This document shows, one piece after another, positions 1 to 64,000 of a stretch of DNA of 64,000 bases. The first letter of the stretch is position 1. Every line of letters begins with the position of its first letter. The stretch covers positions 248,001-312,000 of the forward strand of contig JAUIGN010000003.1 in NCBI GenBank assembly GCA_030430075.1. The letters are read 5' to 3'. Made by a program: the position numbers and the translations under genes. A model generated the notes under the pieces. The model was given only the letters and a program-made list of their open reading frames with translations. It searched no databases and was not told where the DNA came from. This DNA comes from a bacterium. Lineage in GTDB: Bacteria > Planctomycetota > Planctomycetia > Pirellulales > Pirellulaceae.

Positions 1-303
1 AATCGGTTGCCGAACGCGGCTCCGGCCGGCAACCGAAACTACCGGCCAGGGCGAGGCTCAAGCAGAGCGTCACGTTCAGGCAGTTGCCGAACGCGGGGCG
101 AAGGTTGACGCGCCGGCCTGGCTTGCCCGTTTCCATGTTCCGCGCTGTTGGTACCATGAATCGCTCGTCAGGAACTTGCCTTGGGGACCCATCCTGGTGG
201 CGTCCGCGCCGCGGCGAACACAACCGGAATGGGCGACCTTCGGTCGGCCGATTCCATGGGGTCAGAGACGCGGGCCGGACCGTGGAGTTTTCAGTTTTTC
301 TCT
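1..303. other. Left-edge intergenic stretch
   Basis: No gene is supported here. An inverted repeat, CGGTTGCCG (4-12) and CGGCAACCG (27-35) around a 14-nt loop, could form a hairpin. The word GTTGCCGAACGCGG occurs twice (about 7-20 and 82-95). One single-unit copy of the window's dispersed repeat family lies at 235-276. The stretch is downstream of the minus-strand DUF58 gene, so it is the 3' flank of the MoxR operon. Such operons usually continue with VWA-domain genes; none is visible before the window edge. Confidence 0.5.
235..276 (+). repeat. Dispersed repeat family, copy A (single unit)
   Basis: Begins with the terminal module GACCTTCGGTCGGC and continues through GGGGTCAGAGACGCGGGCC, matching the start of the array at 10251 with scattered substitutions. 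Only one unit of the tandem part is present. GACC-TTC-GGTC is a small self-complementary hairpin. Confidence 0.6.
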
Positions 304-1191
304 TCAACGAAACCGTTGTTGCCGCATGTGGAAGAAACGCCGCAAGCTGATCAGATAGTCATGCTCCGTATCGACCGGCAATTGGTCGACACCGATCCGA
401 GAAAGGGACGTGGCCAGCGTTTGCCGACGTCGAGCCGCCTGGTCACGAAACGTTTGCCGCACTCGGCGATCTCGCGTGTCGACCTCCACCAGCTCGCCCG
501 TCTCGGCGTCGCGCAAATGGACCAAGCCGACGTCGGGCAATTCAAGCTCACGTCGATCTTCGACCGTAATGGCCGTCAAGTCGTGCCGCCGGTTGGCCGC
601 CGCCAAGGCCCGCCGCGGCGTGCCCCCCAGAAAATCACTGATCACGAAGACGACCGCGCGGCGTTTCTGGACCCGGTTGAGGAACTCCAGCGCGACTTCC
701 ATCCGGGTCGGGCGGGCGATCGGATCGACGTCCACCAGTTGGCGAATCAACCGCAGCGTGTGAGCCTTGCCTTTGCGGGGCGGGATAAATTCGACCACCT
801 CGTCGCAATACGTTACCAGGCCAACCTTGTCGTTGTTCTTCAAGGCGGAAAACATCAGCAGCGCGGCGATCTCGACCGCCACATTCAGCTTGGATTGGTG
901 CGTGGACCCGAACAGGCCGGAAGCGGACACATCGACGACAAACAGCACCGTCAGTTCTCGTTCCTCGGAAAACCGCTTGATGAAACAGTCGCCCGTCCTG
1001 GCGGTGACGTTCCAATCGATCGAACGAATATCGTCGCCCGGCTGGTAATGTCGAACCTCGTCAAACTCCATACCGCGCCCGCGAAAAACGCTCTTGTACT
1101 GACCGGCGAAGAGGTCGTTGACGGTGCGGTTGGCGACGATCTGGATGCGCTGAACCTTGTTGAGGATTTCAGCAACGCTTAGTGAACTCAT
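304..1191 (-). CDS. DUF58 domain protein
   Basis: A 295-residue cytosolic protein of the DUF58 family. The diagnostic segment is near residues 38-62: a GRGMEFDEVRHYQPGDD stretch followed by RSIDWNVTART. Next comes a VWA-like core whose metal-site start reads VVDVSASG (about residue 86). DUF58 proteins are typically encoded beside MoxR ATPases and are thought to act with them as a chaperone or assembly module for membrane or metal-dependent complexes; the exact client is unknown. Here it lies about 107 bp downstream of the MoxR gene on the same strand, the standard order. The start ATG at 1191 gives the usual family N-terminus. Length is normal and nothing is truncated. Confidence 0.93.
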   Translation of the reverse strand: MSSLSVAEILNKVQRIQIVANRTVNDLFAGQYKSVFRGRGMEFDEVRHYQPGDDIRSIDWNVTARTGDCFIKRFSEERELTVLFVVDVSASGLFGSTHQSKLNVAVEIAALLMFSALKNNDKVGLVTYCDEVVEFIPPRKGKAHTLRLIRQLVDVDPIARPTRMEVALEFLNRVQKRRAVVFVISDFLGGTPRRALAAANRRHDLTAITVEDRRELELPDVGLVHLRDAETGELVEVDTRDRRVRQTFRDQAARRRQTLATSLSRIGVDQLPVDTEHDYLISLRRFFHMRQQRFR

Positions 1192-1298
1192 GATGCCGGT
1201 GCGTGAATAATGTTCAACGTGATGCCCTCCTCGGGAAGCGACCGAACGCAGACGACGTCCGGCAGCTCCGGTGTCGTCCCGCGGACCGGCCGGTCGGC

Positions 1299-2291
1299 TC
1301 AGGGAACCGGTACGGCACCCAAGATCCGGTCGATCACTTCTTCCGCCGAAACCTGTTCCGCTTCGGCTTCGTAGGTCAGCACGACCCGGTGCCGCAAGAT
1401 GTCGGGGGCCACATCCTTGACGTCCTGCGGCGTGACGTAGCCGCGTCCTTGCAGAAAAGCGTTCGCCCGGGCGGCCATGCCCAAAAAGATCGACGCTCTG
1501 GGAGAGCCGCCGAAATCGATCAGTGGCTGCAATTCCTGCAACCCGAAGGTCGCCGGATCGCGGGTCGCGCGCACCAGGTCAATGATGTAGTCCTTGATCT
1601 GGTCATCGATGTAGATCAGTTGGACGACCTCCTGCATCTCCCCGATGTCCGCGGCGGACAGGACCGGCTGAATCGCGGCGGTCGACCCCATTAAGGCCCG
1701 ATCGAGAACCTTCCGCTCCTCCTCCGGGCTGGGATAATCGATCTTCACCTTGAGCATGAAGCGATCCACCTGGGCCTCCGGGAGCGGGTACGTGCCTTCC
1801 TGTTCGATCGGGTTCTGGGTGGCCATCACCAGGAACAGGCTGGGCAGCCGATAGGTCTCGTCGCCGATCGTAACCTGCTGCTCCTGCATCGCTTCCAGCA
1901 GGGCGGATTGGACCTTCGAGGGCGCTCGGTTGATCTCATCCGCCAGCACAAAATTCGCGAAGATCGGCCCCTGCTTCGTCTTGAATGTTCCCTCGGCGGG
2001 CATGTAGATCATGGTCCCGATCAAGTCCGCCGGCAGCAGATCCGGGGTGAATTGGATGCGTTTGAAATCGGTCGACAGGGCGTCCGCCAGCGATTTGATC
2101 GCCGTCGTCTTCGCCAGACCGGGGACGCCCTCCAGCAGGATATGGCCGTGCGTGAGCAAGCCGATCAGCAGCCGGGACACCATCTTCTCCTGGCCGACAA
2201 TGACTTTCCCCAGTTCTGCCGTCAAACGGTGAACCATTTCCGTCTTAGCCGTGACCTGCTCTTTAATCTGCCGCACGTCCACCTGCATCAC
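1299..2291 (-). CDS. MoxR-family AAA+ ATPase
   Basis: A 330-residue AAA+ ATPase of the MoxR group. Walker A reads GVPGLAKT (about residues 57-64) and Walker B reads LADEINRAP. The sensor and arginine region MATQNPIEQEGTYPLPEAQ is a MoxR hallmark. A C-terminal lid includes GGSPRASIFLGMAARA. MoxR proteins use ATP to remodel or insert cofactors into partner proteins, usually together with the DUF58 and VWA proteins of the same operon. The next minus-strand gene is DUF58. The ATG at 2291 encodes MMQVDVRQIK and fits the family. The upstream region carries a tiny ORF with a strong ribosome site (2474-2524), which may be a leader. Confidence 0.95.
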   Translation of the reverse strand: MMQVDVRQIKEQVTAKTEMVHRLTAELGKVIVGQEKMVSRLLIGLLTHGHILLEGVPGLAKTTAIKSLADALSTDFKRIQFTPDLLPADLIGTMIYMPAEGTFKTKQGPIFANFVLADEINRAPSKVQSALLEAMQEQQVTIGDETYRLPSLFLVMATQNPIEQEGTYPLPEAQVDRFMLKVKIDYPSPEEERKVLDRALMGSTAAIQPVLSAADIGEMQEVVQLIYIDDQIKDYIIDLVRATRDPATFGLQELQPLIDFGGSPRASIFLGMAARANAFLQGRGYVTPQDVKDVAPDILRHRVVLTYEAEAEQVSAEEVIDRILGAVPVP

Positions 2292-2473
2292 ACGACTCCG
2301 AAGTTCTGGTCCGCCGAAAGGGCCGAGTGCTCCAGCCCGGGCAAGTTTGTCTGGATTCTTGGGCAGTCACCAGGACCTGTCAAGGCGGGCAGTGGCCTCT
2401 CACGGGACCTGTGAAGAGAGTATGCTGGGCGAGCGAAACGGTGCCGCACGACCCGTGAGCATCGCCCGCAACA

Positions 2474-2524
2474 TCACGGCCAACGTGGTCGTCGGTCGCG
2501 CAGCGCAAGGCGATCGGCAATCAT
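2474..2524 (-). CDS. Possible 16-residue leader peptide upstream of moxR
   Basis: ATG at 2524 is preceded on the minus strand by AAGAAAGGAGACTCACC, an almost ideal Shine-Dalgarno spacing. The frame encodes 16 residues (MIADRLALRDRRPRWP, rich in arginine) and ends in TGA at 2474-2476, about 180 nt before the moxR start. I know of no family for it. It may be a translated upstream ORF in the moxR mRNA, or the ribosome site may be chance. Only the signal is visible; the function is unknown. Confidence 0.28.
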   Translation of the reverse strand: MIADRLALRDRRPRWP

Positions 2525-2559
2525 GGTGAGTCTCCTTTCTTGAATCGTTTTGCGCCGTT

Positions 2560-3789
2560 TTGGACAAACCAGCAGTGGACAAAGCACGCAGCGCCATTGT
2601 CGTTGTCGTCGACCGGCTCGGAAGCGGATTTCTGGGCCCGTACGGCAACACCTGGGTCGATTCCCCCACCTGGAATCGGCTGGCCGGTGAATCGCTGCTG
2701 TTCGAATCCGCACTGACGGACACCGTCTGTCTGGAGACCGTTTACCGCTCTTATTGGCAGGGCTTGCATGCGGCGGTGCCGGGCCAACCGCAAACACCGA
2801 CGTTTCCGCAACAAGCGACGGAACAAGGCATTGACACGTTGCTCATCACGGACTGCGAACGCGTTGGGCAACATCCTCTTGCGCGAGACTTCGCCTCCGG
2901 CACGGCCCTTTCGCGCACGGAAACACCCGTCGAAGCACGTTCGATCGACGAGACACGTTCGGGCCTCCTGTTTGCTGCGGCCATGGATGAACTGGCGACG
3001 CGGTCGCACCCTTATTGCCTCTGGCTGCACGCCGCCGCCATGAATGCCGCTTGGGACAGTCCCTACGCGATCCGCGAAGCGTTCGCCGACGAAGAGGATC
3101 CGCCTCCACCGGACCTCGTCTCGCCGCCAAACTACACGTTGGATGCCCACGTCGATCCGGATGAATTACTGGGGTTGTCCCACGCATACGCCGGAGAGGT
3201 CTGTGCCCTCGATCGGGTGCTGGATGCGTTCCTGGACGCGGTCAGCCAACTACCAACGGCCGACCAGACGCTTCTGATCGTCACCTCCCCACGTGGCTTT
3301 CCGCTGGGTGAACACGGCAAGGTCGGAACGGCCGGCGATCACTTGTTCGGCGAGACGCTCCATGTCCCGCTGCTGGTGCGACTGGCCGACCGCCACTGCG
3401 CTTCGCGGAGGTGCCGCAGCCTGGTCCAGCCGGCTGATCTGGGAGCGACACTGTATGACTGGTTCGGTCTGCTCGCTCCTGACGACCACTGGGGGACCAG
3501 CCTGCTCGCCCCGGCAACCATCGACCCGAAACGGTCCCTGGTTGCTGTCGCCGATGGCGAGCAGGCCTTGCGGACTCCGATCTGGCACTTCCGCTCGCAG
3601 CCCCCGACATCTCCCCTCCTCTTCGCCAAACCGGACGACCGCTGGGAAGTCAACGAAGTCGCGGACCGCTGCCCCGACGTCGTGGCAGAGCTAGCAGCCG
3701 CTTTGGAACGCTTTGCAGGGCAGGTCCAGTCATCCCGTTCTCCCTGCCTGCCCCAGCTTGCCGACGAATTCGTGATCGAAGCCCGCTGA
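2560..3789 (+). CDS. Sulfatase-fold protein without canonical CxPSR site
   Basis: A 409-residue protein of the alkaline phosphatase/sulfatase superfamily. It opens with AIVVVVDRLGSGFLGPYGN, matching the first strand and metal-binding Asp of sulfatases. It also contains HGKVGTAGDHLFGETLHVPL, the usual 'LGEHG...K...YEE..RVP' metal-site region, and a late LFDWFG-like segment. Where active sulfatases carry C/S-x-P-S-R before the T/S-G loop, this protein reads TVCLETVYRSYWQG. The Cys-to-formylglycine motif is therefore broken, and it may be non-catalytic or use other chemistry. No signal peptide is evident, suggesting a cytosolic location. The start is TTG at 2560 with a GTG alternative at 2575; no clear ribosome site is seen, so the start is uncertain. 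It stands alone on the plus strand, divergent from moxR. Confidence 0.8.
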   Translation: MDKPAVDKARSAIVVVVDRLGSGFLGPYGNTWVDSPTWNRLAGESLLFESALTDTVCLETVYRSYWQGLHAAVPGQPQTPTFPQQATEQGIDTLLITDCERVGQHPLARDFASGTALSRTETPVEARSIDETRSGLLFAAAMDELATRSHPYCLWLHAAAMNAAWDSPYAIREAFADEEDPPPPDLVSPPNYTLDAHVDPDELLGLSHAYAGEVCALDRVLDAFLDAVSQLPTADQTLLIVTSPRGFPLGEHGKVGTAGDHLFGETLHVPLLVRLADRHCASRRCRSLVQPADLGATLYDWFGLLAPDDHWGTSLLAPATIDPKRSLVAVADGEQALRTPIWHFRSQPPTSPLLFAKPDDRWEVNEVADRCPDVVAELAAALERFAGQVQSSRSPCLPQLADEFVIEAR

Positions 3790-3819
3790 TCCGTCTGGCA
3801 AGAAAATCGGGCCCCCGCT

Positions 3820-3825
3820 TATAAT
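3820..3825 (+). promoter_or_regulatory. Putative -10 box (TATAAT)
   Basis: A perfect TATAAT lies in otherwise GC-rich DNA 30 bp after the preceding stop codon and about 100 bp before the GTG start at 3924. The -35 region 17 bp upstream (TGGCAA) is a poor match, so promoter strength is uncertain. Confidence 0.45.
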
Positions 3826-3834
3826 CCCCGCCCA

Positions 3835-3913
3835 CTCGCAGCAGCGCGAGGGCTAGGAGGGCCACTGCAACCAAGCTGCCTTGGCTCGTCCTCATCGGAC
3901 ATGGAAGTCCGGT
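3835..3913 (+). promoter_or_regulatory. Structured 5' leader with three hairpins
   Basis: Three successive stem-loops occupy the short leader between the TATAAT box and the GTG start. They are CTCGC/GCGAG (3835-3850), CCAAG/CTTGG (3871-3884) and ATCGGAC/GTCCGGT (3894-3913). The last one ends at the edge of the Shine-Dalgarno TAGGAG (3913-3918), so folding could limit ribosome access. I do not recognise a known riboswitch class. Confidence 0.4.
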
Positions 3914-3923
3914 AGGAGAGGCT

Positions 3924-6900
3924 GTGTCTTCTGAATCTTCAATTCAATCTGGGACACGACGGCTCGTCGGCGGGCTCTGTCTATTGTTCTGCGCCCACGC
4001 CGCCACGGCGTACGGCCAGTTGTCCGAACAGGACGTCGGCGTTCGCCTGACCTGGGGCGAGGGCGCGCCGCGGACCTGGCATGGTTCCATTCAACTCACG
4101 GCGGGGCGGATCGTTTCGGCGGAGCGGTTGGGGTTCGCGGCGGACGCGCCCGGCGCCATGGCGATGCAGGACGGCGTACTGAAGTTCTGGCAACGGGGGC
4201 CAACGCCCTTTGACGGCATGGACGTCCGGCTGCAGGGTCCGGGCACCGCCAAACTGATCGTGACCCTGGCTTCGGCCGACGGAGACGATCCGCCCCGCCA
4301 GGTCGAACTCACGTTGCAACAATTCACCTCCCGCCAACCCTTCTATGACAGCTCTAAGCTGGACGACCTACAGAATCGCGTCGTGGCTCGCCGCGCGCCG
4401 GGCGATCGGCTGCGGGTCGAATTCCAGCGCGACTCGCTGGTCTTCTCCCCGGGGGAAGGCTTTGCCTTCAAGGTGTTGCCGGCGCACCTGGGGTTTCCAC
4501 CCGGTACGCAGCTCAAGTGCCACGTCGAGCTGGTGCAGATTCACGCAGGCGAGGCGGTCTGGGAAGACGAATCGTCTTTTGAAATCGACGTCAACGGCGA
4601 CGCACCGCCGTTCGGCCCCTTACAGCTGACCATGCCCACGACCGAGGACGTCTACGACCTTGTCGTCACGCTGCACGAATGGAAGTTTCCCCGTTACGTC
4701 AAAGTCAGGCAGCGTCGAGTGCAGTTGGTGGTGGTTGACGGCCGGCGGCAGCGGCCGGTTCCGGTGCCCGCACCGGTGGCGTGGAAAGAGGTCAACAAGG
4801 TCGATCTGACCAACCCGGCCTGGTGGAACCGGTGGACTTGGCCCCAGTTGTCACGCGTCACCGAAGCGATGCAAGGTCCGCTCGGCAAGGAGAATACTCG
4901 CACGCGGGTCCACCAAGGCGTCAAGCTGACCGAGTTGACGACGTGGTGGGCGATGCAGATCCCGGTGTCCCAGATCGGCCGTCCCCACATTCTGGAAATC
5001 GAATACCCCAACGACATCCGGCAGACGATGGGGATCAGCATCCTGGAGCCGGATGCGGCGGGGATCGTGTTGCCGGTCGGCCTGAACGGGGGCCTCGACG
5101 TGCAGCCGCAGCCAAGCCAGGCTGCCCCGGCCATGGTCAAACATCGGATGATCTTCTGGCCGCGGACGACTTCCCCCCTGCTGTTGTTGACCAACCGGCG
5201 GGACGAAGGGACCGCCCTGTTTGGAGAAATTCGAGTCCTCTCCGGCCCGCGCACGCTGCCCCCCGAAGCGACGTATGCACCCGGCAACCGACTGGTCGCC
5301 GCTTATTACGACAAGCCCTTCTTCCCGGAAAACTTCAATGCCCCGTCCGGCCGGGACGAAGCGACGGGCCGGTCGCTGGACAACTGGGAAAAGTTCTTTG
5401 CGGGCGGTCGCCGCTTGACCGAGTACCTGCAACATGTTGGATACAATGCGGCCATCGTTTCCGTCGCCCGCGATGGAAGTTCGCTTTACCCCAGCCAGTT
5501 GCTGGACCCCACGCTCCGCTACGACAACGGAGGGCTATTCTTCACCGGCCAGGATCCGCTCCGCAAAGACGTCCTGGAGATGCTTTTCCGCCAATTCGAC
5601 CGCCAGGGACTGAAGCTGATACCGGCCGTGCATTTCGCCACGCCCCTGCCGGAGTTGGAGTATTGCCTGGCGACCAGCGGAGCCGAAGGCGCGGGCATCG
5701 ACCTGCTGGAGGTCGACCACGCGGGAGCCAATCACCTGGCGCGGCACCGCGCCCAGCAAGGTCTCGCGCCGTACTACAACCCGCTGGACCCGCGCGTGCA
5801 AGACGCGATGCGGCGGGTGCTGGCCGAGTTGACCAGTCGCTATTCTCACCACCCATCCTTCGGCGGCCTTTGTATTCAACTGGGGACCAACACGTTCACG
5901 CACCTTCCCGATCAGAACTGGGGCCTGGACGACGCCACCATGGCCCGGTTCGCTGCGGATGCCGACATCGACGTTCCGGCGGACGGACCGGGCCGTTTCG
6001 CCGCACGAGCGAAGCTGTTGAGCGCCTCGGCGCGGACGCCGTGGCTGCAGTGGCGCAACCAGACGCTCGCCAAGCTGTACCGCGACATGCAGGACGACCT
6101 GACCGATCGGCGGCCCGATGCCCACCTCTATCTGGCCACCGGCGAATTGCTGCAGAGCGGGCCGGTCCGCGAAGAAATGCGGCCGCGGCTGCCGCGTCAC
6201 GGCGAGTTTCCACAAGCCATGTACCGGCACGGCCTCGACCCCGCCCAATTTGCCGACGACGCGCACATTGTCCTCCTGCGAGGTCGTCGCCAGGCACCGC
6301 TCATCTCGCTGGCCACTCAGGCCGTTAACGTCAACGTCAACGAGTCGCCACGGGTCGATCAGTTTTTTGGCAAGGCCCGGCAGGTCGGGGTGCTGAATTT
6401 CCACGAGTCGCAGCCGCAGCGGCTCGCCGAGTTCGCCGCGGTGAGCCCCTTCGGTGTGGCCCAATCGATGGCCCGCTTCGAATCCCATTTCGCAGCCGAC
6501 GGGATCAACAACCGGGCCCGGTTCGCCGCCAGTCTCGCTCGGCACGACGCCCCGGTGATCGTCGAAGGGGGCGCCCTGATCCCGTTGGGTCAGGAGGAGT
6601 CGTTCCGGGACTTTCTGCGGGTCTACCGGGACCTGCCCGCGGTCCCTTTCGATGCAATCGAGTCATCGTTTCACGCCCCCGACGAGACACCGGTCGTCGT
6701 TCGCCAGGCGCATGACCGGAAAGGCACCTACGTCTATGCGCTGAACAATTCGGCCTGGCCGGTCGACGTGAATGTGCAGTTCGATCGCCCAGCGAGCCCG
6801 CTGACCCTGGGCGGAGACGCAACGTCCGGCCCGCGATCCGGTGACGGCAACCAGTGGTCGACCAAGCTCCCCCCGTTCGGCCTGCAGGCCGTGCTGATTG

Positions 6901-7835
6901 AGAATGCGGAAACCAAGGTCGTCGACTGGAGCATGCAGGCCAACCCTGACATGAGCCAGGAATTGCTCAAGCTGGTCCGGGACGTCAACCATCGGATTCA
7001 CGTGCTGCAGGAACCGGTGGCCCTGGAAGGACTGGAGAATACCGACTTTGAACGCCCCACGGCCGACGGTGTTACCCCCGGCTGGGAACACTCGAAGTGG
7101 CCGGGTGTCGAGGTCCGCACGGATCCCAACCTTCCGGCGCGAGGCAACCAGTCGCTCTACATCAAGGTCGCTTCGGACGACACCTTCGGCTGGGTGCGGA
7201 GCAAGAAGTTCAAGGTCCCCAAGACAGGCCGCTTTGCGATTCAGGCCCTGATCCGCACGCGGGATGCGGGCCGCCAACCACCGTTTCGGATTGGGATCGA
7301 CTTCCTGGTCGACGGCAAGCCCTACCGCTACATTCCAGTCCCGTTGGGAATCGATGTGGACAACCGGACGCGGCGCCCGACCGGCGATCACGCGGCCCCG
7401 CTACCCCAGCAATGGCAGCAGGAAAAACCATTCGTTTACCAGGTGGACGATCGGTCACTCGAAGGGGCAACCGAGGTCTCGATCGGCTTCGACTTGATGG
7501 GAGCCGGCGAAGTGTGGGTCGACGAAGTACGCGTCTTCGATACCTACTTTTCCACCAACGAACAGAATGAGCTGCAAAAAAATGTGGCCATCGTGAAGTC
7601 GCGGCTCGAACGGGGCAAGCTACTGGAGTGCCAGCGCTACCTGAACGGTTATTGGCCCCGCTTTCTGCTGGAACACGTACCGGCTCCAGAATCCACCCTC
7701 GTCGCCGAGTTGCCGCCCAGAATGCGAACCGGCGAAACGAATCCCGCGCTGCCCAATCGGGAAAAACCGTCAGCCTGGGATCGACTGCCGAAGTTGAGGT
7801 TCCCCGAACTGCCCTTCAAGCGACGGATTCGCTAA
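3924..7835 (+). CDS. Large secreted glycosyl-hydrolase-like protein
   Basis: A 1303-residue protein starting at GTG 3924 behind TAGGAG. A hydrophobic signal segment (LVGGLCLLFCAHAATA, about residues 15-30) suggests export. The first 450 residues look like beta-rich accessory domains. Residues about 480-900 resemble a TIM-barrel glycosyl hydrolase-like region of the type found in large planctomycete 'family 10 glycosylhydrolase-like' proteins, with patterns such as RRLTEYLQHVGYNAAIVSVA and FDRQGLKLIPAVHF. Residues about 1040-1180 (from NTDFE..., GWEHSKWPGVEVRTD, with GNQSLYIKV) look like a carbohydrate-binding jelly roll. The C-terminus is basic (PKLRFPELPFKRRIR). I cannot assign catalytic acids or a substrate. 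It is monocistronic with its own promoter and hairpin-rich leader. Confidence 0.8.
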   Translation: MSSESSIQSGTRRLVGGLCLLFCAHAATAYGQLSEQDVGVRLTWGEGAPRTWHGSIQLTAGRIVSAERLGFAADAPGAMAMQDGVLKFWQRGPTPFDGMDVRLQGPGTAKLIVTLASADGDDPPRQVELTLQQFTSRQPFYDSSKLDDLQNRVVARRAPGDRLRVEFQRDSLVFSPGEGFAFKVLPAHLGFPPGTQLKCHVELVQIHAGEAVWEDESSFEIDVNGDAPPFGPLQLTMPTTEDVYDLVVTLHEWKFPRYVKVRQRRVQLVVVDGRRQRPVPVPAPVAWKEVNKVDLTNPAWWNRWTWPQLSRVTEAMQGPLGKENTRTRVHQGVKLTELTTWWAMQIPVSQIGRPHILEIEYPNDIRQTMGISILEPDAAGIVLPVGLNGGLDVQPQPSQAAPAMVKHRMIFWPRTTSPLLLLTNRRDEGTALFGEIRVLSGPRTLPPEATYAPGNRLVAAYYDKPFFPENFNAPSGRDEATGRSLDNWEKFFAGGRRLTEYLQHVGYNAAIVSVARDGSSLYPSQLLDPTLRYDNGGLFFTGQDPLRKDVLEMLFRQFDRQGLKLIPAVHFATPLPELEYCLATSGAEGAGIDLLEVDHAGANHLARHRAQQGLAPYYNPLDPRVQDAMRRVLAELTSRYSHHPSFGGLCIQLGTNTFTHLPDQNWGLDDATMARFAADADIDVPADGPGRFAARAKLLSASARTPWLQWRNQTLAKLYRDMQDDLTDRRPDAHLYLATGELLQSGPVREEMRPRLPRHGEFPQAMYRHGLDPAQFADDAHIVLLRGRRQAPLISLATQAVNVNVNESPRVDQFFGKARQVGVLNFHESQPQRLAEFAAVSPFGVAQSMARFESHFAADGINNRARFAASLARHDAPVIVEGGALIPLGQEESFRDFLRVYRDLPAVPFDAIESSFHAPDETPVVVRQAHDRKGTYVYALNNSAWPVDVNVQFDRPASPLTLGGDATSGPRSGDGNQWSTKLPPFGLQAVLIENAETKVVDWSMQANPDMSQELLKLVRDVNHRIHVLQEPVALEGLENTDFERPTADGVTPGWEHSKWPGVEVRTDPNLPARGNQSLYIKVASDDTFGWVRSKKFKVPKTGRFAIQALIRTRDAGRQPPFRIGIDFLVDGKPYRYIPVPLGIDVDNRTRRPTGDHAAPLPQQWQQEKPFVYQVDDRSLEGATEVSIGFDLMGAGEVWVDEVRVFDTYFSTNEQNELQKNVAIVKSRLERGKLLECQRYLNGYWPRFLLEHVPAPESTLVAELPPRMRTGETNPALPNREKPSAWDRLPKLRFPELPFKRRIR

Positions 7836-8037
7836 ACGGTCGGACGAAGACCGGCGCGAATCCGGCCGCCGTTGGGCGCTCGACCACGGCGCCGTTGATC
7901 GCCGAACGAACCCGGCAAACAGACGTTCCGGCTGAATTGCCCCATGCTTGGGGGTAACTCCACGACACACGATGGGGACACGCCGCCTGGCGCTGTATTC
8001 GCCATGAATCGTTGTACGTTAATAGGCGATCTGGCGG
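7836..8037. other. Convergent intergenic spacer
   Basis: This spacer lies between the plus-strand large secreted gene and the minus-strand HIT gene. No gene, and no hairpin followed by a T-run, was found. Confidence 0.4.
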
Positions 8038-8382
8038 CTACCCCGGAGGCCAGCCAAGCGGCCGGCCACCCAGCAGATGGAAGTGCAGATGGTCGACCGT
8101 CTGCCCGCCGCTGGCGCCGCAATTGACGACCACCCGATATCCGTCGCCCAGATCCAGTTGGCGCGCCAGATCGCGCAGCACCCGGTGAAGGTGCCCGATG
8201 AGCGGAATGTCTTCGTCCGCAACCGCTTCCAGCGAAGCAATCTCTTTTTTGGGGATCACCAGCACATGCGTCGGCGCTTGCGGGTTCACGTCGTGAAAGG
8301 CCAGGCACTGATCGTCTTCAAAGACGACGTTGGCCGGGATCTCGCCATCGATGATCCGCTTGAAAATTGTCTTCTCGGTCAT
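8038..8382 (-). CDS. HIT family nucleotide-binding protein (HinT-like)
   Basis: A 114-residue protein, the usual length for bacterial HinT. It starts MTEKTIFKRIIDGEIPA and has the helical segment GHLHRVLRDLA. It ends with the histidine triad HLHFHLLGG, where the central His is the nucleophile that hydrolyses nucleoside phosphoramidates or AMP-lysine-type substrates. The ATG at 8382 is chosen because GAGGAGAATGCGAGG precedes it; an open frame upstream to 8481 lacks homology-like features. The C-terminus (RPLGWPPG) is typical. It is cytosolic. The next minus-strand gene upstream is the Trm112-like protein, about 200 bp away. Confidence 0.95.
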   Translation of the reverse strand: MTEKTIFKRIIDGEIPANVVFEDDQCLAFHDVNPQAPTHVLVIPKKEIASLEAVADEDIPLIGHLHRVLRDLARQLDLGDGYRVVVNCGASGGQTVDHLHFHLLGGRPLGWPPG

Positions 8383-8590
8383 CCTCGCATTCTCCTCGTG
8401 ATGATGGGCCTGACGGTACCCCCTACACCCTGCCAGTCGTGCGTCCATCGTCCTGGTTAGACGACGCATCGAGCCAGCCAAACATGAACACGATCCGGCC
8501 GAACGGGGCGGGTCTCGAGCAGGTTGGCTGCGAACGAAGGCTAAGCGATTTCGGGCGTCACCCAGCCGATCGTCTCATGAATCGTCGACG

Positions 8591-8905
8591 TCAGGCTGGC
8601 CCCCCGTCGTTTGACAACTCGTCGCTTGACAACTCGTCGCTTGGCAACGGGTCGTCCGCATCCAGCTCCAGCGCCTGGTCAACCAGCATCGAAACGATGC
8701 CGTCCCGAACCGGATACAGGTAGCGCCGATCTTCGGTTACCAGGCCGCCGTCAATCGGCGTGTGGTGCGGCTGGCCTCCCCGCGTTGGCGCACTACCGGC
8801 GCGAATCTGTTCATTGATGCGATCAACCAAGGCCGGATCGGCAACCGCCAATTGCCCATGGGTCAAGGGGCAGCGCAAGCGGCCCAATGTTTCTTCGTCG
8901 AACAT
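8591..8905 (-). CDS. Trm112/UPF0434-like small zinc-ribbon-type protein
   Basis: A 104-residue protein beginning MFDEETLGRLRCPLTHGQL. It has the 'L..L.CP.T...L' opening of the Trm112/UPF0434 family and the later segment DGGLVTEDRRYLYPVRDGIVSMLVDQA, which matches the family's 'RLAYPIRDGIPVML' end. Members are small cytosolic partners or remnants of Trm112, an activator of methyltransferases; the bacterial role is unclear. Only one Cys of the possible zinc pair is visible, so metal binding is doubtful. An open frame with a TTG start reaches 8947, but the ATG at 8905 matches the family. A short acidic Ser/Asp tail (SSDELSNDGG) is encoded by a small imperfect repeat near 8610-8650. Confidence 0.82.
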   Translation of the reverse strand: MFDEETLGRLRCPLTHGQLAVADPALVDRINEQIRAGSAPTRGGQPHHTPIDGGLVTEDRRYLYPVRDGIVSMLVDQALELDADDPLPSDELSSDELSNDGGPA

Positions 8906-9199
8906 CTGATCGCCAATCGCTAGAAACGAATCCTCTTCGTATTTCAACGCTTTTGTCGCAGTCGGTGCAATCCGTCGTGTTTACCAGGAGGGAACCTGGT
9001 TACCGGTCTCGTCCGGCCAGACACGGCTCATCTCGATCATCAGATTGTAGCGAGCATGCCGATAGAATTGCAGGGAGCCAGGCACGGTCACCCCAGGGCC
9101 TGTTCTCCCACCCTGTCATATCCTGCAATTTCGACCGGAGTTGCGCAGGATGCACCATGGTGTATCCGGCCGACCGGGTGCTCACAACGGAAGACACGA

Positions 9200-9859
9200 A
9201 TGCCCTTTGCCGCTACCTCGCAGTTCGTGAAGCGTTGGCTTCGTCATGACCGCCAACCTGCCCTGTGCCGGAATTTCCTGCTGCTTGTTGCCAGCGGAGT
9301 TTGCGCTTCTGGCGTTGTTGAGTTCACCGGGGCCAGTACAACGACTCGCGCGTTCGGGCAGGCGGGGCTGCAGACGGTCCGCTGGCCGTCGTCGCCGATC
9401 AATGCCAACTCGCAACCCGGTCGCTCCCAACCGGGCAACTCTACAAACCAAGGCTGGGGGCCGGCCCCCGCGGTGATTCCACCCGGCTACGAAGAGCACT
9501 TCGTGACCGAGATGCAGGATCAGTACCGCACGATTCAGGTACCGGTGATGGAAAACCAACGGGCCGCGGTCGTACCGTGGTGGGATCCGTTCGGTGTTAC
9601 GGCCCCCACGTATCAGACACGAGCGGTCATCCGTTGGGAGACGCGTGTCGAAAAGGTGCGCGTCCCCGTGCGCTCGCGGATCCTCGTCGCCAAGGATCCG
9701 GCAGCCGCCAGTCGCCTCGCCCAATCCCCGGCCAATGGCAGGTCGACCGCCGCGGCGGCACGTCCCGCACCCCAGTTTGGCGGCATCTCGCAGATCGAAT
9801 CAGAGCAGCCGCGGCTGGGAATGAGGCCGGTCGGGTCGCAGGGGACGGTCGTTCAGTAG
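9200..9859 (+). CDS. Secreted hypothetical protein
   Basis: A 219-residue protein. The ATG at 9200 is preceded by CGGAAGACACGA, while the longer open frame upstream has no ribosome site. A basic N-terminus (KRWLRHDR) is followed by a hydrophobic FLLLVASGVCASGVV stretch, consistent with a signal peptide. The middle is rich in Asn, Gln, Pro and Gly. A conserved-looking core (EEHFVTEMQDQYRTIQVPV, TYQTRAVIRWETRVEKVRV) has alternating charged and valine residues suggestive of beta structure. The tail is Ala/Pro-rich and probably disordered. I do not recognise the family. It may be a planctomycete envelope protein. Confidence 0.6.
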   Translation: MPFAATSQFVKRWLRHDRQPALCRNFLLLVASGVCASGVVEFTGASTTTRAFGQAGLQTVRWPSSPINANSQPGRSQPGNSTNQGWGPAPAVIPPGYEEHFVTEMQDQYRTIQVPVMENQRAAVVPWWDPFGVTAPTYQTRAVIRWETRVEKVRVPVRSRILVAKDPAAASRLAQSPANGRSTAAAARPAPQFGGISQIESEQPRLGMRPVGSQGTVVQ

Positions 9860-10448
9860 CCTCGCCCCAATCGATGGGCCGCGGTCAAACGTAAGAACAG
9901 CCCGGATGAAGGCGATGGACGCAACAACACCTTAACCGTTGCGTCACGTTTCTCGTTCCGCACGCTCCGCAGGAGAAGCGCGGCATGCAGATTGCCACGG
10001 GTGGCGACGACTTTCCCGATCGCCGGCAACCGTACCGACCTCTCCCCGGTATCAGTCCCGCATCTCGGGGAGAGGTCTTGCCGCCTGCTGTGGGATATGA
10101 TGCCGACCAGCGCCAGGTTCGATCGTCGGACAGACGGACAGGAAGTGGCAGCGGCGAAAGGGCATCGCGCCTGGCGACGGCGGTGATTGACAAGTTGAAG
10201 AATCGAGTCTTGGTTTGCCCCGGTAACCGTCCGGTGCGAGGGGAATTGGAGACCTTCGGTCGGCCGTTTCGTCGGGGTCGGAGACCCGCGCCGAGCTGCG
10301 GTTGGAGACCCGCGCCGAGCAGGGATACGAGACCCGCGCCAAGCAGGGGTCGGAGACCCGCGCCGAGCAGGGGTCGGAGACCCGCGCCGAACTGCGGTTG
10401 GAGACCCGCGCCGAACCCTCTTGGGCCGCCGCTCTTCTTTTTCGCCCC
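9860..10448. other. Intergenic region with tandem repeat array
   Basis: This region separates two convergent genes. The right half is the 24-bp repeat array at 10251-10418. The left half (9860-10250) has no supported gene. An open frame crosses the whole array on the minus strand, but only because the unit length is a multiple of three. Confidence 0.6.
10251..10418 (+). repeat. Dispersed repeat family, copy B (six 24-bp units)
   Basis: A terminal module GACCTTCGGTCGGCCGTTTC is followed by six tandem 24-bp units with core GAGACCCGCGCCGAG and a variable linker (CTGCGGTT, CAGGGATA, CAGGGGTC). The same module and core occur at 235, 26938 and 27993, the latter two in inverted orientation. Confidence 0.9.
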
Positions 10449-10772
10449 TTAGCTGACGGCTTCGACGGAGGAGGTATTTGTCGGCTTCTGGGTGCGGCGC
10501 CGAGTTCGCCGGGGGGTCTTGGCCACGGCCCATTCTTTGGTGAGGGCCTCAAAGACATCCGGCGTCTCGTAGCGGACCACGCCCTTGGACTCCGGCATCG
10601 GCCCGATGAGACCTCGAAAAACGGGCAACCCGCGGAGGGCCAGGTCGGTGCTGCTGTCGTCGATTCCGACCTGGGCATGCATCTTCAGCAACGGCTCATG
10701 ATCTTCGTAGTCTCGGATTCTAATGGCTCCATCCTTGCCGCGCGTGACGACTCGAAAGGTGTGTTTGGGCAT
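10449..10772 (-). CDS. Conserved-looking small hypothetical protein
   Basis: A 107-residue protein starting MPKHTFRVVTRGKDGAIRIRD. ATG 10772 is preceded by ACGAGGATTCCGCAAC, a good ribosome site. The first 80 residues look globular with balanced composition. The C-terminus is strongly basic (RRTRRRTQKPTNTSS), suggesting nucleic-acid contact or disorder. It is not recognised. The gene lies directly beside repeat copy B, whose array begins just beyond its 3' end. Confidence 0.55.
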   Translation of the reverse strand: MPKHTFRVVTRGKDGAIRIRDYEDHEPLLKMHAQVGIDDSSTDLALRGLPVFRGLIGPMPESKGVVRYETPDVFEALTKEWAVAKTPRRTRRRTQKPTNTSSVEAVS

Positions 10773-11189
10773 GTTGCGGAATCCTCGTTGTGCGCATTTC
10801 GGCGCTCCTTGGCCAGGCGAATCCATCCAGCCGTCGCGACGTGGACCACACCTCCTCTTCACCTGCGTGAAGCGTCGCAGAAAGACACATCGACCCGCCA
10901 GCGATTCCGAGCGCACATAAACTGCGGCGGGGATCATATGACTGTCATTCGCCTCAACCAACACATTGGGCGCAACGGTGCCGCCCCCTACGAACGGCGC
11001 TGCACTGGTGCTTGCTGTACGGAATGTACCGGTTGTCGGCCAATGAAAGCGCTTCCCGGACCCGGCGGCGTGGGCTGGCGCGGACTCTGCAGGCCGCTGG
11101 CTCGACAGCGGGAATCCACGGCCGAGGAGATTCTGCGAGGAGGCCCGCTTGCCCCCATGGGACATGACGAATTACCATAGGGGACTCCC
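10773..11189. other. Intergenic stretch upstream of tRNA-Ser
   Basis: About 420 bp between the divergent small hypothetical gene and the tRNA. No coding frame with a credible start and composition was found; the tRNA promoter must lie in its right part. Confidence 0.4.
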
Positions 11190-11271
11190 GGAGGGTAGGC
11201 GAATGGCTAGCAACCGCATTCGAAATGCGGCGCCCCGCAAGGGGTTGCGGGTTCGAGTCCCGTGCCCTCCG
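11190..11271 (+). tRNA. tRNA-Ser (anticodon CGA)
   Basis: Acceptor strands GGAGGGT and GCCCTCC pair. The anticodon arm is CCGCA-TTCGAAA-TGCGG, giving anticodon CGA, which reads UCG. A long variable arm (CCCC-GCAA-GGGG) marks a class II serine tRNA, and the T-arm is GCGGG-TTCGAGT-CCCGT. Discriminator G is at 11271, and CCA is not encoded. The D-stem is short (GC/GC), a little weak but acceptable. Confidence 0.93.
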
Positions 11272-11283
11272 CTCTCACGAGAT

Positions 11284-11317
11284 GCCGTCGTCATTACCGA
11301 CTGACGGCTTTCTTTTT
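11284..11317 (+). terminator. Rho-independent terminator after tRNA-Ser
   Basis: Stem GCCGTC (11284-11289) pairs with GACGGC (11303-11308) and is followed by TTTCTTTTT, 13 nt after the tRNA end. Confidence 0.8.
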
Positions 11318-11445
11318 GCGCGGCGATCATCCTGATCGCCGGGCCAATTGTGCTGGCTTGGTGCTGAAGCGCCGTCCGTTGCTGGTACATGTTGTGACCT
11401 GCGGGCGGCGGTGTCAGTGCCCATAGCGCCAACTTCGGTCGCTCG

Positions 11446-11916
11446 TCATGGAACGACTGCCGGCGGCAGTGAACCGTCCGCTGAGACAATTTGCAAAATC
11501 ATCCAACATGCGAGCAGCCCGCGGACTGTCCAGACAACAGTTCGCAACCAGTTTGATCGTACGAGTCGTCGGTGCGTCGCCGTGTCGAAGGATTGCGATA
11601 ATCGCTCGTGCGCGGGGACTTGCCAGAAAAAAGTTGATGCCCAGAGTACGCCGACCAGTGCGACGCCGGAGCTGGCGGCGCTGAAGGGGATCGAATCCGG
11701 CCGAAGCCACAGTAGCATCATCGCCGTCGCCGCTTCGGTCAACATCAACGGAGCAACAACAATCGTCGTAAGTCGCCGGTGAGATTGCTCGTACTGCTTG
11801 AATCCGTCTCGGCCGACTTGAGCGAACAAGGGGTAGTGCACCACTTGCACAAACCAAATCAACCCGGCCATGGCCAGCGTCGAGACGAGATGCAGCATCA
11901 AGAGCATGGTGAACAT
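11446..11916 (-). CDS. Four-helix membrane protein of unknown function
   Basis: A 156-residue integral membrane protein with ATG 11916 behind GATCGGAGGTCGTC. Hydrophobic segments lie at about residues 4-24 (LMLHLVSTLAMAGLIWFVQV), 50-70, 82-100 and 125-145. The loop after the first helix carries VHYPLF and a basic YEQSHRR segment. A later loop reads VPAHERLSQSFD with HRRLVRSNWLRT, a pattern I associate with a conserved family that neighbours photolyase- and SOUL-type clusters. Its biochemical role is unknown. It is downstream (minus strand) of the broken membrane protein at 12091-12528, so the two were probably co-transcribed. Confidence 0.75.
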   Translation of the reverse strand: MFTMLLMLHLVSTLAMAGLIWFVQVVHYPLFAQVGRDGFKQYEQSHRRLTTIVVAPLMLTEAATAMMLLWLRPDSIPFSAASSGVALVGVLWASTFFWQVPAHERLSQSFDTATHRRLVRSNWLRTVVWTVRGLLACWMILQIVSADGSLPPAVVP

Positions 11917-12090
11917 GACGACCTCCGATCAGACTTCCGGCGTTTGATGCACCGAATCGGGATCGAGCAATTCAATTGCATTGCATTGCCAGTGGGATCA
12001 GATAGGTAGATTGACCGAGTGCCGTCGCGACGGCTTCGACTCCGATCGAGAGATGATGAAATGCGTCGAGTTTAGCTTTCGTTCGCCAAT

Positions 12091-12528
12091 TCATGGGATT
12101 GATTCGCGATTGGTGTTCGAGGCGGCAGCTTCTCTGTGCTCCTTAGCCGCGTGAAAGAGGATCGCCGCGAACGGGATCCACCAGATCAAGTCGTTTGTCA
12201 GAAGCGTCGCTCCGAACGCCAACGGCAATTCACCCTTCAGGAATGCACCGACGAAGCCCATCGGACCAAACACCTTGCCGAGCAATCCAACCAGGGTGAT
12301 CGGCCAGTGCCTGAGCGGATCCGTCGCGGCAATCAAATACCCGATGCCTTACACACCGACGATCATGCCGACACACTGCCAGACTTGCGGGTATCGCGGC
12401 AACTCCATCTCCGCAAATCGGAAGATTGCGAACGGCGAAAGAATCACGAACGCTCCCCACACGAGGTTGTAGATACCGGCCGCGATCAGCGAGTTTCTCA
12501 TCCAACGCGGGTGGCGACTTGTATTCAT
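12091..12528 (-). pseudogene. Membrane protein gene with in-frame TAA (nonsense)
   Basis: Reading from ATG 12528 (after GTGGAGAGATTACTTCG) gives a continuous frame of 146 codons to TGA at 12091, interrupted only by TAA at 12349-12351 (codon 60). The first part has NSLIAAGIYNLVWGAFVILS and a WQCVGMIVGV segment; after the stop comes GIGYLIAATDPLRHWPITL, then LLGKVFGPMGFVG and LTNDLIWWIPFAAILFHAA. Together they make a plausible four- to five-helix membrane protein. A single change (TAC or TAT to TAA, Tyr expected in 'GVYGIGY') explains the break. Both halves stay in frame and keep membrane character, so the lesion looks recent. A sequencing error is the main alternative. Confidence 0.8.
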
Positions 12529-13244
12529 CGAAGTAATCTCTCCACGTTACCGTGAGCAGCCTGACGGACGTCGATTCTTTAGGACAGACCTACGGGTCCG
12601 GCTCGCAGGACGGTAGGGCTGGGTACGCCTTTTTCCGAGGCCGGTCGCAGGTCACAAGATGGCCGCAGCGGCACATCACCGGCGTGGGGTCCGTTTGACT
12701 GACGAGTGTCAGTCCGGCAACTTGTCACACTCCTCGGACGATTCAATTGCGATCGTAGCTAACGCTTTATAGAGACGGGACCGTTTGTGAGTAGGTCCTC
12801 TGGGTCGATTGAGCTGCAGTTGGAGAAACGGTTGACTTCGTCGACAGGTAGGGACGGGAAGTGTAGCGGTGCACCACCTGAGAGCCACGCATTCAACCAG
12901 GGCCATATTTTCGACTTGTCAGGATGATGATCTCCGCCTAGAAACCCCAGGTGCGAATGGCCGCGATTCCTTGGCGGTGTAACAGGTGGAGCGAAGCCCA
13001 TGCTGCTCAGGCCCGATCACCGACCATCGGCAAGTCGACCAACCCGTGCCGTACGTCGGCTACCTGCTGAGAAGCGAGGCTCCAACCTCACCCGAAAAAA
13101 TGTTCGCAGTACCTTCACTGTTAACTGGCAGACATCGTGGACTCCATGACTCACGCCACGTCTGATCATCAAGCTATTTCAAACGGCACGAGCCGAGCAT
13201 GCGGCCTCGTTGAGCGTCCCTTGCCGCTGGTGCCGCTGGGTATC
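12529..13244. other. Gene-poor stretch
   Basis: About 700 bp separates the broken membrane gene (minus) from the SOUL gene (plus). Short minus-strand frames near 12600-13000 include a CRCG-type segment but lack starts, ribosome sites or recognisable motifs; they may be decayed coding DNA. No inverted repeats or target duplications indicating an insertion element were found. An open frame runs from GTG 13137 into the SOUL gene but is probably leader. Confidence 0.4.
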
Positions 13245-13832
13245 ATGAAAACAATTTACATCGCACTGCCAGTCATTGTAGGGATGGTTGCGTTCTTTGG
13301 ATGGAAGCTTACGGCACGCGGGGCGTACGAGACCGCTGAGTACAAGGTCGTCGAGGTGGATGGCGAATTCGAGATTCGCGAGTACCCCGAACTCACACTG
13401 GCAACGACGCTGACGCGATTCGAGCGTCAGGGCGACGACGGCAGCTTCATGCGGCTCTTCCGCTACATTAGTGGCGAAAACGACGCGAAACAGAAAGTCG
13501 CGATGACAACTCCCGTCTTCATGCGACCGCAGTCGGAACGGAGCAGCGGCAAAATGTCTTTTGTCATTCCGAAGTCCGTCGCCGCTCAAGGCGTTCCACA
13601 ACCGAATAGCGATCAGGTGACGATGCACAAACGCGCCGGCGGGAGATTCGCCGTCATTCGCTTCTCTGGAAGAATGGCTGCGGAAACCATGCAACCGGCC
13701 GAAGTGAAATTGCGCAAGTGGATGTCGAGGCGAGAGCTGCGCCCGGCCGCCGCTGCCGAGACCGCGGGTTACGATCCGCCTTGGACTCCCGGACCGCTGC
13801 GGCGGAATGAGGTGTTGATTCGGCTCAAATAA
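13245..13832 (+). CDS. SOUL family haem-binding protein
   Basis: A 195-residue protein. Starting at ATG 13245 (MKTIYIALPVIVGMVAFFGW) puts a single membrane anchor or signal segment at the N-terminus; GTG 13137 would only add an unlikely extension. The SOUL signature follows: YKVVEVDGEFEIREYPEL, then GSFMRLFRYISGENDAKQKV and AMTTPVFM. It ends with FAVIRFSGRM and the PPWTPGPLRRNEVLI tail. SOUL proteins bind haem or related tetrapyrroles and often occur next to photolyases or FAD oxidoreductases. The gene is convergent with the next minus-strand gene, overlapping it by 8 bp. Confidence 0.93.
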   Translation: MKTIYIALPVIVGMVAFFGWKLTARGAYETAEYKVVEVDGEFEIREYPELTLATTLTRFERQGDDGSFMRLFRYISGENDAKQKVAMTTPVFMRPQSERSSGKMSFVIPKSVAAQGVPQPNSDQVTMHKRAGGRFAVIRFSGRMAAETMQPAEVKLRKWMSRRELRPAAAAETAGYDPPWTPGPLRRNEVLIRLK

Positions 13833-14184
13833 GTTGATCTGGTCCGGTCGCCCGGTTCGCCACCTGAGGCAAGGGTAACAATCCGAAATTGGTCGTCACC
13901 CGAAACACCACCGCGTTTTGTAGCGTGGTCTCCGGTCGGCCGCCCAAGTTTGAGTCTGCTGGCGGAAACATAGCCAACCACTGGCCGTCGAGTGACTGGC
14001 ATGCCAGCTTTCGGGAGTTGACACGGATTGCTTTGACAAGCAGCAACGCCATTCGCGATAAGTCGGTCGGTGCAACCAGGCGCCCCGGAAAGAACACGCC
14101 GCGGCATCTAAGATCGATGACCCGTCCCGCCAGAGTGGCATCCCGCACCGATGGCATCCACCAGCCTACATCCTCGTATGGCAT
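13825..14184 (-). CDS. Hypothetical protein downstream of FAD oxidoreductase
   Basis: A 119-residue frame from ATG 14184 (MPYEDVGWWMPSVRDATL) to TGA 13825. It starts 15 nt after the preceding FAD oxidoreductase gene on the same strand, so operon translation is plausible. Composition is balanced, with hydrophobic strands such as VFFPGRLVAP and LSRMALLLVKAIRV. No family is recognised. A GAGGTGGCGAGAATTC stretch precedes the start, with a rather long spacing. Its 3' end overlaps the SOUL gene by 8 bp. It could be a non-coding spacer instead. Confidence 0.4.
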   Translation of the reverse strand: MPYEDVGWWMPSVRDATLAGRVIDLRCRGVFFPGRLVAPTDLSRMALLLVKAIRVNSRKLACQSLDGQWLAMFPPADSNLGGRPETTLQNAVVFRVTTNFGLLPLPQVANRATGPDQLI

Positions 14185-14198
14185 GAATTCTCGCCACC

Positions 14199-15212
14199 TC
14201 AGACGGATATTGTGGCTATCAGGCTCTGCGTGAGGGCCAGACCGCTCAGGAAAGCTCCCTCGACGCGCGGCCCGCTGCACCAGTCCCCGCACGCGGCGAT
14301 TTGCAACTCGCGATCCAAAAGATAACGCTCGGCGAGCGGTGTCGAAGGAATTGCGTAACGCCAGCGATGGGCTGTCGCGAAGTGTGGCACCTGTCTGACT
14401 GCGTGCGTCGCTTCCCAGAATGCGTCGACGAGCCGCGGCAGTACGGATTCGGCCTCGTCGTCAATGTGCTGGTTTGTCCAATCGGGCGATGCATGCAGAA
14501 CCCAGCACTCGGAACGGCCATCGTCGCCATGACTGCGCCCGGTTTTCGAATCCTTCTGTGCGATCCAGGACAACATCGACCCGTGAACGAACGCACCCTC
14601 AAAGTTCAATCCCAGCGGCATATCGAACGCGAGCATCGCGGCCCAACAACCACTCATCGCCGTTCCCGCCGCTTGCTGTTGTAGATGTGGTGCGGCTGCG
14701 AGCAACTCAGCCGACTGCGGAGCGGGCGCCGTTGTGATCACCCAATCAAACTCACCCAGGTCGCGGCCGTCGTCGGCTTGAAGGTGCCACTTCGCGCCGA
14801 CTCGCAGCGGCGGGAGTAGCCGCGTCTGGTAAGCGATATCGAGTCCCTCGGCCAAATGTTTGCAGACAGCGTTCATTCCGGGCACGGCCACAAAGCGAGC
14901 GGTTGAATGATCCTTCGCTTGAGTACTGCCTGCTTGCAGATCAACGATCTCACCTCGCCACTCGTCGACAAACCCAGCGGTTTGCCATTGGTCGACGTAC
15001 TGCTTGAACGCCTGATCACGCACGGTGAAATACTGTGCTCCATGATCGAACCGTAATCCATGCCCGCTGCGCCGCGTCGCCATACGCCCGCCAACCCCTC
15101 GGCTTTTCTCAATGACCCGAACGTTGCAGCCGGCGTCGCGGAGCAAGCGAGCAGAGATCAAACCGGAAATTCCGGCTCCGATGATGGCAATGTTGGGATA
15201 TCGTGAGGTCAT
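14199..15212 (-). CDS. Renalase-like FAD/NAD(P)-binding oxidoreductase
   Basis: A 337-residue flavoprotein. The N-terminal Rossmann fold reads IAIIGAGISGLISARLL with a GRMATRR segment after the second strand. LRFDHGAQYFTVRD is the signature of the renalase-like amine-oxidase branch. The C-terminal FAD contact region reads GDWCSGPRVEGAFLSGLAL. Such enzymes oxidise small substrates with FAD; the bacterial renalase-like members act on nicotinamide isomers, but the substrate here is not determinable. The start ATG 15212 overlaps the opposite-strand region before the next FAD gene, giving a divergent pair that shares one promoter zone. Confidence 0.9.
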   Translation of the reverse strand: MTSRYPNIAIIGAGISGLISARLLRDAGCNVRVIEKSRGVGGRMATRRSGHGLRFDHGAQYFTVRDQAFKQYVDQWQTAGFVDEWRGEIVDLQAGSTQAKDHSTARFVAVPGMNAVCKHLAEGLDIAYQTRLLPPLRVGAKWHLQADDGRDLGEFDWVITTAPAPQSAELLAAAPHLQQQAAGTAMSGCWAAMLAFDMPLGLNFEGAFVHGSMLSWIAQKDSKTGRSHGDDGRSECWVLHASPDWTNQHIDDEAESVLPRLVDAFWEATHAVRQVPHFATAHRWRYAIPSTPLAERYLLDRELQIAACGDWCSGPRVEGAFLSGLALTQSLIATISV

Positions 15213-15304
15213 TCGGTCGAACCGATCGTTTCAACGTGAATTGGGACGGCTTGCCAACGCGATATCTTACCCTAGAACGCTTGTATCATATGGGAACAGA
15301 CGCG

Positions 15305-16567
15305 ATGTCGAAATATCCGGTGATCATTATCGGCGGTGGTCTTGCCGGTCTCGCTTGTGCGAGCCGGTTGCACCAGGCGGGCATCGACTTTCAACTTCTG
15401 GAAGCATCCAGCGACGTCGGCGGCAGGGCACGGACGGATGAGGTCGATGGTTTTCTCCTGGATCGCGGCTTCCAGGTCTTGCTCACCGCCTATCCCGAAG
15501 CCAAGCGTCTCCTCGATTACGAAGCGCTCAAGCTTGCGCGCTTCTCGCCCGGTGCTTTAATCCGGCGACAAGGACGGTTTTATCGCTTTGCCGATCCTTG
15601 GCGGAGCCCTCGCCATGCTGTCGCCACGGTCCTGGCGCCGGTCGGAAGTTTCTCGGACAAGTTGCGCGTGAGTCGACTTCGCGCGGGCGTCTGCCGCGGC
15701 AAACTCGAGGACGTGTTTCAGCGTCCTGAAACCAGGACGATCGACACCCTGCGCGGACGCGGCTTTTCCGACTCGATCATCGAACGATTTTTTCGCCCCT
15801 TTCTGGGTGGCGTATTCCTGGATCGCAAACTCGAAACGTCAAGCCGCATGTTTGAGTTCGTTTTCCGCATGTTCGCGACGGGCGCGGCAGCTCTGCCAGC
15901 GGGAGGCATGGGCGCGATGGCTCAGCAGATCGCGGAGGCTTTGCCCGCAGATTCGATTCGCACGGCGGCGGCGGTTGACTCACTGGATGAAACCAACGTG
16001 CGTCTGAAATCCGGAGAAGTGTTGCAGACCGAGCAAGTCGTTATCGCTTGCGAGGCGCCTGCCGCGGCGAAGTTGCTGGGCAATCCGGTGCCAACGCCAG
16101 GACGAGGTGTGACGTGCATTTACTTTGCGGCTGACAATCCGCCAATTAAAGAGCCGATCCTCGTTTTGAATGGCGACGGGGTTGGTCCGATTAACAACTT
16201 GTGCGTTCCCAGCGAAGTTGCATCTTCCTATGCTCCGCCCGGCAAAGCCTTGATCTCTGTCACCGTGCTCGGTGTTGCCGGGGATGGCATTGAAGACGAA
16301 GTACGATCACAGTTGCGGGACTGGTTCGGAGCGGTCGTCAACGCGTGGCGGCATCTGCGAACGTATCGAATCCCCTTCGCGCTGCCTGCGCAAACACCTC
16401 CCGCGCTGTCGCCGGTTGCCAAACCGGCGCGGTGCGGCGAGCGGCGATTTTGTTGCGGCGACTATCTCGACACGGCATCGATCCAGGGCGCCATGTCGAC
16501 AGGCCGCCGCGTTGCGGAGGAGCTGATCGCTTTGCAAGGCCAGTCCACGACCTCTCCCGATCGATAG
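15305..16567 (+). CDS. FAD-dependent amine oxidase / protoporphyrinogen-oxidase-like protein
   Basis: A 420-residue flavoprotein starting MSKYPVIIIGGGLAGLACA, a GxGxxG dinucleotide fold, followed by EASSDVGGRARTDEVDGF, the typical GGR motif of the phytoene-desaturase/PPOX/MAO superfamily. The C-terminal FAD-binding segment CGDYLDTASIQGAMSTGRR is intact. The probable reaction is FAD-dependent oxidation or desaturation; the substrate is unknown. I chose ATG 15305 because the open frame upstream to GTG 15203 overlaps the divergent renalase-like gene and lacks homology-like content; ATG 15290 is an alternative. It is part of the haem/flavin/pterin gene cluster. Confidence 0.9.
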   Translation: MSKYPVIIIGGGLAGLACASRLHQAGIDFQLLEASSDVGGRARTDEVDGFLLDRGFQVLLTAYPEAKRLLDYEALKLARFSPGALIRRQGRFYRFADPWRSPRHAVATVLAPVGSFSDKLRVSRLRAGVCRGKLEDVFQRPETRTIDTLRGRGFSDSIIERFFRPFLGGVFLDRKLETSSRMFEFVFRMFATGAAALPAGGMGAMAQQIAEALPADSIRTAAAVDSLDETNVRLKSGEVLQTEQVVIACEAPAAAKLLGNPVPTPGRGVTCIYFAADNPPIKEPILVLNGDGVGPINNLCVPSEVASSYAPPGKALISVTVLGVAGDGIEDEVRSQLRDWFGAVVNAWRHLRTYRIPFALPAQTPPALSPVAKPARCGERRFCCGDYLDTASIQGAMSTGRRVAEELIALQGQSTTSPDR

Positions 16568-16729
16568 CAACGTGGGTTTCGCAGAATTGTTGGCACGGGC
16601 AAGAAAGATTGGTTTGTGGCGATGAGCAAGGACCGGACGATGACGTCTTCCGGCTGAGATCCGCAGCGGATTGGGCTAGTTTAGCGGGAACGTTTGCGAA
16701 ACAGCGACTTGCATCGTGACACATGACTG

Positions 16730-17209
16730 TTACGAATGCGCAATGGACTTGCGTAACGTCGCTTGACCGGCGAAGTAACGATTGTCGGCCACCCAGTCTT
16801 CGCGCGTGTAGCTGACGACGGACGTGTCCGTTTCGCGAACATCCAGCCGATTCAAGCGGAACCCCATTTCGGTGAACTCGCTGAATAGCTGGTGGGCCAG
16901 GTTCTCGACGGTCGTGGGTCGCTCGAACAACTTCAGCTTGAGCCTCTCCCCGGTACGTTGCGTGTGGCCAATCAACGTGTCGTAAAGCGGATCTTCAACA
17001 TGGATCAACATGCCGTGGTCGTACTCGGCCTTCAGAAACGGTTCGATCTTCTGGTCGAAGTCCGCGAACAACGTGGTCAACGCACCCGTCCGCTCGACCT
17101 CGAAGTGACACGTGATCCCATACCGATGACCGTGCAGGTTGCGGCAGTTGTCTCGCAGCTCTTCGTTGCGATGAGCGGCGTAGAACTTGTATTCCTTTTG
17201 AATGATCAT
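16730..17209 (-). CDS. 6-pyruvoyl-tetrahydropterin synthase / QueD family protein
   Basis: A 159-residue protein of the PTPS/QueD T-fold family. Zinc ligands are visible in FYAAHRNE and NLHGHRY. The catalytic Cys lies in DNCRNLHGH (C-x3-HGH). The C-terminal Glu that clamps the pterin is in LDVRETDTSVVSY. Family enzymes convert dihydroneopterin triphosphate to 6-pyruvoyl-tetrahydropterin or 6-carboxy-tetrahydropterin. FolE, which makes that substrate, is 26 bp upstream on the same strand, so the two act consecutively. Queuosine biosynthesis (queC, queE) is not nearby, so a pterin cofactor product is equally possible. The length is slightly longer than QueD. Confidence 0.92.
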   Translation of the reverse strand: MIIQKEYKFYAAHRNEELRDNCRNLHGHRYGITCHFEVERTGALTTLFADFDQKIEPFLKAEYDHGMLIHVEDPLYDTLIGHTQRTGERLKLKLFERPTTVENLAHQLFSEFTEMGFRLNRLDVRETDTSVVSYTREDWVADNRYFAGQATLRKSIAHS

Positions 17210-17235
17210 GATTGCGATACTCCGGCGTCATGAAG

Positions 17236-17919
17236 TTAGAGAGGCCTCTGCCCGATCAGCGACAGCACTTCGGCTCGGCTCGATTGGTTGGTCTTGAAGA
17301 TGCCGCGCAGCGCGCTCGTGACCGTCGAGCTGCCGTGCTTTTTCACTCCGCGAATGGACATGCACGAGTGTTCGGCCTGAATTACGACGGCCACGCCCGT
17401 CGACTCGAGTTTGTCTTCGATCATATCGGCGATCGTCTGCGTCATCCGCTCCTGGACCTGCGGTCGGCGAGCGACCTCTTCCACGACGCGGGCCAATTTG
17501 CTCAGCCCTGTGACTCGTCCGTGCGGTATGTAACCGACGTGGGCCACGCCCGTGAATGGCAGGAGATGATGTTCGCACATGCTGGTGAACGGAATATCGC
17601 GGACCAGCACCAACTCGTCATAATCTTCCGGGAACGTCACCTCCAGGTGCCGGGCAGGATCTTCCTTGAGACCGGCGAACATTTCGGTATACATTTTGGC
17701 GACGCGGCGTGGCGTATCCACCAGCCCGGGTCGGTCCGGGTCCTCCCCGACGGCCCGCAAGATCGTTCGCACCGCCTCCTTGATTGCGGCGAGATCCAGG
17801 CCGCCTGGATCGCCGTTGTGATCCTCATGGCTCATGTCTCGATCCGATTCGTGTCGATCAAACCGAAACGCTTGCGATTTTCCATTCGTGGTCGGAGGTC
17901 GTTCCAAAACCGTGGCCAT
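17236..17919 (-). CDS. folE: GTP cyclohydrolase I
   Basis: A 227-residue enzyme that converts GTP to 7,8-dihydroneopterin triphosphate, the first step of folate, biopterin and queuosine pathways. The zinc and active-site motifs are complete: [20 protein letters not shown] (Cys and His ligands) and [14 protein letters not shown] (second Cys), then [13 protein letters not shown] 17919 is chosen because TTCTGGAGTCTGTC precedes it; a longer frame exists to 17997. The N-terminal ~50 residues are charged and variable ([16 protein letters not shown]). It is the first gene of a two-gene pterin operon with the PTPS/QueD-type gene. Confidence 0.96.
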
Positions 17920-18134
17920 GACAGACTCCAGAAAAGTGAGGTTCGATACTTGCAACCTGGACACCGTAGCGTGTTGACGCCAATTGGGAAGCTGCACAAT
18001 CTAACCAGGCTGTTTCTTGTCATGATTACTCCGTAGAAGGGTTGTCGTTGTCCGCGTCGTAGTACGCTGATGACAGGGACCTTTTGCATGCCTGCCCGCT
18101 TGTTGTTGCCACGCCGCCGAGTAAAGCGAAGCCG

Positions 18135-18923
18135 ATGCCGGAAGGCCATACCATCCATCGAGTTTCTCGCGACCACAGAAAGTGGTACGCGGGCCAGCGG
18201 CTCTCCGTCTCTTCGCCTCAGGGCCGTTTCACATCAGGCGCGACGGAGATCGACGGCACGGTGCTGGGTCGCGTGGAAGCCCACGGCAAGCACCTATTCT
18301 ACGAATGGGAAGCGGAGCGCATACTTCACATTCATCTTGGACTCTACGGCAAGTTCCGCAATCATCGCTGCCCTCCGCCGGAGCCGCGAGGCGCGGTGCG
18401 GCTGCGAGTCATCGGCGAAGCGAGGGCATTCGACTTGAACGGTCCGACCGCTTGCGAGTTGATTACGCCTGCCCAGCGGGAAACGATCGTGGCTCGGCTG
18501 GGCGCGGATCCGCTGCGCAAGGACGCCGATGTCGAAAGGGCCTGGCAGCGTATCAGCCGCAGCCGTGCGGCGATTGGTAAGCTGTTGCTTGACCAGTCGG
18601 TAATCGCTGGCGTGGGGAACGTTTACCGCGCAGAAGCGCTGTTCGTCAATCGAATCGACCCCGCACGAACGGGCAGCACGCTCAGCCGAGACGAGTTCGA
18701 CCGACTCTGGCAAACGCTGGTCGACATGCTGCGGATTGGCGTCAAGTACAATCGCATCATCACGGCCGATCCGGAATCCATTGGCAAGCCGCCCAGCCGC
18801 ATGAACCGCTCGGAACGATTGTTGTGCTACGCGAAAGCCGTCTGCCCTCGCTGTGCGGCGGCCATCAAGTGTTGGGAGCTCGGCGCGCGCAAGATGTACG
18901 CCTGTCCGAAGTGTCAGGCGTAG
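18135..18923 (+). CDS. Fpg/Nei family DNA glycosylase (endonuclease VIII-like)
   Basis: A 262-residue base-excision repair enzyme. The mature N-terminus MPEGHTIHR supplies the catalytic Pro2 and Glu3, so the ATG at 18135 must be used although the frame opens at 18084. HGKHLFYEW holds the conserved Lys of the beta turn. The H2TH segment reads AGVGNVYRAEALF. A C-terminal zinc finger (CPRC...CPKC) completes the fold. MPEGHTIHR-type proteins fall with the actinobacterial-style Nei enzymes that remove oxidised pyrimidines. Its position beside pterin, FAD and haem genes supports a light or oxidative DNA damage theme. Confidence 0.94.
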   Translation: MPEGHTIHRVSRDHRKWYAGQRLSVSSPQGRFTSGATEIDGTVLGRVEAHGKHLFYEWEAERILHIHLGLYGKFRNHRCPPPEPRGAVRLRVIGEARAFDLNGPTACELITPAQRETIVARLGADPLRKDADVERAWQRISRSRAAIGKLLLDQSVIAGVGNVYRAEALFVNRIDPARTGSTLSRDEFDRLWQTLVDMLRIGVKYNRIITADPESIGKPPSRMNRSERLLCYAKAVCPRCAAAIKCWELGARKMYACPKCQA

Positions 18924-18993
18924 GGCGGTTGGACCACTTTGCGTTCGCAGATGGTGACCGTTTTCTGACTGCGAGAACGCTCGCCCGCATTTC

Positions 18994-19027
18994 GCGACAG
19001 GAGGTTTGCCGCGACAGGAGGTTTGCC
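18994..19027 (+). repeat. 17-bp tandem duplication
   Basis: GCGACAGGAGGTTTGCC occurs twice in direct succession (18994-19010 and 19011-19027). Confidence 0.85.
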
Positions 19028-19183
19028 GCGACCGATGGCGAACGCGTCGGCCGACCAGCATGGCGTTGGCAGCGCGGAGGGCACGTCGGCCCCGGTTTAC
19101 TGTGCTGAAATTGTGCCGAGACCAGGGTTCAACATCAGCAGACAGCCACAAACGACGACAAGCAACCGCAAGGCTGTAATTTG

Positions 19184-19212
19184 TTGCCGGATCGGGACTT
19201 TTGGCCTAGACT
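19184..19212 (+). promoter_or_regulatory. Putative promoter of the 19.2 kb RNA
   Basis: A -35-like TTGCCG (19184-19189) and a -10-like TAGACT (19207-19212) are separated by exactly 17 bp. The predicted start is near 19219, just ahead of the CGGAG stem. Confidence 0.35.
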
Positions 19213-19218
19213 TGGGCC

Positions 19219-19311
19219 ACGGAGAAAGTGGCGGAAACCGGCTCGGGCGACTCCCGGGACCTCCGCTGTCGCGTGAAGACGCCATCGGAACCGACCGATG
19301 GCTTTTGTTTT
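19219..19311 (+). ncRNA. Candidate small RNA or decayed tRNA-Ser with terminator
   Basis: A CGGAG (19220-19224) / CTCCG (19261-19265) stem encloses a TCGGG-CGACT-CCCGG hairpin that looks like a T-arm missing two loop bases. After a short linker comes a textbook terminator: GCCATCGG (19281-19288), loop AACCGA, CCGATGGC (19295-19302), then TTTTGTTTT. The order 'CCTCCGCT-TC-CG-GA...GCC' and the terminator spacing mirror the 3' side of the tRNA-Ser at 11190. No anticodon arm is present, so it is not a working tRNA. It may be a tRNA-Ser remnant or a small RNA derived from one. Confidence 0.45.
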
Positions 19312-19439
19312 GCGCCGCAACCCACGCCGTGGCCCGGCTCGTCGCCGGCGACGTTCCGCCGGTGACCTGGCCAGCGTTCGCCGGACTGATCCACCATGTT
19401 GCCGGCCGGGGCGACGCAGGATGTAGACGAAAGCTCGAT

Positions 19440-20237
19440 ATGTGGTTGCAAACCGCTTGTTCGCTTGAATTTGACGCCGCGGTCGAGACACCGTTTATCT
19501 TCATGTTGCGTCCTCGCAGCGGAGCCCAGCAATGGGTTGCCCGAGAACAGTATGTTCTCTGTCCCAGTGTGCAGGCGGTCGAATTCACCGACCAGTTCGG
19601 CAATCTTTGCCAGCGGCTGGTGTCCCCCGCCGGACCGTTCTCGATCCGCACATCCGCCGATGTCCAGGCCGCCGACTCAGCAGACATCGCGCCCGGCGCG
19701 CCGTTTGTCGAAGTGAACCAATTGCCGGCGGAAACTCTGCCGTTTCTACTTCCGAGTCGATACTGTGAATCTGACCGGTTCACACAAATGGCGCCTGCCA
19801 TCACGGCGCATGCAGCACCGGGCTACGATCAGTGTGCGGCGATTGTCCGCTACGTTCGCGAGACCATCCAGTATGTCCCCGGGTCGGGTCAGCAGATCAT
19901 CAGCGCCGCCGAGGTCAACGAACGATCGCAAGCGGTCTGCCGGGACATGTCCCATCTGGGGATGGCGCTGTGCCGCGCACTATCCATTCCATCACGGATG
20001 GTCGTCGGATACCTCGAAACGCTTCAGCCGATGGACTTGCATGCCTGGTTCGAGGCCTATGTCGGCGGCCGCTGGTATACGTTTGACCCCACGCAAGGCG
20101 AGCTGAACGGTGGCCGCGTTGCCATCGGCTACGGCCGGGACGCCACCGACGTTGCCGTCTACACGCAGTTTGGCGATCCGGTCGAAATCCAGCGGATGTC
20201 GGTCCAAGTGAACCGCATCGCCGCCCCTCCGTACTGA
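19440..20237 (+). CDS. Transglutaminase-like cysteine protease-fold protein
   Basis: A 265-residue protein. From ATG 19440 it begins [19 protein letters not shown], the usual N-terminal beta domain of bacterial transglutaminase-like proteins. The catalytic core is intact: Cys in [20 protein letters not shown], His in [11 protein letters not shown] and Asp in [12 protein letters not shown] preceding [20 protein letters not shown] is the typical entry helix. No signal peptide is seen, so it is probably cytosolic. Substrates of this family are unknown; many sit near peptide-modification genes, but none is adjacent here. The frame is open upstream to 19023, yet homology-like sequence begins only at 19440. 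Confidence 0.88.
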
Positions 20238-20504
20238 ACGATCAGATCGAGGAAGGCAAACGCGCGAGGCTTTCCCGCCCATCCGGTTTGCCTCGCAAAG
20301 TCGCCGGCAAGACGTCGAGCGGCCGACCAGGCGTGCCCCGCAGCGCTCGAACACCGTCCGCGCAAGTGGACGCCTTCCCCGTGGTGTGCGACAATACTGG
20401 CGGTATCGCATGCCGACCACACGCGGCAACCATCCCTCCCAGAATCCTCTGAATCGTCATCAGCCAGTTGCTGCCGGGCGATTCATGCGGGCCGCCTTCG
20501 AATC

Positions 20505-23500
20505 ATGACACGCCCTACCGATTTCTGCTCCGCGCGACCCCACCTGGCAGCAACCGTTGGTGCGTTGCTGCTGCTTGCCGTCTCGCCATCGGCGGCCGAT
20601 GATCGCACGGACATCAGTCGCGAGGATTTTTTCGAGTCCCGGATTCGCCCGGTGCTGGTCAAGCATTGCTATGAATGTCACTCGTCGGCGACGGATGAGG
20701 CCAAGGGTGGGTTGAAGCTCGATTTTCGCGGTGGCCTGCTGCGGGGTGGCGAGTCGGGAGCGGCTGTCGTGCCGGGCCGGCCGGAGGCGAGCCTGCTTGT
20801 TGAGGCCTTGAAGTTTCAGTCGTTCGAAATGCCTCCGGCGGGCAAGCTGGATGACAACGTCATTGCCGACTTTGAAAAGTGGATTCGCGACGGCGCCGCC
20901 GATCCGCGCACGCACCCACCGTCTGCAAAAGAATCCGCAGCGGAGTCGTGGGAAGCTCAGCTTGCCGAACGGGCCACTTGGTGGAGCCTGCAGCCGCCGC
21001 GGGCGTGCGAGCCCCCCCCCGTCAATGACACGGCCTGGTCGTCCGAACCCGTGGACCGTTTCATCAATGCCTCCCTGGAGAAGGCCGGGCTCGATCCGGC
21101 AGCGCCGGCAACGGCCAGCGTGCTGCTGCGACGACTTGCGTGCGTGCTGACGGGATTGCCGCCCTCGCCCGAACAGGTCGAGTCCTTTCCGGCGGCGTAC
21201 CGCGAGCGGCCCGAACAGGCGCTCAGACAGCTTGTCGACGAACTCCTGGCGTCGCCTCATTTCGGCGAACGTTTTGCGCGGCACTGGATGGACGTCGTCC
21301 GATACACCGACACGTACGGCTACGAATGGGACATTCCGGCCAAGGGTTCGTGGGAGTACCGGGACTACCTGATTCGGGCTTTCAACCAGGACATCGGGTT
21401 CGACCAGATGATTCGCGAGCAGATCGCCGGCGACCTGCTGCCAAACCCGCGCATCGACGGCAACGCGGGCTTGAACGAGAGCCTGATCGGCCCGATGTTC
21501 TACCACCTGGGTGAACACCGCCACGGCAGTAGTCTGGCATTCAACGGCATCCATCAGGAGATGATCGACAACAAGATTGATGCTTTCTCGAAAACATTTC
21601 TGGCCATGACCGTTGCTTGTGCCCGCTGCCACGACCACAAACTGGACGCCATCTCGCAGCACGATTACTACGCACTGGCGGGCGTGTTCATGACGCCCCG
21701 CTGGACCGCTCGAGCGATTGACGCCCCAGACAAGCACGCGGCGCAGATTGGCGAACTAAAGAAACTACGCACCGGAATTCATCAGCAACTCGCGGGCGCC
21801 TGGCAAGCCGAACCCGGGCCGCTGGCGTCCTCCGAGACGCTTCGCCAATGGGCCGGATCGCACCGCGAGGAGTTGCTGTCCGCAACGCCGGAACACATCG
21901 CCTGGCCGTTCCGGCAATTACTGAATGAAACCGAGTGGCTGAAGCCGGAAGACACGCAAGCGGTTGCCTCGTCGAAGTCAACGCAACTGACGATCGAACC
22001 GGACGGCGCGGTCCTGGCAAGCGGCCCTGTGCCGGATCGCGACAGCTATACGGTCACTTTCCAAACCGAACCGGGTCGTGCAACGGCTGTCCGGCTGGAA
22101 GCATTGACCCATGAAAGCCTGGGGACCGGCGGACCGGGCCGGACGGCACATGGAAACTTCGTGCTGACGGGGATTCGCGTCGCGGTTCAGCCGGCCGCCC
22201 CGCCGGGCCAGCCGCCCCCCGAGGCGCTGGATTTGCAACTCCAGTCCGCCACCGCCGATTACTCGCAGCCAAACTACCCGGTCGAGTCTGCCCTCAAGCC
22301 TGGGGCTGGCGAGGGCTGGGGAATCGGGCTTGGCGGCAACGTCAATCGAACGGCCCGGTTTTACTTCGCCAATCCCATCGATCTGCCACACGGCGGTGAG
22401 TGGACCGTTCACCTGGACTGCCATCTGGGCACACAGCATGTACTGGGTCGCTTCCGGTTGTCGATTGGCAGCGATACGACCGACACCGCATCGCCGGCCG
22501 CGGATCCCGCACGCGACCGGAAGGCGCGGGAAACATGGAAGCAACTCGCCACCGCATGGCGACGCACGCATCAGACTCGGCGGGAAGATAATGGGCGATT
22601 CAAGCCGCTGACCAACTTCGCCAGCCCCGGCTTCCCCGCTGGTTGGGTTACCGATGGTGCGGGCATGCAACACGGTCATGTGACCTCGGGAACGCCGCGG
22701 ATCCGTCTACAGGGCGAACAGCTTGTCGCGGAGTTCCTCGACGCCGGATATCACACGCGTGCCCTCTCGTCGAAACTGCCCGGCGCGTTGCGTGTGCCGG
22801 CGCCCCGTTCCTTCGCGCGGGAACGGGTGACTCTGAAACTGGCTGGAGGCGAATGGGCCGGGCGACGCGAGATACCTCAAAACGCATTCCTGAATGAAGG
22901 CCCGCAGTTCTTCGACGGGACAGCAGCCCCCACCTGGATGGCGGTCGCGGCAACGCCATTATCGAACGGCGTCACGCGCGTGCTGACGGAGTTCACCACG
23001 GCATCGCTGAATTCAAATTTCCCGCCTCGCACGGGTGTTGCCAACGCGGGGGGCACCAGGCTGCCGGACGACGACGAAGGATTCAACAAGCGAAGTTGGT
23101 TCAGCGTCACCGGCCTGGTCAGCAATGACGGTGGCGGCGGCCCGGCAGACACGCTGGCGGAATTTGCATCGCTTTACGATCAGGGTGCTCCGGCAACGGC
23201 GAAAGATTGCTGGCGACAGCTCCGCAATTGGCTGGCGGCCGCCGTGGATCGCTGGGCGGCGGGCGCGCCCCAAGACGGGGACGTCAAGCTCTTGAACTGG
23301 ATGATCCGCTACGGGCTGTTAGCAAACGACGCTGGGTCATTGCCGGACGCCGCGGCGCTGGTACACCGCTATCGCGCGATCGAATCCACCATCACGTTCG
23401 CACGCAGTGCCAACAGCATGGATGAGCGGGGTGTGCAGCCCGTCAATTATCGGCTCAACATCCGCGGCGATGTCCACCGGGAAGGCGATCCCGTGCGGCG

Positions 23501-24416
23501 CGACTACCTGCAGGTGTTTGCCGGCCGCCACCGTGTCGCCGAGACGGCCGGCAGCGGCCGTCTGGAACTCGCCCGCCATCTGAGCAGTCGCGACAACCCC
23601 CAGACCGCTCGGGTGTACGTCAACCGGGTGTGGCACTGGGTCTTCGGCACGGGGCTCGTTGCCACGCCAAACGACTTCGGCAAGCTCGGCGATCGCCCGT
23701 CCCATCCGGATCTGCTCGACTGGCTCGCCATTCGTTTCATGCAGGAAGGGTGGTCGACGAAGCAACTCGTGCGACGCCTGGTCCTCAGCCAGACCTTCCG
23801 CCAATCCGGTCAGGTCCATCCACGGGCGGCGGAACGTGATCCGGCGAACCGCCTGAGGCACCACTATCCAACTCGGCGTCTCGAGGCGGAGGCCGTTCGG
23901 GACAGCCTGCTGGCAGTCGCCGGGTCGCTCGACCGCAAGCTCTATGGGCGTCCGATCAACCCACCGCGACCGGTCGAAGACAGCAAGAAGCGTCTGTTCT
24001 CCGGACCGCTCGATAGCCATGGTCGCCGGTCGCTGTACATCGAAATGTCGATCATGGAACCGCCCAAGTTCCTCGTCGGATTCAATCTCCCGGACTTGAA
24101 GCTTCCCACCGGCCGGCGGGACGAAACGAATGTACCGGCCCAGGCCCTAATCATGCTCAATGACCCACTGGTGATTCGGCAAGCGGAAACGTGGGCCGCG
24201 GCGCTGATACAGGACGGTAGCGCGAGCACGGCACAACGTGTCCGCCGCATGTTCGTCACGGCGTTGGGGCGAGCCCCGGCGGATCATGAACTTGAACGTT
24301 GGACAGCGGCCGCGGAGAGTTTCGCCGGTTCAGGCGATCCCCTGGGTCATCAGCAGGCCTGGGCCGAACTGGCACACACGTTGTTCAACACCAAGGAGTT
24401 CATTTACTATCGGTGA
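20505..24416 (+). CDS. PSCyt1/DUF1549/DUF1553 planctomycete cytochrome-like protein
   Basis: A 1303-residue exported protein with signal segment VGALLLLAVSPSAADD. An N-terminal PSCyt1 domain carries the haem c motif CYECH (residues 55-59) and ends in the family's EMPPAGKL metal or haem region. DUF1549 follows (from about residue 180, RHWMDVVRYTDTYGYEWD) with a second CxxCH, CARCHDHKLDAI. A long insert (about residues 420-900) has beta-rich, possibly carbohydrate-binding segments. DUF1553 closes the protein (VWHWVFGTGLVATPNDFG, then RLEAEAVRDSLL). It is co-directional with the DUF1501 gene 34 bp downstream, the invariant planctomycete pair. The role is unknown; periplasmic electron transfer or polymer catabolism is suspected. 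No clear ribosome site precedes ATG 20505. Confidence 0.92.
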   Translation: MTRPTDFCSARPHLAATVGALLLLAVSPSAADDRTDISREDFFESRIRPVLVKHCYECHSSATDEAKGGLKLDFRGGLLRGGESGAAVVPGRPEASLLVEALKFQSFEMPPAGKLDDNVIADFEKWIRDGAADPRTHPPSAKESAAESWEAQLAERATWWSLQPPRACEPPPVNDTAWSSEPVDRFINASLEKAGLDPAAPATASVLLRRLACVLTGLPPSPEQVESFPAAYRERPEQALRQLVDELLASPHFGERFARHWMDVVRYTDTYGYEWDIPAKGSWEYRDYLIRAFNQDIGFDQMIREQIAGDLLPNPRIDGNAGLNESLIGPMFYHLGEHRHGSSLAFNGIHQEMIDNKIDAFSKTFLAMTVACARCHDHKLDAISQHDYYALAGVFMTPRWTARAIDAPDKHAAQIGELKKLRTGIHQQLAGAWQAEPGPLASSETLRQWAGSHREELLSATPEHIAWPFRQLLNETEWLKPEDTQAVASSKSTQLTIEPDGAVLASGPVPDRDSYTVTFQTEPGRATAVRLEALTHESLGTGGPGRTAHGNFVLTGIRVAVQPAAPPGQPPPEALDLQLQSATADYSQPNYPVESALKPGAGEGWGIGLGGNVNRTARFYFANPIDLPHGGEWTVHLDCHLGTQHVLGRFRLSIGSDTTDTASPAADPARDRKARETWKQLATAWRRTHQTRREDNGRFKPLTNFASPGFPAGWVTDGAGMQHGHVTSGTPRIRLQGEQLVAEFLDAGYHTRALSSKLPGALRVPAPRSFARERVTLKLAGGEWAGRREIPQNAFLNEGPQFFDGTAAPTWMAVAATPLSNGVTRVLTEFTTASLNSNFPPRTGVANAGGTRLPDDDEGFNKRSWFSVTGLVSNDGGGGPADTLAEFASLYDQGAPATAKDCWRQLRNWLAAAVDRWAAGAPQDGDVKLLNWMIRYGLLANDAGSLPDAAALVHRYRAIESTITFARSANSMDERGVQPVNYRLNIRGDVHREGDPVRRDYLQVFAGRHRVAETAGSGRLELARHLSSRDNPQTARVYVNRVWHWVFGTGLVATPNDFGKLGDRPSHPDLLDWLAIRFMQEGWSTKQLVRRLVLSQTFRQSGQVHPRAAERDPANRLRHHYPTRRLEAEAVRDSLLAVAGSLDRKLYGRPINPPRPVEDSKKRLFSGPLDSHGRRSLYIEMSIMEPPKFLVGFNLPDLKLPTGRRDETNVPAQALIMLNDPLVIRQAETWAAALIQDGSASTAQRVRRMFVTALGRAPADHELERWTAAAESFAGSGDPLGHQQAWAELAHTLFNTKEFIYYR

Positions 24417-24450
24417 CCAGAGCCTCGGGTGATACCGACCAGGAATTTCC

Positions 24451-25899
24451 ATGCGCAATCCCACTTCACGCTGCCGCTGCCCCGGACATCTTGCAACGGA
24501 CCCGACGCGGCGAGGTTTTCTGCAACAGGCATCCGCCGGCTTCGGTTGGATGGCGCTGAGCGGGCTGCTTGCTGACCGTGCGTTCGCTGGCGCGTCGCGT
24601 GCGGCGACATACGATCATGCCCCGCGCGCGAAGAATGTTGTCTTCTGTTTCATGGACGGGGGACCAAGTCATGTCGACACGTTCGATCCCAAGCCGATGC
24701 TGAAAAAGCACGAAGGCGAGAAGATGGGGGATCGAGCCAATGCCCGCAAATCGCAGGCAGCACCAAACCGCGTCTGGCTGGGGAGCCCCTGGAATTTTTC
24801 TCAGCGGGGCCAAAGCGGCCTGTGGGTGAGCGACCTGTTCCCTCGCATCGCGGAAGTCGCCGACGAACTCTGTGTCGTGCGGTCGATGCTGGGCGAGCTG
24901 CCCCTACATGGACAGCAGGCCCTGCTGCTGCACACCGGCCGGATTCTCGGCCAGGCTCCCAGCCTGGGCGCCTGGGTCTCGTACGGACTGGGCAGCGAGA
25001 ACCAGGATCTGCCGGGCTACATGCTGTTGAACAATGACTGGGTCCCCAACGGCGGGTTGGAGAACTTTGGCAGCTCGTACCTGCCGGCATCCCATCAGGC
25101 GACGACGTTGCGCCCAACCGGAGTTCCCGTTGACAACATCGTGCCTTCGGATCCACTCGCCAGGCAACGGCAGAAGCTGGCTTTGCTGGAGCTGCAGGAC
25201 CGCGAGTTCGCTCGGGAGGCGGCCAATTCGCTGCCCATCGAAGGCGCGATCGCCAACTACGAGACCGCGTTCCGGATGCAACGCACCGTGCCGGAGGTTG
25301 CCGATATCGGCAAGGAACCGAAGCACATTCAGAAGCTCTACGGTGTCGATTCCAATGACGAACATCAGCGGCTCTACGCCACGCAGGCGCTGCGGGCACG
25401 ACGCCTGATCGAAGCCGGAGTCCGTTTTGTGGAAATCACCTGCCCCAGTTTTGACGGCAACAACTCACCGTGGGACCAACATGGCCAGCTCAAGAAGCTC
25501 CACGAAAAGAACGCCCGCGTGACCGAGCAGTCGGTTGCAGCACTGGTCGTCGACCTCAAGCAGCGGGGATTGCTGGAAGATACGATTGTGGTGTGGGCGG
25601 GCGAGATGGGACGCACACCCCATACTCCCAAAGTAACCGCCACCTGCGGTCGCGATCACCACGTCGACGGCTACTCGATTTTTCTCGCCGGCGGCGGATT
25701 CAAGCGGGGATTCGCCTACGGAGAAACGGACGAATTCGGCAACTCAGTCGCTGCAGACAAAGTCGACATCCACGACATCCATGCCACGATCCTTCACCAG
25801 TTGGGCGTCGATCACGAGAAGCTCACTTTTCGCTACGGCGGTCGCGATCATCGTCTTACGGACGTGCATGGCACCGTGATCGAATCGATCCTGGCTTGA
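24451..25899 (+). CDS. DUF1501 protein with Tat signal
   Basis: A 482-residue protein. The N-terminus reads PTRRGFLQQASAGFGWMAL, a twin-arginine export signal. The DUF1501 core, a sulfatase/phosphatase-like fold, begins with KNVVFCFMDGGPSHVDTFDP. It contains LPLHGQQALLLHTGR, then VVWAGEMGRTPHTPKV and CGRDHHVDGYSIFLAGGGF. DUF1501 proteins always accompany PSCyt1/DUF1549/DUF1553 proteins in planctomycetes, and the 34-bp spacing indicates one operon. It would be exported folded to the periplasm. The biochemical reaction is not established. Confidence 0.93.
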   Translation: MRNPTSRCRCPGHLATDPTRRGFLQQASAGFGWMALSGLLADRAFAGASRAATYDHAPRAKNVVFCFMDGGPSHVDTFDPKPMLKKHEGEKMGDRANARKSQAAPNRVWLGSPWNFSQRGQSGLWVSDLFPRIAEVADELCVVRSMLGELPLHGQQALLLHTGRILGQAPSLGAWVSYGLGSENQDLPGYMLLNNDWVPNGGLENFGSSYLPASHQATTLRPTGVPVDNIVPSDPLARQRQKLALLELQDREFAREAANSLPIEGAIANYETAFRMQRTVPEVADIGKEPKHIQKLYGVDSNDEHQRLYATQALRARRLIEAGVRFVEITCPSFDGNNSPWDQHGQLKKLHEKNARVTEQSVAALVVDLKQRGLLEDTIVVWAGEMGRTPHTPKVTATCGRDHHVDGYSIFLAGGGFKRGFAYGETDEFGNSVAADKVDIHDIHATILHQLGVDHEKLTFRYGGRDHRLTDVHGTVIESILA

Positions 25900-26011
25900 G
25901 CCGAGCGGGAACGATCATTGCACCCTTCTGGGGCCCGTCCAACCGGGCGGCGCGTTCTTCCTGGACTGGCGACCTGAAGCCTGCGAACCGCGAGATCGCC
26001 GCAACCACCGA

Positions 26012-26554
26012 TCAGCCATTGACGAGCTCAACGAGTTCGCTGTGATCGACCGGCTTCTGGATGACATGATGCATGCCGGAATCGAGGGCCGCCTCGACGG
26101 TGGCGACCGTCGGCCGGTCCGCACACAAGATGCCACGCAGACCTCGTTGGTGCCCTTTCATTCGCTCGAAAACTTCCTGGCCCCGCGCATGGCTCAGCGA
26201 TTCATCGATGATGGCTACGTCGTACCGCTGCTCGTCAGAGTACTCCAAAGCGCACCTTGAGGAATGCGCGGTATCGACATCGTTGCCTTCTTCAGCGAGT
26301 ACGTTCGCGATGGAGGATCGAGCGTCGGGATTATTTGAAACGACAAGTAGCTTTTGATTCTGCATGGCTGTACCCGGTATCTCATACGCTTGGCCGGTGA
26401 TGACCGCTGCGGCGACCTCTTCGCGATGAACCGGAACGTCGCCGGGTGCATCGATACCCACCTTGACCTTGTTGCCACGGACCGCCACGACCGTGATGGT
26501 GATGTCAGAACTGATGATGATACGCTCACGTACCTTTCTCGAGAGTACGAGCAT
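26012..26554 (-). CDS. CsrA domain fused to response-regulator receiver domain
   Basis: A 180-residue protein with two domains in one frame. Residues 1-50 are CsrA: MLVLSRKVRERIIISSDITI, with the RNA-contact residues L4, R6 and the VHREEV segment (R44) intact. After a short linker, residues 67-180 form a receiver domain: KLLVVSNNPDARSSIANVL, phospho-acceptor D117 in YDVAIIDESL, and K167 in VIQKPVD. The acidic pocket is S-N-N rather than D-D, and the switch Thr/Ser is Cys144, so phosphorylation may be weak or absent. ATG 26554 is used because CTACGGAGGGCCAC precedes it. CsrA normally is a stand-alone ~60-residue dimer binding GGA motifs in mRNA leaders; the fusion suggests signal-controlled RNA binding. 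The gene is monocistronic and convergent with DUF1501. Confidence 0.92.
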   Translation of the reverse strand: MLVLSRKVRERIIISSDITITVVAVRGNKVKVGIDAPGDVPVHREEVAAAVITGQAYEIPGTAMQNQKLLVVSNNPDARSSIANVLAEEGNDVDTAHSSRCALEYSDEQRYDVAIIDESLSHARGQEVFERMKGHQRGLRGILCADRPTVATVEAALDSGMHHVIQKPVDHSELVELVNG

Positions 26555-26937
26555 GTGGCCCTCCGTAGACTTCCATTCCGTGTGCGGCAAAGAAATGACA
26601 ATGCGGAACCAGAGGGCGACCTAAAAGACGTATGACCGCATTACGATCCGTACGATCCGGGTCGCATTGATGCACTTCGCATTGGAGTTCTGGCCAGACA
26701 TGGTTGCTCCTCCCTGCTAGCTGGTGTCGTTTGCTGCCGATCAACTTGCCGCAGCCTAGGACGTGAGGTTGTCGAGTGTCAAGGGGAATCGCGGTGTGCA
26801 GATCGCGACATCTGTTCACTCGGACAACGGACCTGGATTCTTCAGGAACGAACAGCGGTGCAATGCAAGTCGCTGTGCCGCAACCGTTTACGGCAAGCTT
26901 ACTCGAGCGGCCGCCCATCTCAGCCGGCTGACCCATC

Positions 26938-27092
26938 CGCTCGGCGCGGGTCTCTTCACCTATTCGCTCGGCGCGGGTCTCCGACCTATTCGCTCGGCGC
27001 GGGTCTCCGACCCATCCGCTCGGCGCGGGTCTCCGACCTATTCGCTCGGCGCGGGTCTCCGACCCCGCCGAAACCGCTGACCGAAGGTCTCA
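26938..27092 (-). repeat. Dispersed repeat family, copy C (five 26-27 bp units)
   Basis: Five units of the core CTCGGCGCGGGTCTC spaced 27, 26, 26 and 26 bp end with CCCCGCCGAAACCGCTGACC and GAAGGTCTC. This is the inverse complement of copy B's order. Linkers alternate between ACCTATTCG and CCCATCCG. Confidence 0.9.
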
Positions 27093-27250
27093 AACCCCAA
27101 TCGGTCGCGTTCGCATGCCGGGCCAGTATCGTTAATCTGAAGGCAGGTGTCGGTTGGCCCCCGTCGCCGGACAGTCGAAGGCTGAAACCACCGTCTGGCG
27201 TCTGTAGCTACAGTCGACGTGCGGCAGGCAACTTGCACCGTTCCGCCGGT

Positions 27251-27376
27251 CCGACACAGCATGTCCGGCACAGCATGTCCGGCACAGCATGTCCGACACA
27301 GCATGTCCGACACAGCATGTCCGGCACAGCATGTCCGACACAGCATGTCCGACACAGCATGTCCGACACAGCATGT
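27251..27376 (+). repeat. 14-bp tandem array, nine units
   Basis: Nine head-to-tail copies of CCGRCACAGCATGT cover exactly 126 bp. Position 4 varies A/G (units 2, 3 and 6 have G); the rest is invariant. The array ends 26 bp before the stop codon of the minus-strand lipoprotein gene. There are no unique spacers, so it is not a CRISPR array. Confidence 0.95.
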
Positions 27377-27402
27377 CCGACGAAGTCAATCGAGAATGAC
27401 CG

Positions 27403-27897
27403 CTAACTTGCCGGCCCGGTTGTCGAGCAATCCGAGTTGAGTTCGAAATCCAGGGTTTGTGACCCACCCGCTACCGTGGCTTGGAGTTGGGAGTTCGAGT
27501 TGTAACACGCCGGCACCAACTCTGGTGCGGCCGTGCCCGCTTCACCCCCATCTTCTTCCTCTTCCAAGCTGGCTTCCGCCTCTTCGCCCAGGCCGCCACT
27601 GGTCCGGATGCGAACCGTCTTGGTCCCCGTGGTTACGCCAGATTTTTCCGAGTTGAACATCAGCCGGTAGTTGCCATGCTCGTCCGTCTGCGCGTAGGAA
27701 TACGTCTGGTCGGGTGATTCAAAGATCACGACAGCCTCGGCGAGTGGCTCGCCATCCAGCTGAATCGTCCCCTGCACCTCCCCGAGGTCGACCTTGCTGT
27801 AATCTGTTCGCGGCCCTCCGCACCCGATCATACCGACCATCAAACCGATCAGGCCGGCCCACGCTTGCCGCTGCAATTGTCTCGTCTCTCTTATCAC
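27403..27897 (-). CDS. Planctomycete lipoprotein with transthyretin-like domain
   Basis: A 164-residue lipoprotein. GTG 27897 follows CTGAGGACCACTTT. The signal peptide ends in a lipobox, LMVGMIGCGG, with the acylated Cys near residue 26. The body begins GEVQGTIQLDGEPLAEAVVIFES and continues to AQTDEHGNYRL, matching the small carboxypeptidase-regulatory/transthyretin-like beta-sandwich proteins common in planctomycetes. An acidic low-complexity run (EEEEDGGEAG) follows. It is located downstream of the DUF1559 gene on the same strand, a frequent planctomycete pairing, although repeat copy D now separates them. The function is unknown; outer-surface assembly is a guess. Confidence 0.82.
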   Translation of the reverse strand: MIRETRQLQRQAWAGLIGLMVGMIGCGGPRTDYSKVDLGEVQGTIQLDGEPLAEAVVIFESPDQTYSYAQTDEHGNYRLMFNSEKSGVTTGTKTVRIRTSGGLGEEAEASLEEEEDGGEAGTAAPELVPACYNSNSQLQATVAGGSQTLDFELNSDCSTTGPAS

Positions 27898-27992
27898 AAA
27901 GTGGTCCTCAGACTGGGTTGGTTATCGTCTCGCCACACGGCGCGACGCGGCAACGCGAATCACAACTCGCTGCGCGTCGCTCTCGCTTCCGC

Positions 27993-28192
27993 TCGGCGCG
28001 GCTCTCTCTCGTTTCCATTCGGCGCGGGTCACACTCCCAACTGCTCGGCGCGGGTCTCTGCCCATTCCGCTCGGCGCGGGTCACACTCCCAACTGCTCGG
28101 CGCAGGTCTCTGACCATTCCGCTCGGCGCAGGTCTGTGGCCATTCTGCTCGGCGCGGGTCTCTGACCCCGCCGAAACCGCCGACCGAAGGTC
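27993..28192 (-). repeat. Dispersed repeat family, copy D (seven 26-bp units)
   Basis: Seven units of 26 bp begin with TCGGCGCGGGTC. Two are of a CACACTCCCAACTGC subtype and the others carry TCTCTGACCATTCCGC-like linkers. The block ends CCCCGCCGAAACCGCCGACC and GAAGGTCTCC, the inverted terminal module. It separates the DUF1559 gene from the lipoprotein gene. Confidence 0.88.
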
Positions 28193-28300
28193 TCCCCTCC
28201 CCTCCCCTCCACTCCCCTCCCCCTCAACCCAATGCATCGCCCGGTTCCCCGCTCAACGTTCGCCGAACGTGATGGCCTTAGCCGAGCCCGTGATCCACGC

Positions 28301-29257
28301 TTACGGCAAACTTTTCGCCTCGCCACCGTCCCTGGTACAGGCCGCCTGGTAGACAGCGAAGTCGATCGTTTCGGCAACGAACCGCACCGAGCCATCGGCC
28401 AGGTTGAACATCGCGCCGCCGGGATGGTAGCTGCCGAACGACATCTCCATGAGGCGCCCATGGGCGGCCGGATCGTTGAAGCGGAGGTTCATGGGAACCA
28501 CACCGGTCCCCACGCATTCGGTGAACTCCGTGCCACCGGTCCCGCCATCGCACCGGCACGGATCGACCTGCGGCGACCCGATATACCAATGATCCATCGC
28601 CTGGCCATCCTTGACAAACGCCGGGTCGGTCGATGATTCACCGATCGCCACGGTGTTCGAAAGGCCGTCGATGATGTCACGGAAGCTGACGGTCCGGCAG
28701 GCCGAGAAGAGGCCATTCTGATCCAACATCTCCAGGGACTTGGGTCCGGGAGGATTGATCCGGGTACTTGTGTCGTCCGAGCTTGACTGCGTCCCTGCAT
28801 TGCCGCGGTAGCTGGTGGGAACGCGTTCGGGAATCCCGTTGTTGGTGACATGCATGGGAATCGGCATCGACGGGCATCGGTACACGGGAACCAGCGTGCC
28901 GCAGGCAGCTTCGTTGGGACTGCCGTTGGCCCCCCAGTTGCCGAGTCCCGACTCGTGGGGCAGCAGCGTGTCGTAGAGCGGTTGTTGCTCGAGTTGCGGC
29001 AGGATGCTCGCCGACCAGAGCCGTCCGCGATTGTCCCAGCCGTACGGGATGACCTTGTAAGTATCGTGGTAGTTGTGGAGGGCGAGCCCCAACTGTTTGA
29101 GATTGTTGCTGCAACTCATCCGGCGAGCTGCCTCGCGGGCAGCCTGAACGGCCGGCAGCAGCAACGCCACCAGGATGCCGATGATCGCGATCACGACCAA
29201 CAGTTCGACCAACGTAAATCCCTCGCGGAGGGGCCTCTTCGTCGTGGATTTCATCAT
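28301..29257 (-). CDS. DUF1559 prepilin-like protein
   Basis: A 318-residue protein starting at ATG 29257 after GTGGAGACCC. The N-terminus has the type IV prepilin/pseudopilin cleavage motif, REGFTLVELLVVIAIIGIL. The DUF1559 signature AAREAARRMSCSNNLKQLGL follows, then an H-rich GLALHNYHDTYKVIPYG. The C-terminus has the family's SYHPGGAMFNLADGSVRFV motif. DUF1559 proteins form the largest paralogous family of planctomycetes and are presumed exported and processed by a prepilin peptidase. The exact role is unknown. It is the first gene of a probable operon with the lipoprotein. Confidence 0.95.
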   Translation of the reverse strand: MMKSTTKRPLREGFTLVELLVVIAIIGILVALLLPAVQAAREAARRMSCSNNLKQLGLALHNYHDTYKVIPYGWDNRGRLWSASILPQLEQQPLYDTLLPHESGLGNWGANGSPNEAACGTLVPVYRCPSMPIPMHVTNNGIPERVPTSYRGNAGTQSSSDDTSTRINPPGPKSLEMLDQNGLFSACRTVSFRDIIDGLSNTVAIGESSTDPAFVKDGQAMDHWYIGSPQVDPCRCDGGTGGTEFTECVGTGVVPMNLRFNDPAAHGRLMEMSFGSYHPGGAMFNLADGSVRFVAETIDFAVYQAACTRDGGEAKSLP

Positions 29258-29454
29258 GGGTCTCCACTGAACTCGCTGCGGATGAAAGTGAATCGAATTT
29301 CCGCCGCACGGCCGCTGGCCGCAGATTCAGGCGATCTCGACATTTGGGTCGCAGCGCAAGATACACCAGCATAAGCAATTGACGAATGGCCTTCATCAAA
29401 TGTTCGCACGAGTTTCACGCTGCCCACACGTGTCGCCAAAAGGAGGGGATAACG

Positions 29455-29478
29455 AGGGGGGACGCCCCCTTTCTTTCT
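29455..29478 (+). terminator. GC hairpin with pyrimidine tail
   Basis: GGGGG (29456-29460), loop GACG, CCCCC (29465-29469), then TTTCTTTCTC. It looks like an intrinsic terminator on the plus strand, yet it sits in a divergent intergenic region with no plus-strand gene ending before it. It may end an unannotated RNA or be chance. Confidence 0.35.
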
Positions 29479-29486
29479 CCGCAAAT

Positions 29487-29517
29487 TTGAATTCGTGAAA
29501 GCTGGTTGCGTTATAGT
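29487..29517 (+). promoter_or_regulatory. Putative promoter of the 29.6 kb gene
   Basis: A -35-like TTGAAT (29487-29492) and a -10-like TATAGT (29512-29517) have a 19-bp spacer, slightly long. It lies about 50 bp before the ATG at 29568. Confidence 0.4.
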
Positions 29518-29567
29518 AGGCAAGGACTTGTCGTCTCATCTGACACGCACACCTTGGAGGACAAACC

Positions 29568-30179
29568 ATGCGACGCTTTTTCCTGGTGGCCGCCCCACTC
29601 ATGCTGTTGTCCGCGATCGCCTTGATTGCCCTGGCCGGCGACCCGGTCGATGATCTGTCGAACCGCCGCGAGAAAGCAACGGGGGGGAAAGACTTCATCT
29701 GGCGGGTCCGGCGCGAGGGGGATACCCCGAAGAATGCGGACGGACTTGAACTGCTGATCGAACCTGTCGACAAAGCCAAGAAGACGATCAAGGGCAAGCT
29801 CACGCGGCGCAAACGGATAGGAATGAAGAACGAGTACGAGAAGGGTGTCCCGATCGTGCTCAGTGGGAAGGCGAAATCCAACGGAGTCGGCAAAGGTCGT
29901 CCCAAGCACCGCTTCACCATGATTGGAGTCGATGACGAAGGTGACCTCCTCCGGATTATGGGGGCCTACCGCGAAGGCAAGTCGAAGACTCGAACCGGAG
30001 ATGAACAGCTTGTCATCCGTATCGAGTTCTTTGATCCAATCACCCTGGAAAAGCTCGAAAAGACCTGGAGCCTCGGTTCGATATTTGTTAGCGACGACAA
30101 CCCTCCGTGCAATGAAATTCCGGATGACGATGTGATGACGGAGGAAGACGCAGACGTCACGTTCATGCCGGAACCATAG
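29568..30179 (+). CDS. Small secreted hypothetical protein
   Basis: A 203-residue protein with ATG 29568 behind TTGGAGGACAAACC, a strong ribosome site. The N-terminus RRFFLVAAPLMLLSAIALIALAG is a signal peptide. The mature part is highly charged, with a lysine-rich stretch (KAKKTIKGKLTRRKR) followed by a basic middle and an acidic C-terminal tail (DDDVMTEEDAD). A segment with alternating hydrophobics (HRFTMIGVDDEGDLLRIMG) suggests a beta domain. I do not recognise the family. It is monocistronic and convergent with the kinase gene. Confidence 0.7.
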   Translation: MRRFFLVAAPLMLLSAIALIALAGDPVDDLSNRREKATGGKDFIWRVRREGDTPKNADGLELLIEPVDKAKKTIKGKLTRRKRIGMKNEYEKGVPIVLSGKAKSNGVGKGRPKHRFTMIGVDDEGDLLRIMGAYREGKSKTRTGDEQLVIRIEFFDPITLEKLEKTWSLGSIFVSDDNPPCNEIPDDDVMTEEDADVTFMPEP

Positions 30180-30270
30180 CCATAGGAACCGGGTCAACCA
30201 TAACTTTCCCAACGTAACATGCGTGATTCCGTAACGACGGCGTCGATTTGCTTGTCGCCGCCACCTGCGT

Positions 30271-33200
30271 TCACGGATTGCTCGCCGGCAGCGTGCGGGC
30301 AACTCGGAAACCCTGCACGTGGCTGCGCGTGGTCGCGGCGGCGCGGGTTCGTTCGGCCGCTCGGATTGTGGGGAGCGAAGCCTGAAAATGGCCGCCGCGA
30401 ACCTCGAACGCCGCTCGGCCACGTGCCAGCACGGTGTCGCCAAAATCATCGCGGCGATAAGCGCGATAGGCTGGCGTTTCGTACCGCCCGTGGCGGTCCT
30501 GGCACCATTCCATCACGTTGCCCAGCATATCGAACAGCCCCCAGCGATTGGGCAGATGACTGGCGACGGGGTGGGTCTTGTAATCCGAGTTCGCCACGTA
30601 GCAGACAAAGGCCGGCGCCAGGCGTGACAGTTCCCCAAAGTAGCGCGGCGCGTTGTTGCCGGCGCGGCAGGCATACTCCCATTCGGCCGCGGTGGGCAAG
30701 CGATACCCGGTGCGGTGGAGAAAATCCTCGGGCAGACGGATCGCTTCGCCCTCTTCCTGCTCCCAGATGTCAGGATAGCACCATGCTTCTTCGGGCAGCC
30801 CTTCCCGTTCGCTCAACCACTGACAAAACCGGGCCGCGTCCCATTGGTTCACTGAAATCTGTGGGCAGTCTTCGGCGGGGACGTATTGTTCCGAGAAGTA
30901 CAGCTTGTTGACACGAGGATCCTGCAGAAACCGTGCAAACTGCGCTCGCGTCGTTTCGGTCGCCGCGATCGCGAAACTGCGGCCGATCTCCGTCCAGTGT
31001 TGGGTTTCCGAGTCTCCGCGATAGGTTTCCCATTCCGGTGAACCCATCGGGAATCGGGGCGGGTTTCGCACCAGGACCATCGTCTGGCCCAGCGAATTGG
31101 CGTACCAGTTTCGCTCCGCGTCTGCGGTCGGCAGCTCGAATTGGCCCGCCGTCAAAGGTTGTGCGGGGACGTCCCATCGGCCGAGGCACCATTTGGCCAG
31201 GGCTTGGGTAAGCGAGCGGGGATCGGTCGTTTGCTGTTTCACCTGGGCGACCATCCGGTCGCGTTGCGGTTGGCTGACCTGTTCGAGCGGATAGTGGCCC
31301 AACGCCGACAAGAGGCCTTGCCGGTCGCCCGTTGTCCGTGCTACCAGAAATTGGCGCGCCAGAAACGTCGCTTCGACGCCCCAACGGTAGGCCTCGGTGA
31401 TGGCCAAATTCTGCGTCTCGCGACCCTGGTCACCCCGCAGGATACCGAGCAGCGGTTCCGGATCGCCGACCAGTTCGAGGGTCAGGGCGAGCTTGAATCT
31501 CGCGCCGGCAAGTTGCTCGAATTCCGCTTCCGTCGGCCGGGAACGTTGCCAGGCGGAAACGGTCCGCAATCCGGACTCGACCGGCGCCGCCGTCACCGAT
31601 CGAGGTGTGTAGCCTTGGGCAGCCAGATCGCGGCCGGAGGTCTGCAGCGTCGTGTCATCGTCCGCGATCAGCAACCGGGATTCCTGGTCTGATGACCCCC
31701 GCCAGGCGACCAGGCCGCGCTCGCCAAAGCCGGCTTCATCAAGCCATGCACGACCGGCCGCCGCCTTTCTCAAGTAGTCGAAATCGGGCTCGGAGAGCAC
31801 CGTCGTGGCGGTCGACACGGGCGACGCTTCCATCCCGCTCAATTGGGTCAGGGCTGCGGCCAGCAAGTCGTCGGCCTCCGCTGAGTCTGCGGGCGCGACC
31901 CGCGACGCCAGCAGGACGTTGGCCCGGGCAAGCTTGAGACGGATCGAGTCGCTCGGCGTATAACGCGTCAACTGCTGCAGTTGACGTCGGGCCGATTCCA
32001 CGTCGTCTTCGGCCAGCGCCAGCCGGAGTGTCAGCAGCTCACGCGTCGACGCTGACTTGGACAGTTTACTGTAGCGGTCCAGGTCCGCTTGTGCCCGAGC
32101 GACATCACCCTGCCGGATGAAAGCTTCCGTCCGGTACTGGAACAAACGAGAATTGGTTGCATCCCGATCGATCGCCGCGGAAAGTTCGTCGATGGCGGCG
32201 TCGGTCCGCCCCAGGTCAAGCAGATACTTGGCGTAGGTGCCCTGGGCGACTGTCAGAGCGGATGCCGTCCGCCCGGCAGCCGCCTCGGGATCGAGATACC
32301 AGCCGTGCCGTTGCATCGCCAATTCCGCCGGGACAGGATTGACCTTCGCCGGATCGTGGTCCCAGACCCGCGCGTCGGTGCACAGCATCCCGGGAAACAG
32401 TTCGCCAAACGCTGCCCGGAACCGGAGGTACGGCCCCGCAACACTCGGCTCTCCCTGCTGGGAAATCCGCCAGATCGACGTGTACCGGGGGCGGTTGTCG
32501 TGCCCGAGTCGAAACAGGATTCGGTCAATCCATTCGGTCTCACAGCGCGCTTCCAAAGCGGCCTGAAATTCGCCCAGCGGTTCGTCAAACCTCAGCCGAA
32601 CTTGCTCGGGATGTTCGTCACGAACCCAGAGCGCCGCATACAGGGGCTCGTCACTGGTCTGGCAAAGGTCGTGCAATGCGAACCCTTGTTCGCGATATCG
32701 GCGATCGGTTTCTTGCACCGCAGCCGACGTGAGCTGATCGGCCGTTCTCCATGACCGCCCGTCACGCACCCAACCCGCCGCGACGCGGTCGGGACCGTAG
32801 TTCGTTGCGGCGGCATCGCGGGACGAATCGAGCGTTGACAGGTAAGGCCGATAGCTGGAGGGTCGAAAACCGCTGTCCGACAGGGCAGTGGCCAGGTCGA
32901 CAAAGTCGAGTGCCGGCAGGCTGTGGACGATGGCCGCATCTCCCTGGACCCAGCCGCCGCCGCCGCGGATCTTCCGCAGGATCGGCTCGGGCAGCGCGTC
33001 GTCTTCCGTGCCGGTACCTTGGCTCGTGACGGCCTGCCAGCGTCGTTCGGCGGCCCGGCGCAGATGGGGGAAACGCCCCCTGACGAGTTGCCGGTAAACG
33101 AGAAAGTCTTCCCGAGGGGCTGCTTCCAACGACTCAGCAATGAACTCGGCGTCTTCCGCCGACCCGCGTTTCCAGGCCAGCAGGGCCAGCGCTGCGCGGA

Positions 33201-35949
33201 GTTGCTCGGCGGCCGTCTTCGTTGTCGCGGTGCGCAGGTGGCGCGCGGCCCAGGGCTCGAACGTGCGGGCCTGTGAAACGGCCAGTGGCAACAGGTTGAT
33301 TTGTGCCTGAAGAACCTGCTCCGCTTCGTGACGGCCTCGAATCCAGCCGTAGCAGGACCAGCCGGCAAGGATCAGCAACCCCAACGCCGCCCCGGTCAGC
33401 AGCACGTTACGTAGCTCGCGTCGGTCGGCCGCCCGCATCATCCGCCGTTCGGTTTCGTTCCAGCGACGACCGCGGGCAGAAATCCGAATCTCCAGCCATT
33501 CGAGCAACGAAGGCAGGCGGCGTGGTTCAGGCCTGGCTGCCCAAATGTCCGCTCGCTCTTGCAGGAGCAGCCGAGCCCGCCCCGGTCGCTCACGCTTCTC
33601 GGCGGTGATCAGCCACCTGCGCAGCAGGGGGACCAGCTGATCGTGAGTCAACTGGTAGCTCGCCTCCTCCGCAGCGCTCGCCTCAGCCGACACTTGCTGG
33701 TGTGAGAAGGCGAGCAGCCGCACCTCGCTGTCCAGGAGTTTCAGCACCCGCTGGACCGTCTCGCGAGCCGCCGGCGGAGAGAGTTCCTGGCGGATCGATT
33801 CAACCGTCATTGCCGGTCGCCGGATCGACGTTCCTGCCGGCGGCAGCATCACGCCGAGCACCGATCGTACCAGCTCGGCCTGGTCGCGGAGGACGGGGTG
33901 TGAACGGGGCCCCACCAAGAGCTCGTCCAAGAACGCGACTTCCGCTTCGGCGAATCCGCCCAGATCGCGCACCGTCGCCGCCGTCCAGGGATGGTTTTTC
34001 AACATCTCAGCCAACAGGGCGATGCGCAGCGGCGACACGAACTCGTCTTCGACAATCGCTTCAACCGCCTCGTCCAGGAACTGGTCCTGGTCCCGGTCAG
34101 GTGAATCTTGAATGGCGCCGCAGGCACGGCCGAACTCGGCCAACACGTCTCGGGCATGCGCGCGGCCAAGTCCTTCCACGACGGCGAAGTTGTGGCTCTG
34201 CTGCAGCGGCTCTTCCAGTTCGTCCAGGAAGTTGGTCGTGAGCAGTGTAAAATCATCCCGGACCAATAGCATGGCTTGGACGCGGGTTCCGTCACACTGC
34301 CGGAGCGCTTCGACCAAGTCTCTGGCTTCGTCGTCGCCGGACCGCATCAGGCAATGTTCGAACTGATCGATCACGATCAGCAGCTTTCGCGCTGACTCCA
34401 ACCCGTGGCCGGCGCGGATGGATTCCAGCATATGACTGAGAGGAACGGCAGGCTCCAAGGAGGGAAAGCAACGCGCCAATTCGGACTTCAGTGCCGGCGC
34501 GACGGCGGTCCCCGTACCCTCGACGAAGACCGTCTCCACGTGCGGGGCGAGCCTGGGGAGTAACCCGGCGCGGACCAGGGACGACTTTCCGCTACCGCTG
34601 GGCCCCATCAGAACGCCAACTCGAAATGCCTGGTTGCCCTGGGTCGCCTCGATGCGCGTCTTCCAAAAGCGGACCGACTCCGGGAGGCCGTCTCGATCCC
34701 GGGGCCCGGGCAGCAACCGCAAGAAGAAATCAGCGTCGGACGCATCAAAGGCCCGCAGTCCTTTCGGTACGACGGCGGACCTGTCGGGGTCAGGGGATGG
34801 GTCGTGCGGCCGTAGCCATTGGTTCAAATCGTCTGCCAGATCGTCCGCCGTCAGGTAGCGGTCGGTCATGCGTTTGGCGATGCATTTCAGACAGATCCGC
34901 TCGAGTTCCGCGGGAATGCGGTCGTCCACCTGACGCAACGGCTTCGGTTCGCGATATTGGATCTCATCAAACAGTTGGTCGGCATCGGCTCCGGTAAACG
35001 GTCGGCGCGACGTCAAAAGTTCGTAGAAGAGAATCCCCAGACTCCAGATGTCGGTGCGTCCATCGAGCCGATGGGCCTCGCCGCGGACCTGTTCCGGTGC
35101 CATGTAGGGGCGCGTCCCTGCCAATTCACCTCGATGCAACCAGCGAAGATCATCGTGAAGTGACAGGCCGAAGTCGGCCAGAAACGGCCGATCCTGGCCG
35201 TCCAACAAGATATTGGCCGGCTTGATGTCGCGATGCACGAACCCGCGTTTGTGGGCAAAATGCAGCGCGGCGGCCATCCGCGCAACCAGCTTGACCACCT
35301 GCCGCGGCGGGAGCCGCCCCTGCCCCATCCGGGCATCAAGGGACTTGCCGGAAAAGTACGGCATCACGACATACGGGCGGTTGTCTGCGCTGCCGGACTC
35401 CAGAATCGGCACGATCGCTTCATGTTCCAGCCCGGCCACCGCCTGCGCTTCGTGGGCCAAAGCGCTGACTCTTCGGTCCGAATCGCCGTCGGGCCGGGAA
35501 ACCTTGATTGCCACGAGCTGATCGGATTGGGGGCGGCGCGCCAGGTAAACCACAGCGAACCCACCCCGCCCCAGTTCGCGAAGCACGGCGAAGGGCCCGA
35601 TCTGCCGCGGCATGTCAGGGTCATACGCGGCCCCGGCAGCCGCTCCGCTGTCCAGCGACATGGTCGAATGGTTGGCAAGTGCCTTGGCGTTGTCCAGGAA
35701 CTGGCGGCAGCCCGTTTCGGCAAAAATGGACTCGTCGCCCGCAACCGCATTCGGGTCGAACCGGCCAAACTCAAGCGTCCAGCCGTGGGACCCGGAATTG
35801 ATCGTATCGAGCCGTTCGACACACTGCCGGCAAGCCTGCAGGTGGTGCTCAATCCGGGCAATCGACGGGTTGGGCAACCGGCCTGAATTGAATTCTTGCA
35901 ATTCTCCCATGGAAGGGCAGGCAAGTTGTTCGGTAGGGTCGGTGCTCAC
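30271..35949 (-). CDS. Ser/Thr kinase - STAND ATPase - TPR - FGE-sulfatase domain protein
   Basis: A giant 1892-residue protein. Residues 35-43 (HHLQACRQC) form a zf-HC2-like anti-sigma zinc motif. A complete protein kinase spans about 118-385: GRGGFAVVY loop (127-135), K149 in VAIK, HRD (239-241), DFG (259-261), APE (284-286). A STAND/AAA-like NTPase follows with Walker A GPSGSGKSS (449-457). One membrane helix (about 845-867, LLTGAALGLLILAGWSCYGW) divides the protein, and TPR-like repeats fill the middle. A C-terminal formylglycine-generating-enzyme-like domain (from about 1640; PMGSPEWETY, GYRLPTAAEWEYACRAGNNA, DMLGNVMEWCQDR) ends it. The kinase and zinc motif would be cytosolic; the TPR and FGE parts would be across the membrane. 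The ECF sigma gene is 9 bp upstream, so a sigma-kinase signalling unit is likely. Confidence 0.95.
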   Translation of the reverse strand: MSTDPTEQLACPSMGELQEFNSGRLPNPSIARIEHHLQACRQCVERLDTINSGSHGWTLEFGRFDPNAVAGDESIFAETGCRQFLDNAKALANHSTMSLDSGAAAGAAYDPDMPRQIGPFAVLRELGRGGFAVVYLARRPQSDQLVAIKVSRPDGDSDRRVSALAHEAQAVAGLEHEAIVPILESGSADNRPYVVMPYFSGKSLDARMGQGRLPPRQVVKLVARMAAALHFAHKRGFVHRDIKPANILLDGQDRPFLADFGLSLHDDLRWLHRGELAGTRPYMAPEQVRGEAHRLDGRTDIWSLGILFYELLTSRRPFTGADADQLFDEIQYREPKPLRQVDDRIPAELERICLKCIAKRMTDRYLTADDLADDLNQWLRPHDPSPDPDRSAVVPKGLRAFDASDADFFLRLLPGPRDRDGLPESVRFWKTRIEATQGNQAFRVGVLMGPSGSGKSSLVRAGLLPRLAPHVETVFVEGTGTAVAPALKSELARCFPSLEPAVPLSHMLESIRAGHGLESARKLLIVIDQFEHCLMRSGDDEARDLVEALRQCDGTRVQAMLLVRDDFTLLTTNFLDELEEPLQQSHNFAVVEGLGRAHARDVLAEFGRACGAIQDSPDRDQDQFLDEAVEAIVEDEFVSPLRIALLAEMLKNHPWTAATVRDLGGFAEAEVAFLDELLVGPRSHPVLRDQAELVRSVLGVMLPPAGTSIRRPAMTVESIRQELSPPAARETVQRVLKLLDSEVRLLAFSHQQVSAEASAAEEASYQLTHDQLVPLLRRWLITAEKRERPGRARLLLQERADIWAARPEPRRLPSLLEWLEIRISARGRRWNETERRMMRAADRRELRNVLLTGAALGLLILAGWSCYGWIRGRHEAEQVLQAQINLLPLAVSQARTFEPWAARHLRTATTKTAAEQLRAALALLAWKRGSAEDAEFIAESLEAAPREDFLVYRQLVRGRFPHLRRAAERRWQAVTSQGTGTEDDALPEPILRKIRGGGGWVQGDAAIVHSLPALDFVDLATALSDSGFRPSSYRPYLSTLDSSRDAAATNYGPDRVAAGWVRDGRSWRTADQLTSAAVQETDRRYREQGFALHDLCQTSDEPLYAALWVRDEHPEQVRLRFDEPLGEFQAALEARCETEWIDRILFRLGHDNRPRYTSIWRISQQGEPSVAGPYLRFRAAFGELFPGMLCTDARVWDHDPAKVNPVPAELAMQRHGWYLDPEAAAGRTASALTVAQGTYAKYLLDLGRTDAAIDELSAAIDRDATNSRLFQYRTEAFIRQGDVARAQADLDRYSKLSKSASTRELLTLRLALAEDDVESARRQLQQLTRYTPSDSIRLKLARANVLLASRVAPADSAEADDLLAAALTQLSGMEASPVSTATTVLSEPDFDYLRKAAAGRAWLDEAGFGERGLVAWRGSSDQESRLLIADDDTTLQTSGRDLAAQGYTPRSVTAAPVESGLRTVSAWQRSRPTEAEFEQLAGARFKLALTLELVGDPEPLLGILRGDQGRETQNLAITEAYRWGVEATFLARQFLVARTTGDRQGLLSALGHYPLEQVSQPQRDRMVAQVKQQTTDPRSLTQALAKWCLGRWDVPAQPLTAGQFELPTADAERNWYANSLGQTMVLVRNPPRFPMGSPEWETYRGDSETQHWTEIGRSFAIAATETTRAQFARFLQDPRVNKLYFSEQYVPAEDCPQISVNQWDAARFCQWLSEREGLPEEAWCYPDIWEQEEGEAIRLPEDFLHRTGYRLPTAAEWEYACRAGNNAPRYFGELSRLAPAFVCYVANSDYKTHPVASHLPNRWGLFDMLGNVMEWCQDRHGRYETPAYRAYRRDDFGDTVLARGRAAFEVRGGHFQASLPTIRAAERTRAAATTRSHVQGFRVARTLPASNP

Positions 35950-35958
35950 AACGCCCCC

Positions 35959-36564
35959 TCACGACTCCAGGCGAAATTCTTCCCGGAGGCGGCGCAAGAT
36001 GCGTGACTTGATCGTATAGACATTTTGCCGTTCCATGCCCATTTCCGCAGCCACGTCGGAGGCCGCGGCGCCTTCCAGGACGACGCGTTGAAATACCTGC
36101 CAATGCGTATCGCTAAATTCACTCTTGATGAACTCCAGGATGCGGAGAAACAGTCGCTGCAGGTCGTCACTCAGATCCACCGGATCCGGATCGGGCGTGA
36201 TGCTCTGCAGATGGGCACGATGCGTACTGCCGCCGACCGCCTGCGGTTGCTTCCCCTTCCGCCGCCAGTGGTCGTGAACCTTGTTGATGGTGACGGTACG
36301 TAGCCACCCCAGGAATGTATCCTCGGGCCCCTGCCGGCGAAAATTGCCCAGTTGTCGAAATACGGCGCGGAACACCTCCTGCGCCGCATCACGCGCATCC
36401 TCCTCTCCCAATTGCTTCTGGCGGCACCATTTGTAGACAAGCGGTCCGTACAGCTCGACGACTCGGCTCCATGCCTGCTCGTCGTTGGTGACTGCACGCG
36501 ACAGCAGGCTGGATGTGATCGAGCTGACGGTCTCTTCAAAATCACTAACGCCGGGGTCTGTCAC
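35959..36564 (-). CDS. ECF RNA polymerase sigma factor (kinase-linked)
   Basis: A 201-residue sigma-70 family protein. Region 2 spans about residues 20-95, with DAAQEVFRAVFRQLGNFRR and FLGWLRTVTINKVHDHWRR. Region 4 is at about 140-195, with QRVVLEGAAASDVAAEMGM and NVYTIKSRILRRLREE. It binds core RNA polymerase to direct transcription of a small regulon. It is encoded 9 bp upstream of the kinase giant on the same strand. That protein carries a zf-HC2-like segment, so the pair probably behaves as sigma and membrane-anchored regulator, perhaps with phosphorylation replacing a classical anti-sigma switch. The extended linker between regions 2 and 4 is typical of planctomycete ECF groups. Confidence 0.95.
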   Translation of the reverse strand: MTDPGVSDFEETVSSITSSLLSRAVTNDEQAWSRVVELYGPLVYKWCRQKQLGEEDARDAAQEVFRAVFRQLGNFRRQGPEDTFLGWLRTVTINKVHDHWRRKGKQPQAVGGSTHRAHLQSITPDPDPVDLSDDLQRLFLRILEFIKSEFSDTHWQVFQRVVLEGAAASDVAAEMGMERQNVYTIKSRILRRLREEFRLES

Positions 36565-36874
36565 GGACGGCCCTTACGAACAGGAACAGGGGGCACAAAC
36601 AGGAACAACGGGTGCCGGCCAGCAGTTCATGCGGCCAAGCGAACCCGCCAAACGACTCGCGATCCGCGGCGGCGGCGTTGAAATCGGTGAGCGCACCACC
36701 AGCATTTATGGTAGTATCTTGAGTTGGCGGAACAACTGCGAGCGAAGTCCGACCTTCGCTCCGTTGTCAACTTCTGGATTGCGGCCCGACGTGCATGCGA
36801 TCCGTCTGCATCTCGGGCAACATGCTTGCCGCAAGGCGACTTGCCCAGTTCGACGGCGGCAGAAAGGTTGCGAG

Positions 36875-38932
36875 ATGCCCCGTAAGATCACGCTCCGCGT
36901 CCGTCACGGCAGCCGCGGTTCCGTCTCAAATCGGCTATTACTGGTTGCGATGGTGGCCGCCTTCATCAATGCGACGCTCGCCGTGGCGACCGCTCAACCG
37001 AATTATCGCCTCCGCATCGCGTCGTACCAGTTCGACCCCAGTGAAGGCCGCCCAGAGCTCCCGGACCACTTGGCTCTGCCCTGGCAACTGACCGAACCGG
37101 GCCATGTACTGGTTCAGTTCCAGCGTCCCCTGAATCGCAACGATCGTAACCGCCTCCGGGAGGGCTACGGATTGCGGCTGCAGGAATACTTCCCCAACCT
37201 GGCATTCCTGGAGAAACTCGGCCCCGAACAGCTCGCCGCGGTGGCGAGGGACCCGCTGTTCCGAGCCTCAATTCGCTTTCAACCGGCCTTCAAAATCTCC
37301 CCGCAGATCGGCAAGCACAAGTTCGTCACGCCGCAGCGGCAGGCGATCAAGGGCCTGTTGCTGCGGGCGACCCTGTTTCCCGACGCTGAGTCCAAGTCCC
37401 TGGTCGACAAGTTGGCAAGTATCGAGGCGCGGGACATCAAACAGTTTCAACCAAGGCAGAATCAAGTACGTGTGCGGTTCCTGCTGGAAAACGCGGACCG
37501 GATCCCAACCATCGCGAAGTGGGAGGAGGTCCGCTGGATCGAAGAGGTGGGCGAGATTATTTCCGACAACAGCACCGTTGCCGGGACGGTGCAGTCAGGC
37601 GATCGCCACAACGCCACGGTCTGGGCGCGTGGGCTCCACGGCGAAGGGCAGATCATCGGTTTGATTGACGCGGCACCGGTCGACATCAACCACTGCTGCT
37701 TTCGGGAGAACGGGCCGAACGTCGCGGGTCCTACGCACCGCAAGGTCGTGGCGATTCGGAATGCCTCGGGGACTTTGGCCATCACCTTTCCGCACGCCAC
37801 CCGGGTCGCCGGATGTCTTGCGTCGGACGACATCGGCTCGATGGGGACGGCGCCGCGACGCGGCGGTGCCTGGAATGCTCGCATTGTTTCCGCCAACTAC
37901 CACGACATCGCCAACGGGCACAGTTCGCTGATCGACGAACTGCGGGCCGCCCGCGGGTTGGGAGCAACGATTCATTCCAACAGTTGGCATCAGACAGCAG
38001 GGGGGACGGATTCCGACGATATGGCGGCGGATGTCGACCATTTCATGTGGACCCACGAAGACAGCCTGGTCATCGGGTCGGCCGGGAATACCGGCGGACA
38101 ACAGGGGCCGCCGGGGACGGCCAAGAGCGCCCTCTCGGTCGCTGCCTCGCGACCGGATCCGCACGAGATGTCATTCGGCAGCGGCGTCCCGGGTCCTACC
38201 GATGACGGTCGCCGTAAGCCGGAAGTCACCGCTCCCGGGTGCGGTTTGCTGACCGCCAGGCCGGGATCAATGTGCACACAGATTCCCGTGGGATCATGCG
38301 CCAGCAGCTATGCCACGCCACACGTCGCCGCCGCCTGCGCGCTAATTCGGCAGTACTTTACCCAAGGTTGGTTCCCCAGCGGCACCAAACGTCCGTGCGA
38401 CTCGTTTGCGCCAACCGGCGCGCTGCTCAAAGCGACCATCATCAATGCCACGCGCGACATGACCGGCGTCCCGGGGTACCCGAGCAATCGCGAGGGCTGG
38501 GGCGTGGTTCAGTTGGATCGAACGTTGTACTTCGCTGGAGATTCCCGCAACTTGAAAGTGATCGACCGGCGCCACGCCAACGGCCTCGACACCGGCGGCT
38601 CATTCCAGACCCAGGTCGACATCGCCGGTTCCGCCGAGCCGTTGAAAGTCACGCTGACCTGGTCCGATCCCAGCGCCGCCCGAGGAACGTCGCCGGCCAT
38701 CGTCCATGATCTGAACCTGGTCGTCATTTCCCCGGCGGGAAACCGGTACCTGGGCAATCACTTCGTCGGCGGAAACTCCGCGACGGGAGGGGTGGCGGAT
38801 AGCATCAACACGTGTGAAATGGTGTTGCGCAACGCGCCCCAACCCGGCCTCTGGCAGATCGAAGTCAACGGAGCCAACGTCAGCCGTGGTCCGCTGCAAG
38901 GCTTCGCCCTGGTGGTGACCGGGGACTTTTGA
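36875..38932 (+). CDS. Secreted subtilisin-like (S8) serine protease
   Basis: A 685-residue protein from ATG 36875. The long open frame upstream to 36485 overlaps the divergent sigma gene and is unlikely. Signal peptide LLLVAMVAAFINATLAVATA. A propeptide-like region follows to about residue 230. The catalytic triad is readable: Asp265 in IIGLIDAAPVD, His307 in FPHATRVAGCLAS and Ser478 in ASSYATPHVAAA. The His motif is HATRVAG instead of HGTHVAG, and GTS is ASS, so it is a divergent member. The oxyanion Asn region (NSWHQTAGG) is present. A C-terminal beta-sandwich (LKVTLTWSDPSAARGTSPAI, HDLNLVVISPAGNRYLGN) resembles the domain of large extracellular S8 proteases. It is likely cell-envelope or extracellular. 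Confidence 0.92.
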   Translation: MPRKITLRVRHGSRGSVSNRLLLVAMVAAFINATLAVATAQPNYRLRIASYQFDPSEGRPELPDHLALPWQLTEPGHVLVQFQRPLNRNDRNRLREGYGLRLQEYFPNLAFLEKLGPEQLAAVARDPLFRASIRFQPAFKISPQIGKHKFVTPQRQAIKGLLLRATLFPDAESKSLVDKLASIEARDIKQFQPRQNQVRVRFLLENADRIPTIAKWEEVRWIEEVGEIISDNSTVAGTVQSGDRHNATVWARGLHGEGQIIGLIDAAPVDINHCCFRENGPNVAGPTHRKVVAIRNASGTLAITFPHATRVAGCLASDDIGSMGTAPRRGGAWNARIVSANYHDIANGHSSLIDELRAARGLGATIHSNSWHQTAGGTDSDDMAADVDHFMWTHEDSLVIGSAGNTGGQQGPPGTAKSALSVAASRPDPHEMSFGSGVPGPTDDGRRKPEVTAPGCGLLTARPGSMCTQIPVGSCASSYATPHVAAACALIRQYFTQGWFPSGTKRPCDSFAPTGALLKATIINATRDMTGVPGYPSNREGWGVVQLDRTLYFAGDSRNLKVIDRRHANGLDTGGSFQTQVDIAGSAEPLKVTLTWSDPSAARGTSPAIVHDLNLVVISPAGNRYLGNHFVGGNSATGGVADSINTCEMVLRNAPQPGLWQIEVNGANVSRGPLQGFALVVTGDF

Positions 38933-39040
38933 GCTATCCGCTACGCGGAGTTACCCACTGCCAGCCGGCGTTACCCACGAACGGTCAACGCCCGGCGGGC
39001 CCCGTGACGGACCAAGGGTGCGGCTCCCGAAGCATTCGAC

Positions 39041-40162
39041 TCACCCGCCCGTTGCAACTTCCGTCACGGCAACGGATGGTGGGACAATTCGAATTCGTCG
39101 CGGGAGCATTCGCGTGGGATCGGCCACTTCCATCGCCCGGTCGCGTTCGTGCGGATCGACAATCATCCATTTGCGGCGAACTTCGCGCGGGACCGACTGC
39201 CGCCAAATCTCGAGGACCCGCGCGACATCAATGTTCGGATTCCCCCGTTCATTCCCTTCCGACCCGGATGCCTTTGGCGCCAGCGGCAGCCAGAGGAAGT
39301 CGATTCGATCGCTGTCCCAGTAGTACGTTCCACCAGTAATCTCGCCGGACTCATTCAGGTCCAGCGAATAGTGAAACGATTTTTCCTGATGCAAGCGGGG
39401 ACTCTTGTCGTGCTCTCGGTCGTCGGTGTCTTTGGCGTAGACAATGGTCGTCCGAACCTCGACTTCGCGATCGGAGTGCTGCTTGTAGTTGCTGGCGAAG
39501 GCATAGATCGGGTAATTCCACTTTTCCTTGGAAGGGTCGGCATCCATGACGATTGGGTGCAAACCTCGTCCGATCCAGTTGGCGAGGATCGCGTGCAACG
39601 CGCCCGGATTGAGATCCGACTCGTAGCCTGCCAGCAGGCGGTGATCGTTGTACATGTAGATTTCCGCCAACAGCCCTTTGATATCGGCCGGCGTGAAGAT
39701 CTGTCCGTTCGACTTGACGGAGAATTGCGGCTCGGCATGCCGAATGGCGGCCGAGGACCAGCCGTTGCAATGTCCGTACCAGGCATTCACGCCTCCACCG
39801 ACGACCCGCGTTCGACGAAACCTTCCAAAACCGACCGTAACGCTGCGATTCCCGGACCAGGCGGCGCTGGTATCCTGGTTTTCCCAACTGGTGGCCGGCA
39901 GTGAACTGTCCTGGTTGACGGCCAGGTCGTACTTGCGCAAGGTGTTGGCCGTGCCGCCTTTGGTATCAAGGTAAATGTAGCCGGAGTAGGGAATTCGTTC
40001 GTCAGGAACGCTCCCCTCGGTCGGCAAGGTCGCAAACTTCCAATCAAAGTCCTCATTCCACATCTGGCCAAACGTCGACTCCTGAGTGGCCACGTCCTCT
40101 TCCGTCAGCGGTGTACCGGCACCGGCGGCGAACAAAGCAAGAAATACAAGAGAGCTTCCCAT
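39041..40162 (-). CDS. Transglutaminase-elicitor-like secreted protein
   Basis: A 373-residue protein. ATG 40162 gives a signal peptide (MGSSLVFLALFAAGAG) and follows CTAAGGTCACTGCT. The longer frame to 40276 is leader. The core contains YGHCNGWSSAAI with a Cys in a Cys-protease-like context, then FTPADIKGLLAEIYMYND and a histidine near LNPGALHAILANWIGR. A later DSDRIDFLWLPLAP segment follows. This pattern matches my memory of the 'transglutaminase elicitor' family, first known from oomycete cell-wall transglutaminases and scattered in bacteria. Protein crosslinking or hydrolysis is the expected activity. It lies downstream of the sulfatase on the same strand, 351 bp away, and convergent with the S8 protease. 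I am fairly, not fully, sure of the family. Confidence 0.72.
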   Translation of the reverse strand: MGSSLVFLALFAAGAGTPLTEEDVATQESTFGQMWNEDFDWKFATLPTEGSVPDERIPYSGYIYLDTKGGTANTLRKYDLAVNQDSSLPATSWENQDTSAAWSGNRSVTVGFGRFRRTRVVGGGVNAWYGHCNGWSSAAIRHAEPQFSVKSNGQIFTPADIKGLLAEIYMYNDHRLLAGYESDLNPGALHAILANWIGRGLHPIVMDADPSKEKWNYPIYAFASNYKQHSDREVEVRTTIVYAKDTDDREHDKSPRLHQEKSFHYSLDLNESGEITGGTYYWDSDRIDFLWLPLAPKASGSEGNERGNPNIDVARVLEIWRQSVPREVRRKWMIVDPHERDRAMEVADPTRMLPRRIRIVPPSVAVTEVATGG

Positions 40163-40513
40163 AGCAGTGACCTTAGCGTGAATGGAATGGCAGAAGAAAA
40201 CACAAGCCCAGCGAACGCACTCGACCGCCCCCCGTCGTTCGGCACCGAGCCTCCCCTCAGGCTCGACATGCAGCATGTTGCCGCAGGAACTCCTGGGCCG
40301 GAGCCGACGCTGCCAGGACCTTGATCGAGTCTAGGTTGCCAATCGCGATCGCCGGCTTGACCGGGCATTCGAAACTGCAACCCGCAGCAAGGCACGGCGC
40401 AGGTTCAGCGGGGTCTACCGGTTATGCGGGATAACGGACAAGCCGGCGGGCATCCGGGGAGCGAGGACGAAGGCACGCGATGGGTGAGTCACCCGGTGCG
40501 GTTCTCACCGATG
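40163..40513. other. Intergenic spacer with hairpin
   Basis: No gene found. An inverted repeat GAGCCT (40247-40252), loop CCCCTC, AGGCTC (40259-40264) lies in the leader of the minus-strand transglutaminase-elicitor gene, about 90 nt before its start. It may be a terminator-like or regulatory hairpin, but no T-run follows on either strand. Confidence 0.4.
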
Positions 40514-42190
40514 CTACTTGCCGACGTGGGTTCGCACATTCCGCATCCCGGCCTTGAGTTCGGCGAGCCGTCGCTGCAGAAAGCGATGAGAAATCTCGCG
40601 TGCCTTCGCCTGGTCTGCCTCGTCGTAATCCCAGAACTCCTGCAGGATCGCTTCGCACTTGGGATAGTGGCTGCCGTCGTCGCCGACCCGCCGGCGCGCG
40701 GCGACGAGGCGCCGCTTGAGTTCCGCCGCCAGTTCGGCATGGTCCGGATCGTGAAACAGGTTGCGCGTTTCGTGAGGATCGTTGGCCAGGTCGTATAGCT
40801 CCCATCCCGGTGGTGTCCGGTAGCCGCCGTCGTAGTTGCAACCATAGTAGTAGATCAACTTGTGCGTCTTGGTTCGAATGCCGACGTGGGCAGGATTGTC
40901 ATGATGGATCATGTGCATCCAATAACGGTAGTAGGCTTCCTGTTTCCAGCCGTCGGGTTCGTTGCCGGTCTCCAAGAGTGACTTGAACGAGCGGCCCTGG
41001 ACCGAATCCGGCACGTCCGCTCCGGCGAACTCCAGCATTGTGGGCCCGTAGTCCACGTTCTCCACGATGGTGTCGATCCGCTGGCCGGCCGCAATCGATT
41101 TCGGGTATCGAACCAGAAACGGCATCCGCTGGGATTCTTCATACATCCAACGTTTGTCCTGGTAGTCGTGTTCGCCGAGCATGAACCCCTGATCGCCGGT
41201 GTAGATAATTACCGTATTGTCGATTTCCCCGGTCTCTTCCAGATGGCGGAACAACCGCCCCAGGTTGTCGTCGATGCCTTTCACGCAGCGGAGAAATTTC
41301 TTCAGGTAGGCGTTGTAGGCCAGTCGCGTGTTTTCCTGATCGGAGTGGTTGGCCGGGTCATAGTTGTCGGGAAACTCTGCGGGATACAGCTTCGGCAAGT
41401 CGCGAAGATACGATCGCCGGGGATTTCTCCCGCCGATCGAGGTTCCGATATGTCGTACGAGTTCGTCGTCGGCTCCGCGAGTTGCGATCGAGCCGAAGCG
41501 CGAGTCCCGCTCCCACAGCGTCGCGGGTTCCGGAATCGCGACGTCGGCCAGGTAGGACTCGTAGCGCGGCGCATTGTCAAAGTAGTCATGCGGCGCCTTG
41601 TAGTGATGCATCAGGAAGAACGGCTTCTCTTGATCGCGGCCATGTTGCAGCCAATCGAGTGTCAGATCGGTGATGGCGTCCGTCGAGTGTTTGCCGGAAA
41701 ACTTGATGACGTTCTTGCCCCATGGCTTCTCTCCCCTCACTCGAAACTCGGGGTTGTGGTACTTGCCCTGACCAGGCAACACGCAGTAGTAGTCGAAGTC
41801 GGCCGGTTCGACCTTGAGATGCCACTTGCCGATCATCGCCGTCTGGTAACCGGCTTTCCTCATTTGAATGGCCAACATCTGCTTGCCCGGTTCGACCTTA
41901 CCGCTCAAGTCAAACGCGCCGTTGAGATGGTTGTATTGGCCCGTCAGCACGCAGGCGCGGGACGGGGAACAGATGGAATTGGTGCAGAAAGCATTGGTGA
42001 AAAGGGCTCCCTCCCTGGCCAGGCGGTCAATATTGGGCGTCGGAGCAACTTCAGCCAGCCGACTACCGTAGGCGGAAATCGCATGCGCGGCGTGATCGTC
42101 CGACATGATGTAGAGGATATTCGGCCGTTCCGCAGCCAGGACGAAGGACGGCGTCAGGAGTCCGACAATCAACAGGAGAATCCGCATCAT
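40514..42190 (-). CDS. Secreted formylglycine-dependent sulfatase
   Basis: A 558-residue arylsulfatase-type enzyme. ATG 42190 gives a clear signal peptide (MMRILLLIVGLLTPSFVLA) and is preceded by ATCGAGGTGAGAAAAATC; an in-frame ATG at 42226 lacks a ribosome site. Metal ligands begin in NILYIMSDDHA. The formylglycine site is CSPSR (residues 74-78) followed by ACVLTGQYNH. The YTGDQGFMLGEHDYQDKRWMYEESQRMPFLVRYP segment (in pieces) is the canonical second metal and substrate region. Such planctomycete enzymes desulfate algal or mucin polysaccharides in the periplasm or outside. They need formylglycine generation; the FGE-like domain in the window belongs to a kinase and is probably not that enzyme. 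It follows DUF1501 by 120 bp. Confidence 0.96.
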   Translation of the reverse strand: MMRILLLIVGLLTPSFVLAAERPNILYIMSDDHAAHAISAYGSRLAEVAPTPNIDRLAREGALFTNAFCTNSICSPSRACVLTGQYNHLNGAFDLSGKVEPGKQMLAIQMRKAGYQTAMIGKWHLKVEPADFDYYCVLPGQGKYHNPEFRVRGEKPWGKNVIKFSGKHSTDAITDLTLDWLQHGRDQEKPFFLMHHYKAPHDYFDNAPRYESYLADVAIPEPATLWERDSRFGSIATRGADDELVRHIGTSIGGRNPRRSYLRDLPKLYPAEFPDNYDPANHSDQENTRLAYNAYLKKFLRCVKGIDDNLGRLFRHLEETGEIDNTVIIYTGDQGFMLGEHDYQDKRWMYEESQRMPFLVRYPKSIAAGQRIDTIVENVDYGPTMLEFAGADVPDSVQGRSFKSLLETGNEPDGWKQEAYYRYWMHMIHHDNPAHVGIRTKTHKLIYYYGCNYDGGYRTPPGWELYDLANDPHETRNLFHDPDHAELAAELKRRLVAARRRVGDDGSHYPKCEAILQEFWDYDEADQAKAREISHRFLQRRLAELKAGMRNVRTHVGK

Positions 42191-42310
42191 GATTTTTCTC
42201 ACCTCGATTTCGATTGGCACGTTCATGCTCGATGTGGACGCGGCAAACGTTCGGCGACCACCGGACGGGGCACGCCGCCGGTCCCCGGCGGAGCCACCGC
42301 AGATTCTGCA

Positions 42311-43747
42311 TCAGGCAATTAACTCGGGAATCGCTTCGCCCCCGAACTGGGATAGCTGTTTGTATCGCCCGGCGTGAAAATACGTCAACTTGTTGTCGTC
42401 CAACCCCAGGAGCTGCAACATGGTGACGTGAACGTCACGGATGGGGTGGACCACGTCGACCGCTTCGGCACCAATCTCGTCCGTCCCACCGACGACCGTC
42501 CCACGCCGTGTGCCGCCGCCGGCGAACCACATGTTCATGGCGTCCGCGTTGTGACCTCGCCCGAGTGCGGTCACGCCGCCCCGGTAATTGTTGTCCGGAG
42601 TGCGACCAAATTCGCCGGTCCAAACGACCAGCGTCTCATCCAACAGGCCGCGGGCTTTGAGATCTTTGATCAAGGCCGCCATCGGCTGATCCACGCTGGC
42701 GATGCGCGAGGCGTGCCCTTTCTCCAGGTAGTCGTGGCTATCCCAGCCGCCGGAGAAGATCTGTACGAACCGGACCCCCGCTTCGACCAGCCGTCGCGCC
42801 ATCAGGCACTGGCGACCGAAGTCGGCCGTCTCTTTGCGATCCAGCCCGTAGGCCCGCTGCAAGTGCTCCGGTTCCCGTTCGATATCCACGATCCCGGGAA
42901 CCGCCATTTGCATCCGAAACGCCAATTCGTAGCTGGCCATGCGCGCCGCCAGTTCGGCGTGCTCGGGATGGCGGCCCGCATGATCGGCGTTGAGCATCGC
43001 CAGTTGATCGAGGGCCTGCCGTTGATGGGCACGCGTCTTGAACGAAGGCGGGTTTAGGTCCAGGATCGGGGAACCGGTCGACCGGAGCCGTGTTCCCTGG
43101 TAGTGCGCCGGCAGAAAGCCGTTGGTCCAGTTGGCCGGCCCGGCCTGCGGAAGCGCCAGCTCCGTCATCACCACGTATCCGGGGAGATTCTGATTTTCGG
43201 ATCCCAATCCATAGGTCGCCCATGATCCCAGCCCGGGGTCGCCACCCAGCCTGCTGCCGGTGTTCATGTGGAGGAGGGCTTCGGGGTGGTTCAGCGATTC
43301 CGCCTGGCAACCACGGTACACACACAGTTCATCCGCCACCTCGGGCTCGGCCAGAAATTTCCATGGAGCCGACATCTCGATCCCGGCCCGACCGACCTTG
43401 CGAGCCTCGAACGGGCTGCCCACGAAAAACCGTTTCCCGGTGGCCAGCCCGGCGGTCCGGGTTGATTCCTGCAGGTGAAGTTCGTTCAGTGCCGGCTTGG
43501 GATCGAAGGTGTCGACATGCGAGGGCCCTCCCTCCATAAACAGCATGATGACCGCCTTGGCCCGGGGAGCGTGCATCGGCTGCTTCGGCGCCAGGGGAGC
43601 GTCGGCTTCTGGAGTGCCGGCCGGCAACCTGTTACGGATGGCAGCGGGCCGCTGATCGTCCGCCTCGAGCAGCGACGAAAAAGCGACCGCCCCCAGGGAG
43701 GCGCCGAGCCCATACAGAAAATCTCTGCGGTTGGTTTGATTTGACAT
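42311..43747 (-). CDS. DUF1501 protein with Tat signal
   Basis: A 478-residue protein. ATG 43747 gives MSNQTNRRDFLYGLGASLG, a twin-arginine signal. The DUF1501 core follows, with KAVIMLFMEGGPSHVDTFDP, then MSAPWKFLAEPEVADEL, VVWTGEFGRTPDNNYRGG and GRGHNADAMNMWFAGGG. A C-terminal HVTMLQLLGLDDNKLTYFHAG motif is typical of the family and resembles the metal-site ends of phosphatase-fold proteins. It is 26 bp downstream of the PSCyt1 gene, so one operon. Compared with the DUF1501 at 24451 it differs clearly in sequence, so this is a separate paralogue paired with its own cytochrome protein. Confidence 0.94.
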   Translation of the reverse strand: MSNQTNRRDFLYGLGASLGAVAFSSLLEADDQRPAAIRNRLPAGTPEADAPLAPKQPMHAPRAKAVIMLFMEGGPSHVDTFDPKPALNELHLQESTRTAGLATGKRFFVGSPFEARKVGRAGIEMSAPWKFLAEPEVADELCVYRGCQAESLNHPEALLHMNTGSRLGGDPGLGSWATYGLGSENQNLPGYVVMTELALPQAGPANWTNGFLPAHYQGTRLRSTGSPILDLNPPSFKTRAHQRQALDQLAMLNADHAGRHPEHAELAARMASYELAFRMQMAVPGIVDIEREPEHLQRAYGLDRKETADFGRQCLMARRLVEAGVRFVQIFSGGWDSHDYLEKGHASRIASVDQPMAALIKDLKARGLLDETLVVWTGEFGRTPDNNYRGGVTALGRGHNADAMNMWFAGGGTRRGTVVGGTDEIGAEAVDVVHPIRDVHVTMLQLLGLDDNKLTYFHAGRYKQLSQFGGEAIPELIA

Positions 43748-43773
43748 GGAAATCTTGATCCTCTTGCCCGGGC

Positions 43774-46665
43774 TCAATAAACGTAGAGAAACTCGTTCGA
43801 GTTCAGCAACAACAAACAGACGTCCGCCAAAGCGCGTGTGTCCGCATCGACGGTCCACGGCTTGGGGTCCGGTACGTAGTCCTCGTAAACATTCAATTTC
43901 TCGATAAACTCGAACGGCTCACCGGTAAACTCTTCGACCAACGAGCGGACGACCTGTGTCGGATACTTGACAGGCACCGGCTGGTGTCGGGCATGATAGG
44001 CGCGCATCTTCGCCAGATAGTCTCCCAGTCGCGACACTTCGTTGTGCGTCGGCACGCGGCCGTAGGCCAGCTCCATCGCGCGATGCACCCACGCGGACTC
44101 GTCCGCCGGCTGTTCCTGTTGGACCCGCAACGCCAAGGCGATCGACCGGTCCGTCATGACATCGCTGTTCAGCAGCGTGAAGGCCTGCGGCGTGACGGCT
44201 GCGGAGTCTCTCATTTCACATGATTCGTTGGCGTTGGGCCGGTTCATGATCTCCAGGAACGGGTCCGCCTGCCCGCGCACCCGGTATGCATAGATGGTTC
44301 GTCGATTGCGTTCCGCCGGGGTCCGCGACGGCTGGTGTGCCGGTGCGATCGAGAACTGAATCATGCGGGGTTGCAGGGCCACTTCCAGATTGATCTCGGG
44401 CATGATCGGCACGCCGCCCATTTCACGATTGAGCTCGCCGCTGACCAGCAGCGTACTGTCCCGCAGCTCTTCGGCCGTGAGGCGCCGTGGGGGGAAGGAA
44501 GCCAGCAGCCGGTTGTCGGGGTCGACGGCCGCCTGCTTCTCCGCGTCGACCGGCCTCCCGGAACGGCGATAGGTCTCCGAGGTCATCAGCAAGCGATGGA
44601 GCCGCTTGACCTTCCAGCCGTGGACGACGAAATCTGCCGTCAGCCAGTCAAGCAGGTCGGGGTGGCTGGGGCGGGCCCCCTTGGCACCGAAGTTGTTCGA
44701 CGTCTTGACCAGCCCGGTGCCGAAATGATACTGCCAGACGCGATTGACCAGCGACCGGGCGGTCAGCGGGTTCCGGTCGCTGGCAATCCACCGGGCCAGC
44801 GCCAGGCGGCGGCCTGCCAGACTCGCGGGAAGACCCCAGGGGTCGGCCGAGCCGTGTCCGGTGGGGACTCCGGCTGCACTCAACACGCCCGGCGTGACGG
44901 GGTCGGCGGGTGCTTCGAGCGATCCGCCGGCCAGAATGAAATTCTGCGGTCGCCAGTCCTGCTTGACCTTTTGTGGTGGCCGCAGCTTGCGGCTGTTCTT
45001 GTGGTCGTCCTGACCGTTGTAGACCGCTTGGGCCATTGGCTGGTAGCGTTCCAGGCGGCGTTGCCAGATCCACACATCTTGCTCGCGGACCTTCTTGATC
45101 CCCTGCTCTTCCGGCGTCAGGCCGACGTGCCGGGGGGGCTTGCTGTCTTCCGGGTCGTTCTTACGGGCTTTCTCGTCCTTGTACGGCAACTCATGGTCGG
45201 CATACCACTTCCTGGCTGCCGCCTCCTGCTTGCCGTTCACCTTGGCCAGCTCTGACCGGGCGTATTCGAACAGCTCCCGAACCAGCGCTTCGTTTTCCTC
45301 GAATCGGCCGCGGTTCTCTGCGGGCAGGAATGGAACCGGCAGCTCTGCCGGTTGGGTCGCGGCAAAGGCCGCATACAGACGGTAGTAGTCGCGCGTCGGT
45401 AGAGGATCAAACTTGTGGTCGTGGCACTTACAGCAGCGCATCGGCATGGAAAGAAAGGTTTGACCGACGTTGTGCACGAGGTCATCAAGATAGATCTGAC
45501 GTGCTTCCTGTTGGGGAATCATGGCAGTCCCCCAAGGCCCCATCCGGAGCAGGCCGGTGGCGATCGTCGCTTCCGGATCGTCGGGCCGCAGCTCGTCGCC
45601 GGCGAGTTGCTCGATGACGAATTCATCGAACGGCTTGTCCTGATTGAAGGCGCGGATCACGTAGTCGCGATATCGCCAGGCGTTGGATCGTTCGTAGTCG
45701 TTGGAGAAGCCGGCCGTGTCGGCATAGCGCACCACGTCCAGCCAGTGTTGGGCCCAACGTTCGCCGTAATGGGAACTGGCCAGCAAGCGGTCGATCAGGT
45801 CGGTCCAGGCCGTCGGCGGATCTTCCCGCCAGGCCGTCATGAAGTCCTGGATCTCCGCAAGCGTCGGCGGGAGGCCGGTCAGATCGTACGTGGCGCGGCG
45901 GAGCAACGTGCGGGGATCCGCCTCCGCCGCCGGTTCCAGGCCGGCAGACGTCAGGCGGGCATGAACGAATGCGTCGACGACGTGTTCGGCTCCGGGCGGG
46001 ACATCGGGGCTGCAAACCGGCTGAAAGACCCAAAGGTCATCCGGTTGGTACCGCCGATAGGTCCAGTCGTCGGAGATGCCGCCGCTGGTATCGACAATTC
46101 GCCCTTCCTCGTTTTCACGGACAGCCCATTCGGTCCGCTGAATCGCTGCTTGCCGCTCGACGCTCGGCCAGGGCGCACCCGCCACAATCCAGCGACGGAA
46201 ATACTCGATCTCCTTCGCATTCAGACGATCGTTCTCTTTCGGCGGCATCTCGTAGCCTTCCCAGAGAATGGCCTGGTACAGCGGGCTCTCTGCCGGCTTG
46301 CCCGGCACCACGGCCGCTTCCCCCGATTCGCCGCCCCGGATCATGCCCTCCCTCGACAGCAAGTTGTACTCGCCTCGTACGTCGTCCGGATCGACGCCGT
46401 GGCAACCGAAGCACTTGGTCTTGAGCAGCGGGAGCACGCGCAACGTAAACAGCCGTTCGCCGTCGTCCCCGCTGCCCCGGTCCTCTGCGGCGAAGCCGCA
46501 TGTCGAGACGGCGAGGCAGACCACCAAGAAAGTCCCCGTCGCGCACCAGGCATGTCGTTGCAAGCGCGCCCCACCGACGCGGTTCACCGGCACGCGTTTC
46601 CAGCGCCGCTTAACGCCCGAGTCATTCGCGCGCAGGCAGTTTGCAGATTGGCTACGGTCGACCAT
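43774..46665 (-). CDS. PSCyt1/DUF1549/DUF1553 planctomycete cytochrome-like protein
   Basis: A 963-residue exported protein. After a basic N-terminus a hydrophobic TFLVVCLAVSTCGFAA segment serves as signal. PSCyt1 holds CFGCH (residues 85-89) and ends in GYEMPPKENDRL. DUF1549 contains AQHWLDVVRYADTAGFSND and CCKCHDHKFDPL, a second CxxCH. DUF1553 has LVNRVWQYHFGTGLVKTSNN and the RRLTAEELRDSTLL element. The ATG at 46665 overlaps the 3' end of the FecR-LamG gene by 14 bp, which indicates translational coupling. It is shorter than the paralogue at 20505 because the central insert is reduced. Confidence 0.93.
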   Translation of the reverse strand: MVDRSQSANCLRANDSGVKRRWKRVPVNRVGGARLQRHAWCATGTFLVVCLAVSTCGFAAEDRGSGDDGERLFTLRVLPLLKTKCFGCHGVDPDDVRGEYNLLSREGMIRGGESGEAAVVPGKPAESPLYQAILWEGYEMPPKENDRLNAKEIEYFRRWIVAGAPWPSVERQAAIQRTEWAVRENEEGRIVDTSGGISDDWTYRRYQPDDLWVFQPVCSPDVPPGAEHVVDAFVHARLTSAGLEPAAEADPRTLLRRATYDLTGLPPTLAEIQDFMTAWREDPPTAWTDLIDRLLASSHYGERWAQHWLDVVRYADTAGFSNDYERSNAWRYRDYVIRAFNQDKPFDEFVIEQLAGDELRPDDPEATIATGLLRMGPWGTAMIPQQEARQIYLDDLVHNVGQTFLSMPMRCCKCHDHKFDPLPTRDYYRLYAAFAATQPAELPVPFLPAENRGRFEENEALVRELFEYARSELAKVNGKQEAAARKWYADHELPYKDEKARKNDPEDSKPPRHVGLTPEEQGIKKVREQDVWIWQRRLERYQPMAQAVYNGQDDHKNSRKLRPPQKVKQDWRPQNFILAGGSLEAPADPVTPGVLSAAGVPTGHGSADPWGLPASLAGRRLALARWIASDRNPLTARSLVNRVWQYHFGTGLVKTSNNFGAKGARPSHPDLLDWLTADFVVHGWKVKRLHRLLMTSETYRRSGRPVDAEKQAAVDPDNRLLASFPPRRLTAEELRDSTLLVSGELNREMGGVPIMPEINLEVALQPRMIQFSIAPAHQPSRTPAERNRRTIYAYRVRGQADPFLEIMNRPNANESCEMRDSAAVTPQAFTLLNSDVMTDRSIALALRVQQEQPADESAWVHRAMELAYGRVPTHNEVSRLGDYLAKMRAYHARHQPVPVKYPTQVVRSLVEEFTGEPFEFIEKLNVYEDYVPDPKPWTVDADTRALADVCLLLLNSNEFLYVY

Positions 46666-48373
46666 GCTCGTACATCTCCTTGATTTCTTCCGCGGTCAGC
46701 GCCGCCGCAAAGATCATAAACTCGTCGATACTTCCATTGAGGTTGCGAACCGCGAAATGCGCGTCCGGCTTAGTCGGCAGCGACCAGTTGCCGATCGAGG
46801 CCGCCCCGATCCGAGTCGTCCTCATCAATTGGTTGTCGGGAATCGTCTCGGCATGCAACGGTTGTCCGTTGAGATAGTGTGTCGTCCGTTGCGCCTGCAC
46901 GTCGTAGGTCGTTGCCAGGTGCAGCCACTGGCCGCTCATCGACGGCTTCCAGAATGGCGGGGAGAGGACTTCACGATGGTCGGGACGGCTGAGGTCGGGT
47001 CCCTGTCCCAGGTCGTCCGGCCGGTTGCGTACCGAAAAGAACAGCTGGCCACTATCCAGGATCTGCCAGTGGGGTTCCCCCTGGTTATAGTTGTCGGTCA
47101 GGAACAGGGAGTTATACCAACGATCGAGACTGTCGATCTTGACCCAACACGCGAAGGTCAGCGAACTGAACTCACCCGGAATCTGCACCCGCACGCGATC
47201 TCCGGGCCGTTTGAATTCCAGGGCCCCCTTGGACGCCCAGCGGCCCGCGACACGCCCCGCACCGACAATCGCACCGTCCAGATCGTCGTTGCCGGGCCGG
47301 GTTCGGTTCTTCAACTTCCTTTCCCACCCACCTGGCTCGTCGAACGGGTAATAGGCGATCAACCGCGGGTCGGCTTGGTGCTCGTCCGACCACGATTTCC
47401 ATCGAGCAAACCGGGCGGTGCCCTGACCGCGCGAGCGGGCGGCCAGGGTGGCGATATCCAGGAATGCTTCCGGCGTCACCGTCGATTGCTCGAATGTTCC
47501 CTCGACCCCGCGCTGCACTCCTTGTCCGGTCGTCAACCGCTGATGCTGGCGGTTCGCATGACGCAGTTCGACTTCGCCGTCAAACACCTGCACATCAGCG
47601 CCCCGTGGGGAAACGTCCATCCCAAACTCGGTGCCCAGATCGACCACCTGCAGATCGTTCACCGTCAGAGAGAATCCGCGTGCGGCAGGAGGCACTTGAG
47701 CCCGCAGACGGCCCTGATGAACGTGGGCCCGAGTCGCCGATTGCAACTCGAGCTCGGCAGGCCCCTCGACAATCACCGTGGCGCCGCAAAAAAACTCGAT
47801 TTGCGCGAAGCCCGAGGCGATAGCCAGGCGGCCGGGGCGAACCGCATCACCGACCTGCAATTCGGCCTGGCCTTCCGCCCAGGAGAGATCGACCAAGCGC
47901 GTGATCAGGGCGACTCCCTGCGAGGTAACTTCTTGAACCGCTGGGACATCGCTGCCGGTTGCCACCGTGCCGAGCGTCCGGTCAGCTGGCGTCGTCTCCC
48001 GCCGCAATTCGAGATACAGCCACCTCCCAGTCAGCATGCAGAAGAACGCAACTGCGGCGATTACCAGCCAGCTGCGGAGCGCCCGTGGTTGACGCCCGGC
48101 AGGGCGCTGGACCGGCGCGCCGGAGCGCCTCGTTTGGCTGAGTGGGTTGGGGGGCGAGGCAGCCACCACCGGCTCGACTGCCTCCCGGGGCTCCAATCCG
48201 GCCGCATCGTCCAACTTCAATGCAGCGCCCAGCATCTGATACTGAACATAGAACGCTCGAGCCGATTCGTCGGCCTTGAGGATCTCACGGATCTGCTGCA
48301 AGCCGTCGGCGCCGAGCGTCCCTGCTTCCCACTCCATCAGCAGCGTTTCCAGCATTTCGATGTTGCCGTCCAT
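46652..48373 (-). CDS. FecR-LamG membrane protein (anti-sigma-like sensor)
   Basis: A 573-residue protein. Residues 1-100 form a cytosolic anti-sigma-like region (MDGNIEMLETLLMEWEAGTL). A single membrane helix lies at about 100-120 (SWLVIAAVAFFCMLTGRWLYL). The exported part has a FecR-like domain (about 190-310; LTVNDLQVVDLGTEFGMDVS, AQVQVFDGEVELR-like segment) and a LamG/concanavalin-A jelly roll (about 350-570; LTFACWVKIDSLDRWYNSLF, then LNGSIDEFMIFAAALTAEEI). LamG usually binds carbohydrates or proteins outside the cell. The gene starts 3 bp after the ECF sigma stop, so it probably holds that sigma inactive until an external ligand is sensed. This architecture is common in planctomycetes. 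Confidence 0.92.
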   Translation of the reverse strand: MDGNIEMLETLLMEWEAGTLGADGLQQIREILKADESARAFYVQYQMLGAALKLDDAAGLEPREAVEPVVAASPPNPLSQTRRSGAPVQRPAGRQPRALRSWLVIAAVAFFCMLTGRWLYLELRRETTPADRTLGTVATGSDVPAVQEVTSQGVALITRLVDLSWAEGQAELQVGDAVRPGRLAIASGFAQIEFFCGATVIVEGPAELELQSATRAHVHQGRLRAQVPPAARGFSLTVNDLQVVDLGTEFGMDVSPRGADVQVFDGEVELRHANRQHQRLTTGQGVQRGVEGTFEQSTVTPEAFLDIATLAARSRGQGTARFARWKSWSDEHQADPRLIAYYPFDEPGGWERKLKNRTRPGNDDLDGAIVGAGRVAGRWASKGALEFKRPGDRVRVQIPGEFSSLTFACWVKIDSLDRWYNSLFLTDNYNQGEPHWQILDSGQLFFSVRNRPDDLGQGPDLSRPDHREVLSPPFWKPSMSGQWLHLATTYDVQAQRTTHYLNGQPLHAETIPDNQLMRTTRIGAASIGNWSLPTKPDAHFAVRNLNGSIDEFMIFAAALTAEEIKEMYEHGRP

Positions 48374-48376
48374 CCG

Positions 48377-48901
48377 CTATCCTTCCGTCGCTAAACGGTT
48401 CTCGACGCAGGCCGCCAACTGGCGGCGAATCCGCAACAGGGCGACCTTGACGGCCCCCACGGATCGATCCGAGGACGCGGCCAGGTCGGCAACCGACATG
48501 GCCCGAAAGTAGCGGCCTTCGATCAGCTCGCGGTTCGTTGCCGTGAGGGCCCGCAAGCAGGGCCGCAATGCCTCGCGAAGCGAATCCAACTGGCCCGCTT
48601 GCCGAGCTGCCTCGGAACTCAACGCCTCGGCCAATTCGGCATCCAACAACAACCGGTCGCGCTGCTTGTCGCGCAAATGGGCCAGCACCTGGAAGCGGGC
48701 AATTGCGAACGCCCACGGCAGGAAGGGCCGGTCCGGCTGGAACTCGTCAATCTTTCGCCACAGCACCAGATTGGTTTCCTGCACAACGTCCGCCGCGCGG
48801 CTATGGTCGCCCAACAGAGAGAACACGTAGCCGTAAAGACGGTTCTGGTGCTCGGTCAACTCCCGCACAAATGTCTCTGACTTGTCCGACGGTTCCATCA
48901 T
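48377..48901 (-). CDS. ECF RNA polymerase sigma factor (FecR-linked)
   Basis: A 174-residue sigma factor with ATG 48901 behind CATCCAGGGAGGC. Region 2 includes RELTEHQNRLYGYVFSLLGD, then DVVQETNLVLWRKIDEF and LPWAFAIARFQVLAHLRDK. Region 4 has FRAMSVADLAASSDRSVGAV and KVALLRIRRQLAACV. The LYGYVFSLLGD opening marks the planctomycete group often annotated as the Rhodopirellula-type sigma family. It is the first gene of the minus-strand run sigma, FecR-LamG, PSCyt1, DUF1501, sulfatase, and likely autoregulates and controls these genes. Confidence 0.95.
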   Translation of the reverse strand: MMEPSDKSETFVRELTEHQNRLYGYVFSLLGDHSRAADVVQETNLVLWRKIDEFQPDRPFLPWAFAIARFQVLAHLRDKQRDRLLLDAELAEALSSEAARQAGQLDSLREALRPCLRALTATNRELIEGRYFRAMSVADLAASSDRSVGAVKVALLRIRRQLAACVENRLATEG

Positions 48902-49028
48902 GCCTCCCTGGATGCGGGCAATTACCGCCCACCAACCTGAGGTTACATCAAATCGAAAAGATCTTCGAGAATTGTTCGCCGGTGGCCGCCATGAACCACG
49001 GCACCGGCCTGCCCGCCCGCGGATCAGC

Positions 49029-49088
49029 CATCAGCCGTTGGACGTGTGCCCCGGTTCTCATCAGCCGTTGGGCGTTAGCCCCGGTTCA
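49029..49088 (+). repeat. 30-bp tandem duplication
   Basis: Two direct units begin CATCAGCCGTTGG, then ACGTGTG or GCGTTAG, then CCCCGGTTC. The sequence resembles short repeats that I recall as frequent between planctomycete genes; copy number elsewhere cannot be checked here. Confidence 0.75.
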
Positions 49089-49283
49089 GCTGAATGCTGC
49101 CCCGACCGAACGTTCACGCGTTCCGGTTGATATCCGCGGCGCTCTGGGCAAGTCCATCACAAGCGACTGCGAAACGACGACTTGCCCTGAATGGTTGTTC
49201 GCACATATATCGTCCGGGTGTCCGCGGCGGAGCGACCCCATGCCCCCGGCGCTCGACCGTGTCTTGGCGTCGCCAAATCGATC

Positions 49284-49312
49284 TTGTCGCCCAAACGCCC
49301 TGCCGCTAGGAT
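49284..49312 (+). promoter_or_regulatory. Putative blaI promoter
   Basis: A -35-like TTGTCG (49284-49289) and a -10-like TAGGAT (49307-49312) have a 17-bp spacer. The predicted start lies in the palindromic operator just downstream. Confidence 0.45.
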
Positions 49313-49330
49313 TTGAACGCTCAAATTTGA
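49312..49330 (+). promoter_or_regulatory. Putative BlaI-type operator
   Basis: TTTGA-ACGC-TCAAA (49312-49325) overlaps the perfect palindrome TCAAATTTGA (49321-49330), giving three regularly spaced half-sites at the predicted transcription start. BlaI/MecI repressors bind palindromes in exactly this place and repress their own operon. Confidence 0.5.
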
Positions 49331-49383
49331 ATCGCCAAATAACGGCGATCAACGACCACGCCACGCGATCACGGAGGTACGCC

Positions 49384-49773
49384 ATGGCAGGCCCCAGGAC
49401 CAAGGAGTTGACCGAACGCGAGCTCGCCGTCATGCGGGTCTTTTGGGACGGCGGCCGGGGGACCGCCGCGGATGCCCGCCAGCGGCTTGCCGAGACGGGG
49501 GTCGAACTGGCCTACGTAACGGTGGCAAACGTTGTCCGCGGCCTTGACGAAAAAGGCTTCTTGCGCCAGCTCAACGCCGCCAGGCCGTTCCAATACGAGC
49601 CGGCACGGACGTTCGAAGATGTTTCGAAGCGGCTGGTCGGCGATCTGGTCGAACGGCTGTTTGACGGCTCGCGTCAGCAACTGCTGGTCCAGGTACTGGG
49701 GAAGCGGCGATTGACAAAGGCGGAGCGGAGCTTTCTGGAACAGCTTCTGGAAGAGCAAGGAGGGTCACCATGA
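49384..49773 (+). CDS. BlaI/MecI/CopY-family transcriptional repressor
   Basis: A 129-residue winged-helix repressor. ATG 49384 is preceded by CACGGAGGTACGCC. The N-terminal DNA-binding domain reads KELTERELAVMRVFWDGGRG, then AYVTVANVVRGLDEKGFL, which is the family's recognition helix and wing. The C-terminal dimerisation region is shorter and more charged (LVGDLVERLFDGSRQQLL). BlaI repressors are released when a BlaR1-type membrane protease cleaves them. The blaR1-like gene overlaps by ATGA, so both are co-translated. No beta-lactamase gene is adjacent; in planctomycetes this pair controls other envelope or redox genes. Confidence 0.94.
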   Translation: MAGPRTKELTERELAVMRVFWDGGRGTAADARQRLAETGVELAYVTVANVVRGLDEKGFLRQLNAARPFQYEPARTFEDVSKRLVGDLVERLFDGSRQQLLVQVLGKRRLTKAERSFLEQLLEEQGGSP

Positions 49774-51833
49774 CGCCCCTGGCACTTCTCTTGAGCGGAC
49801 TGCGGATCAGCCTGGTCAGCGGGTCGGCCCTGGCATTGGCCCATCTGTTGCTAGTCCGTCGTCCGCGCGTCGTCCCGGCAACCGTGGTCACGGGCCTCGT
49901 CTGCAGTTGCCTCCTGCTCGTCGCCCCGTGCCTCGAATGGCCCGCCTTGTGGGAGGCGGCGCTGCCTACCGAATCGTTCCAGGCGCCGGGGACCGGACCG
50001 GTTTCCCAGGACGCAGCCCAAACGGCGCATGGCCGCCCATTCGAATTGTCCCTGGCAGCCATCGGCCGCCTGCTCCAGCGGCTCGACACACACCCCACCG
50101 GACCTTCATGGGAGCCGTGGCCGCTGTTGTTGCTGGGGTTGGTCGCCGTGATGCTAGTGGCGGTCGGCCGAGTCCTCCTGGGAATCATCTGGACCTGGCG
50201 GATCAAACGCTCGAGCCAGGTGATTGCGCCGGCCCGGCTAACTGCGTTGGCCGCCGAGTTGTCCGCAGCGGCGGGCGGCCGGGCTCGAGTCATCTTTCGG
50301 ACGTCGGACCAGATCGATGCCCCCTGCGTCCTGGCAATCGACGGCGGCACCATCTATCTTCCCCGGTATTGGCACGAGCTGACCACGGACGAACTCCGCG
50401 CGACAGTGGCGCATGAAATGGGGCACCTCCATCATCGCGACGCGGTCTGGCGATTGGTTGCCCAGGGCGCTGCCGCATTGCAAGTCCTGCATCCCTGGTC
50501 GCACGGGATGTTGCGCCAACTGGTGCTCGCCCAAGAACTCTCGGCCGACCGCTGGGCCAGCAATCGGATCGGCACGCACCCGTACGTGCGCGGCATCTCA
50601 CGCTTGGCCCTCCGGCTGGACGCCGGCGCGCCAACCTGCCCGGCCGATCGCATCGGTATGTCTCACTCAACTTCTTTTCTGATCAGGAGGATCACCATGT
50701 TACGCAAAGGAATGCACGCCTCGGAAGTACCAAACGGGACCACCAGGGACCGCACGGTCGTCACGCGGAGAATGGCGGTGGCAACCGTCCTGGCAACCGC
50801 TGTAATTTCAGCTTCATGGACGCTGTCGGCCGATGACACGCCCCGCGTCGCTGCGCGGACCGGGGTGGAACGCGACGCGCGCCCGACCGTTGACCCGAGT
50901 GTTCCCTGGGAGCAGTTGCCGGGCCGGAGCGGCTACTGGAGTTTGAATGTCGCGGCGATCCGTAAGCACGCCCTGGTCGGTCCTTGGGTGGCCCAGGTGG
51001 ACGCCCTCTTTCTCACACCTGCGTGGTCCAACGTGGCGCGACCGGCAGCCCGCGATCAGCGAACCGCACTGGGACTGTCGCTCGACAACGTCGTCAATCT
51101 GGCCGGTACGGCGACCGTCACGAACAAGACGACGGCAGTCGACGGAGAAAAGCCGCGAATCGAGACGGGGATTCAATCCGGCGAGGGCATTTTGACACTG
51201 CAAGCTGCGGTGGACTGGCAAGCGGTCGGGAGGGCGTTGAACAAGGACCGGCTTGAAACCCTGATCGCCGGGCTGGTCGGCAAGGACCTGTCTGCCGAGG
51301 CGGCGCAGCAGCTCGTCGAAAAAGACACCGTAGGCACGTTCTTCCAAGAGCAGGCGGATCCCCACCGGCTGATCGTCCGCCAACGCAGCGACGAGGTCCG
51401 CCCGCCAACACCACAGGCACTCATCGCCTTGTGGGGAGCTCATCGTGGCGAACTGGCAACGTTGATCGCCCCCGTCCCGCGACTGGAAGGCGCCTCACAA
51501 GCGGCGTTTGATCAGTTGGTTGCTTCCCTGCATGACGCGTCCGAGTTCTTCCTGATTGGAATCGACCAGGGAGATCAGCCGGAGCGCCTCCGTGTTCGAC
51601 TCGGCTTGACCACGCGGGGCGACACGACGCCGCAGGAATTGGCCACGCTCGCCGGCCACGTACTCCGTGCGGCCGTTGAACGGACCGAAGACGGGGAAGA
51701 CCAGGAGTTCCTGCAGCGGCTCGAGCAGGCGGAGACCACCCTGCACGCGCCGACGGCACCATCGCAGCCGGGGGCGGTGATCTTTCACATCGATCTACCC
51801 GTCGCTACGCTCTGGCAAGTGTTTGCAGGATAG
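49770..51833 (+). CDS. BlaR1-like M56 metalloprotease with long C-terminal domain
   Basis: A 687-residue membrane protein starting in an ATGA overlap with the repressor. Membrane helices lie near residues 5-30, 38-55, 120-145 and about 330-350 (MAVATVLATAVISASWTL). The M56 zinc site is VAHEMGHLHHRDAVW (about 215), with the third ligand in LAQELSADRW. DELRATVAHEMGH fits the family. The C-terminal 320 residues (from about 370) lack a penicillin-binding domain and are not recognised. They would be outside the membrane and may be the ligand sensor. Inside the gene, AGGAGGATCACC precedes an in-frame ATG at 50697, so a separate 378-residue C-terminal product could be made. BlaR1 proteases cleave BlaI on signal perception. 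Confidence 0.9.
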   Translation: MTPLALLLSGLRISLVSGSALALAHLLLVRRPRVVPATVVTGLVCSCLLLVAPCLEWPALWEAALPTESFQAPGTGPVSQDAAQTAHGRPFELSLAAIGRLLQRLDTHPTGPSWEPWPLLLLGLVAVMLVAVGRVLLGIIWTWRIKRSSQVIAPARLTALAAELSAAAGGRARVIFRTSDQIDAPCVLAIDGGTIYLPRYWHELTTDELRATVAHEMGHLHHRDAVWRLVAQGAAALQVLHPWSHGMLRQLVLAQELSADRWASNRIGTHPYVRGISRLALRLDAGAPTCPADRIGMSHSTSFLIRRITMLRKGMHASEVPNGTTRDRTVVTRRMAVATVLATAVISASWTLSADDTPRVAARTGVERDARPTVDPSVPWEQLPGRSGYWSLNVAAIRKHALVGPWVAQVDALFLTPAWSNVARPAARDQRTALGLSLDNVVNLAGTATVTNKTTAVDGEKPRIETGIQSGEGILTLQAAVDWQAVGRALNKDRLETLIAGLVGKDLSAEAAQQLVEKDTVGTFFQEQADPHRLIVRQRSDEVRPPTPQALIALWGAHRGELATLIAPVPRLEGASQAAFDQLVASLHDASEFFLIGIDQGDQPERLRVRLGLTTRGDTTPQELATLAGHVLRAAVERTEDGEDQEFLQRLEQAETTLHAPTAPSQPGAVIFHIDLPVATLWQVFAG

Positions 51834-52061
51834 TGGTGCGAAACCGTTCGGGTTGGCCGGCAGCTGGGGAATTCGACAGGCTGCCCCGGCCGTCGGCCAG
51901 GTCTGAGCGCCGATGCGTACGGTACGGCCGAGTGTCGCCGGAAAGATCGGTCGCCTACAATGACGGGGTTCGATGGCTGCGGTACGATGACGGGCGGCTC
52001 ACGTTTCTGCCGGTCGTCGTGCTGCAGCCCCTTTCGTGGAGGCGCAACAGGAACGTCCGAG

Positions 52062-53090
52062 GTGAGTGATTCTTCAAGGAACGCAAGCGGGCAGCGCAAG
52101 GCCGAACACATCCAACTGGCCCTCCAGCCCGCGTTACAAGGTGCGCGGCGGCACTTCGACGACTTCTACTTCGAGCATGTCGCCCTGCCGGAGGTCGACC
52201 TGGATGCGATCGACACCGGCACCACGTTCCTCGGCCGCCGCCTTCGCGCCCCGCTGCTGATCTCGTGCATGACGGGTGGCACCGCCGGGGCGGAAACGAT
52301 CAATCGCAACCTGGCCATTGCGGCCGAACAGACGGGCGTCGCCATGGGGATCGGCAGCCAGCGGCGCGCCCTGGAGGATCCGCGCTGCGTCGCCACCTTC
52401 CAGGTTCGGGAGCACATGCCATCGACCCCGCTGATCGCTAACCTGGGCGCCGTGCAACTCAACTACGGGTACGGTGTCGCCGAGTGCGAGGCGGCGGTGC
52501 AGATGGTCGGCGCGGAGGCGCTGGCCCTGCACCTGAACGCCTTGCAAGAGGCGATTCAACCGGAAGGCCAACGCAACTTCGGGGGACTCGTCGCCAAAAT
52601 CGGAGAGGTCGCGCGGGCACTTTCCGTGCCTGTGATCGTCAAGGAAGTGGGTTCGGGGCTTTCCGCCCGCGTGGGACGCGTCTTGTCCGACCAGGGTGTG
52701 AAGATCTTAGATACGGCGGGAGCGGGCGGCACGAGCTGGTCGCGGATTGAATCGGCCAGAGCCGGCAACCAGGCGTTGGGCGAGCGTTTCGCGGATTGGG
52801 GCATTCCGACTCCCGAGTCCATTCGGCAGTTGTCGACGCTCCCCGATGTCACCGTGATCGGGAGCGGCGGCATCAGTCACGGGCTGGACGTGGCCAAGGC
52901 AATCGCCGCCGGCGCCGATTTGGCCGGGGCGGCGTACCCGTTCCTGGAAGCAGCCACCGCTTCTCCGGACCGCGTGGTCGAGATCATCGAGTCGATGATC
53001 AACGAGTTGAAGATCTGCATGTTCTGTACGGGAGTCGCCACGATTGAAGCGCTCAAACGCGTACCGCTCCTGGCACGACCGCCGGGCTGA
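52062..53090 (+). CDS. fni: Type 2 isopentenyl-diphosphate delta-isomerase
   Basis: A 342-residue FMN enzyme that interconverts isopentenyl and dimethylallyl diphosphate. The start is GTG 52062 (translated VSDSSRNASGQRKAEHIQLA) with AGGAAC 12 nt upstream; the open frame to 51960 is longer than the family. Landmarks are RRLRAPLLISCMTGGTAGAE, the FMN loop IANLGAVQLNYGYG, LHLNALQEAIQPEGQRNFGG with the catalytic Gln/Glu region, and IKEVGSGLS-like VIVKEVGSGLSA. The final GSGGISHGLDVAKAIAAGAD matches the phosphate-binding TIM-barrel end. It supports isoprenoid synthesis, for example for quinones and carotenoids. It is probably monocistronic. Confidence 0.95.
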   Translation: MSDSSRNASGQRKAEHIQLALQPALQGARRHFDDFYFEHVALPEVDLDAIDTGTTFLGRRLRAPLLISCMTGGTAGAETINRNLAIAAEQTGVAMGIGSQRRALEDPRCVATFQVREHMPSTPLIANLGAVQLNYGYGVAECEAAVQMVGAEALALHLNALQEAIQPEGQRNFGGLVAKIGEVARALSVPVIVKEVGSGLSARVGRVLSDQGVKILDTAGAGGTSWSRIESARAGNQALGERFADWGIPTPESIRQLSTLPDVTVIGSGGISHGLDVAKAIAAGADLAGAAYPFLEAATASPDRVVEIIESMINELKICMFCTGVATIEALKRVPLLARPPG

Positions 53091-53213
53091 ACCGGCCGGT
53101 CGATCGGCGCCTCGACACGGCAATACTTGATATACTCGGCAGACTGGCAGCTCGAACATGCACATCGGTACGCCTGAACGCGCGGAAGTCATTCTGACTC
53201 GTTCCGCAGGCTA

Positions 53214-53257
53214 CATTCGGCGACACGATTCATTCGGCGACACGATTCATTCGGCGA
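53214..53257 (+). repeat. 17-bp direct repeat before the four-CBS gene
   Basis: CATTCGGCGACACGATT occurs at 53214-53230 and 53231-53247, with a third truncated copy CATTCGGCGA at 53248-53257, just before the gene start at 53275. Confidence 0.85.
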
Positions 53258-53274
53258 CGGAGAGCAGTGCAACC

Positions 53275-54123
53275 ATGAAGCTCGCAGCACGAGAAAGCCA
53301 GCCCGTCGTGACGCTCGGTCCCACAGACACGGTGACGCAGGCGTTCCGGCTGATGGTGGAGAACGGAATTCGCCACCTGCCGATCACACAAGAGGAAAAA
53401 ACGGTAGGAATCGTTTCGGACCGCGACCTGTTGATCATTGTTACCTGGATCAACGAGTGGCGATTGCTGACCAATGTCCGCAGCCTGGTCGGCCACAAGC
53501 CGATCTCAGAGATGATGACATCGCCCGTGTCGGTGTTGACACCGGATGATACCGTGGAAGCGGCGGCGCGGCTGATGATCGCTGGCCACTTCAGCGCGGT
53601 TCCCATCGAGCAGTCCGAACGGTTGGTCGGCATCTTCACCGAATCGGATGCCGTGCGGTATTTTCTCGGCGCGGAGCCGGGCGCTTCAGCCCGCAAGTGG
53701 CATGATCTTCCTGTGGCCGGTCACATGTCCGACGTCGTAATTTCCGCACTGCCGACCGACCATGTCATGCCATCGTTTCACGTCATGCAAGAGAACGGAA
53801 TTCGCCACTTGCCGGTGCTCGACGGCGACGCGCTGGTCGGGCTGATCTCTGATCGTGATCTCCGCCGCTCCTACGGCAAGGAGATTGCCGTCAATCTGGC
53901 TCGAAATCATCCACCCGTCGAGGACGCCTATCATGCCGCGTTGGCTGACTTCATGAGCCGCGACCTGATCACCGCCCGTCCCTCGGATACGCTGGCGGAC
54001 GTGGCCCGCTTGCTGGTTGAGCACCGGATTGGCGCGGTTCCGGTCACTGACGGCACACGATTGCGGGGGATCATCACCGAAACCGACTTATTGCAAGTCC
54101 TCGTCCAGCATGTCGACGACTGA
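53275..54123 (+). CDS. Four-CBS-domain protein
   Basis: A 282-residue protein made of four CBS motifs. ATG 53275 (MKLAARESQPVVTLGPTDTV) is preferred; the open frame upstream to 53158 runs through a 17-bp tandem repeat and is unlikely. Repeats are seen at GIRHLPITQEEKTVGIVSDRD, then HFSAVPIEQSERLVGIFTESD, then GIRHLPVLDGDALVGLISDRD and finally RIGAVPVTDGTRLRGIITETD (quoted in fragments). CBS pairs bind adenosine nucleotides (AMP, ATP, SAM) and act as energy sensors. There is no catalytic domain, so it may work as a separate regulatory subunit. It is followed within 32 bp by the isocitrate-lyase-family gene, likely one operon. Confidence 0.92.
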   Translation: MKLAARESQPVVTLGPTDTVTQAFRLMVENGIRHLPITQEEKTVGIVSDRDLLIIVTWINEWRLLTNVRSLVGHKPISEMMTSPVSVLTPDDTVEAAARLMIAGHFSAVPIEQSERLVGIFTESDAVRYFLGAEPGASARKWHDLPVAGHMSDVVISALPTDHVMPSFHVMQENGIRHLPVLDGDALVGLISDRDLRRSYGKEIAVNLARNHPPVEDAYHAALADFMSRDLITARPSDTLADVARLLVEHRIGAVPVTDGTRLRGIITETDLLQVLVQHVDD

Positions 54124-54154
54124 GCCCGCCGGAGGGACGGCGAGGGAGACTGTT

Positions 54155-55018
54155 ATGCCGACCACCACCGTTCAACGCAGACTCGACGAGGCAGGATCGA
54201 TTGCCCTACCGGGCGTATTCGATGCGCTCTCTGCGCGGATTGCCGAACAAGCCGGATTTCCCTTGGCGTTTGTCTCCGGCTACTCGGTCGCCGCAACCAT
54301 GATCGGCGAACCGGATCTGGGCCTGCTGACTCAGACCGAGGTTGTCGAGCGGGCACGCCAGATCTGCAGCCGCGTGGCAATGCCCATCCTGGTCGACGCG
54401 GACACCGGGTACGGTGGCCCGATCAACGTCCATCGGACGGTCAAGCAACTGATCGCGGCCGGGGCCAAAGGTTGTTTCCTGGAGGACCAGGTCTGGCCCA
54501 AGAAGTGTGGCCACATGCGCGACAAGCAGGTCATCCCGCGGGCCGAATACGTGGAGAAGATCCGGTCCGCAGTGGACGCTCGAGGCGACGCCGACTTTTT
54601 CATCGTGGCCCGGACCGATGCGTTGGCGGTGGTCGATCTGGAGGAAGCGATCGCGCGCGTCACCGTCGCCCGCGCGGCCGGGGCCGACGCCAGTTTTGTG
54701 GAAGCACCCGAGTCACGCGAGACGCTCGCCGCCATCGGCAAACGTTCGCCGGCTCCCAATGTGGCGAACATGATCGCCGGCGGCCGCACGCCCGTGCTGA
54801 CTGCAGGAGAACTTGCGGATCTCGGTTTCCATGTAATTCTCCACCCGCTGGCGGGCCTCTTCGCCGCGGCCGCTGCGATCGAGGCGACTTACGATCAACT
54901 GAAGACAGCGGGCTCGCTGACCGAGCCGCAAACCGGGCTGATGGACTTCGACCGCTTCAATGAGTTGATCGGTGTCGCAGAGAAGCATGCGCTGGCCGAG
55001 CGTTTTCGCGCGCTTTGA
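54155..55018 (+). CDS. Isocitrate lyase/PEP mutase superfamily enzyme
   Basis: A 287-residue enzyme. ATG 54155 follows GCGAGGGAGACTGTT and yields MPTTTVQRRLDEAGSIALP. The barrel signature is intact: metal site DADTGYGGP (81-89), catalytic motif PKKCGHM with Cys118 and His120, then an acidic strand FFIVARTDALAVVDLEEAI. This set identifies the family of 2-methylisocitrate lyase, carboxyvinyl-carboxyphosphonate mutase and oxaloacetate decarboxylase-type lyases. KKCGH is the lyase signature and argues against a mutase. The exact substrate is open; 2-methylisocitrate or another C-C lyase substrate would suit the nearby acyl-CoA genes. It lies 32 bp after the four-CBS gene. Confidence 0.9.
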   Translation: MPTTTVQRRLDEAGSIALPGVFDALSARIAEQAGFPLAFVSGYSVAATMIGEPDLGLLTQTEVVERARQICSRVAMPILVDADTGYGGPINVHRTVKQLIAAGAKGCFLEDQVWPKKCGHMRDKQVIPRAEYVEKIRSAVDARGDADFFIVARTDALAVVDLEEAIARVTVARAAGADASFVEAPESRETLAAIGKRSPAPNVANMIAGGRTPVLTAGELADLGFHVILHPLAGLFAAAAAIEATYDQLKTAGSLTEPQTGLMDFDRFNELIGVAEKHALAERFRAL

Positions 55019-55378
55019 TCGGTTCGCCGACCGTCGTCGGGCCAACCAGATGAGCTGGGAAATCGGGGCGAACTGTTCCGGATTCCAACCACCGACTCAC
55101 CGACAACCTCGTCAAGATTGATATTGTCAGACCGTCTGAAATGGCGATAACTAAAAGTGGTCTGAGCGAGACACCGTCGACTTGTGTCGACCAGCGTCAA
55201 CGACATGACCACGAGCCCGCCGCGAGAGACGCGGCACCTACCGACGCGGCAAGAAGCACGGCACGCCTGAACGGCGCCTCAGCCGAGCGACCATCGCAGC
55301 GAGCTCGCCCGTCGGAACCTCCGCCCAACCGGGGCGTGTTCCGTTGAATGTGTGCTCTCTCGATGAGGAGACAGGACC
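55019..55378. other. Intergenic region with regulated-promoter signals
   Basis: 360 bp without a gene. It contains a promoter overlapped by inverted repeats (55124-55191) that would drive the BON gene. Confidence 0.5.
55124..55191 (+). promoter_or_regulatory. Putative regulated promoter of the BON gene
   Basis: A -35-like TTGTCA (55124-55129) and a -10-like GATAAC (55146-55151) are 16 bp apart. An inverted repeat TCAGACC (55127-55133) / GGTCTGA (55159-55165) brackets the -10 box, and two GTCGAC palindromes follow (55176-55181 and 55186-55191). This resembles a repressor or activator site set. Confidence 0.4.
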
Positions 55379-55651
55379 ATGGTTGCGAATTCGAAGTCCA
55401 CGACACGACCGTCTTTGCCGACGCCTCATGATGTCGACCTGGAGCATCGGCTGACCAACTTCCTTTACGCACGTCATGTCACCGGAGCGGATACCGTTCA
55501 GTTTGACGTGCGTCGAGGCACCGTGGTTGTCAGCGGCACCCTCCCGTCCGGCACCGCCAAGCGACTCTGCCTGGACTGTTGCCAACAGGTGGCCGGCGTG
55601 ATCCGGCTTGTCGACGAAGTGGTCGTCGACAGCCGGCCAATCGACAGCTAG
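55379..55651 (+). CDS. BON domain protein
   Basis: A 90-residue protein. ATG 55379 follows GATGAGGAGACAGGACC. The BON-like core reads HDVDLEHRLTNFLYARHVTG, then VQFDVRRGTVVVSGTLPSGT, ending VAGVIRLVDEVVVDSRP. BON modules are about 60 residues, bind phospholipid surfaces or partner proteins and are common in osmotic-shock proteins. No signal peptide is present, so a cytosolic or peripheral membrane role is likely. Cysteines CLDCC are unusual for this domain. It lies between CBS genes and has a putative inverted-repeat promoter. Confidence 0.72.
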   Translation: MVANSKSTTRPSLPTPHDVDLEHRLTNFLYARHVTGADTVQFDVRRGTVVVSGTLPSGTAKRLCLDCCQQVAGVIRLVDEVVVDSRPIDS

Positions 55652-55685
55652 GCGTCGACAACTGCTCACCGGCCGCGATTCGCGT

Positions 55686-55806
55686 AAGCCCAGCGTTCAG
55701 GCAAGCCCAGCGTTCAGGCAAGCCCAGCGTTCAGGCAAACCCAGCGCTCAGGCAAACCCAGTGATACGCGGAAACCCAGCGTTCAGGCAAACCCGGCGAT
55801 CAAGCC
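55686..55806 (+). repeat. 17-bp tandem repeat cluster
   Basis: Three perfect units of AAGCCCAGCGTTCAGGC (55686-55736) and about four degenerate units (AAACCCAGCGCTCAGGC and similar) follow one another to about 55806. The last touches the 3' end of the minus-strand CBS gene at 55800. Confidence 0.85.
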
Positions 55807-56291
55807 GTGGGAAGACGCTGCTGGACGAATTCGGTCACCCGCTGGGGGCTGACGATCCCGACCAGCTTTTGTTGCAGGTCCAAGACGGGAACGTGGCGAA
55901 ATCCGGCAACGGCCATCACCGAGAAGGCGGCCGCGGATGAGTCGGTGTCATAGACGTAGATGGGATCATCGGTCATGACGCTCCGTACCGGCTCGTCCTT
56001 CACCTTGTCGAATTCAAAGGCCACCTTGTCGAGGACGTCGCGGTCCGAGAAGACACCCAGCAACTGCCCGTCTTCTTCAACCAACAGGCAGGCGACATGC
56101 AATCCGGCCAGTTGTTCGACCGCCGCCTGGACCGTGGTATCGGGCGAGATCGTGGCCATCGGTTCGTGCCGAATCTGTTCGACCGTCTCTTCAGCCAACG
56201 CCTCTTCCAGCGGATCGTCGTAGGTCTTCGGGTCGTAGTTTTCCAGCGGGTCCTGGAATTCTTCGGGATCGGGGGTCGGCGTGTCGACCAT
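55800..56291 (-). CDS. CBS-domain pair protein
   Basis: A 163-residue protein. ATG 56291 follows GCGAAGGAGCCTGAGC, while a longer frame to 56507 is unlikely. An acidic N-terminus (DPEEFQDPLENYDPKTYDD) is followed by two CBS motifs, with SPDTTVQAAVEQLAGLHVAC and GQLLGVFSDRD, then a second with AGFRHVPVLDLQQKLVGIVS. CBS pairs sense adenine nucleotides. The second CBS gene lies 2 bp upstream, so the two proteins are translated from one message and may form a complex. The 17-bp tandem repeats run into its 3' end. Confidence 0.9.
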   Translation of the reverse strand: MVDTPTPDPEEFQDPLENYDPKTYDDPLEEALAEETVEQIRHEPMATISPDTTVQAAVEQLAGLHVACLLVEEDGQLLGVFSDRDVLDKVAFEFDKVKDEPVRSVMTDDPIYVYDTDSSAAAFSVMAVAGFRHVPVLDLQQKLVGIVSPQRVTEFVQQRLPTA

Positions 56292-56293
56292 GC

Positions 56294-56767
56294 TCAGGCT
56301 CCTTCGCGAGTATTCGGATACGGCTTGCCGCCAATGCGTTGCACCATGACCTGGTCCGGAAAATGATCGGCGACAAACTCGATCATCCCTTTTTGCCCGG
56401 TCAGCCCCGAGACGCAGCCCGCCTCGTCCAGGACGCAGATGAAGCGGATGTTCTTCAACTGCATGGCTTCGACCACCAGCATGATGGGATCGGTGGCCTT
56501 CACACATGGACAGGGGCTGGCCATGTGTTGCTCGACCGGCTCTTCCAACGCCAGTGCTCCCTGCTGGCTGAGCAACTGGGTCAAGACGCTCTCGGTGAAG
56601 ATGCCAATCGGCTTGCGGTCGTCATCGATCACGATCGCACAACCGAGCCTCTTCTCACGCATCCGCCCAATTACCTCGCGCAACGATTCCTGGGCGACGG
56701 CAAGGACCGGCTCGCGTATCGCCAGCTTGCTGACCGGCTCGTCGTGAAGGTTTTGTTGAAGTCCCAT
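56294..56767 (-). CDS. CBS-domain pair protein
   Basis: A 157-residue protein with ATG 56767 behind TACAGGAGGCGCTCCCG. CBS motif 1 is at about residues 14-65, with EVIGRMREKRLGCAIVIDDD and PIGIFTESV. Motif 2 is at about 85-145 with the same outline (MLVVEAMQLKNIRFICVLD). It contains CPC and further Cys residues between motifs (ASPCPCVKATD). It is probably a nucleotide-sensing regulator co-transcribed with the downstream CBS gene. No catalytic domain is attached. Confidence 0.9.
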   Translation of the reverse strand: MGLQQNLHDEPVSKLAIREPVLAVAQESLREVIGRMREKRLGCAIVIDDDRKPIGIFTESVLTQLLSQQGALALEEPVEQHMASPCPCVKATDPIMLVVEAMQLKNIRFICVLDEAGCVSGLTGQKGMIEFVADHFPDQVMVQRIGGKPYPNTREGA

Positions 56768-57195
56768 CGGGAGCGCCTCCTGTATAGCGTTGATCGTTCA
56801 GATTCGCCTGACCCCGTCCCGCACGACACTCTAACGCATCGAACCCGGTAAGGTGAAGGGCGGGCAGCCGAGCGGATCGCCGTGACGCACAGGGCGGGTC
56901 GAACCGACAATCCGATCCGGCTGGCATACCGCACATGACATGCCACAGCCGGGCATTCATCCGGCATCCTTCCGCGAACTGTGCAGACGAGCCAACCGCA
57001 TGTGGGCATCCACGTTACGATCGCCGCCGCATCGACCGCCACGCTCCCCGCGGCCCGTACCGCGGCAGGCCCGGCGGGCGGAAACCCACCCGGCGATCCG
57101 CACAAGGCGCGCGAATCAGCACATTCATCAGCGGGCGTCGCAAGGTGGCGGGATCGCTCCTCCGCCATGCGGCAACTCGGCGCCGCGGCCCGCGA
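56768..57195. other. Intergenic stretch
   Basis: 428 bp between two minus-strand genes (glgX-type upstream, CBS pair downstream). Open frames have the arginine/proline-rich composition of non-coding GC-rich DNA and no ribosome sites. I see nothing else in it. Confidence 0.45.
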
Positions 57196-59337
57196 TCACC
57201 TCGCAATCAGCGACCCGCCCTGCGTGCGGCGATGGATCAGCACGACGGTCGAGTGGCCCTTTACCGAGTAGCGGCTCGAGCGGATTCCTGCCTCGTCTCC
57301 CGGTTCGCGAATATCCTCGGGACTCGTGCGGCTCGTGTCGACGACCCGCCGCCAGTCACTCGGCCGACCGACTTGAATCGTAAACGTACGATTCTCGGCG
57401 GCCGCGTTGATCATCACGTACAAGTCATCATCGTCCACGGTATCACCCCGCAGATAGTACGCCAGGTGGTGCGAGTCATACGACATGTCGACATGCTCGT
57501 CCGCGCCGAACCAGAAAATGTCCTCGCGCCAAAAGCGGCTGCGGCAGAGTGTGGGATGTGCCTGCCGAAAGGCGATCATCAGGCGAAAGAAGCGAAACAC
57601 ATCCTGATTTTCGTCGAGCCTCCGCCAATCAAGCCAGGTGGTTTCGTTGTCTTGATTGTATGGATTGTTGTTTCCTCCCTGCGTCTGCAGGAACTCGTCG
57701 CCGGCCAACAGCATCGGGGTGCCGTTGGCGAGCAGTAACAGGGCGGCAAAGTTCTTCGCCTGGCGATGGCGGAGGGCGAGCACTCGTTTGGAAACCTTCT
57801 TATCACCTTCGTGCCCGCAATTGCTGCTGAAATTCTCGCTCGTCCCGTCCTTGTTTTGATGGCCGTTATCCCAGTTCCGTCGCTGGCAGTAGGCAACCTG
57901 ATCGTACAGCGTGAAGCCGTCGTGCGAGGCGAAGTAGTTGACGCTTTGATACGGGTGATAAGCGTGCATCTGACTGTCGGGAAACAGGTCGTCACTGCCG
58001 TAGACGCGGCACATGATGGCGGAGACGAGCCCCGGATCGCCGCGTACGAAGCGGCGGACGTCGTCCCGAAAACGTCCGTTCCATTGAAACCATCGCGTCC
58101 CCGGAAACGACTCGCCCAGTTGGTACGCACCGGCGGCGTCCCACGGTTCGGCAATCAGCCGGACATGTCCTAATTCCGGATCGGCTCGAATCTCACCAAA
58201 GATTGGCGGGTCGCTCCAATTGATGGATCCGTCCAGGTTGCGGGCAAAGGCGGATGCCAGGTCGAACCGGAAACCGTCGACGTGCATCTCTTTCACCCAA
58301 TATCGCAAGCTGTCCAGGATCATCCGCCGGACGTAACGATTGGCGCAGTTCAGCGTATTGCCGGTGCCTGAGTAGTTGGCAAAGGGCGCCTTGGGATCAC
58401 CCGAATGCATATAGTAGCTGCCGGCGTCGATTCCCTTGAAGTTGTAGGTCGGCCCGTCGTGCCGCCCTTCGGCCGTGTGGTTGTAGACGACGTCGAGAAT
58501 CACCTCGATGTCCGCATCGTGGAGGGCTTTGACCATGGCCCGGAATTCGTTCGGATGCGCCAACGGCTCGTCGCTCACACAGTAGTCGTTGTGCGGTGTG
58601 AAGAAATTGAGCGTCATGTATCCCCAATAGTTGCCCTCGCCTGGATCAAATTGAAACACCGGCAGCAACTCCACCGCGGTGATCCCCAGTTGTTTGAGAT
58701 AAGGGATCTTCTCGACCACGCCGGCGAAGGTCCCCCGATTCTGTTCCGCGACCTGACTGCTGGGATGCCGTGTAAACCCTTTGACGTGCATTTCATAAAT
58801 GATCAGCTCCGATTCATACCGGGGACGCCGCTCGCCGCTCCAGTCAAACGACGGCTCGTCGGCCATTAGCACACCGAGCGGCGCTTTGCCGGCGTTGGAA
58901 CCTGCCGACATGGCGGCCTGGCGATCAAAGGCGGCCGGGAATGCAATCGCCCTGGCATACGGATCGTGCAAGACCTTGTCGCCGTCGAAGGCGTGCCACT
59001 GCGAGCCTCCATCGAAGGCCGGCCCGTCAAGCGACCAGGCGTAGTATGCGACGTCTGCCAGCCGCTTCCGGGAGAGGCGGCAGTGCCAGATCCGCCCCGA
59101 CTTGTTGCGGAGATGGTCGAGCTCGTATGCGAGCGCCGGGTGCGCCATGTCGTCGGCCGAGTAAAGCAGCAGCGTCACGGTGCGGGCGTATTTCGAATAG
59201 AGGGCGAAATTGTAGGCCTCATCGTCCCACGTCGCGCCCAGCGGGATCGGCGAACCCTCCTCGGAAATCCAGCTTTTCTTCGTTCTCTTGCTCATACTCT
59301 CGCTCGCGTCATCAGGTGCCTCGTCGATCTCCAGCAT
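57196..59337 (-). CDS. GlgX-type glycogen debranching enzyme (GH13 isoamylase family)
   Basis: A 713-residue glycoside hydrolase that would cleave alpha-1,6 branches of glycogen. An N-terminal early set domain (GATWDDEAYNFALYSKYART) precedes the barrel. The four GH13 regions are visible: DVVYNHTAEG (I), DGFRFDLASAF with the nucleophile Asp (II), LIAEPWD with the acid Glu (III) and YFASHDGFTL (IV). It is cytosolic. ATG 59337 is chosen because GGAGACCGG precedes it; ATG 59295 (MSKRTKKSWISEEG) is an alternative, and the frame is open to 59406. It stands alone on the minus strand, but lies between CBS/BON genes and reserve-polymer genes. Confidence 0.95.
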   Translation of the reverse strand: MLEIDEAPDDASESMSKRTKKSWISEEGSPIPLGATWDDEAYNFALYSKYARTVTLLLYSADDMAHPALAYELDHLRNKSGRIWHCRLSRKRLADVAYYAWSLDGPAFDGGSQWHAFDGDKVLHDPYARAIAFPAAFDRQAAMSAGSNAGKAPLGVLMADEPSFDWSGERRPRYESELIIYEMHVKGFTRHPSSQVAEQNRGTFAGVVEKIPYLKQLGITAVELLPVFQFDPGEGNYWGYMTLNFFTPHNDYCVSDEPLAHPNEFRAMVKALHDADIEVILDVVYNHTAEGRHDGPTYNFKGIDAGSYYMHSGDPKAPFANYSGTGNTLNCANRYVRRMILDSLRYWVKEMHVDGFRFDLASAFARNLDGSINWSDPPIFGEIRADPELGHVRLIAEPWDAAGAYQLGESFPGTRWFQWNGRFRDDVRRFVRGDPGLVSAIMCRVYGSDDLFPDSQMHAYHPYQSVNYFASHDGFTLYDQVAYCQRRNWDNGHQNKDGTSENFSSNCGHEGDKKVSKRVLALRHRQAKNFAALLLLANGTPMLLAGDEFLQTQGGNNNPYNQDNETTWLDWRRLDENQDVFRFFRLMIAFRQAHPTLCRSRFWREDIFWFGADEHVDMSYDSHHLAYYLRGDTVDDDDLYVMINAAAENRTFTIQVGRPSDWRRVVDTSRTSPEDIREPGDEAGIRSSRYSVKGHSTVVLIHRRTQGGSLIAR

Positions 59338-59897
59338 CCGGTCTCCGCTGCCTGCCTGGCCTGACCGATGCAGCATCGCCCCGCGCCGGCCCACAGGTTC
59401 GAGCATCTGGGCTCAGCATATTGGGCGCCGGGCTTGGCAGACTTTTCAGGATGGCAACGGTGCCGGCCTGTTGGCCGTCGATCGGCCTCGCCGTAGTTTC
59501 CTACCGTTCGGCGACTGGCCTACTCCAGCGGCCTCCGCTCTCGGTTCATCCACCTCCTCGACGGGTGTGCGGCTTTGTTCTGGTTCGCGCGGCACCGTGC
59601 CGCATCGCGCGCCACTGACCGTTGCCCGCCTGGACGGGGACTGGCCGGTCGTGCGGAATAGCGTGCGGTGCAGCCCAGTCGGCTCCTGGGACGAACCGGT
59701 GGCTCGAGGGCACACGCTTTGCGTATCGTATTCGCCCATATCCCAGGCGAGGCTCAACCGTGTCGTCGCGAACTTCGGTCATCTTGGATCGATCGAAACG
59801 GGAATGGTGGTCGTTGTTTCGCGATGCGTCCCAACTGACAGGATTCTACACCACGTCCTGTGAAAGGTACGTCGTGTACCTTCGAGTGGAATGTCCG
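59338..59897. other. Divergent intergenic stretch
   Basis: About 560 bp between the glgX-type gene and the plus-strand BON gene. The BON frame is open through much of it but no coding signs appear before ATG 59898. No repeats or RNA structures stood out. Confidence 0.4.
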
Positions 59898-60113
59898 ATG
59901 AATGACAATAATTCGCCTGCCGACGTCGCCAAGAAGATTCTTGGCACCAACTCGTATCGTCCGATACGCTTCCTGGATTGCACCTTTGAAAATGGTGTGC
60001 TGACGCTGGGTGGACGCTTGCCTAGCTTCTACTTGAAACAGGTCGCCCAGATTGCTGTCGCGCAAGTCGAGGGAGTGGAGCGGATCGAAAATCGAATCGA
60101 AGTGATCGGTTGA
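59898..60113 (+). CDS. Small BON domain protein
   Basis: A 71-residue protein from ATG 59898 (MNDNNSPADVAKKILGTNSY). The BON pattern is TFENGVLTLGGRLPSFYLKQ followed by VEGVERIENRIEVIG. It has the length of a bare BON module, like the one at 55379, and lacks a signal peptide. The ribosome site is weak (GAGTGGAATGTCCG). The open frame extends upstream to 59622 without coding signs. It may be a partner of the CBS or cNMP regulators around it. Confidence 0.7.
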   Translation: MNDNNSPADVAKKILGTNSYRPIRFLDCTFENGVLTLGGRLPSFYLKQVAQIAVAQVEGVERIENRIEVIG

Positions 60114-60186
60114 GCATCCCAGGGGACCTTTTCCCCGTTGCCCGGATTGCGAACTGATTCGATTACGCTACGCTGAAGCAAAATCA

Positions 60187-60202
60187 CTGTGGAATCCCAC
60201 AG
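60187..60202 (+). promoter_or_regulatory. Inverted repeat upstream of the cNMP gene
   Basis: CTGTGG-AATC-CCACAG is a perfect 6-bp inverted repeat with a 4-nt centre, sized like a CRP/FNR-type operator. It is 146 bp before the start of a cyclic-nucleotide-binding-domain gene. Confidence 0.4.
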
Positions 60203-60226
60203 GGTGTTTCCGCGCGAGAGTGCCCG

Positions 60227-60284
60227 CCCGCGACTAGGCCGCTCTGACCAGGTCGCCCGCGATCAGGCCGCTCTGACCAAGGCG
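60227..60284 (+). repeat. 29-bp tandem duplication
   Basis: Two consecutive 29-bp units read CCCGCGACTAGGCCGCTCTG (first) and CCCGCGATCAGGCCGCTCTG (second), each continuing ACCA. They lie in the leader of the cNMP gene. Confidence 0.8.
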
Positions 60285-60347
60285 TTTATTATTCGCAGGC
60301 AAAATTCTTCGTTGACGTCCCACCAGCACGAGGAGCCGTAGACAGAC

Positions 60348-60839
60348 ATGAGCGACCCATCGATTCTCGAAACGCTCCGGAGCTTGGAATTCTTCCAAGG
60401 CATCGAAGATAAACACTTGGAGCAATTCGCCGGGGTCGCTCGCCTTTGCGACTTCCCTGCACACCACGAGATCTTCCACGAGCACGATGCGGCGGAGGAT
60501 GTCTACATTATTGTGGACGGATCCGTCTCGTTAGTGATTTGCGAGCCGGGTGTTGGTTGCCGCCAGTTAATGCAGGTCGAGGCGGGGGGCCTGGTGGGCT
60601 GGTCGCCACTCGTCGGCCGACACCGACTCTCCGATACCGCGCGGACCATCACTCCCACCAAAGCCATTGCGATCAACGGCGAAAAGACCATCGCCCTCTG
60701 CCATGAGGACCCCGAGTTCGGTTGCGAGTTCATGCATCGGACAGCCATTGCCCTGGCCGAGCGGCTAAGTGCCACCCGGCTGCAGTTGATGAGCATGAGC
60801 GGGTTTCAGCTTCCCGACGCTCAGATCGAATCGGATTGA
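60348..60839 (+). CDS. Cyclic-nucleotide-binding domain protein
   Basis: A 163-residue protein with ATG 60348; GAGGAGCCGTAGACAGAC precedes it. It has a Crp-like beta-barrel: LRSLEFFQGIEDKHLEQFAG, then EIFHEHDAAEDVYIIVDGSV and GGLVGWSPLVGRHRLSDTAR in the phosphate-binding loop position. The typical cAMP-binding R-x-S-x-A-like Arg-Ser pair is replaced by a RLSDTAR stretch. There is no helix-turn-helix, so it is not a transcription factor by itself and could be a sensor subunit for another protein. It is preceded by an inverted repeat and a 29-bp tandem duplication. Confidence 0.85.
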   Translation: MSDPSILETLRSLEFFQGIEDKHLEQFAGVARLCDFPAHHEIFHEHDAAEDVYIIVDGSVSLVICEPGVGCRQLMQVEAGGLVGWSPLVGRHRLSDTARTITPTKAIAINGEKTIALCHEDPEFGCEFMHRTAIALAERLSATRLQLMSMSGFQLPDAQIESD

Positions 60840-61433
60840 GCTGAGCACGCGTTGGCGACGTGAGATGCACGCGTTGGTGAAATGAGCTGAAAGTTCGCCA
60901 CGCTCAGCGCGACGCACCCCAACTGGCATGTTGCGCCGCGGGGTTGTCGCAATGTCGCGCCCCCGTTTCGTGGCGGGCGGGCAGCCCCTCCCACCGATCG
61001 GCCGGCAACTTGCCCGGCAACTGCCAGCGCGCCTTCGGTCGGTCGTATCCGCACAATCGGGGCGCGCTGCGCGCACCATTCAATTGCGCCGTCGTCGGCA
61101 ATCCTGAAGACGGTCCGTCGGTAACGATCGCGGCGTGCGGGGGGATCGGCGGGAAACGGCGGGTGTGAGGGGCGGTTGGACGGCGCCGGGCTGCCCGGCG
61201 CGTTGACGTCCGACCACACCAAAATGGTATGGTAGTTGCTTCAGCTACTGGCTCATCAGAGCGATGCCGCCCCAGGCGGGCGGAACCCTGACCGCAGTGC
61301 ACTCGACGGGTGCCGGATCCGTTTCCGAGTGGCCGCCGGTTCACGTTCGGTTGGAAGCACGAGAATCGGGAATTGCGGCGTTCCTCGTCCCCGGCGGCAT
61401 CGGGTCCCGCGAAGAAATTTAGGAGGTAGCGAG
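60840..61433. other. Intergenic stretch upstream of the PHA-type operon
   Basis: About 590 bp. A short direct repeat (CACGCGTTGG at about 60846 and 60866) is present. A possible promoter has TTGACG (61203-61208) and TATGGT (61228-61233), giving a leader of about 190 nt for the thiolase gene. No protein gene is supported; open frames here are GC-rich artefacts. Confidence 0.45.
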
Positions 61434-62615
61434 ATGACACGTAATGTGGTGGTTCTGAGTGGTGTGCGCACGGCAATCGGCGGTTATGGCGGCAGTCTCA
61501 AGGATGTGCCGCCGAGCGTGATGGCGGCCCAATGCGTGCGCACCGCGATCAAGCGTTCCGGTGTCAAAGCCAGCGAGGTGGGGCACGTCGTCTTTGGCAA
61601 TGTGATCCATACGGACCCCCATGACCACTACCTGGCACGCGTCGCCGGAGTGAACGGCGGCGTCCCTCCCGAGACGCCGGCGCTGACCTTGAACCGCCTG
61701 TGCGGTAGCGGTTTGCAGGCGATCGTCACGGCAGCACAAGCCATCATGCTGGGCGACGCGGACGTGACCGTCGCCGGGGGGGCGGAGAACATGAGCCGCA
61801 GCCCTTATGCGACACAAGCGATGCGGTTCGGCGCGCGGATGAACGATACCACGCTGACCGACATGATGGTCGGCGCCTTGAGCGATCCGTTTGACAATTG
61901 CCACATGGGAGTCACCGCGGAGAACGTCGCCAAGAAGTACGAAATTTCGCGAGAGGACCAGGACGCCTTGGCGGTCGAGAGCCATCGGCGGGCCGGCGCC
62001 GCGATCGATCACGGCTACTTCCAGGCCCAGATCACGCCGATCGAGATCAAGGTCAAACGCGACAAGGTGCCGTTCGAAGTCGACGAGACCGTTCGACACG
62101 GGGTCGACGCGGAAAAACTGAGCCGCTTGCCGACGGTGTTCGATAAAGAGGGAACGGTGACACCCGGGAATGCCTCCAGCATCAACGACGCGGCAGCTGC
62201 CCTGGTCCTGGCCGATGCGGAACTGGCCGAGAAACGGGGACTCAAACCGATGGGACGCCTGGTGGACTATGCCTATGCGGGCGTCGATCCCAAGTTCATG
62301 GGCATGGGACCGGTTCCGGCCGTGCAGAATCTGTTGGCCAAGACCGGGTTCGGGCTGGATGATATCGACGTCTTCGAAGTCAACGAAGCCTTCGCGGCGC
62401 AGGCACTGGCCGTCTGTCGCGAGTTGAATTTGCCGATGGACCGCACCAACCCCAACGGAAGTGGGATTTCTCTGGGTCACCCGATCGGCGCGACCGGGGC
62501 GATCCTGGTGATCAAAGCCCTGTACGAATTGAACCGGACCGGCGGCAAGCGTGCCCTGGTCACGATGTGCATCGGAGGCGGCCAAGGAATCGCAGCCATC
62601 TTCGAGCATGCCTAG
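61434..62615 (+). CDS. Acetyl-CoA acetyltransferase (thiolase)
   Basis: A 393-residue thiolase. ATG 61434 is preceded by TTAGGAGGTAGCGAG, an excellent ribosome site; the frame opens earlier at 61236. The active-site Cys90 lies in NRLCGSGLQAIV. The second-site His is in GSGISLGHPIGATGA and the acid/base Cys in MCIGGGQGIAA. It condenses two acetyl-CoA to acetoacetyl-CoA or runs in reverse. A ketoreductase follows 87 bp downstream and a PHA-synthase-subunit-like gene after that, so biosynthetic polyhydroxyalkanoate formation is the most likely pathway (phaA/phbA type). Fatty-acid degradation is possible but no other beta-oxidation genes are adjacent. Confidence 0.95.
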   Translation: MTRNVVVLSGVRTAIGGYGGSLKDVPPSVMAAQCVRTAIKRSGVKASEVGHVVFGNVIHTDPHDHYLARVAGVNGGVPPETPALTLNRLCGSGLQAIVTAAQAIMLGDADVTVAGGAENMSRSPYATQAMRFGARMNDTTLTDMMVGALSDPFDNCHMGVTAENVAKKYEISREDQDALAVESHRRAGAAIDHGYFQAQITPIEIKVKRDKVPFEVDETVRHGVDAEKLSRLPTVFDKEGTVTPGNASSINDAAAALVLADAELAEKRGLKPMGRLVDYAYAGVDPKFMGMGPVPAVQNLLAKTGFGLDDIDVFEVNEAFAAQALAVCRELNLPMDRTNPNGSGISLGHPIGATGAILVIKALYELNRTGGKRALVTMCIGGGQGIAAIFEHA

Positions 62616-62702
62616 ACGCATGCCGGGGACGAAACGAGCATCACGCGACGGTTGGTCGTCGCGAACACAAGACAACAGGCAGACACGTAAAAGGAGTTTC
62701 TG

Positions 62703-63446
62703 ATGGGACGTATTGAGGGAAAAACGGCACTCGTTACGGGAGCCTCCCGCGGGATTGGACGGGCGATCGCCCTGGAGCTGGCTCGCGAGGGGGCCAGGGT
62801 GGCACTGAATTTCGCCCACAACGAAGCCAAGGCGGCCGCGGTCGCCAAGGAAATCGAGGAGCTGGGCAGTTCGGCCCTGTTGGTCCAGGCGAATATCTCC
62901 GTGGCGGCCGAGGCGCGTGCGATGGTCGATAAGGTGGCCGAGGAATTCAAACACCTGGACATCCTGGTCAATAACGCGGGTATCACTCGGGATGCCCTGC
63001 TTCCCAGGATGACCGACGAACAGTGGGTGGAGGTGATCGAAACCAACCTCAATGGCTGTTTTTACTGCTCGTCAGCCGCGATCCCGATCATGACGGCCCA
63101 GAGCTTTGGGCGGATCGTCAACATCAGTTCGATGAACGGCCAGGTGCCGGCGCTGGGCCAGGCGAACTACAGTGCCAGCAAGGGGGCGATTATCGCCTTC
63201 ACGCGAACCGCTGCCGCAGAGTTGGTGCATTCCGGCATCACCGTGAATACGGTCGCTCCCGGGTTCACGGAGACCGATATGTTCGATGCCGTCCCGGCCC
63301 CGCTGCAGGCCAAGATCAAGAGCCACATCCCGATGGGGCGATTCGGGCATCCGGAGGAAATCGCTAAAGCCGTCCTCTTCCTGGTTGCCGATGGTGATTA
63401 CATCACCGGACAGCAGATCAATGTGAACGGCGGCGCCCATATGTAA
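62703..63446 (+). CDS. Acetoacetyl-CoA / 3-oxoacyl reductase (SDR)
   Basis: A 247-residue short-chain dehydrogenase with ATG 62703 behind AAAAGGAGTTTCTG. The NADP-binding motif is TGASRGIG (13-20). NNAG is at 91-93 region (LVNNAGIT). The catalytic set is Ser142/143, Tyr156 and Lys160 in YSASKGA. The C-terminus (PMGRFGHPEEIAKAVLFL, ITGQQINVNGGAHM) matches FabG/PhaB. In this position, after thiolase and before a PHA synthase subunit, reduction of acetoacetyl-CoA to (R)-3-hydroxybutyryl-CoA (PhaB role) is most likely. FabG activity for fatty-acid synthesis cannot be excluded. Confidence 0.94.
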   Translation: MGRIEGKTALVTGASRGIGRAIALELAREGARVALNFAHNEAKAAAVAKEIEELGSSALLVQANISVAAEARAMVDKVAEEFKHLDILVNNAGITRDALLPRMTDEQWVEVIETNLNGCFYCSSAAIPIMTAQSFGRIVNISSMNGQVPALGQANYSASKGAIIAFTRTAAAELVHSGITVNTVAPGFTETDMFDAVPAPLQAKIKSHIPMGRFGHPEEIAKAVLFLVADGDYITGQQINVNGGAHM

Positions 63447-63509
63447 ACACGGTGTCTGCACGTCGACGCCGCCGTTGGACCACAAGTACCGCCTCTTGAA
63501 AGAAATGCA

Positions 63510-63866
63510 ATGACACAGAGCAACGGAGAATTCAATCCATTCGACCCGACGGGCATGCTCAAGGGGATGCGGGACTCCAACATGGAAGCTTGGGCCAAGA
63601 TGATGGTCGAGTACGTCAATACGGACGCCTATGCCGAATCGACCGGCGCGATGCTCGACGCCTGGCTCACCACCTCCTCCCCGTTCCGCAAGGTGATGGA
63701 AAAGAGTGTTAACCAGGCCATGGAGCAGCTCAACCTCCCCACGCGGGATGATGTGACGCGGATCGCGGAACGGCTGACCAATATCGAGATGAGATTGGAC
63801 GACCTGGACGCCAAGTTGGACGAGTTGCCGCAAGCGTGCGGGAACCCGTCATCCGAAGCCACCTAG
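63510..63866 (+). CDS. PHA synthase subunit / phasin-like protein
   Basis: A 118-residue protein with ATG 63510 (MTQSNGEFNPFDPTGML); AGAAATGCA precedes it and no strong Shine-Dalgarno is seen. The C-terminal half, MEQLNLPTRDDVTRIAERLT then MRLDDLDAKLDEL, has the proline-flanked helix and coiled-coil of PhaE/PhaR-type polyhydroxyalkanoate synthase subunits and phasins. The N-terminal half is amphipathic helix (MEAWAKMMVEYVNTDAYAES). It probably recruits synthase or coats PHA granules. It is 63 bp after the SDR gene in the thiolase-reductase operon. I infer PhaE/phasin from context and outline, not from a motif database. Confidence 0.65.
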   Translation: MTQSNGEFNPFDPTGMLKGMRDSNMEAWAKMMVEYVNTDAYAESTGAMLDAWLTTSSPFRKVMEKSVNQAMEQLNLPTRDDVTRIAERLTNIEMRLDDLDAKLDELPQACGNPSSEAT

Positions 63867-63908
63867 GAACAAGCCAAGAACCGATTCCAGAAGCAAGGCG
63901 GGACGGAG

Positions 63909-64000
63909 ATGCGGGAGATCCTTGATGAGGCGTTCCCGCCCCACGCCGGACCGAATTACGTCATGCGCTGCATGAGCTACAAAACGACGAAAGCACGACT
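63909..64000 (+). CDS. Possible start of a further gene, cut by the window edge
   Basis: ATG 63909 is preceded by GCGGGACGGAG and opens a frame (MREILDEAFPPHAGPNYVM) with no stop before the right edge. It is in the same frame as the preceding gene and 43 nt after its stop. Thirty residues are too few to assign a family. A PHA synthase (PhaC) would be expected here, but I cannot confirm it. Confidence 0.3.
   Translation, partial: MREILDEAFPPHAGPNYVMRCMSYKTTKAR

What the first reader, a model, noticed from the sequence alone, without database searches (positions are those of the whole stretch)
30271..36564. Kinase-STAND-TPR-FGE giant encoded beside its ECF sigma factor
One 1892-residue protein contains a zf-HC2-like segment, a complete kinase, a STAND ATPase with Walker A, one membrane helix, TPR repeats and an FGE-sulfatase domain. 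The ECF sigma is 9 bp upstream. The cytosolic zinc motif plus kinase suggests the protein both tethers and phosphorylates the sigma. An FGE-like domain at the far end of a kinase is odd, because FGE enzymes normally make formylglycine in sulfatases; here it may act as a sensor.
Basis: partly seen in the sequence, partly recalled or inferred. Interest (0 to 1): 0.5.

Follow-up and report, generated by a model that had tools for sequence, protein, structure and literature searches.

The report
Sensor kinase with built-in anti-sigma domain
A very large bacterial membrane protein appears to hold a gene-switching sigma factor with its first hundred residues, sense something outside the cytoplasm with its far end, and join the two through a switch domain and a protein kinase; some relatives carry other front ends and lie beside other kinds of sigma factor.

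Summary
In detail: a 1892-residue ORF with kinase, nSTAND1, one membrane helix, TPR and FGE domains, 9 bp after an ECF sigma gene. Tools added a BTRD1-type repeat region. The "zf-HC2-like segment" is better described as a class I (ZAS-type) anti-sigma domain: C11-x24-H36-x3-C40-x2-C43, a predicted three-helix bundle plus a fourth helix, and profile matches to solved anti-sigma factors. The 70 best-listed homologues of the sigma are followed by a kinase with this motif in 48 cases. The FGE domain is not odd here (85 of 92 related kinase-nSTAND1 ORFs have one) and has lost the formylglycine triad; its closest solved relative is a DGR variable protein, so a ligand-sensing role fits. Phosphorylation of the sigma is untested; most paired sigmas keep the acidic region 2.2 residues that ECF43 sigmas lack. 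A wider pattern: within one kinase-nSTAND1-TM-FGE family, three sigma types go with three kinase N-termini, strictly for two types, loosely for the third. ECF-kinase pairing in Planctomycetes is in print; the fused anti-sigma domain I did not find in the library, but the main classification papers are not held. Verdict: new variant of a known kind.

The parts
35959..36564 (-). ECF sigma factor, 201 aa
   Evidence: Sigma70_r2 1.3e-11, Sigma70_r4 2.8e-4 (below cut-off); sigma70-ECF 6.8e-17
30271..35949 (-). 1892-aa kinase-nSTAND1-TM-BTRD/TPR-FGE protein
35659..35937 (-). class I (ZAS-type) anti-sigma domain, residues 5-97: predicted helices 14-22, 27-39, 41-60 and 79-97
   Evidence: AlphaFold2 model: block means of pLDDT 80-96 over its first 50 residues, 65-79 over most of helix 4, pTM 0.43; profile matches to DdvA, ChrR, 3hug chain B and RsiW
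35821..35919 (-). predicted zinc site C11-x24-H36-x3-C40-x2-C43
   Evidence: 24 residues between first ligand and His in 47 of 48 paired loci, the window among them; H36, C40, C43 invariant in 41 rows
34849..35589 (-). Hanks-type protein kinase, residues 121-367, catalytic motifs present
   Evidence: Pkinase 7.4e-46; PknB 3f61 4.8e-41; motifs
33535..34764 (-). nSTAND1 NTPase, residues 396-805
   Evidence: 9.3e-22; Walker A and B
33340..33408 (-). single membrane helix, residues 848-870
   Evidence: only Kyte-Doolittle peak over 1.6 (best 1.82); such a segment near the STAND end in 84 of 92 relatives, more K/R on the N side in 68 of 84
32458..32997 (-). BTRD1-type alpha/beta repeats, residues about 985-1164
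   Evidence: BTRD1 7.4e-6 at 1064-1110; model of this region
31735..32334 (-). TPR-type solenoid, residues about 1206-1405
   Evidence: model; Foldseek rows mostly TPR-type solenoids; sequence match weak
31177..31686 (-). a further alpha/beta unit and a helical stretch, residues about 1422-1591
   Evidence: model
30295..31059 (-). FGE-subtype C-type-lectin domain, residues 1631-1885, with His, Ala, Ile at the places of the Ser-Cys-Cys triad
   Evidence: 2.5e-32; TvpA 2y3c 3.3e-15; motif test

Best explanation
The two genes form a one-protein signal chain for one sigma factor. The first ~97 residues of the giant are an anti-sigma domain of class I that binds the ECF sigma encoded just upstream and keeps it at the membrane (inferred from family and fold, not shown). 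The region after the membrane helix, BTRD and TPR-type repeats ending in an FGE-subtype lectin fold, lies outside the cytoplasm and binds a ligand (inferred). Binding is passed through the helix to the nSTAND1 domain, which with ATP changes its oligomeric state and turns on the kinase (inferred from established knowledge of STAND families). The kinase then phosphorylates its own anti-sigma part or linker, or the sigma itself, and the sigma is released (inferred). Precedent: PknB phosphorylates the anti-sigma factor RshA and so frees SigH (passage; a like passage). Some relatives exchange the N-terminal part together with the sigma type.
For: Pairing: of the 70 best-listed P0002 homologues 48 have a downstream kinase with [C/H]-x24/25-H-x3-C-x2-C, 5 a kinase without it, 17 no kinase found. 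In the window's genome 9 of the 30 best of 88 kinase matches have the motif; 7 of 9 follow such a sigma in tandem, against 0 of 21 others (Fisher 1.8e-5); an eighth has it divergently next door. Within 92 kinase-nSTAND1 ORFs the motif occurs in 3, all beside this sigma type. Fold and homology: four helices; profile of 41 rows against the PDB: DdvA 2.1e-7, ChrR 2.6e-7, 3hug chain B 0.0019 (RskA, name recalled), RsiW 0.0024 (26 rows give the same list); 6 of 12 Foldseek rows are anti-sigma chains; RsiW Z 6.0. Sigma and motif-domain distances correlate, 0.68, and 0.54 with the kinase held constant (48 pairs). Topology. Sensor.
Against: No binding, release or phosphorylation was or could be measured. 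Foldseek E-values for the anti-sigma model are 2 and above; the VIA Z of 6.0 has an rmsd of 5.2, and small helical folds can score so by chance; helix 4 is predicted with lower confidence. One profile hit as strong as the rest, 8rot, is named a CHAT-domain protein. Sigma and kinase distances correlate as well as sigma and motif domain (0.67; 0.53 with the motif domain held constant), so the correlation may be common descent. L189 has a related sigma but no zinc motif. 17 of 70 sigma loci have no kinase found after them, some cut by contig ends; 5 have a kinase without the motif. One motif kinase of the genome, L333, has no sigma in 10.5 kb. K/R do not favour the N side of the helix in 16 of 84 relatives.
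Confidence: 0.55

Rival explanations
1. The zinc domain is only a docking tag that brings the right sigma to the kinase. The sigma is inactive by itself and is switched on when the kinase phosphorylates it, as in the ECF43 pairs EcfP-PknT and EcfK-PknS.
For: A review table lists planctomycete groups ECF59, 61, 62 and 217 under phosphorylation because they lie beside kinases (passages); the pairs are co-encoded here too.
Against: The motif part matches true anti-sigma factors. The two region 2.2 Asp positions are kept in 43 of 48 sigmas each, whereas ECF43 sigmas lack the acidic motif; the same review notes that the other groups keep it and may work differently.
Confidence: 0.25
2. The giant is mainly a conflict (immune-like) STAND protein whose FGE end recognises an invader; the sigma only controls expression of the giant and is not its target.
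For: nSTAND1 proteins with C-terminal FGE/CLec sensors are described as putative conflict systems (PMC10907252, passages). 70 of 92 relatives with this body have no sigma ORF found next door on the same strand. A DGR in the same genome diversifies FGE domains beside a TIR/SEFIR gene.
Against: Kinase motifs are kept in 84 (VAIK), 85 (HRD) and 92 (DFG) of 92 relatives, and this sigma type goes with one kinase N-terminus.
Confidence: 0.13
3. The FGE domain is an enzyme, for example maturing sulfatases such as the one encoded at 40514-42226.
For: The window has a sulfatase-like ORF nearby (name from its sequence, not searched). FGE-fold proteins such as PvdO and EgtB appear among the solved relatives; that they are enzymes of other kinds is recalled.
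Against: Ser-Cys-Cys replaced by His-Ala-Ile; 0 of 85 relatives have GGxxxCxxxxC, which the four FGE chains printed do have.
Confidence: 0.05

Closest known systems
Class I zinc-binding anti-sigma factors (ChrR, RsiW, DdvA)
   Same: Hx3Cx2C motif, three-helix bundle plus fourth helix, encoded beside an ECF sigma
   Different: Here the domain stands in front of a kinase, STAND domain and membrane helix; binding not tested
STPK-linked ECF pairs: ECF43 (EcfP-PknT, EcfK-PknS) and planctomycete groups ECF59/61/62/217
   Same: ECF sigma gene beside a Hanks kinase gene
   Different: Region 2.2 acids mostly kept; kinase carries an anti-sigma-type domain; group assignment not tested
nSTAND1-FGE proteins and DGR targets of multicellular bacteria
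   Same: nSTAND1 followed by a C-terminal FGE-subtype lectin domain
   Different: Kinase in front, membrane helix between, and no RT on its contig
Planctomycete Ser/Thr kinases with periplasmic TPR or WD40 repeats (PMC11032199)
   Same: Cytoplasmic kinase, membrane helix, repeats outside
   Different: nSTAND1 between kinase and helix, FGE end, anti-sigma-type N-terminus

Membership tests
Class I anti-sigma domain (ASDI/ZAS) | Hx3Cx2C motif over helices 2 and 3 (definition from PMC7406223, passages) | tested here: met
   H36-x3-C40-x2-C43; predicted helices 27-39 and 41-60
Class I anti-sigma domain (ASDI/ZAS) | three-helix bundle followed by helix 4 | tested here: met
   four predicted helices; helix 4 at lower confidence, prediction only
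Class I anti-sigma domain (ASDI/ZAS) | sequence homology to known anti-sigma factors | tested here: met
   DdvA 2.1e-7, ChrR 2.6e-7, 3hug chain B 0.0019, RsiW 0.0024 with the profile of 41 rows; the window's sequence alone matches Pfam zf-HC2 only at 0.4
Class I anti-sigma domain (ASDI/ZAS) | encoded beside an ECF sigma | tested here: met
   the window, and 48 of 70 loci with the window counted
Class I anti-sigma domain (ASDI/ZAS) | binds and inhibits the sigma | not testable with these tools
   needs an experiment
ECF43-type phospho-activated sigma | region 2.2 lacks the acidic DAED motif | tested here: not met
   window EEDARD; D in 43 of 48 at each of two positions
Catalytic formylglycine-generating enzyme | Ser-Cys-Cys triad (Ser333, Cys336, Cys341 in human FGE, passages) | tested here: not met
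   His-Ala-Ile in the window by the GG...GFR motif; 0 of 85 relatives have GGxxxCxxxxC; four solved FGE chains have it
DGR target protein | variable repeat with a template repeat and reverse transcriptase nearby | tested here: not met
   the genome's three RVT_1 matches lie on contigs C22 and C27, not on the window's C35; a remote template was not searched for
Hanks-type Ser/Thr kinase | VAIK, HRDxKxxN, DFG motifs | tested here: met
nSTAND1 NTPase | profile match with Walker A and B | tested here: met
Planctomycete STPK-linked ECF groups (59/61/62/217) | assignment by the published group models | not tested
   the models and the 2021 classification paper are not held

The most novel reading that the evidence does not exclude
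Planctomycetes use a modular code: one receptor body (kinase-nSTAND1-membrane helix-FGE sensor) is wired to different sigma factors by swapping an N-terminal adaptor, a zinc anti-sigma domain or one of at least two other domains, each matched to its own sigma type. The kinase disarms its own built-in anti-sigma domain by phosphorylation, giving a one-protein path from an external ligand to a promoter.
Probability: 0.33. Interest if true: 0.7.

Novelty: new variant of a known kind. Interest (0 to 1): 0.5.

Why it matters
In the review passages seen, how planctomycete ECF sigma factors beside kinases are regulated rests on gene neighbourhood and analogy. An anti-sigma-type domain inside the kinase gives a direct, small test: bind residues 1-100 to the sigma. 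If the matching of N-terminal type to sigma type holds more widely, sigma partners could be predicted from kinase sequence alone.

Tried and rejected
Direct ECF43-like activation as first choice: set aside because region 2.2 acids are kept. FGE as formylglycine enzyme: rejected on the triad. The window's FGE as a DGR target: no RT on its contig. The C22 RT as a DGR: it lies beside a CRISPR-type repeat array and my repeat script found nothing there; that script's rule was too strict, since it gave only a weak row for the C27 locus, where repeat finder and a base count did show a DGR, so C22 is not fully excluded. The RT at C27:59901-60506 was not examined.

Pattern changes made after seeing data: one search looked for HxxxCxxC only; required C as first ligand (44 of 70 and 6 of 30 positive; four of the six had the sigma in tandem and three kinases without that pattern had it too). 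After seeing H-first motifs I allowed C or H (48 of 70 and 9 of 30). The entropy comparison first included the GG and GFR anchors (3.39 against 1.93 bits, p 7e-4); without the anchors it is 3.39 against 2.62 bits, p 0.008, 50 domains. Surface loops vary more than cores anyway, so this is only consistent with a ligand site.

Circularity and limits: the profiles for sigma types and N-terminal types were built by me from these same loci. The B-type N-terminal profile came from 7 of its 8 hits and the C-type profile from 4 of its 22. Of the 11 B sigma loci, 9 are loci already among the 92, so only two (L383, L388) are new; of the 30 C loci at least three (L348, L349, L350) were already used. 100 fetched stretches plus the window were scanned for the 92 ORFs, not every match listed. 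The 70 sigma loci are the 70 best-listed; several come from one genome, and L281/L282 and L306/L308 are near-identical pairs; 30 of them reach only about 1.5 kb downstream. Only the 30 best of 88 kinase matches of the genome were checked, and divergent sigmas were looked for only at the two exceptions. In one search L170 was typed C on 18.5 bits. L160, L185 and L237 have broken reading frames. Two of the 85 FGE calls are weak (L212 21 bits, L223 28 bits). Alignment A1, used for the model, holds 26 of the 41 rows printed, picked by me by no fixed rule; the profile search was repeated with all 41 and gave the same anti-sigma hits. None of 19 FGE domains of the window's own genome has the two-cysteine motif either, so the positive control is the four FGE chains, aligned there to L083, not to the window; the window's own match to FGE chains ends before that stretch, while its TvpA alignment covers it.

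The promoter scan found no sigma-70-like site near the genes. Among the 50 Foldseek rows shown for the middle region I saw no match that speaks for the BTRD part.
Full report
On the minus strand an ECF sigma gene (35959-36564) is followed after 9 bp by a 1892-codon gene (30271-35949). Pfam finds Pkinase, nSTAND1, BTRD1 and FGE-sulfatase over their cut-offs; zf-HC2 and TPR are far below theirs by sequence. Kinase and Walker motifs are present. One hydrophobic segment follows the STAND domain; 84 of 92 relatives have one near the same place, with more K/R on its N side in 68 of those 84. So kinase and STAND are probably cytoplasmic and the rest outside, as was predicted for other planctomycete kinases with TPR or WD40 repeats (PMC11032199, abstract and passages).

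The genome is a 9.24 Mb assembly of 101 contigs. I take it for a planctomycete from its relatives and its gene content; no call named it. It has 23 matches to FGE-sulfatase, 16 to nSTAND1 and 88 to Pkinase.

Relatives. In 149 sampled genomes of the same family, 68 match the giant at E 1e-80 or better; apart from the window itself the listed matches cover kinase plus STAND or STAND alone, up to about residue 980. From 100 fetched stretches and the window, 92 ORFs hold both domains in one frame, 629 to 2081 aa long. 85 of 92 also have an FGE domain; of the 7 others, three are cut by the end of a contig or of my stretch, two (L184, L237) have an FGE in the next ORF, and in two (L214, L215) none was found. 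The FGE end is thus the rule in this family, not an oddity.

N-terminal parts and sigma types. 22 of 92 have a sigma ORF on the same strand within -400 to 650 bp (one of them, L170, on a weak score): type A (window, L192, L205, and L189 with a question mark), B (9) and C (9). The zinc motif occurs in 3 of 92, all type A. My profile of B-type N-termini hits 8 of the 89 N-termini of 25 aa or more, all type B; the ninth B row, L185, is broken. My profile of C-type N-termini hits 22, but only 7 of these have an adjacent type C sigma, so this type often stands alone. Seen from the sigma side: of 70 A loci 48 are followed by a zinc-motif kinase, 5 by another kinase, 17 by none found; of 11 B loci 10 by a B-type kinase (9 of the 11 loci were already among the 92); of 30 C loci 20 by a C-type kinase, 2 by another, 8 by none found. 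In the tree of kinase plus STAND, type B is one supported group, while the A rows are not a supported single group, though one origin is not excluded. Of the window genome's 30 best kinase matches 9 have the zinc motif; 8 of these have a type A sigma next door (7 in tandem; one divergent), the ninth none in 10.5 kb; 0 of the other 21 have one in tandem.

What the zinc segment is. The ligands are C11-x24-H36-x3-C40-x2-C43; in 47 of 48 paired loci, the window among them, exactly 24 residues lie between the first ligand and the His, and the first is Cys in 43 and His in 4 of these 47. An alignment of 26 N-termini gave a model with four helices, the first three at high confidence except at their ends. 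A profile of all 41 printed rows finds DdvA, ChrR, RsiW and 3hug chain B (RskA by recall; the record calls it a conserved membrane protein) in the PDB, and one CHAT-domain protein (same list with 26 rows). Six of 12 Foldseek rows are anti-sigma chains, but all E-values are 2 or more; VIA-align gives RsiW Z 6.0, ChrR 4.6, DdvA 3.5 against 2.5 for unrelated rows. Class I anti-sigma domains are described in PMC7406223 (passages) by the Hx3Cx2C over helices 2 and 3, helix 1 contacting sigma domain 4 and helix 4 contacting domain 2. The features that sequence and prediction can show are met; binding is not shown.

How it may work. PMC8999054 (passages) lists planctomycete ECF groups 59, 61, 62 and 217 as probably phosphorylation-regulated because of neighbouring kinases, and says that groups other than ECF43 keep an acidic region 2.2 and may work differently. 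The sigmas here keep it: Asp in 43 of 48 at each of two positions. With an anti-sigma-type domain in the kinase itself, a simple mechanism is sequestration relieved by phosphorylation in cis; SigH is freed when PknB phosphorylates RshA (PMC13147305, passage). This order of events is inference. Distances between sigmas follow those between motif domains (0.68) but equally those between kinases (0.67), so co-inheritance is clear and a specific contact is not.

The sensor end. The best solved relative of the FGE domain is the Treponema denticola variable protein TvpA (3.3e-15), before CotH, PorK/GldK, PvdO and FGEs. PMC6328139 (passages) gives the human FGE triad as Ser333, Cys336, Cys341 and calls TvpA and TaqVP FGE-subtype lectin folds. 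The four FGE chains printed show GGxxxCxxxxC; the window has GGHFQASLPTI, so all three triad places differ, and 0 of 85 relatives have both cysteines. Loss of the triad excludes formylglycine making by that mechanism, not every other enzyme activity. A DGR in the same genome (contig C27) rewrites FGE domains: 39 of 40 mismatches in the first 120 bases of three repeats sit at template adenines. The codons it can rewrite correspond to the more variable positions in 50 family FGE domains (3.39 against 2.62 bits, p 0.008). This fits a binding surface; it does not prove one. The region between helix and FGE is modelled as BTRD-type alpha/beta repeats and a TPR-type solenoid.

Novelty. ECF-kinase neighbours in Planctomycetes, STAND-FGE proteins and kinases with external repeats are in print. 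In the listings, and in passages of the papers opened, I saw no kinase with a fused anti-sigma domain. Most subscription papers, among them the 2012, 2020 and 2021 works on planctomycete ECFs, are not held, so the claim of novelty is limited.

Noticed in passing
window 26012-26590 (-): One ORF fuses a CsrA domain (8.9e-21) to a response-regulator receiver domain (7.5e-18).
   Followed up: partly
window 26930-27064, 27249-27381, 27987-28167: Tandem arrays: a 26-bp unit (5.2 copies), a 14-bp unit (9.5 copies, 96% matches) and 26/52/78-bp units. A CTCGGCGCGGGTC core also occurs in a tandem array at L241 7603-7733, so it may be a dispersed repeat of this genome.
   Followed up: partly
L147 (own genome contig C27): template 3568-3729; variable repeats 2579-2740, 5462-5623, 6479-6640: A diversity-generating retroelement: RT, HRDC-domain gene and three FGE domains; 39 of 40 mismatches in the first 120 bases sit at template adenines. 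A TIR/SEFIR gene is nearby, and an AAA-type ORF by its sequence, not searched.
   Followed up: partly
L241 (own genome contig C22) 2295-2925 and 3467-4843: CRISPR-type repeat array (9 copies, 71-77 bp apart) beside a Cas2-like ORF and a reverse transcriptase (Cas2 name from its sequence, not searched).
   Followed up: no
L318, L320, L325 (own genome): A further kinase N-terminus, a CPxCG...CPxCL zinc-ribbon type, with longer sigma ORFs (288-323 aa) upstream: perhaps another adaptor and sigma type.
   Followed up: no
window 36485-38932 (+): Subtilisin-like protease ORF on the other strand beside the sigma gene (name from its sequence, not searched).
   Followed up: no
L144 / L302 (own genome contig C8): A second zinc-motif kinase with an FGE end but no STAND domain found, beside a type A sigma.
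   Followed up: no
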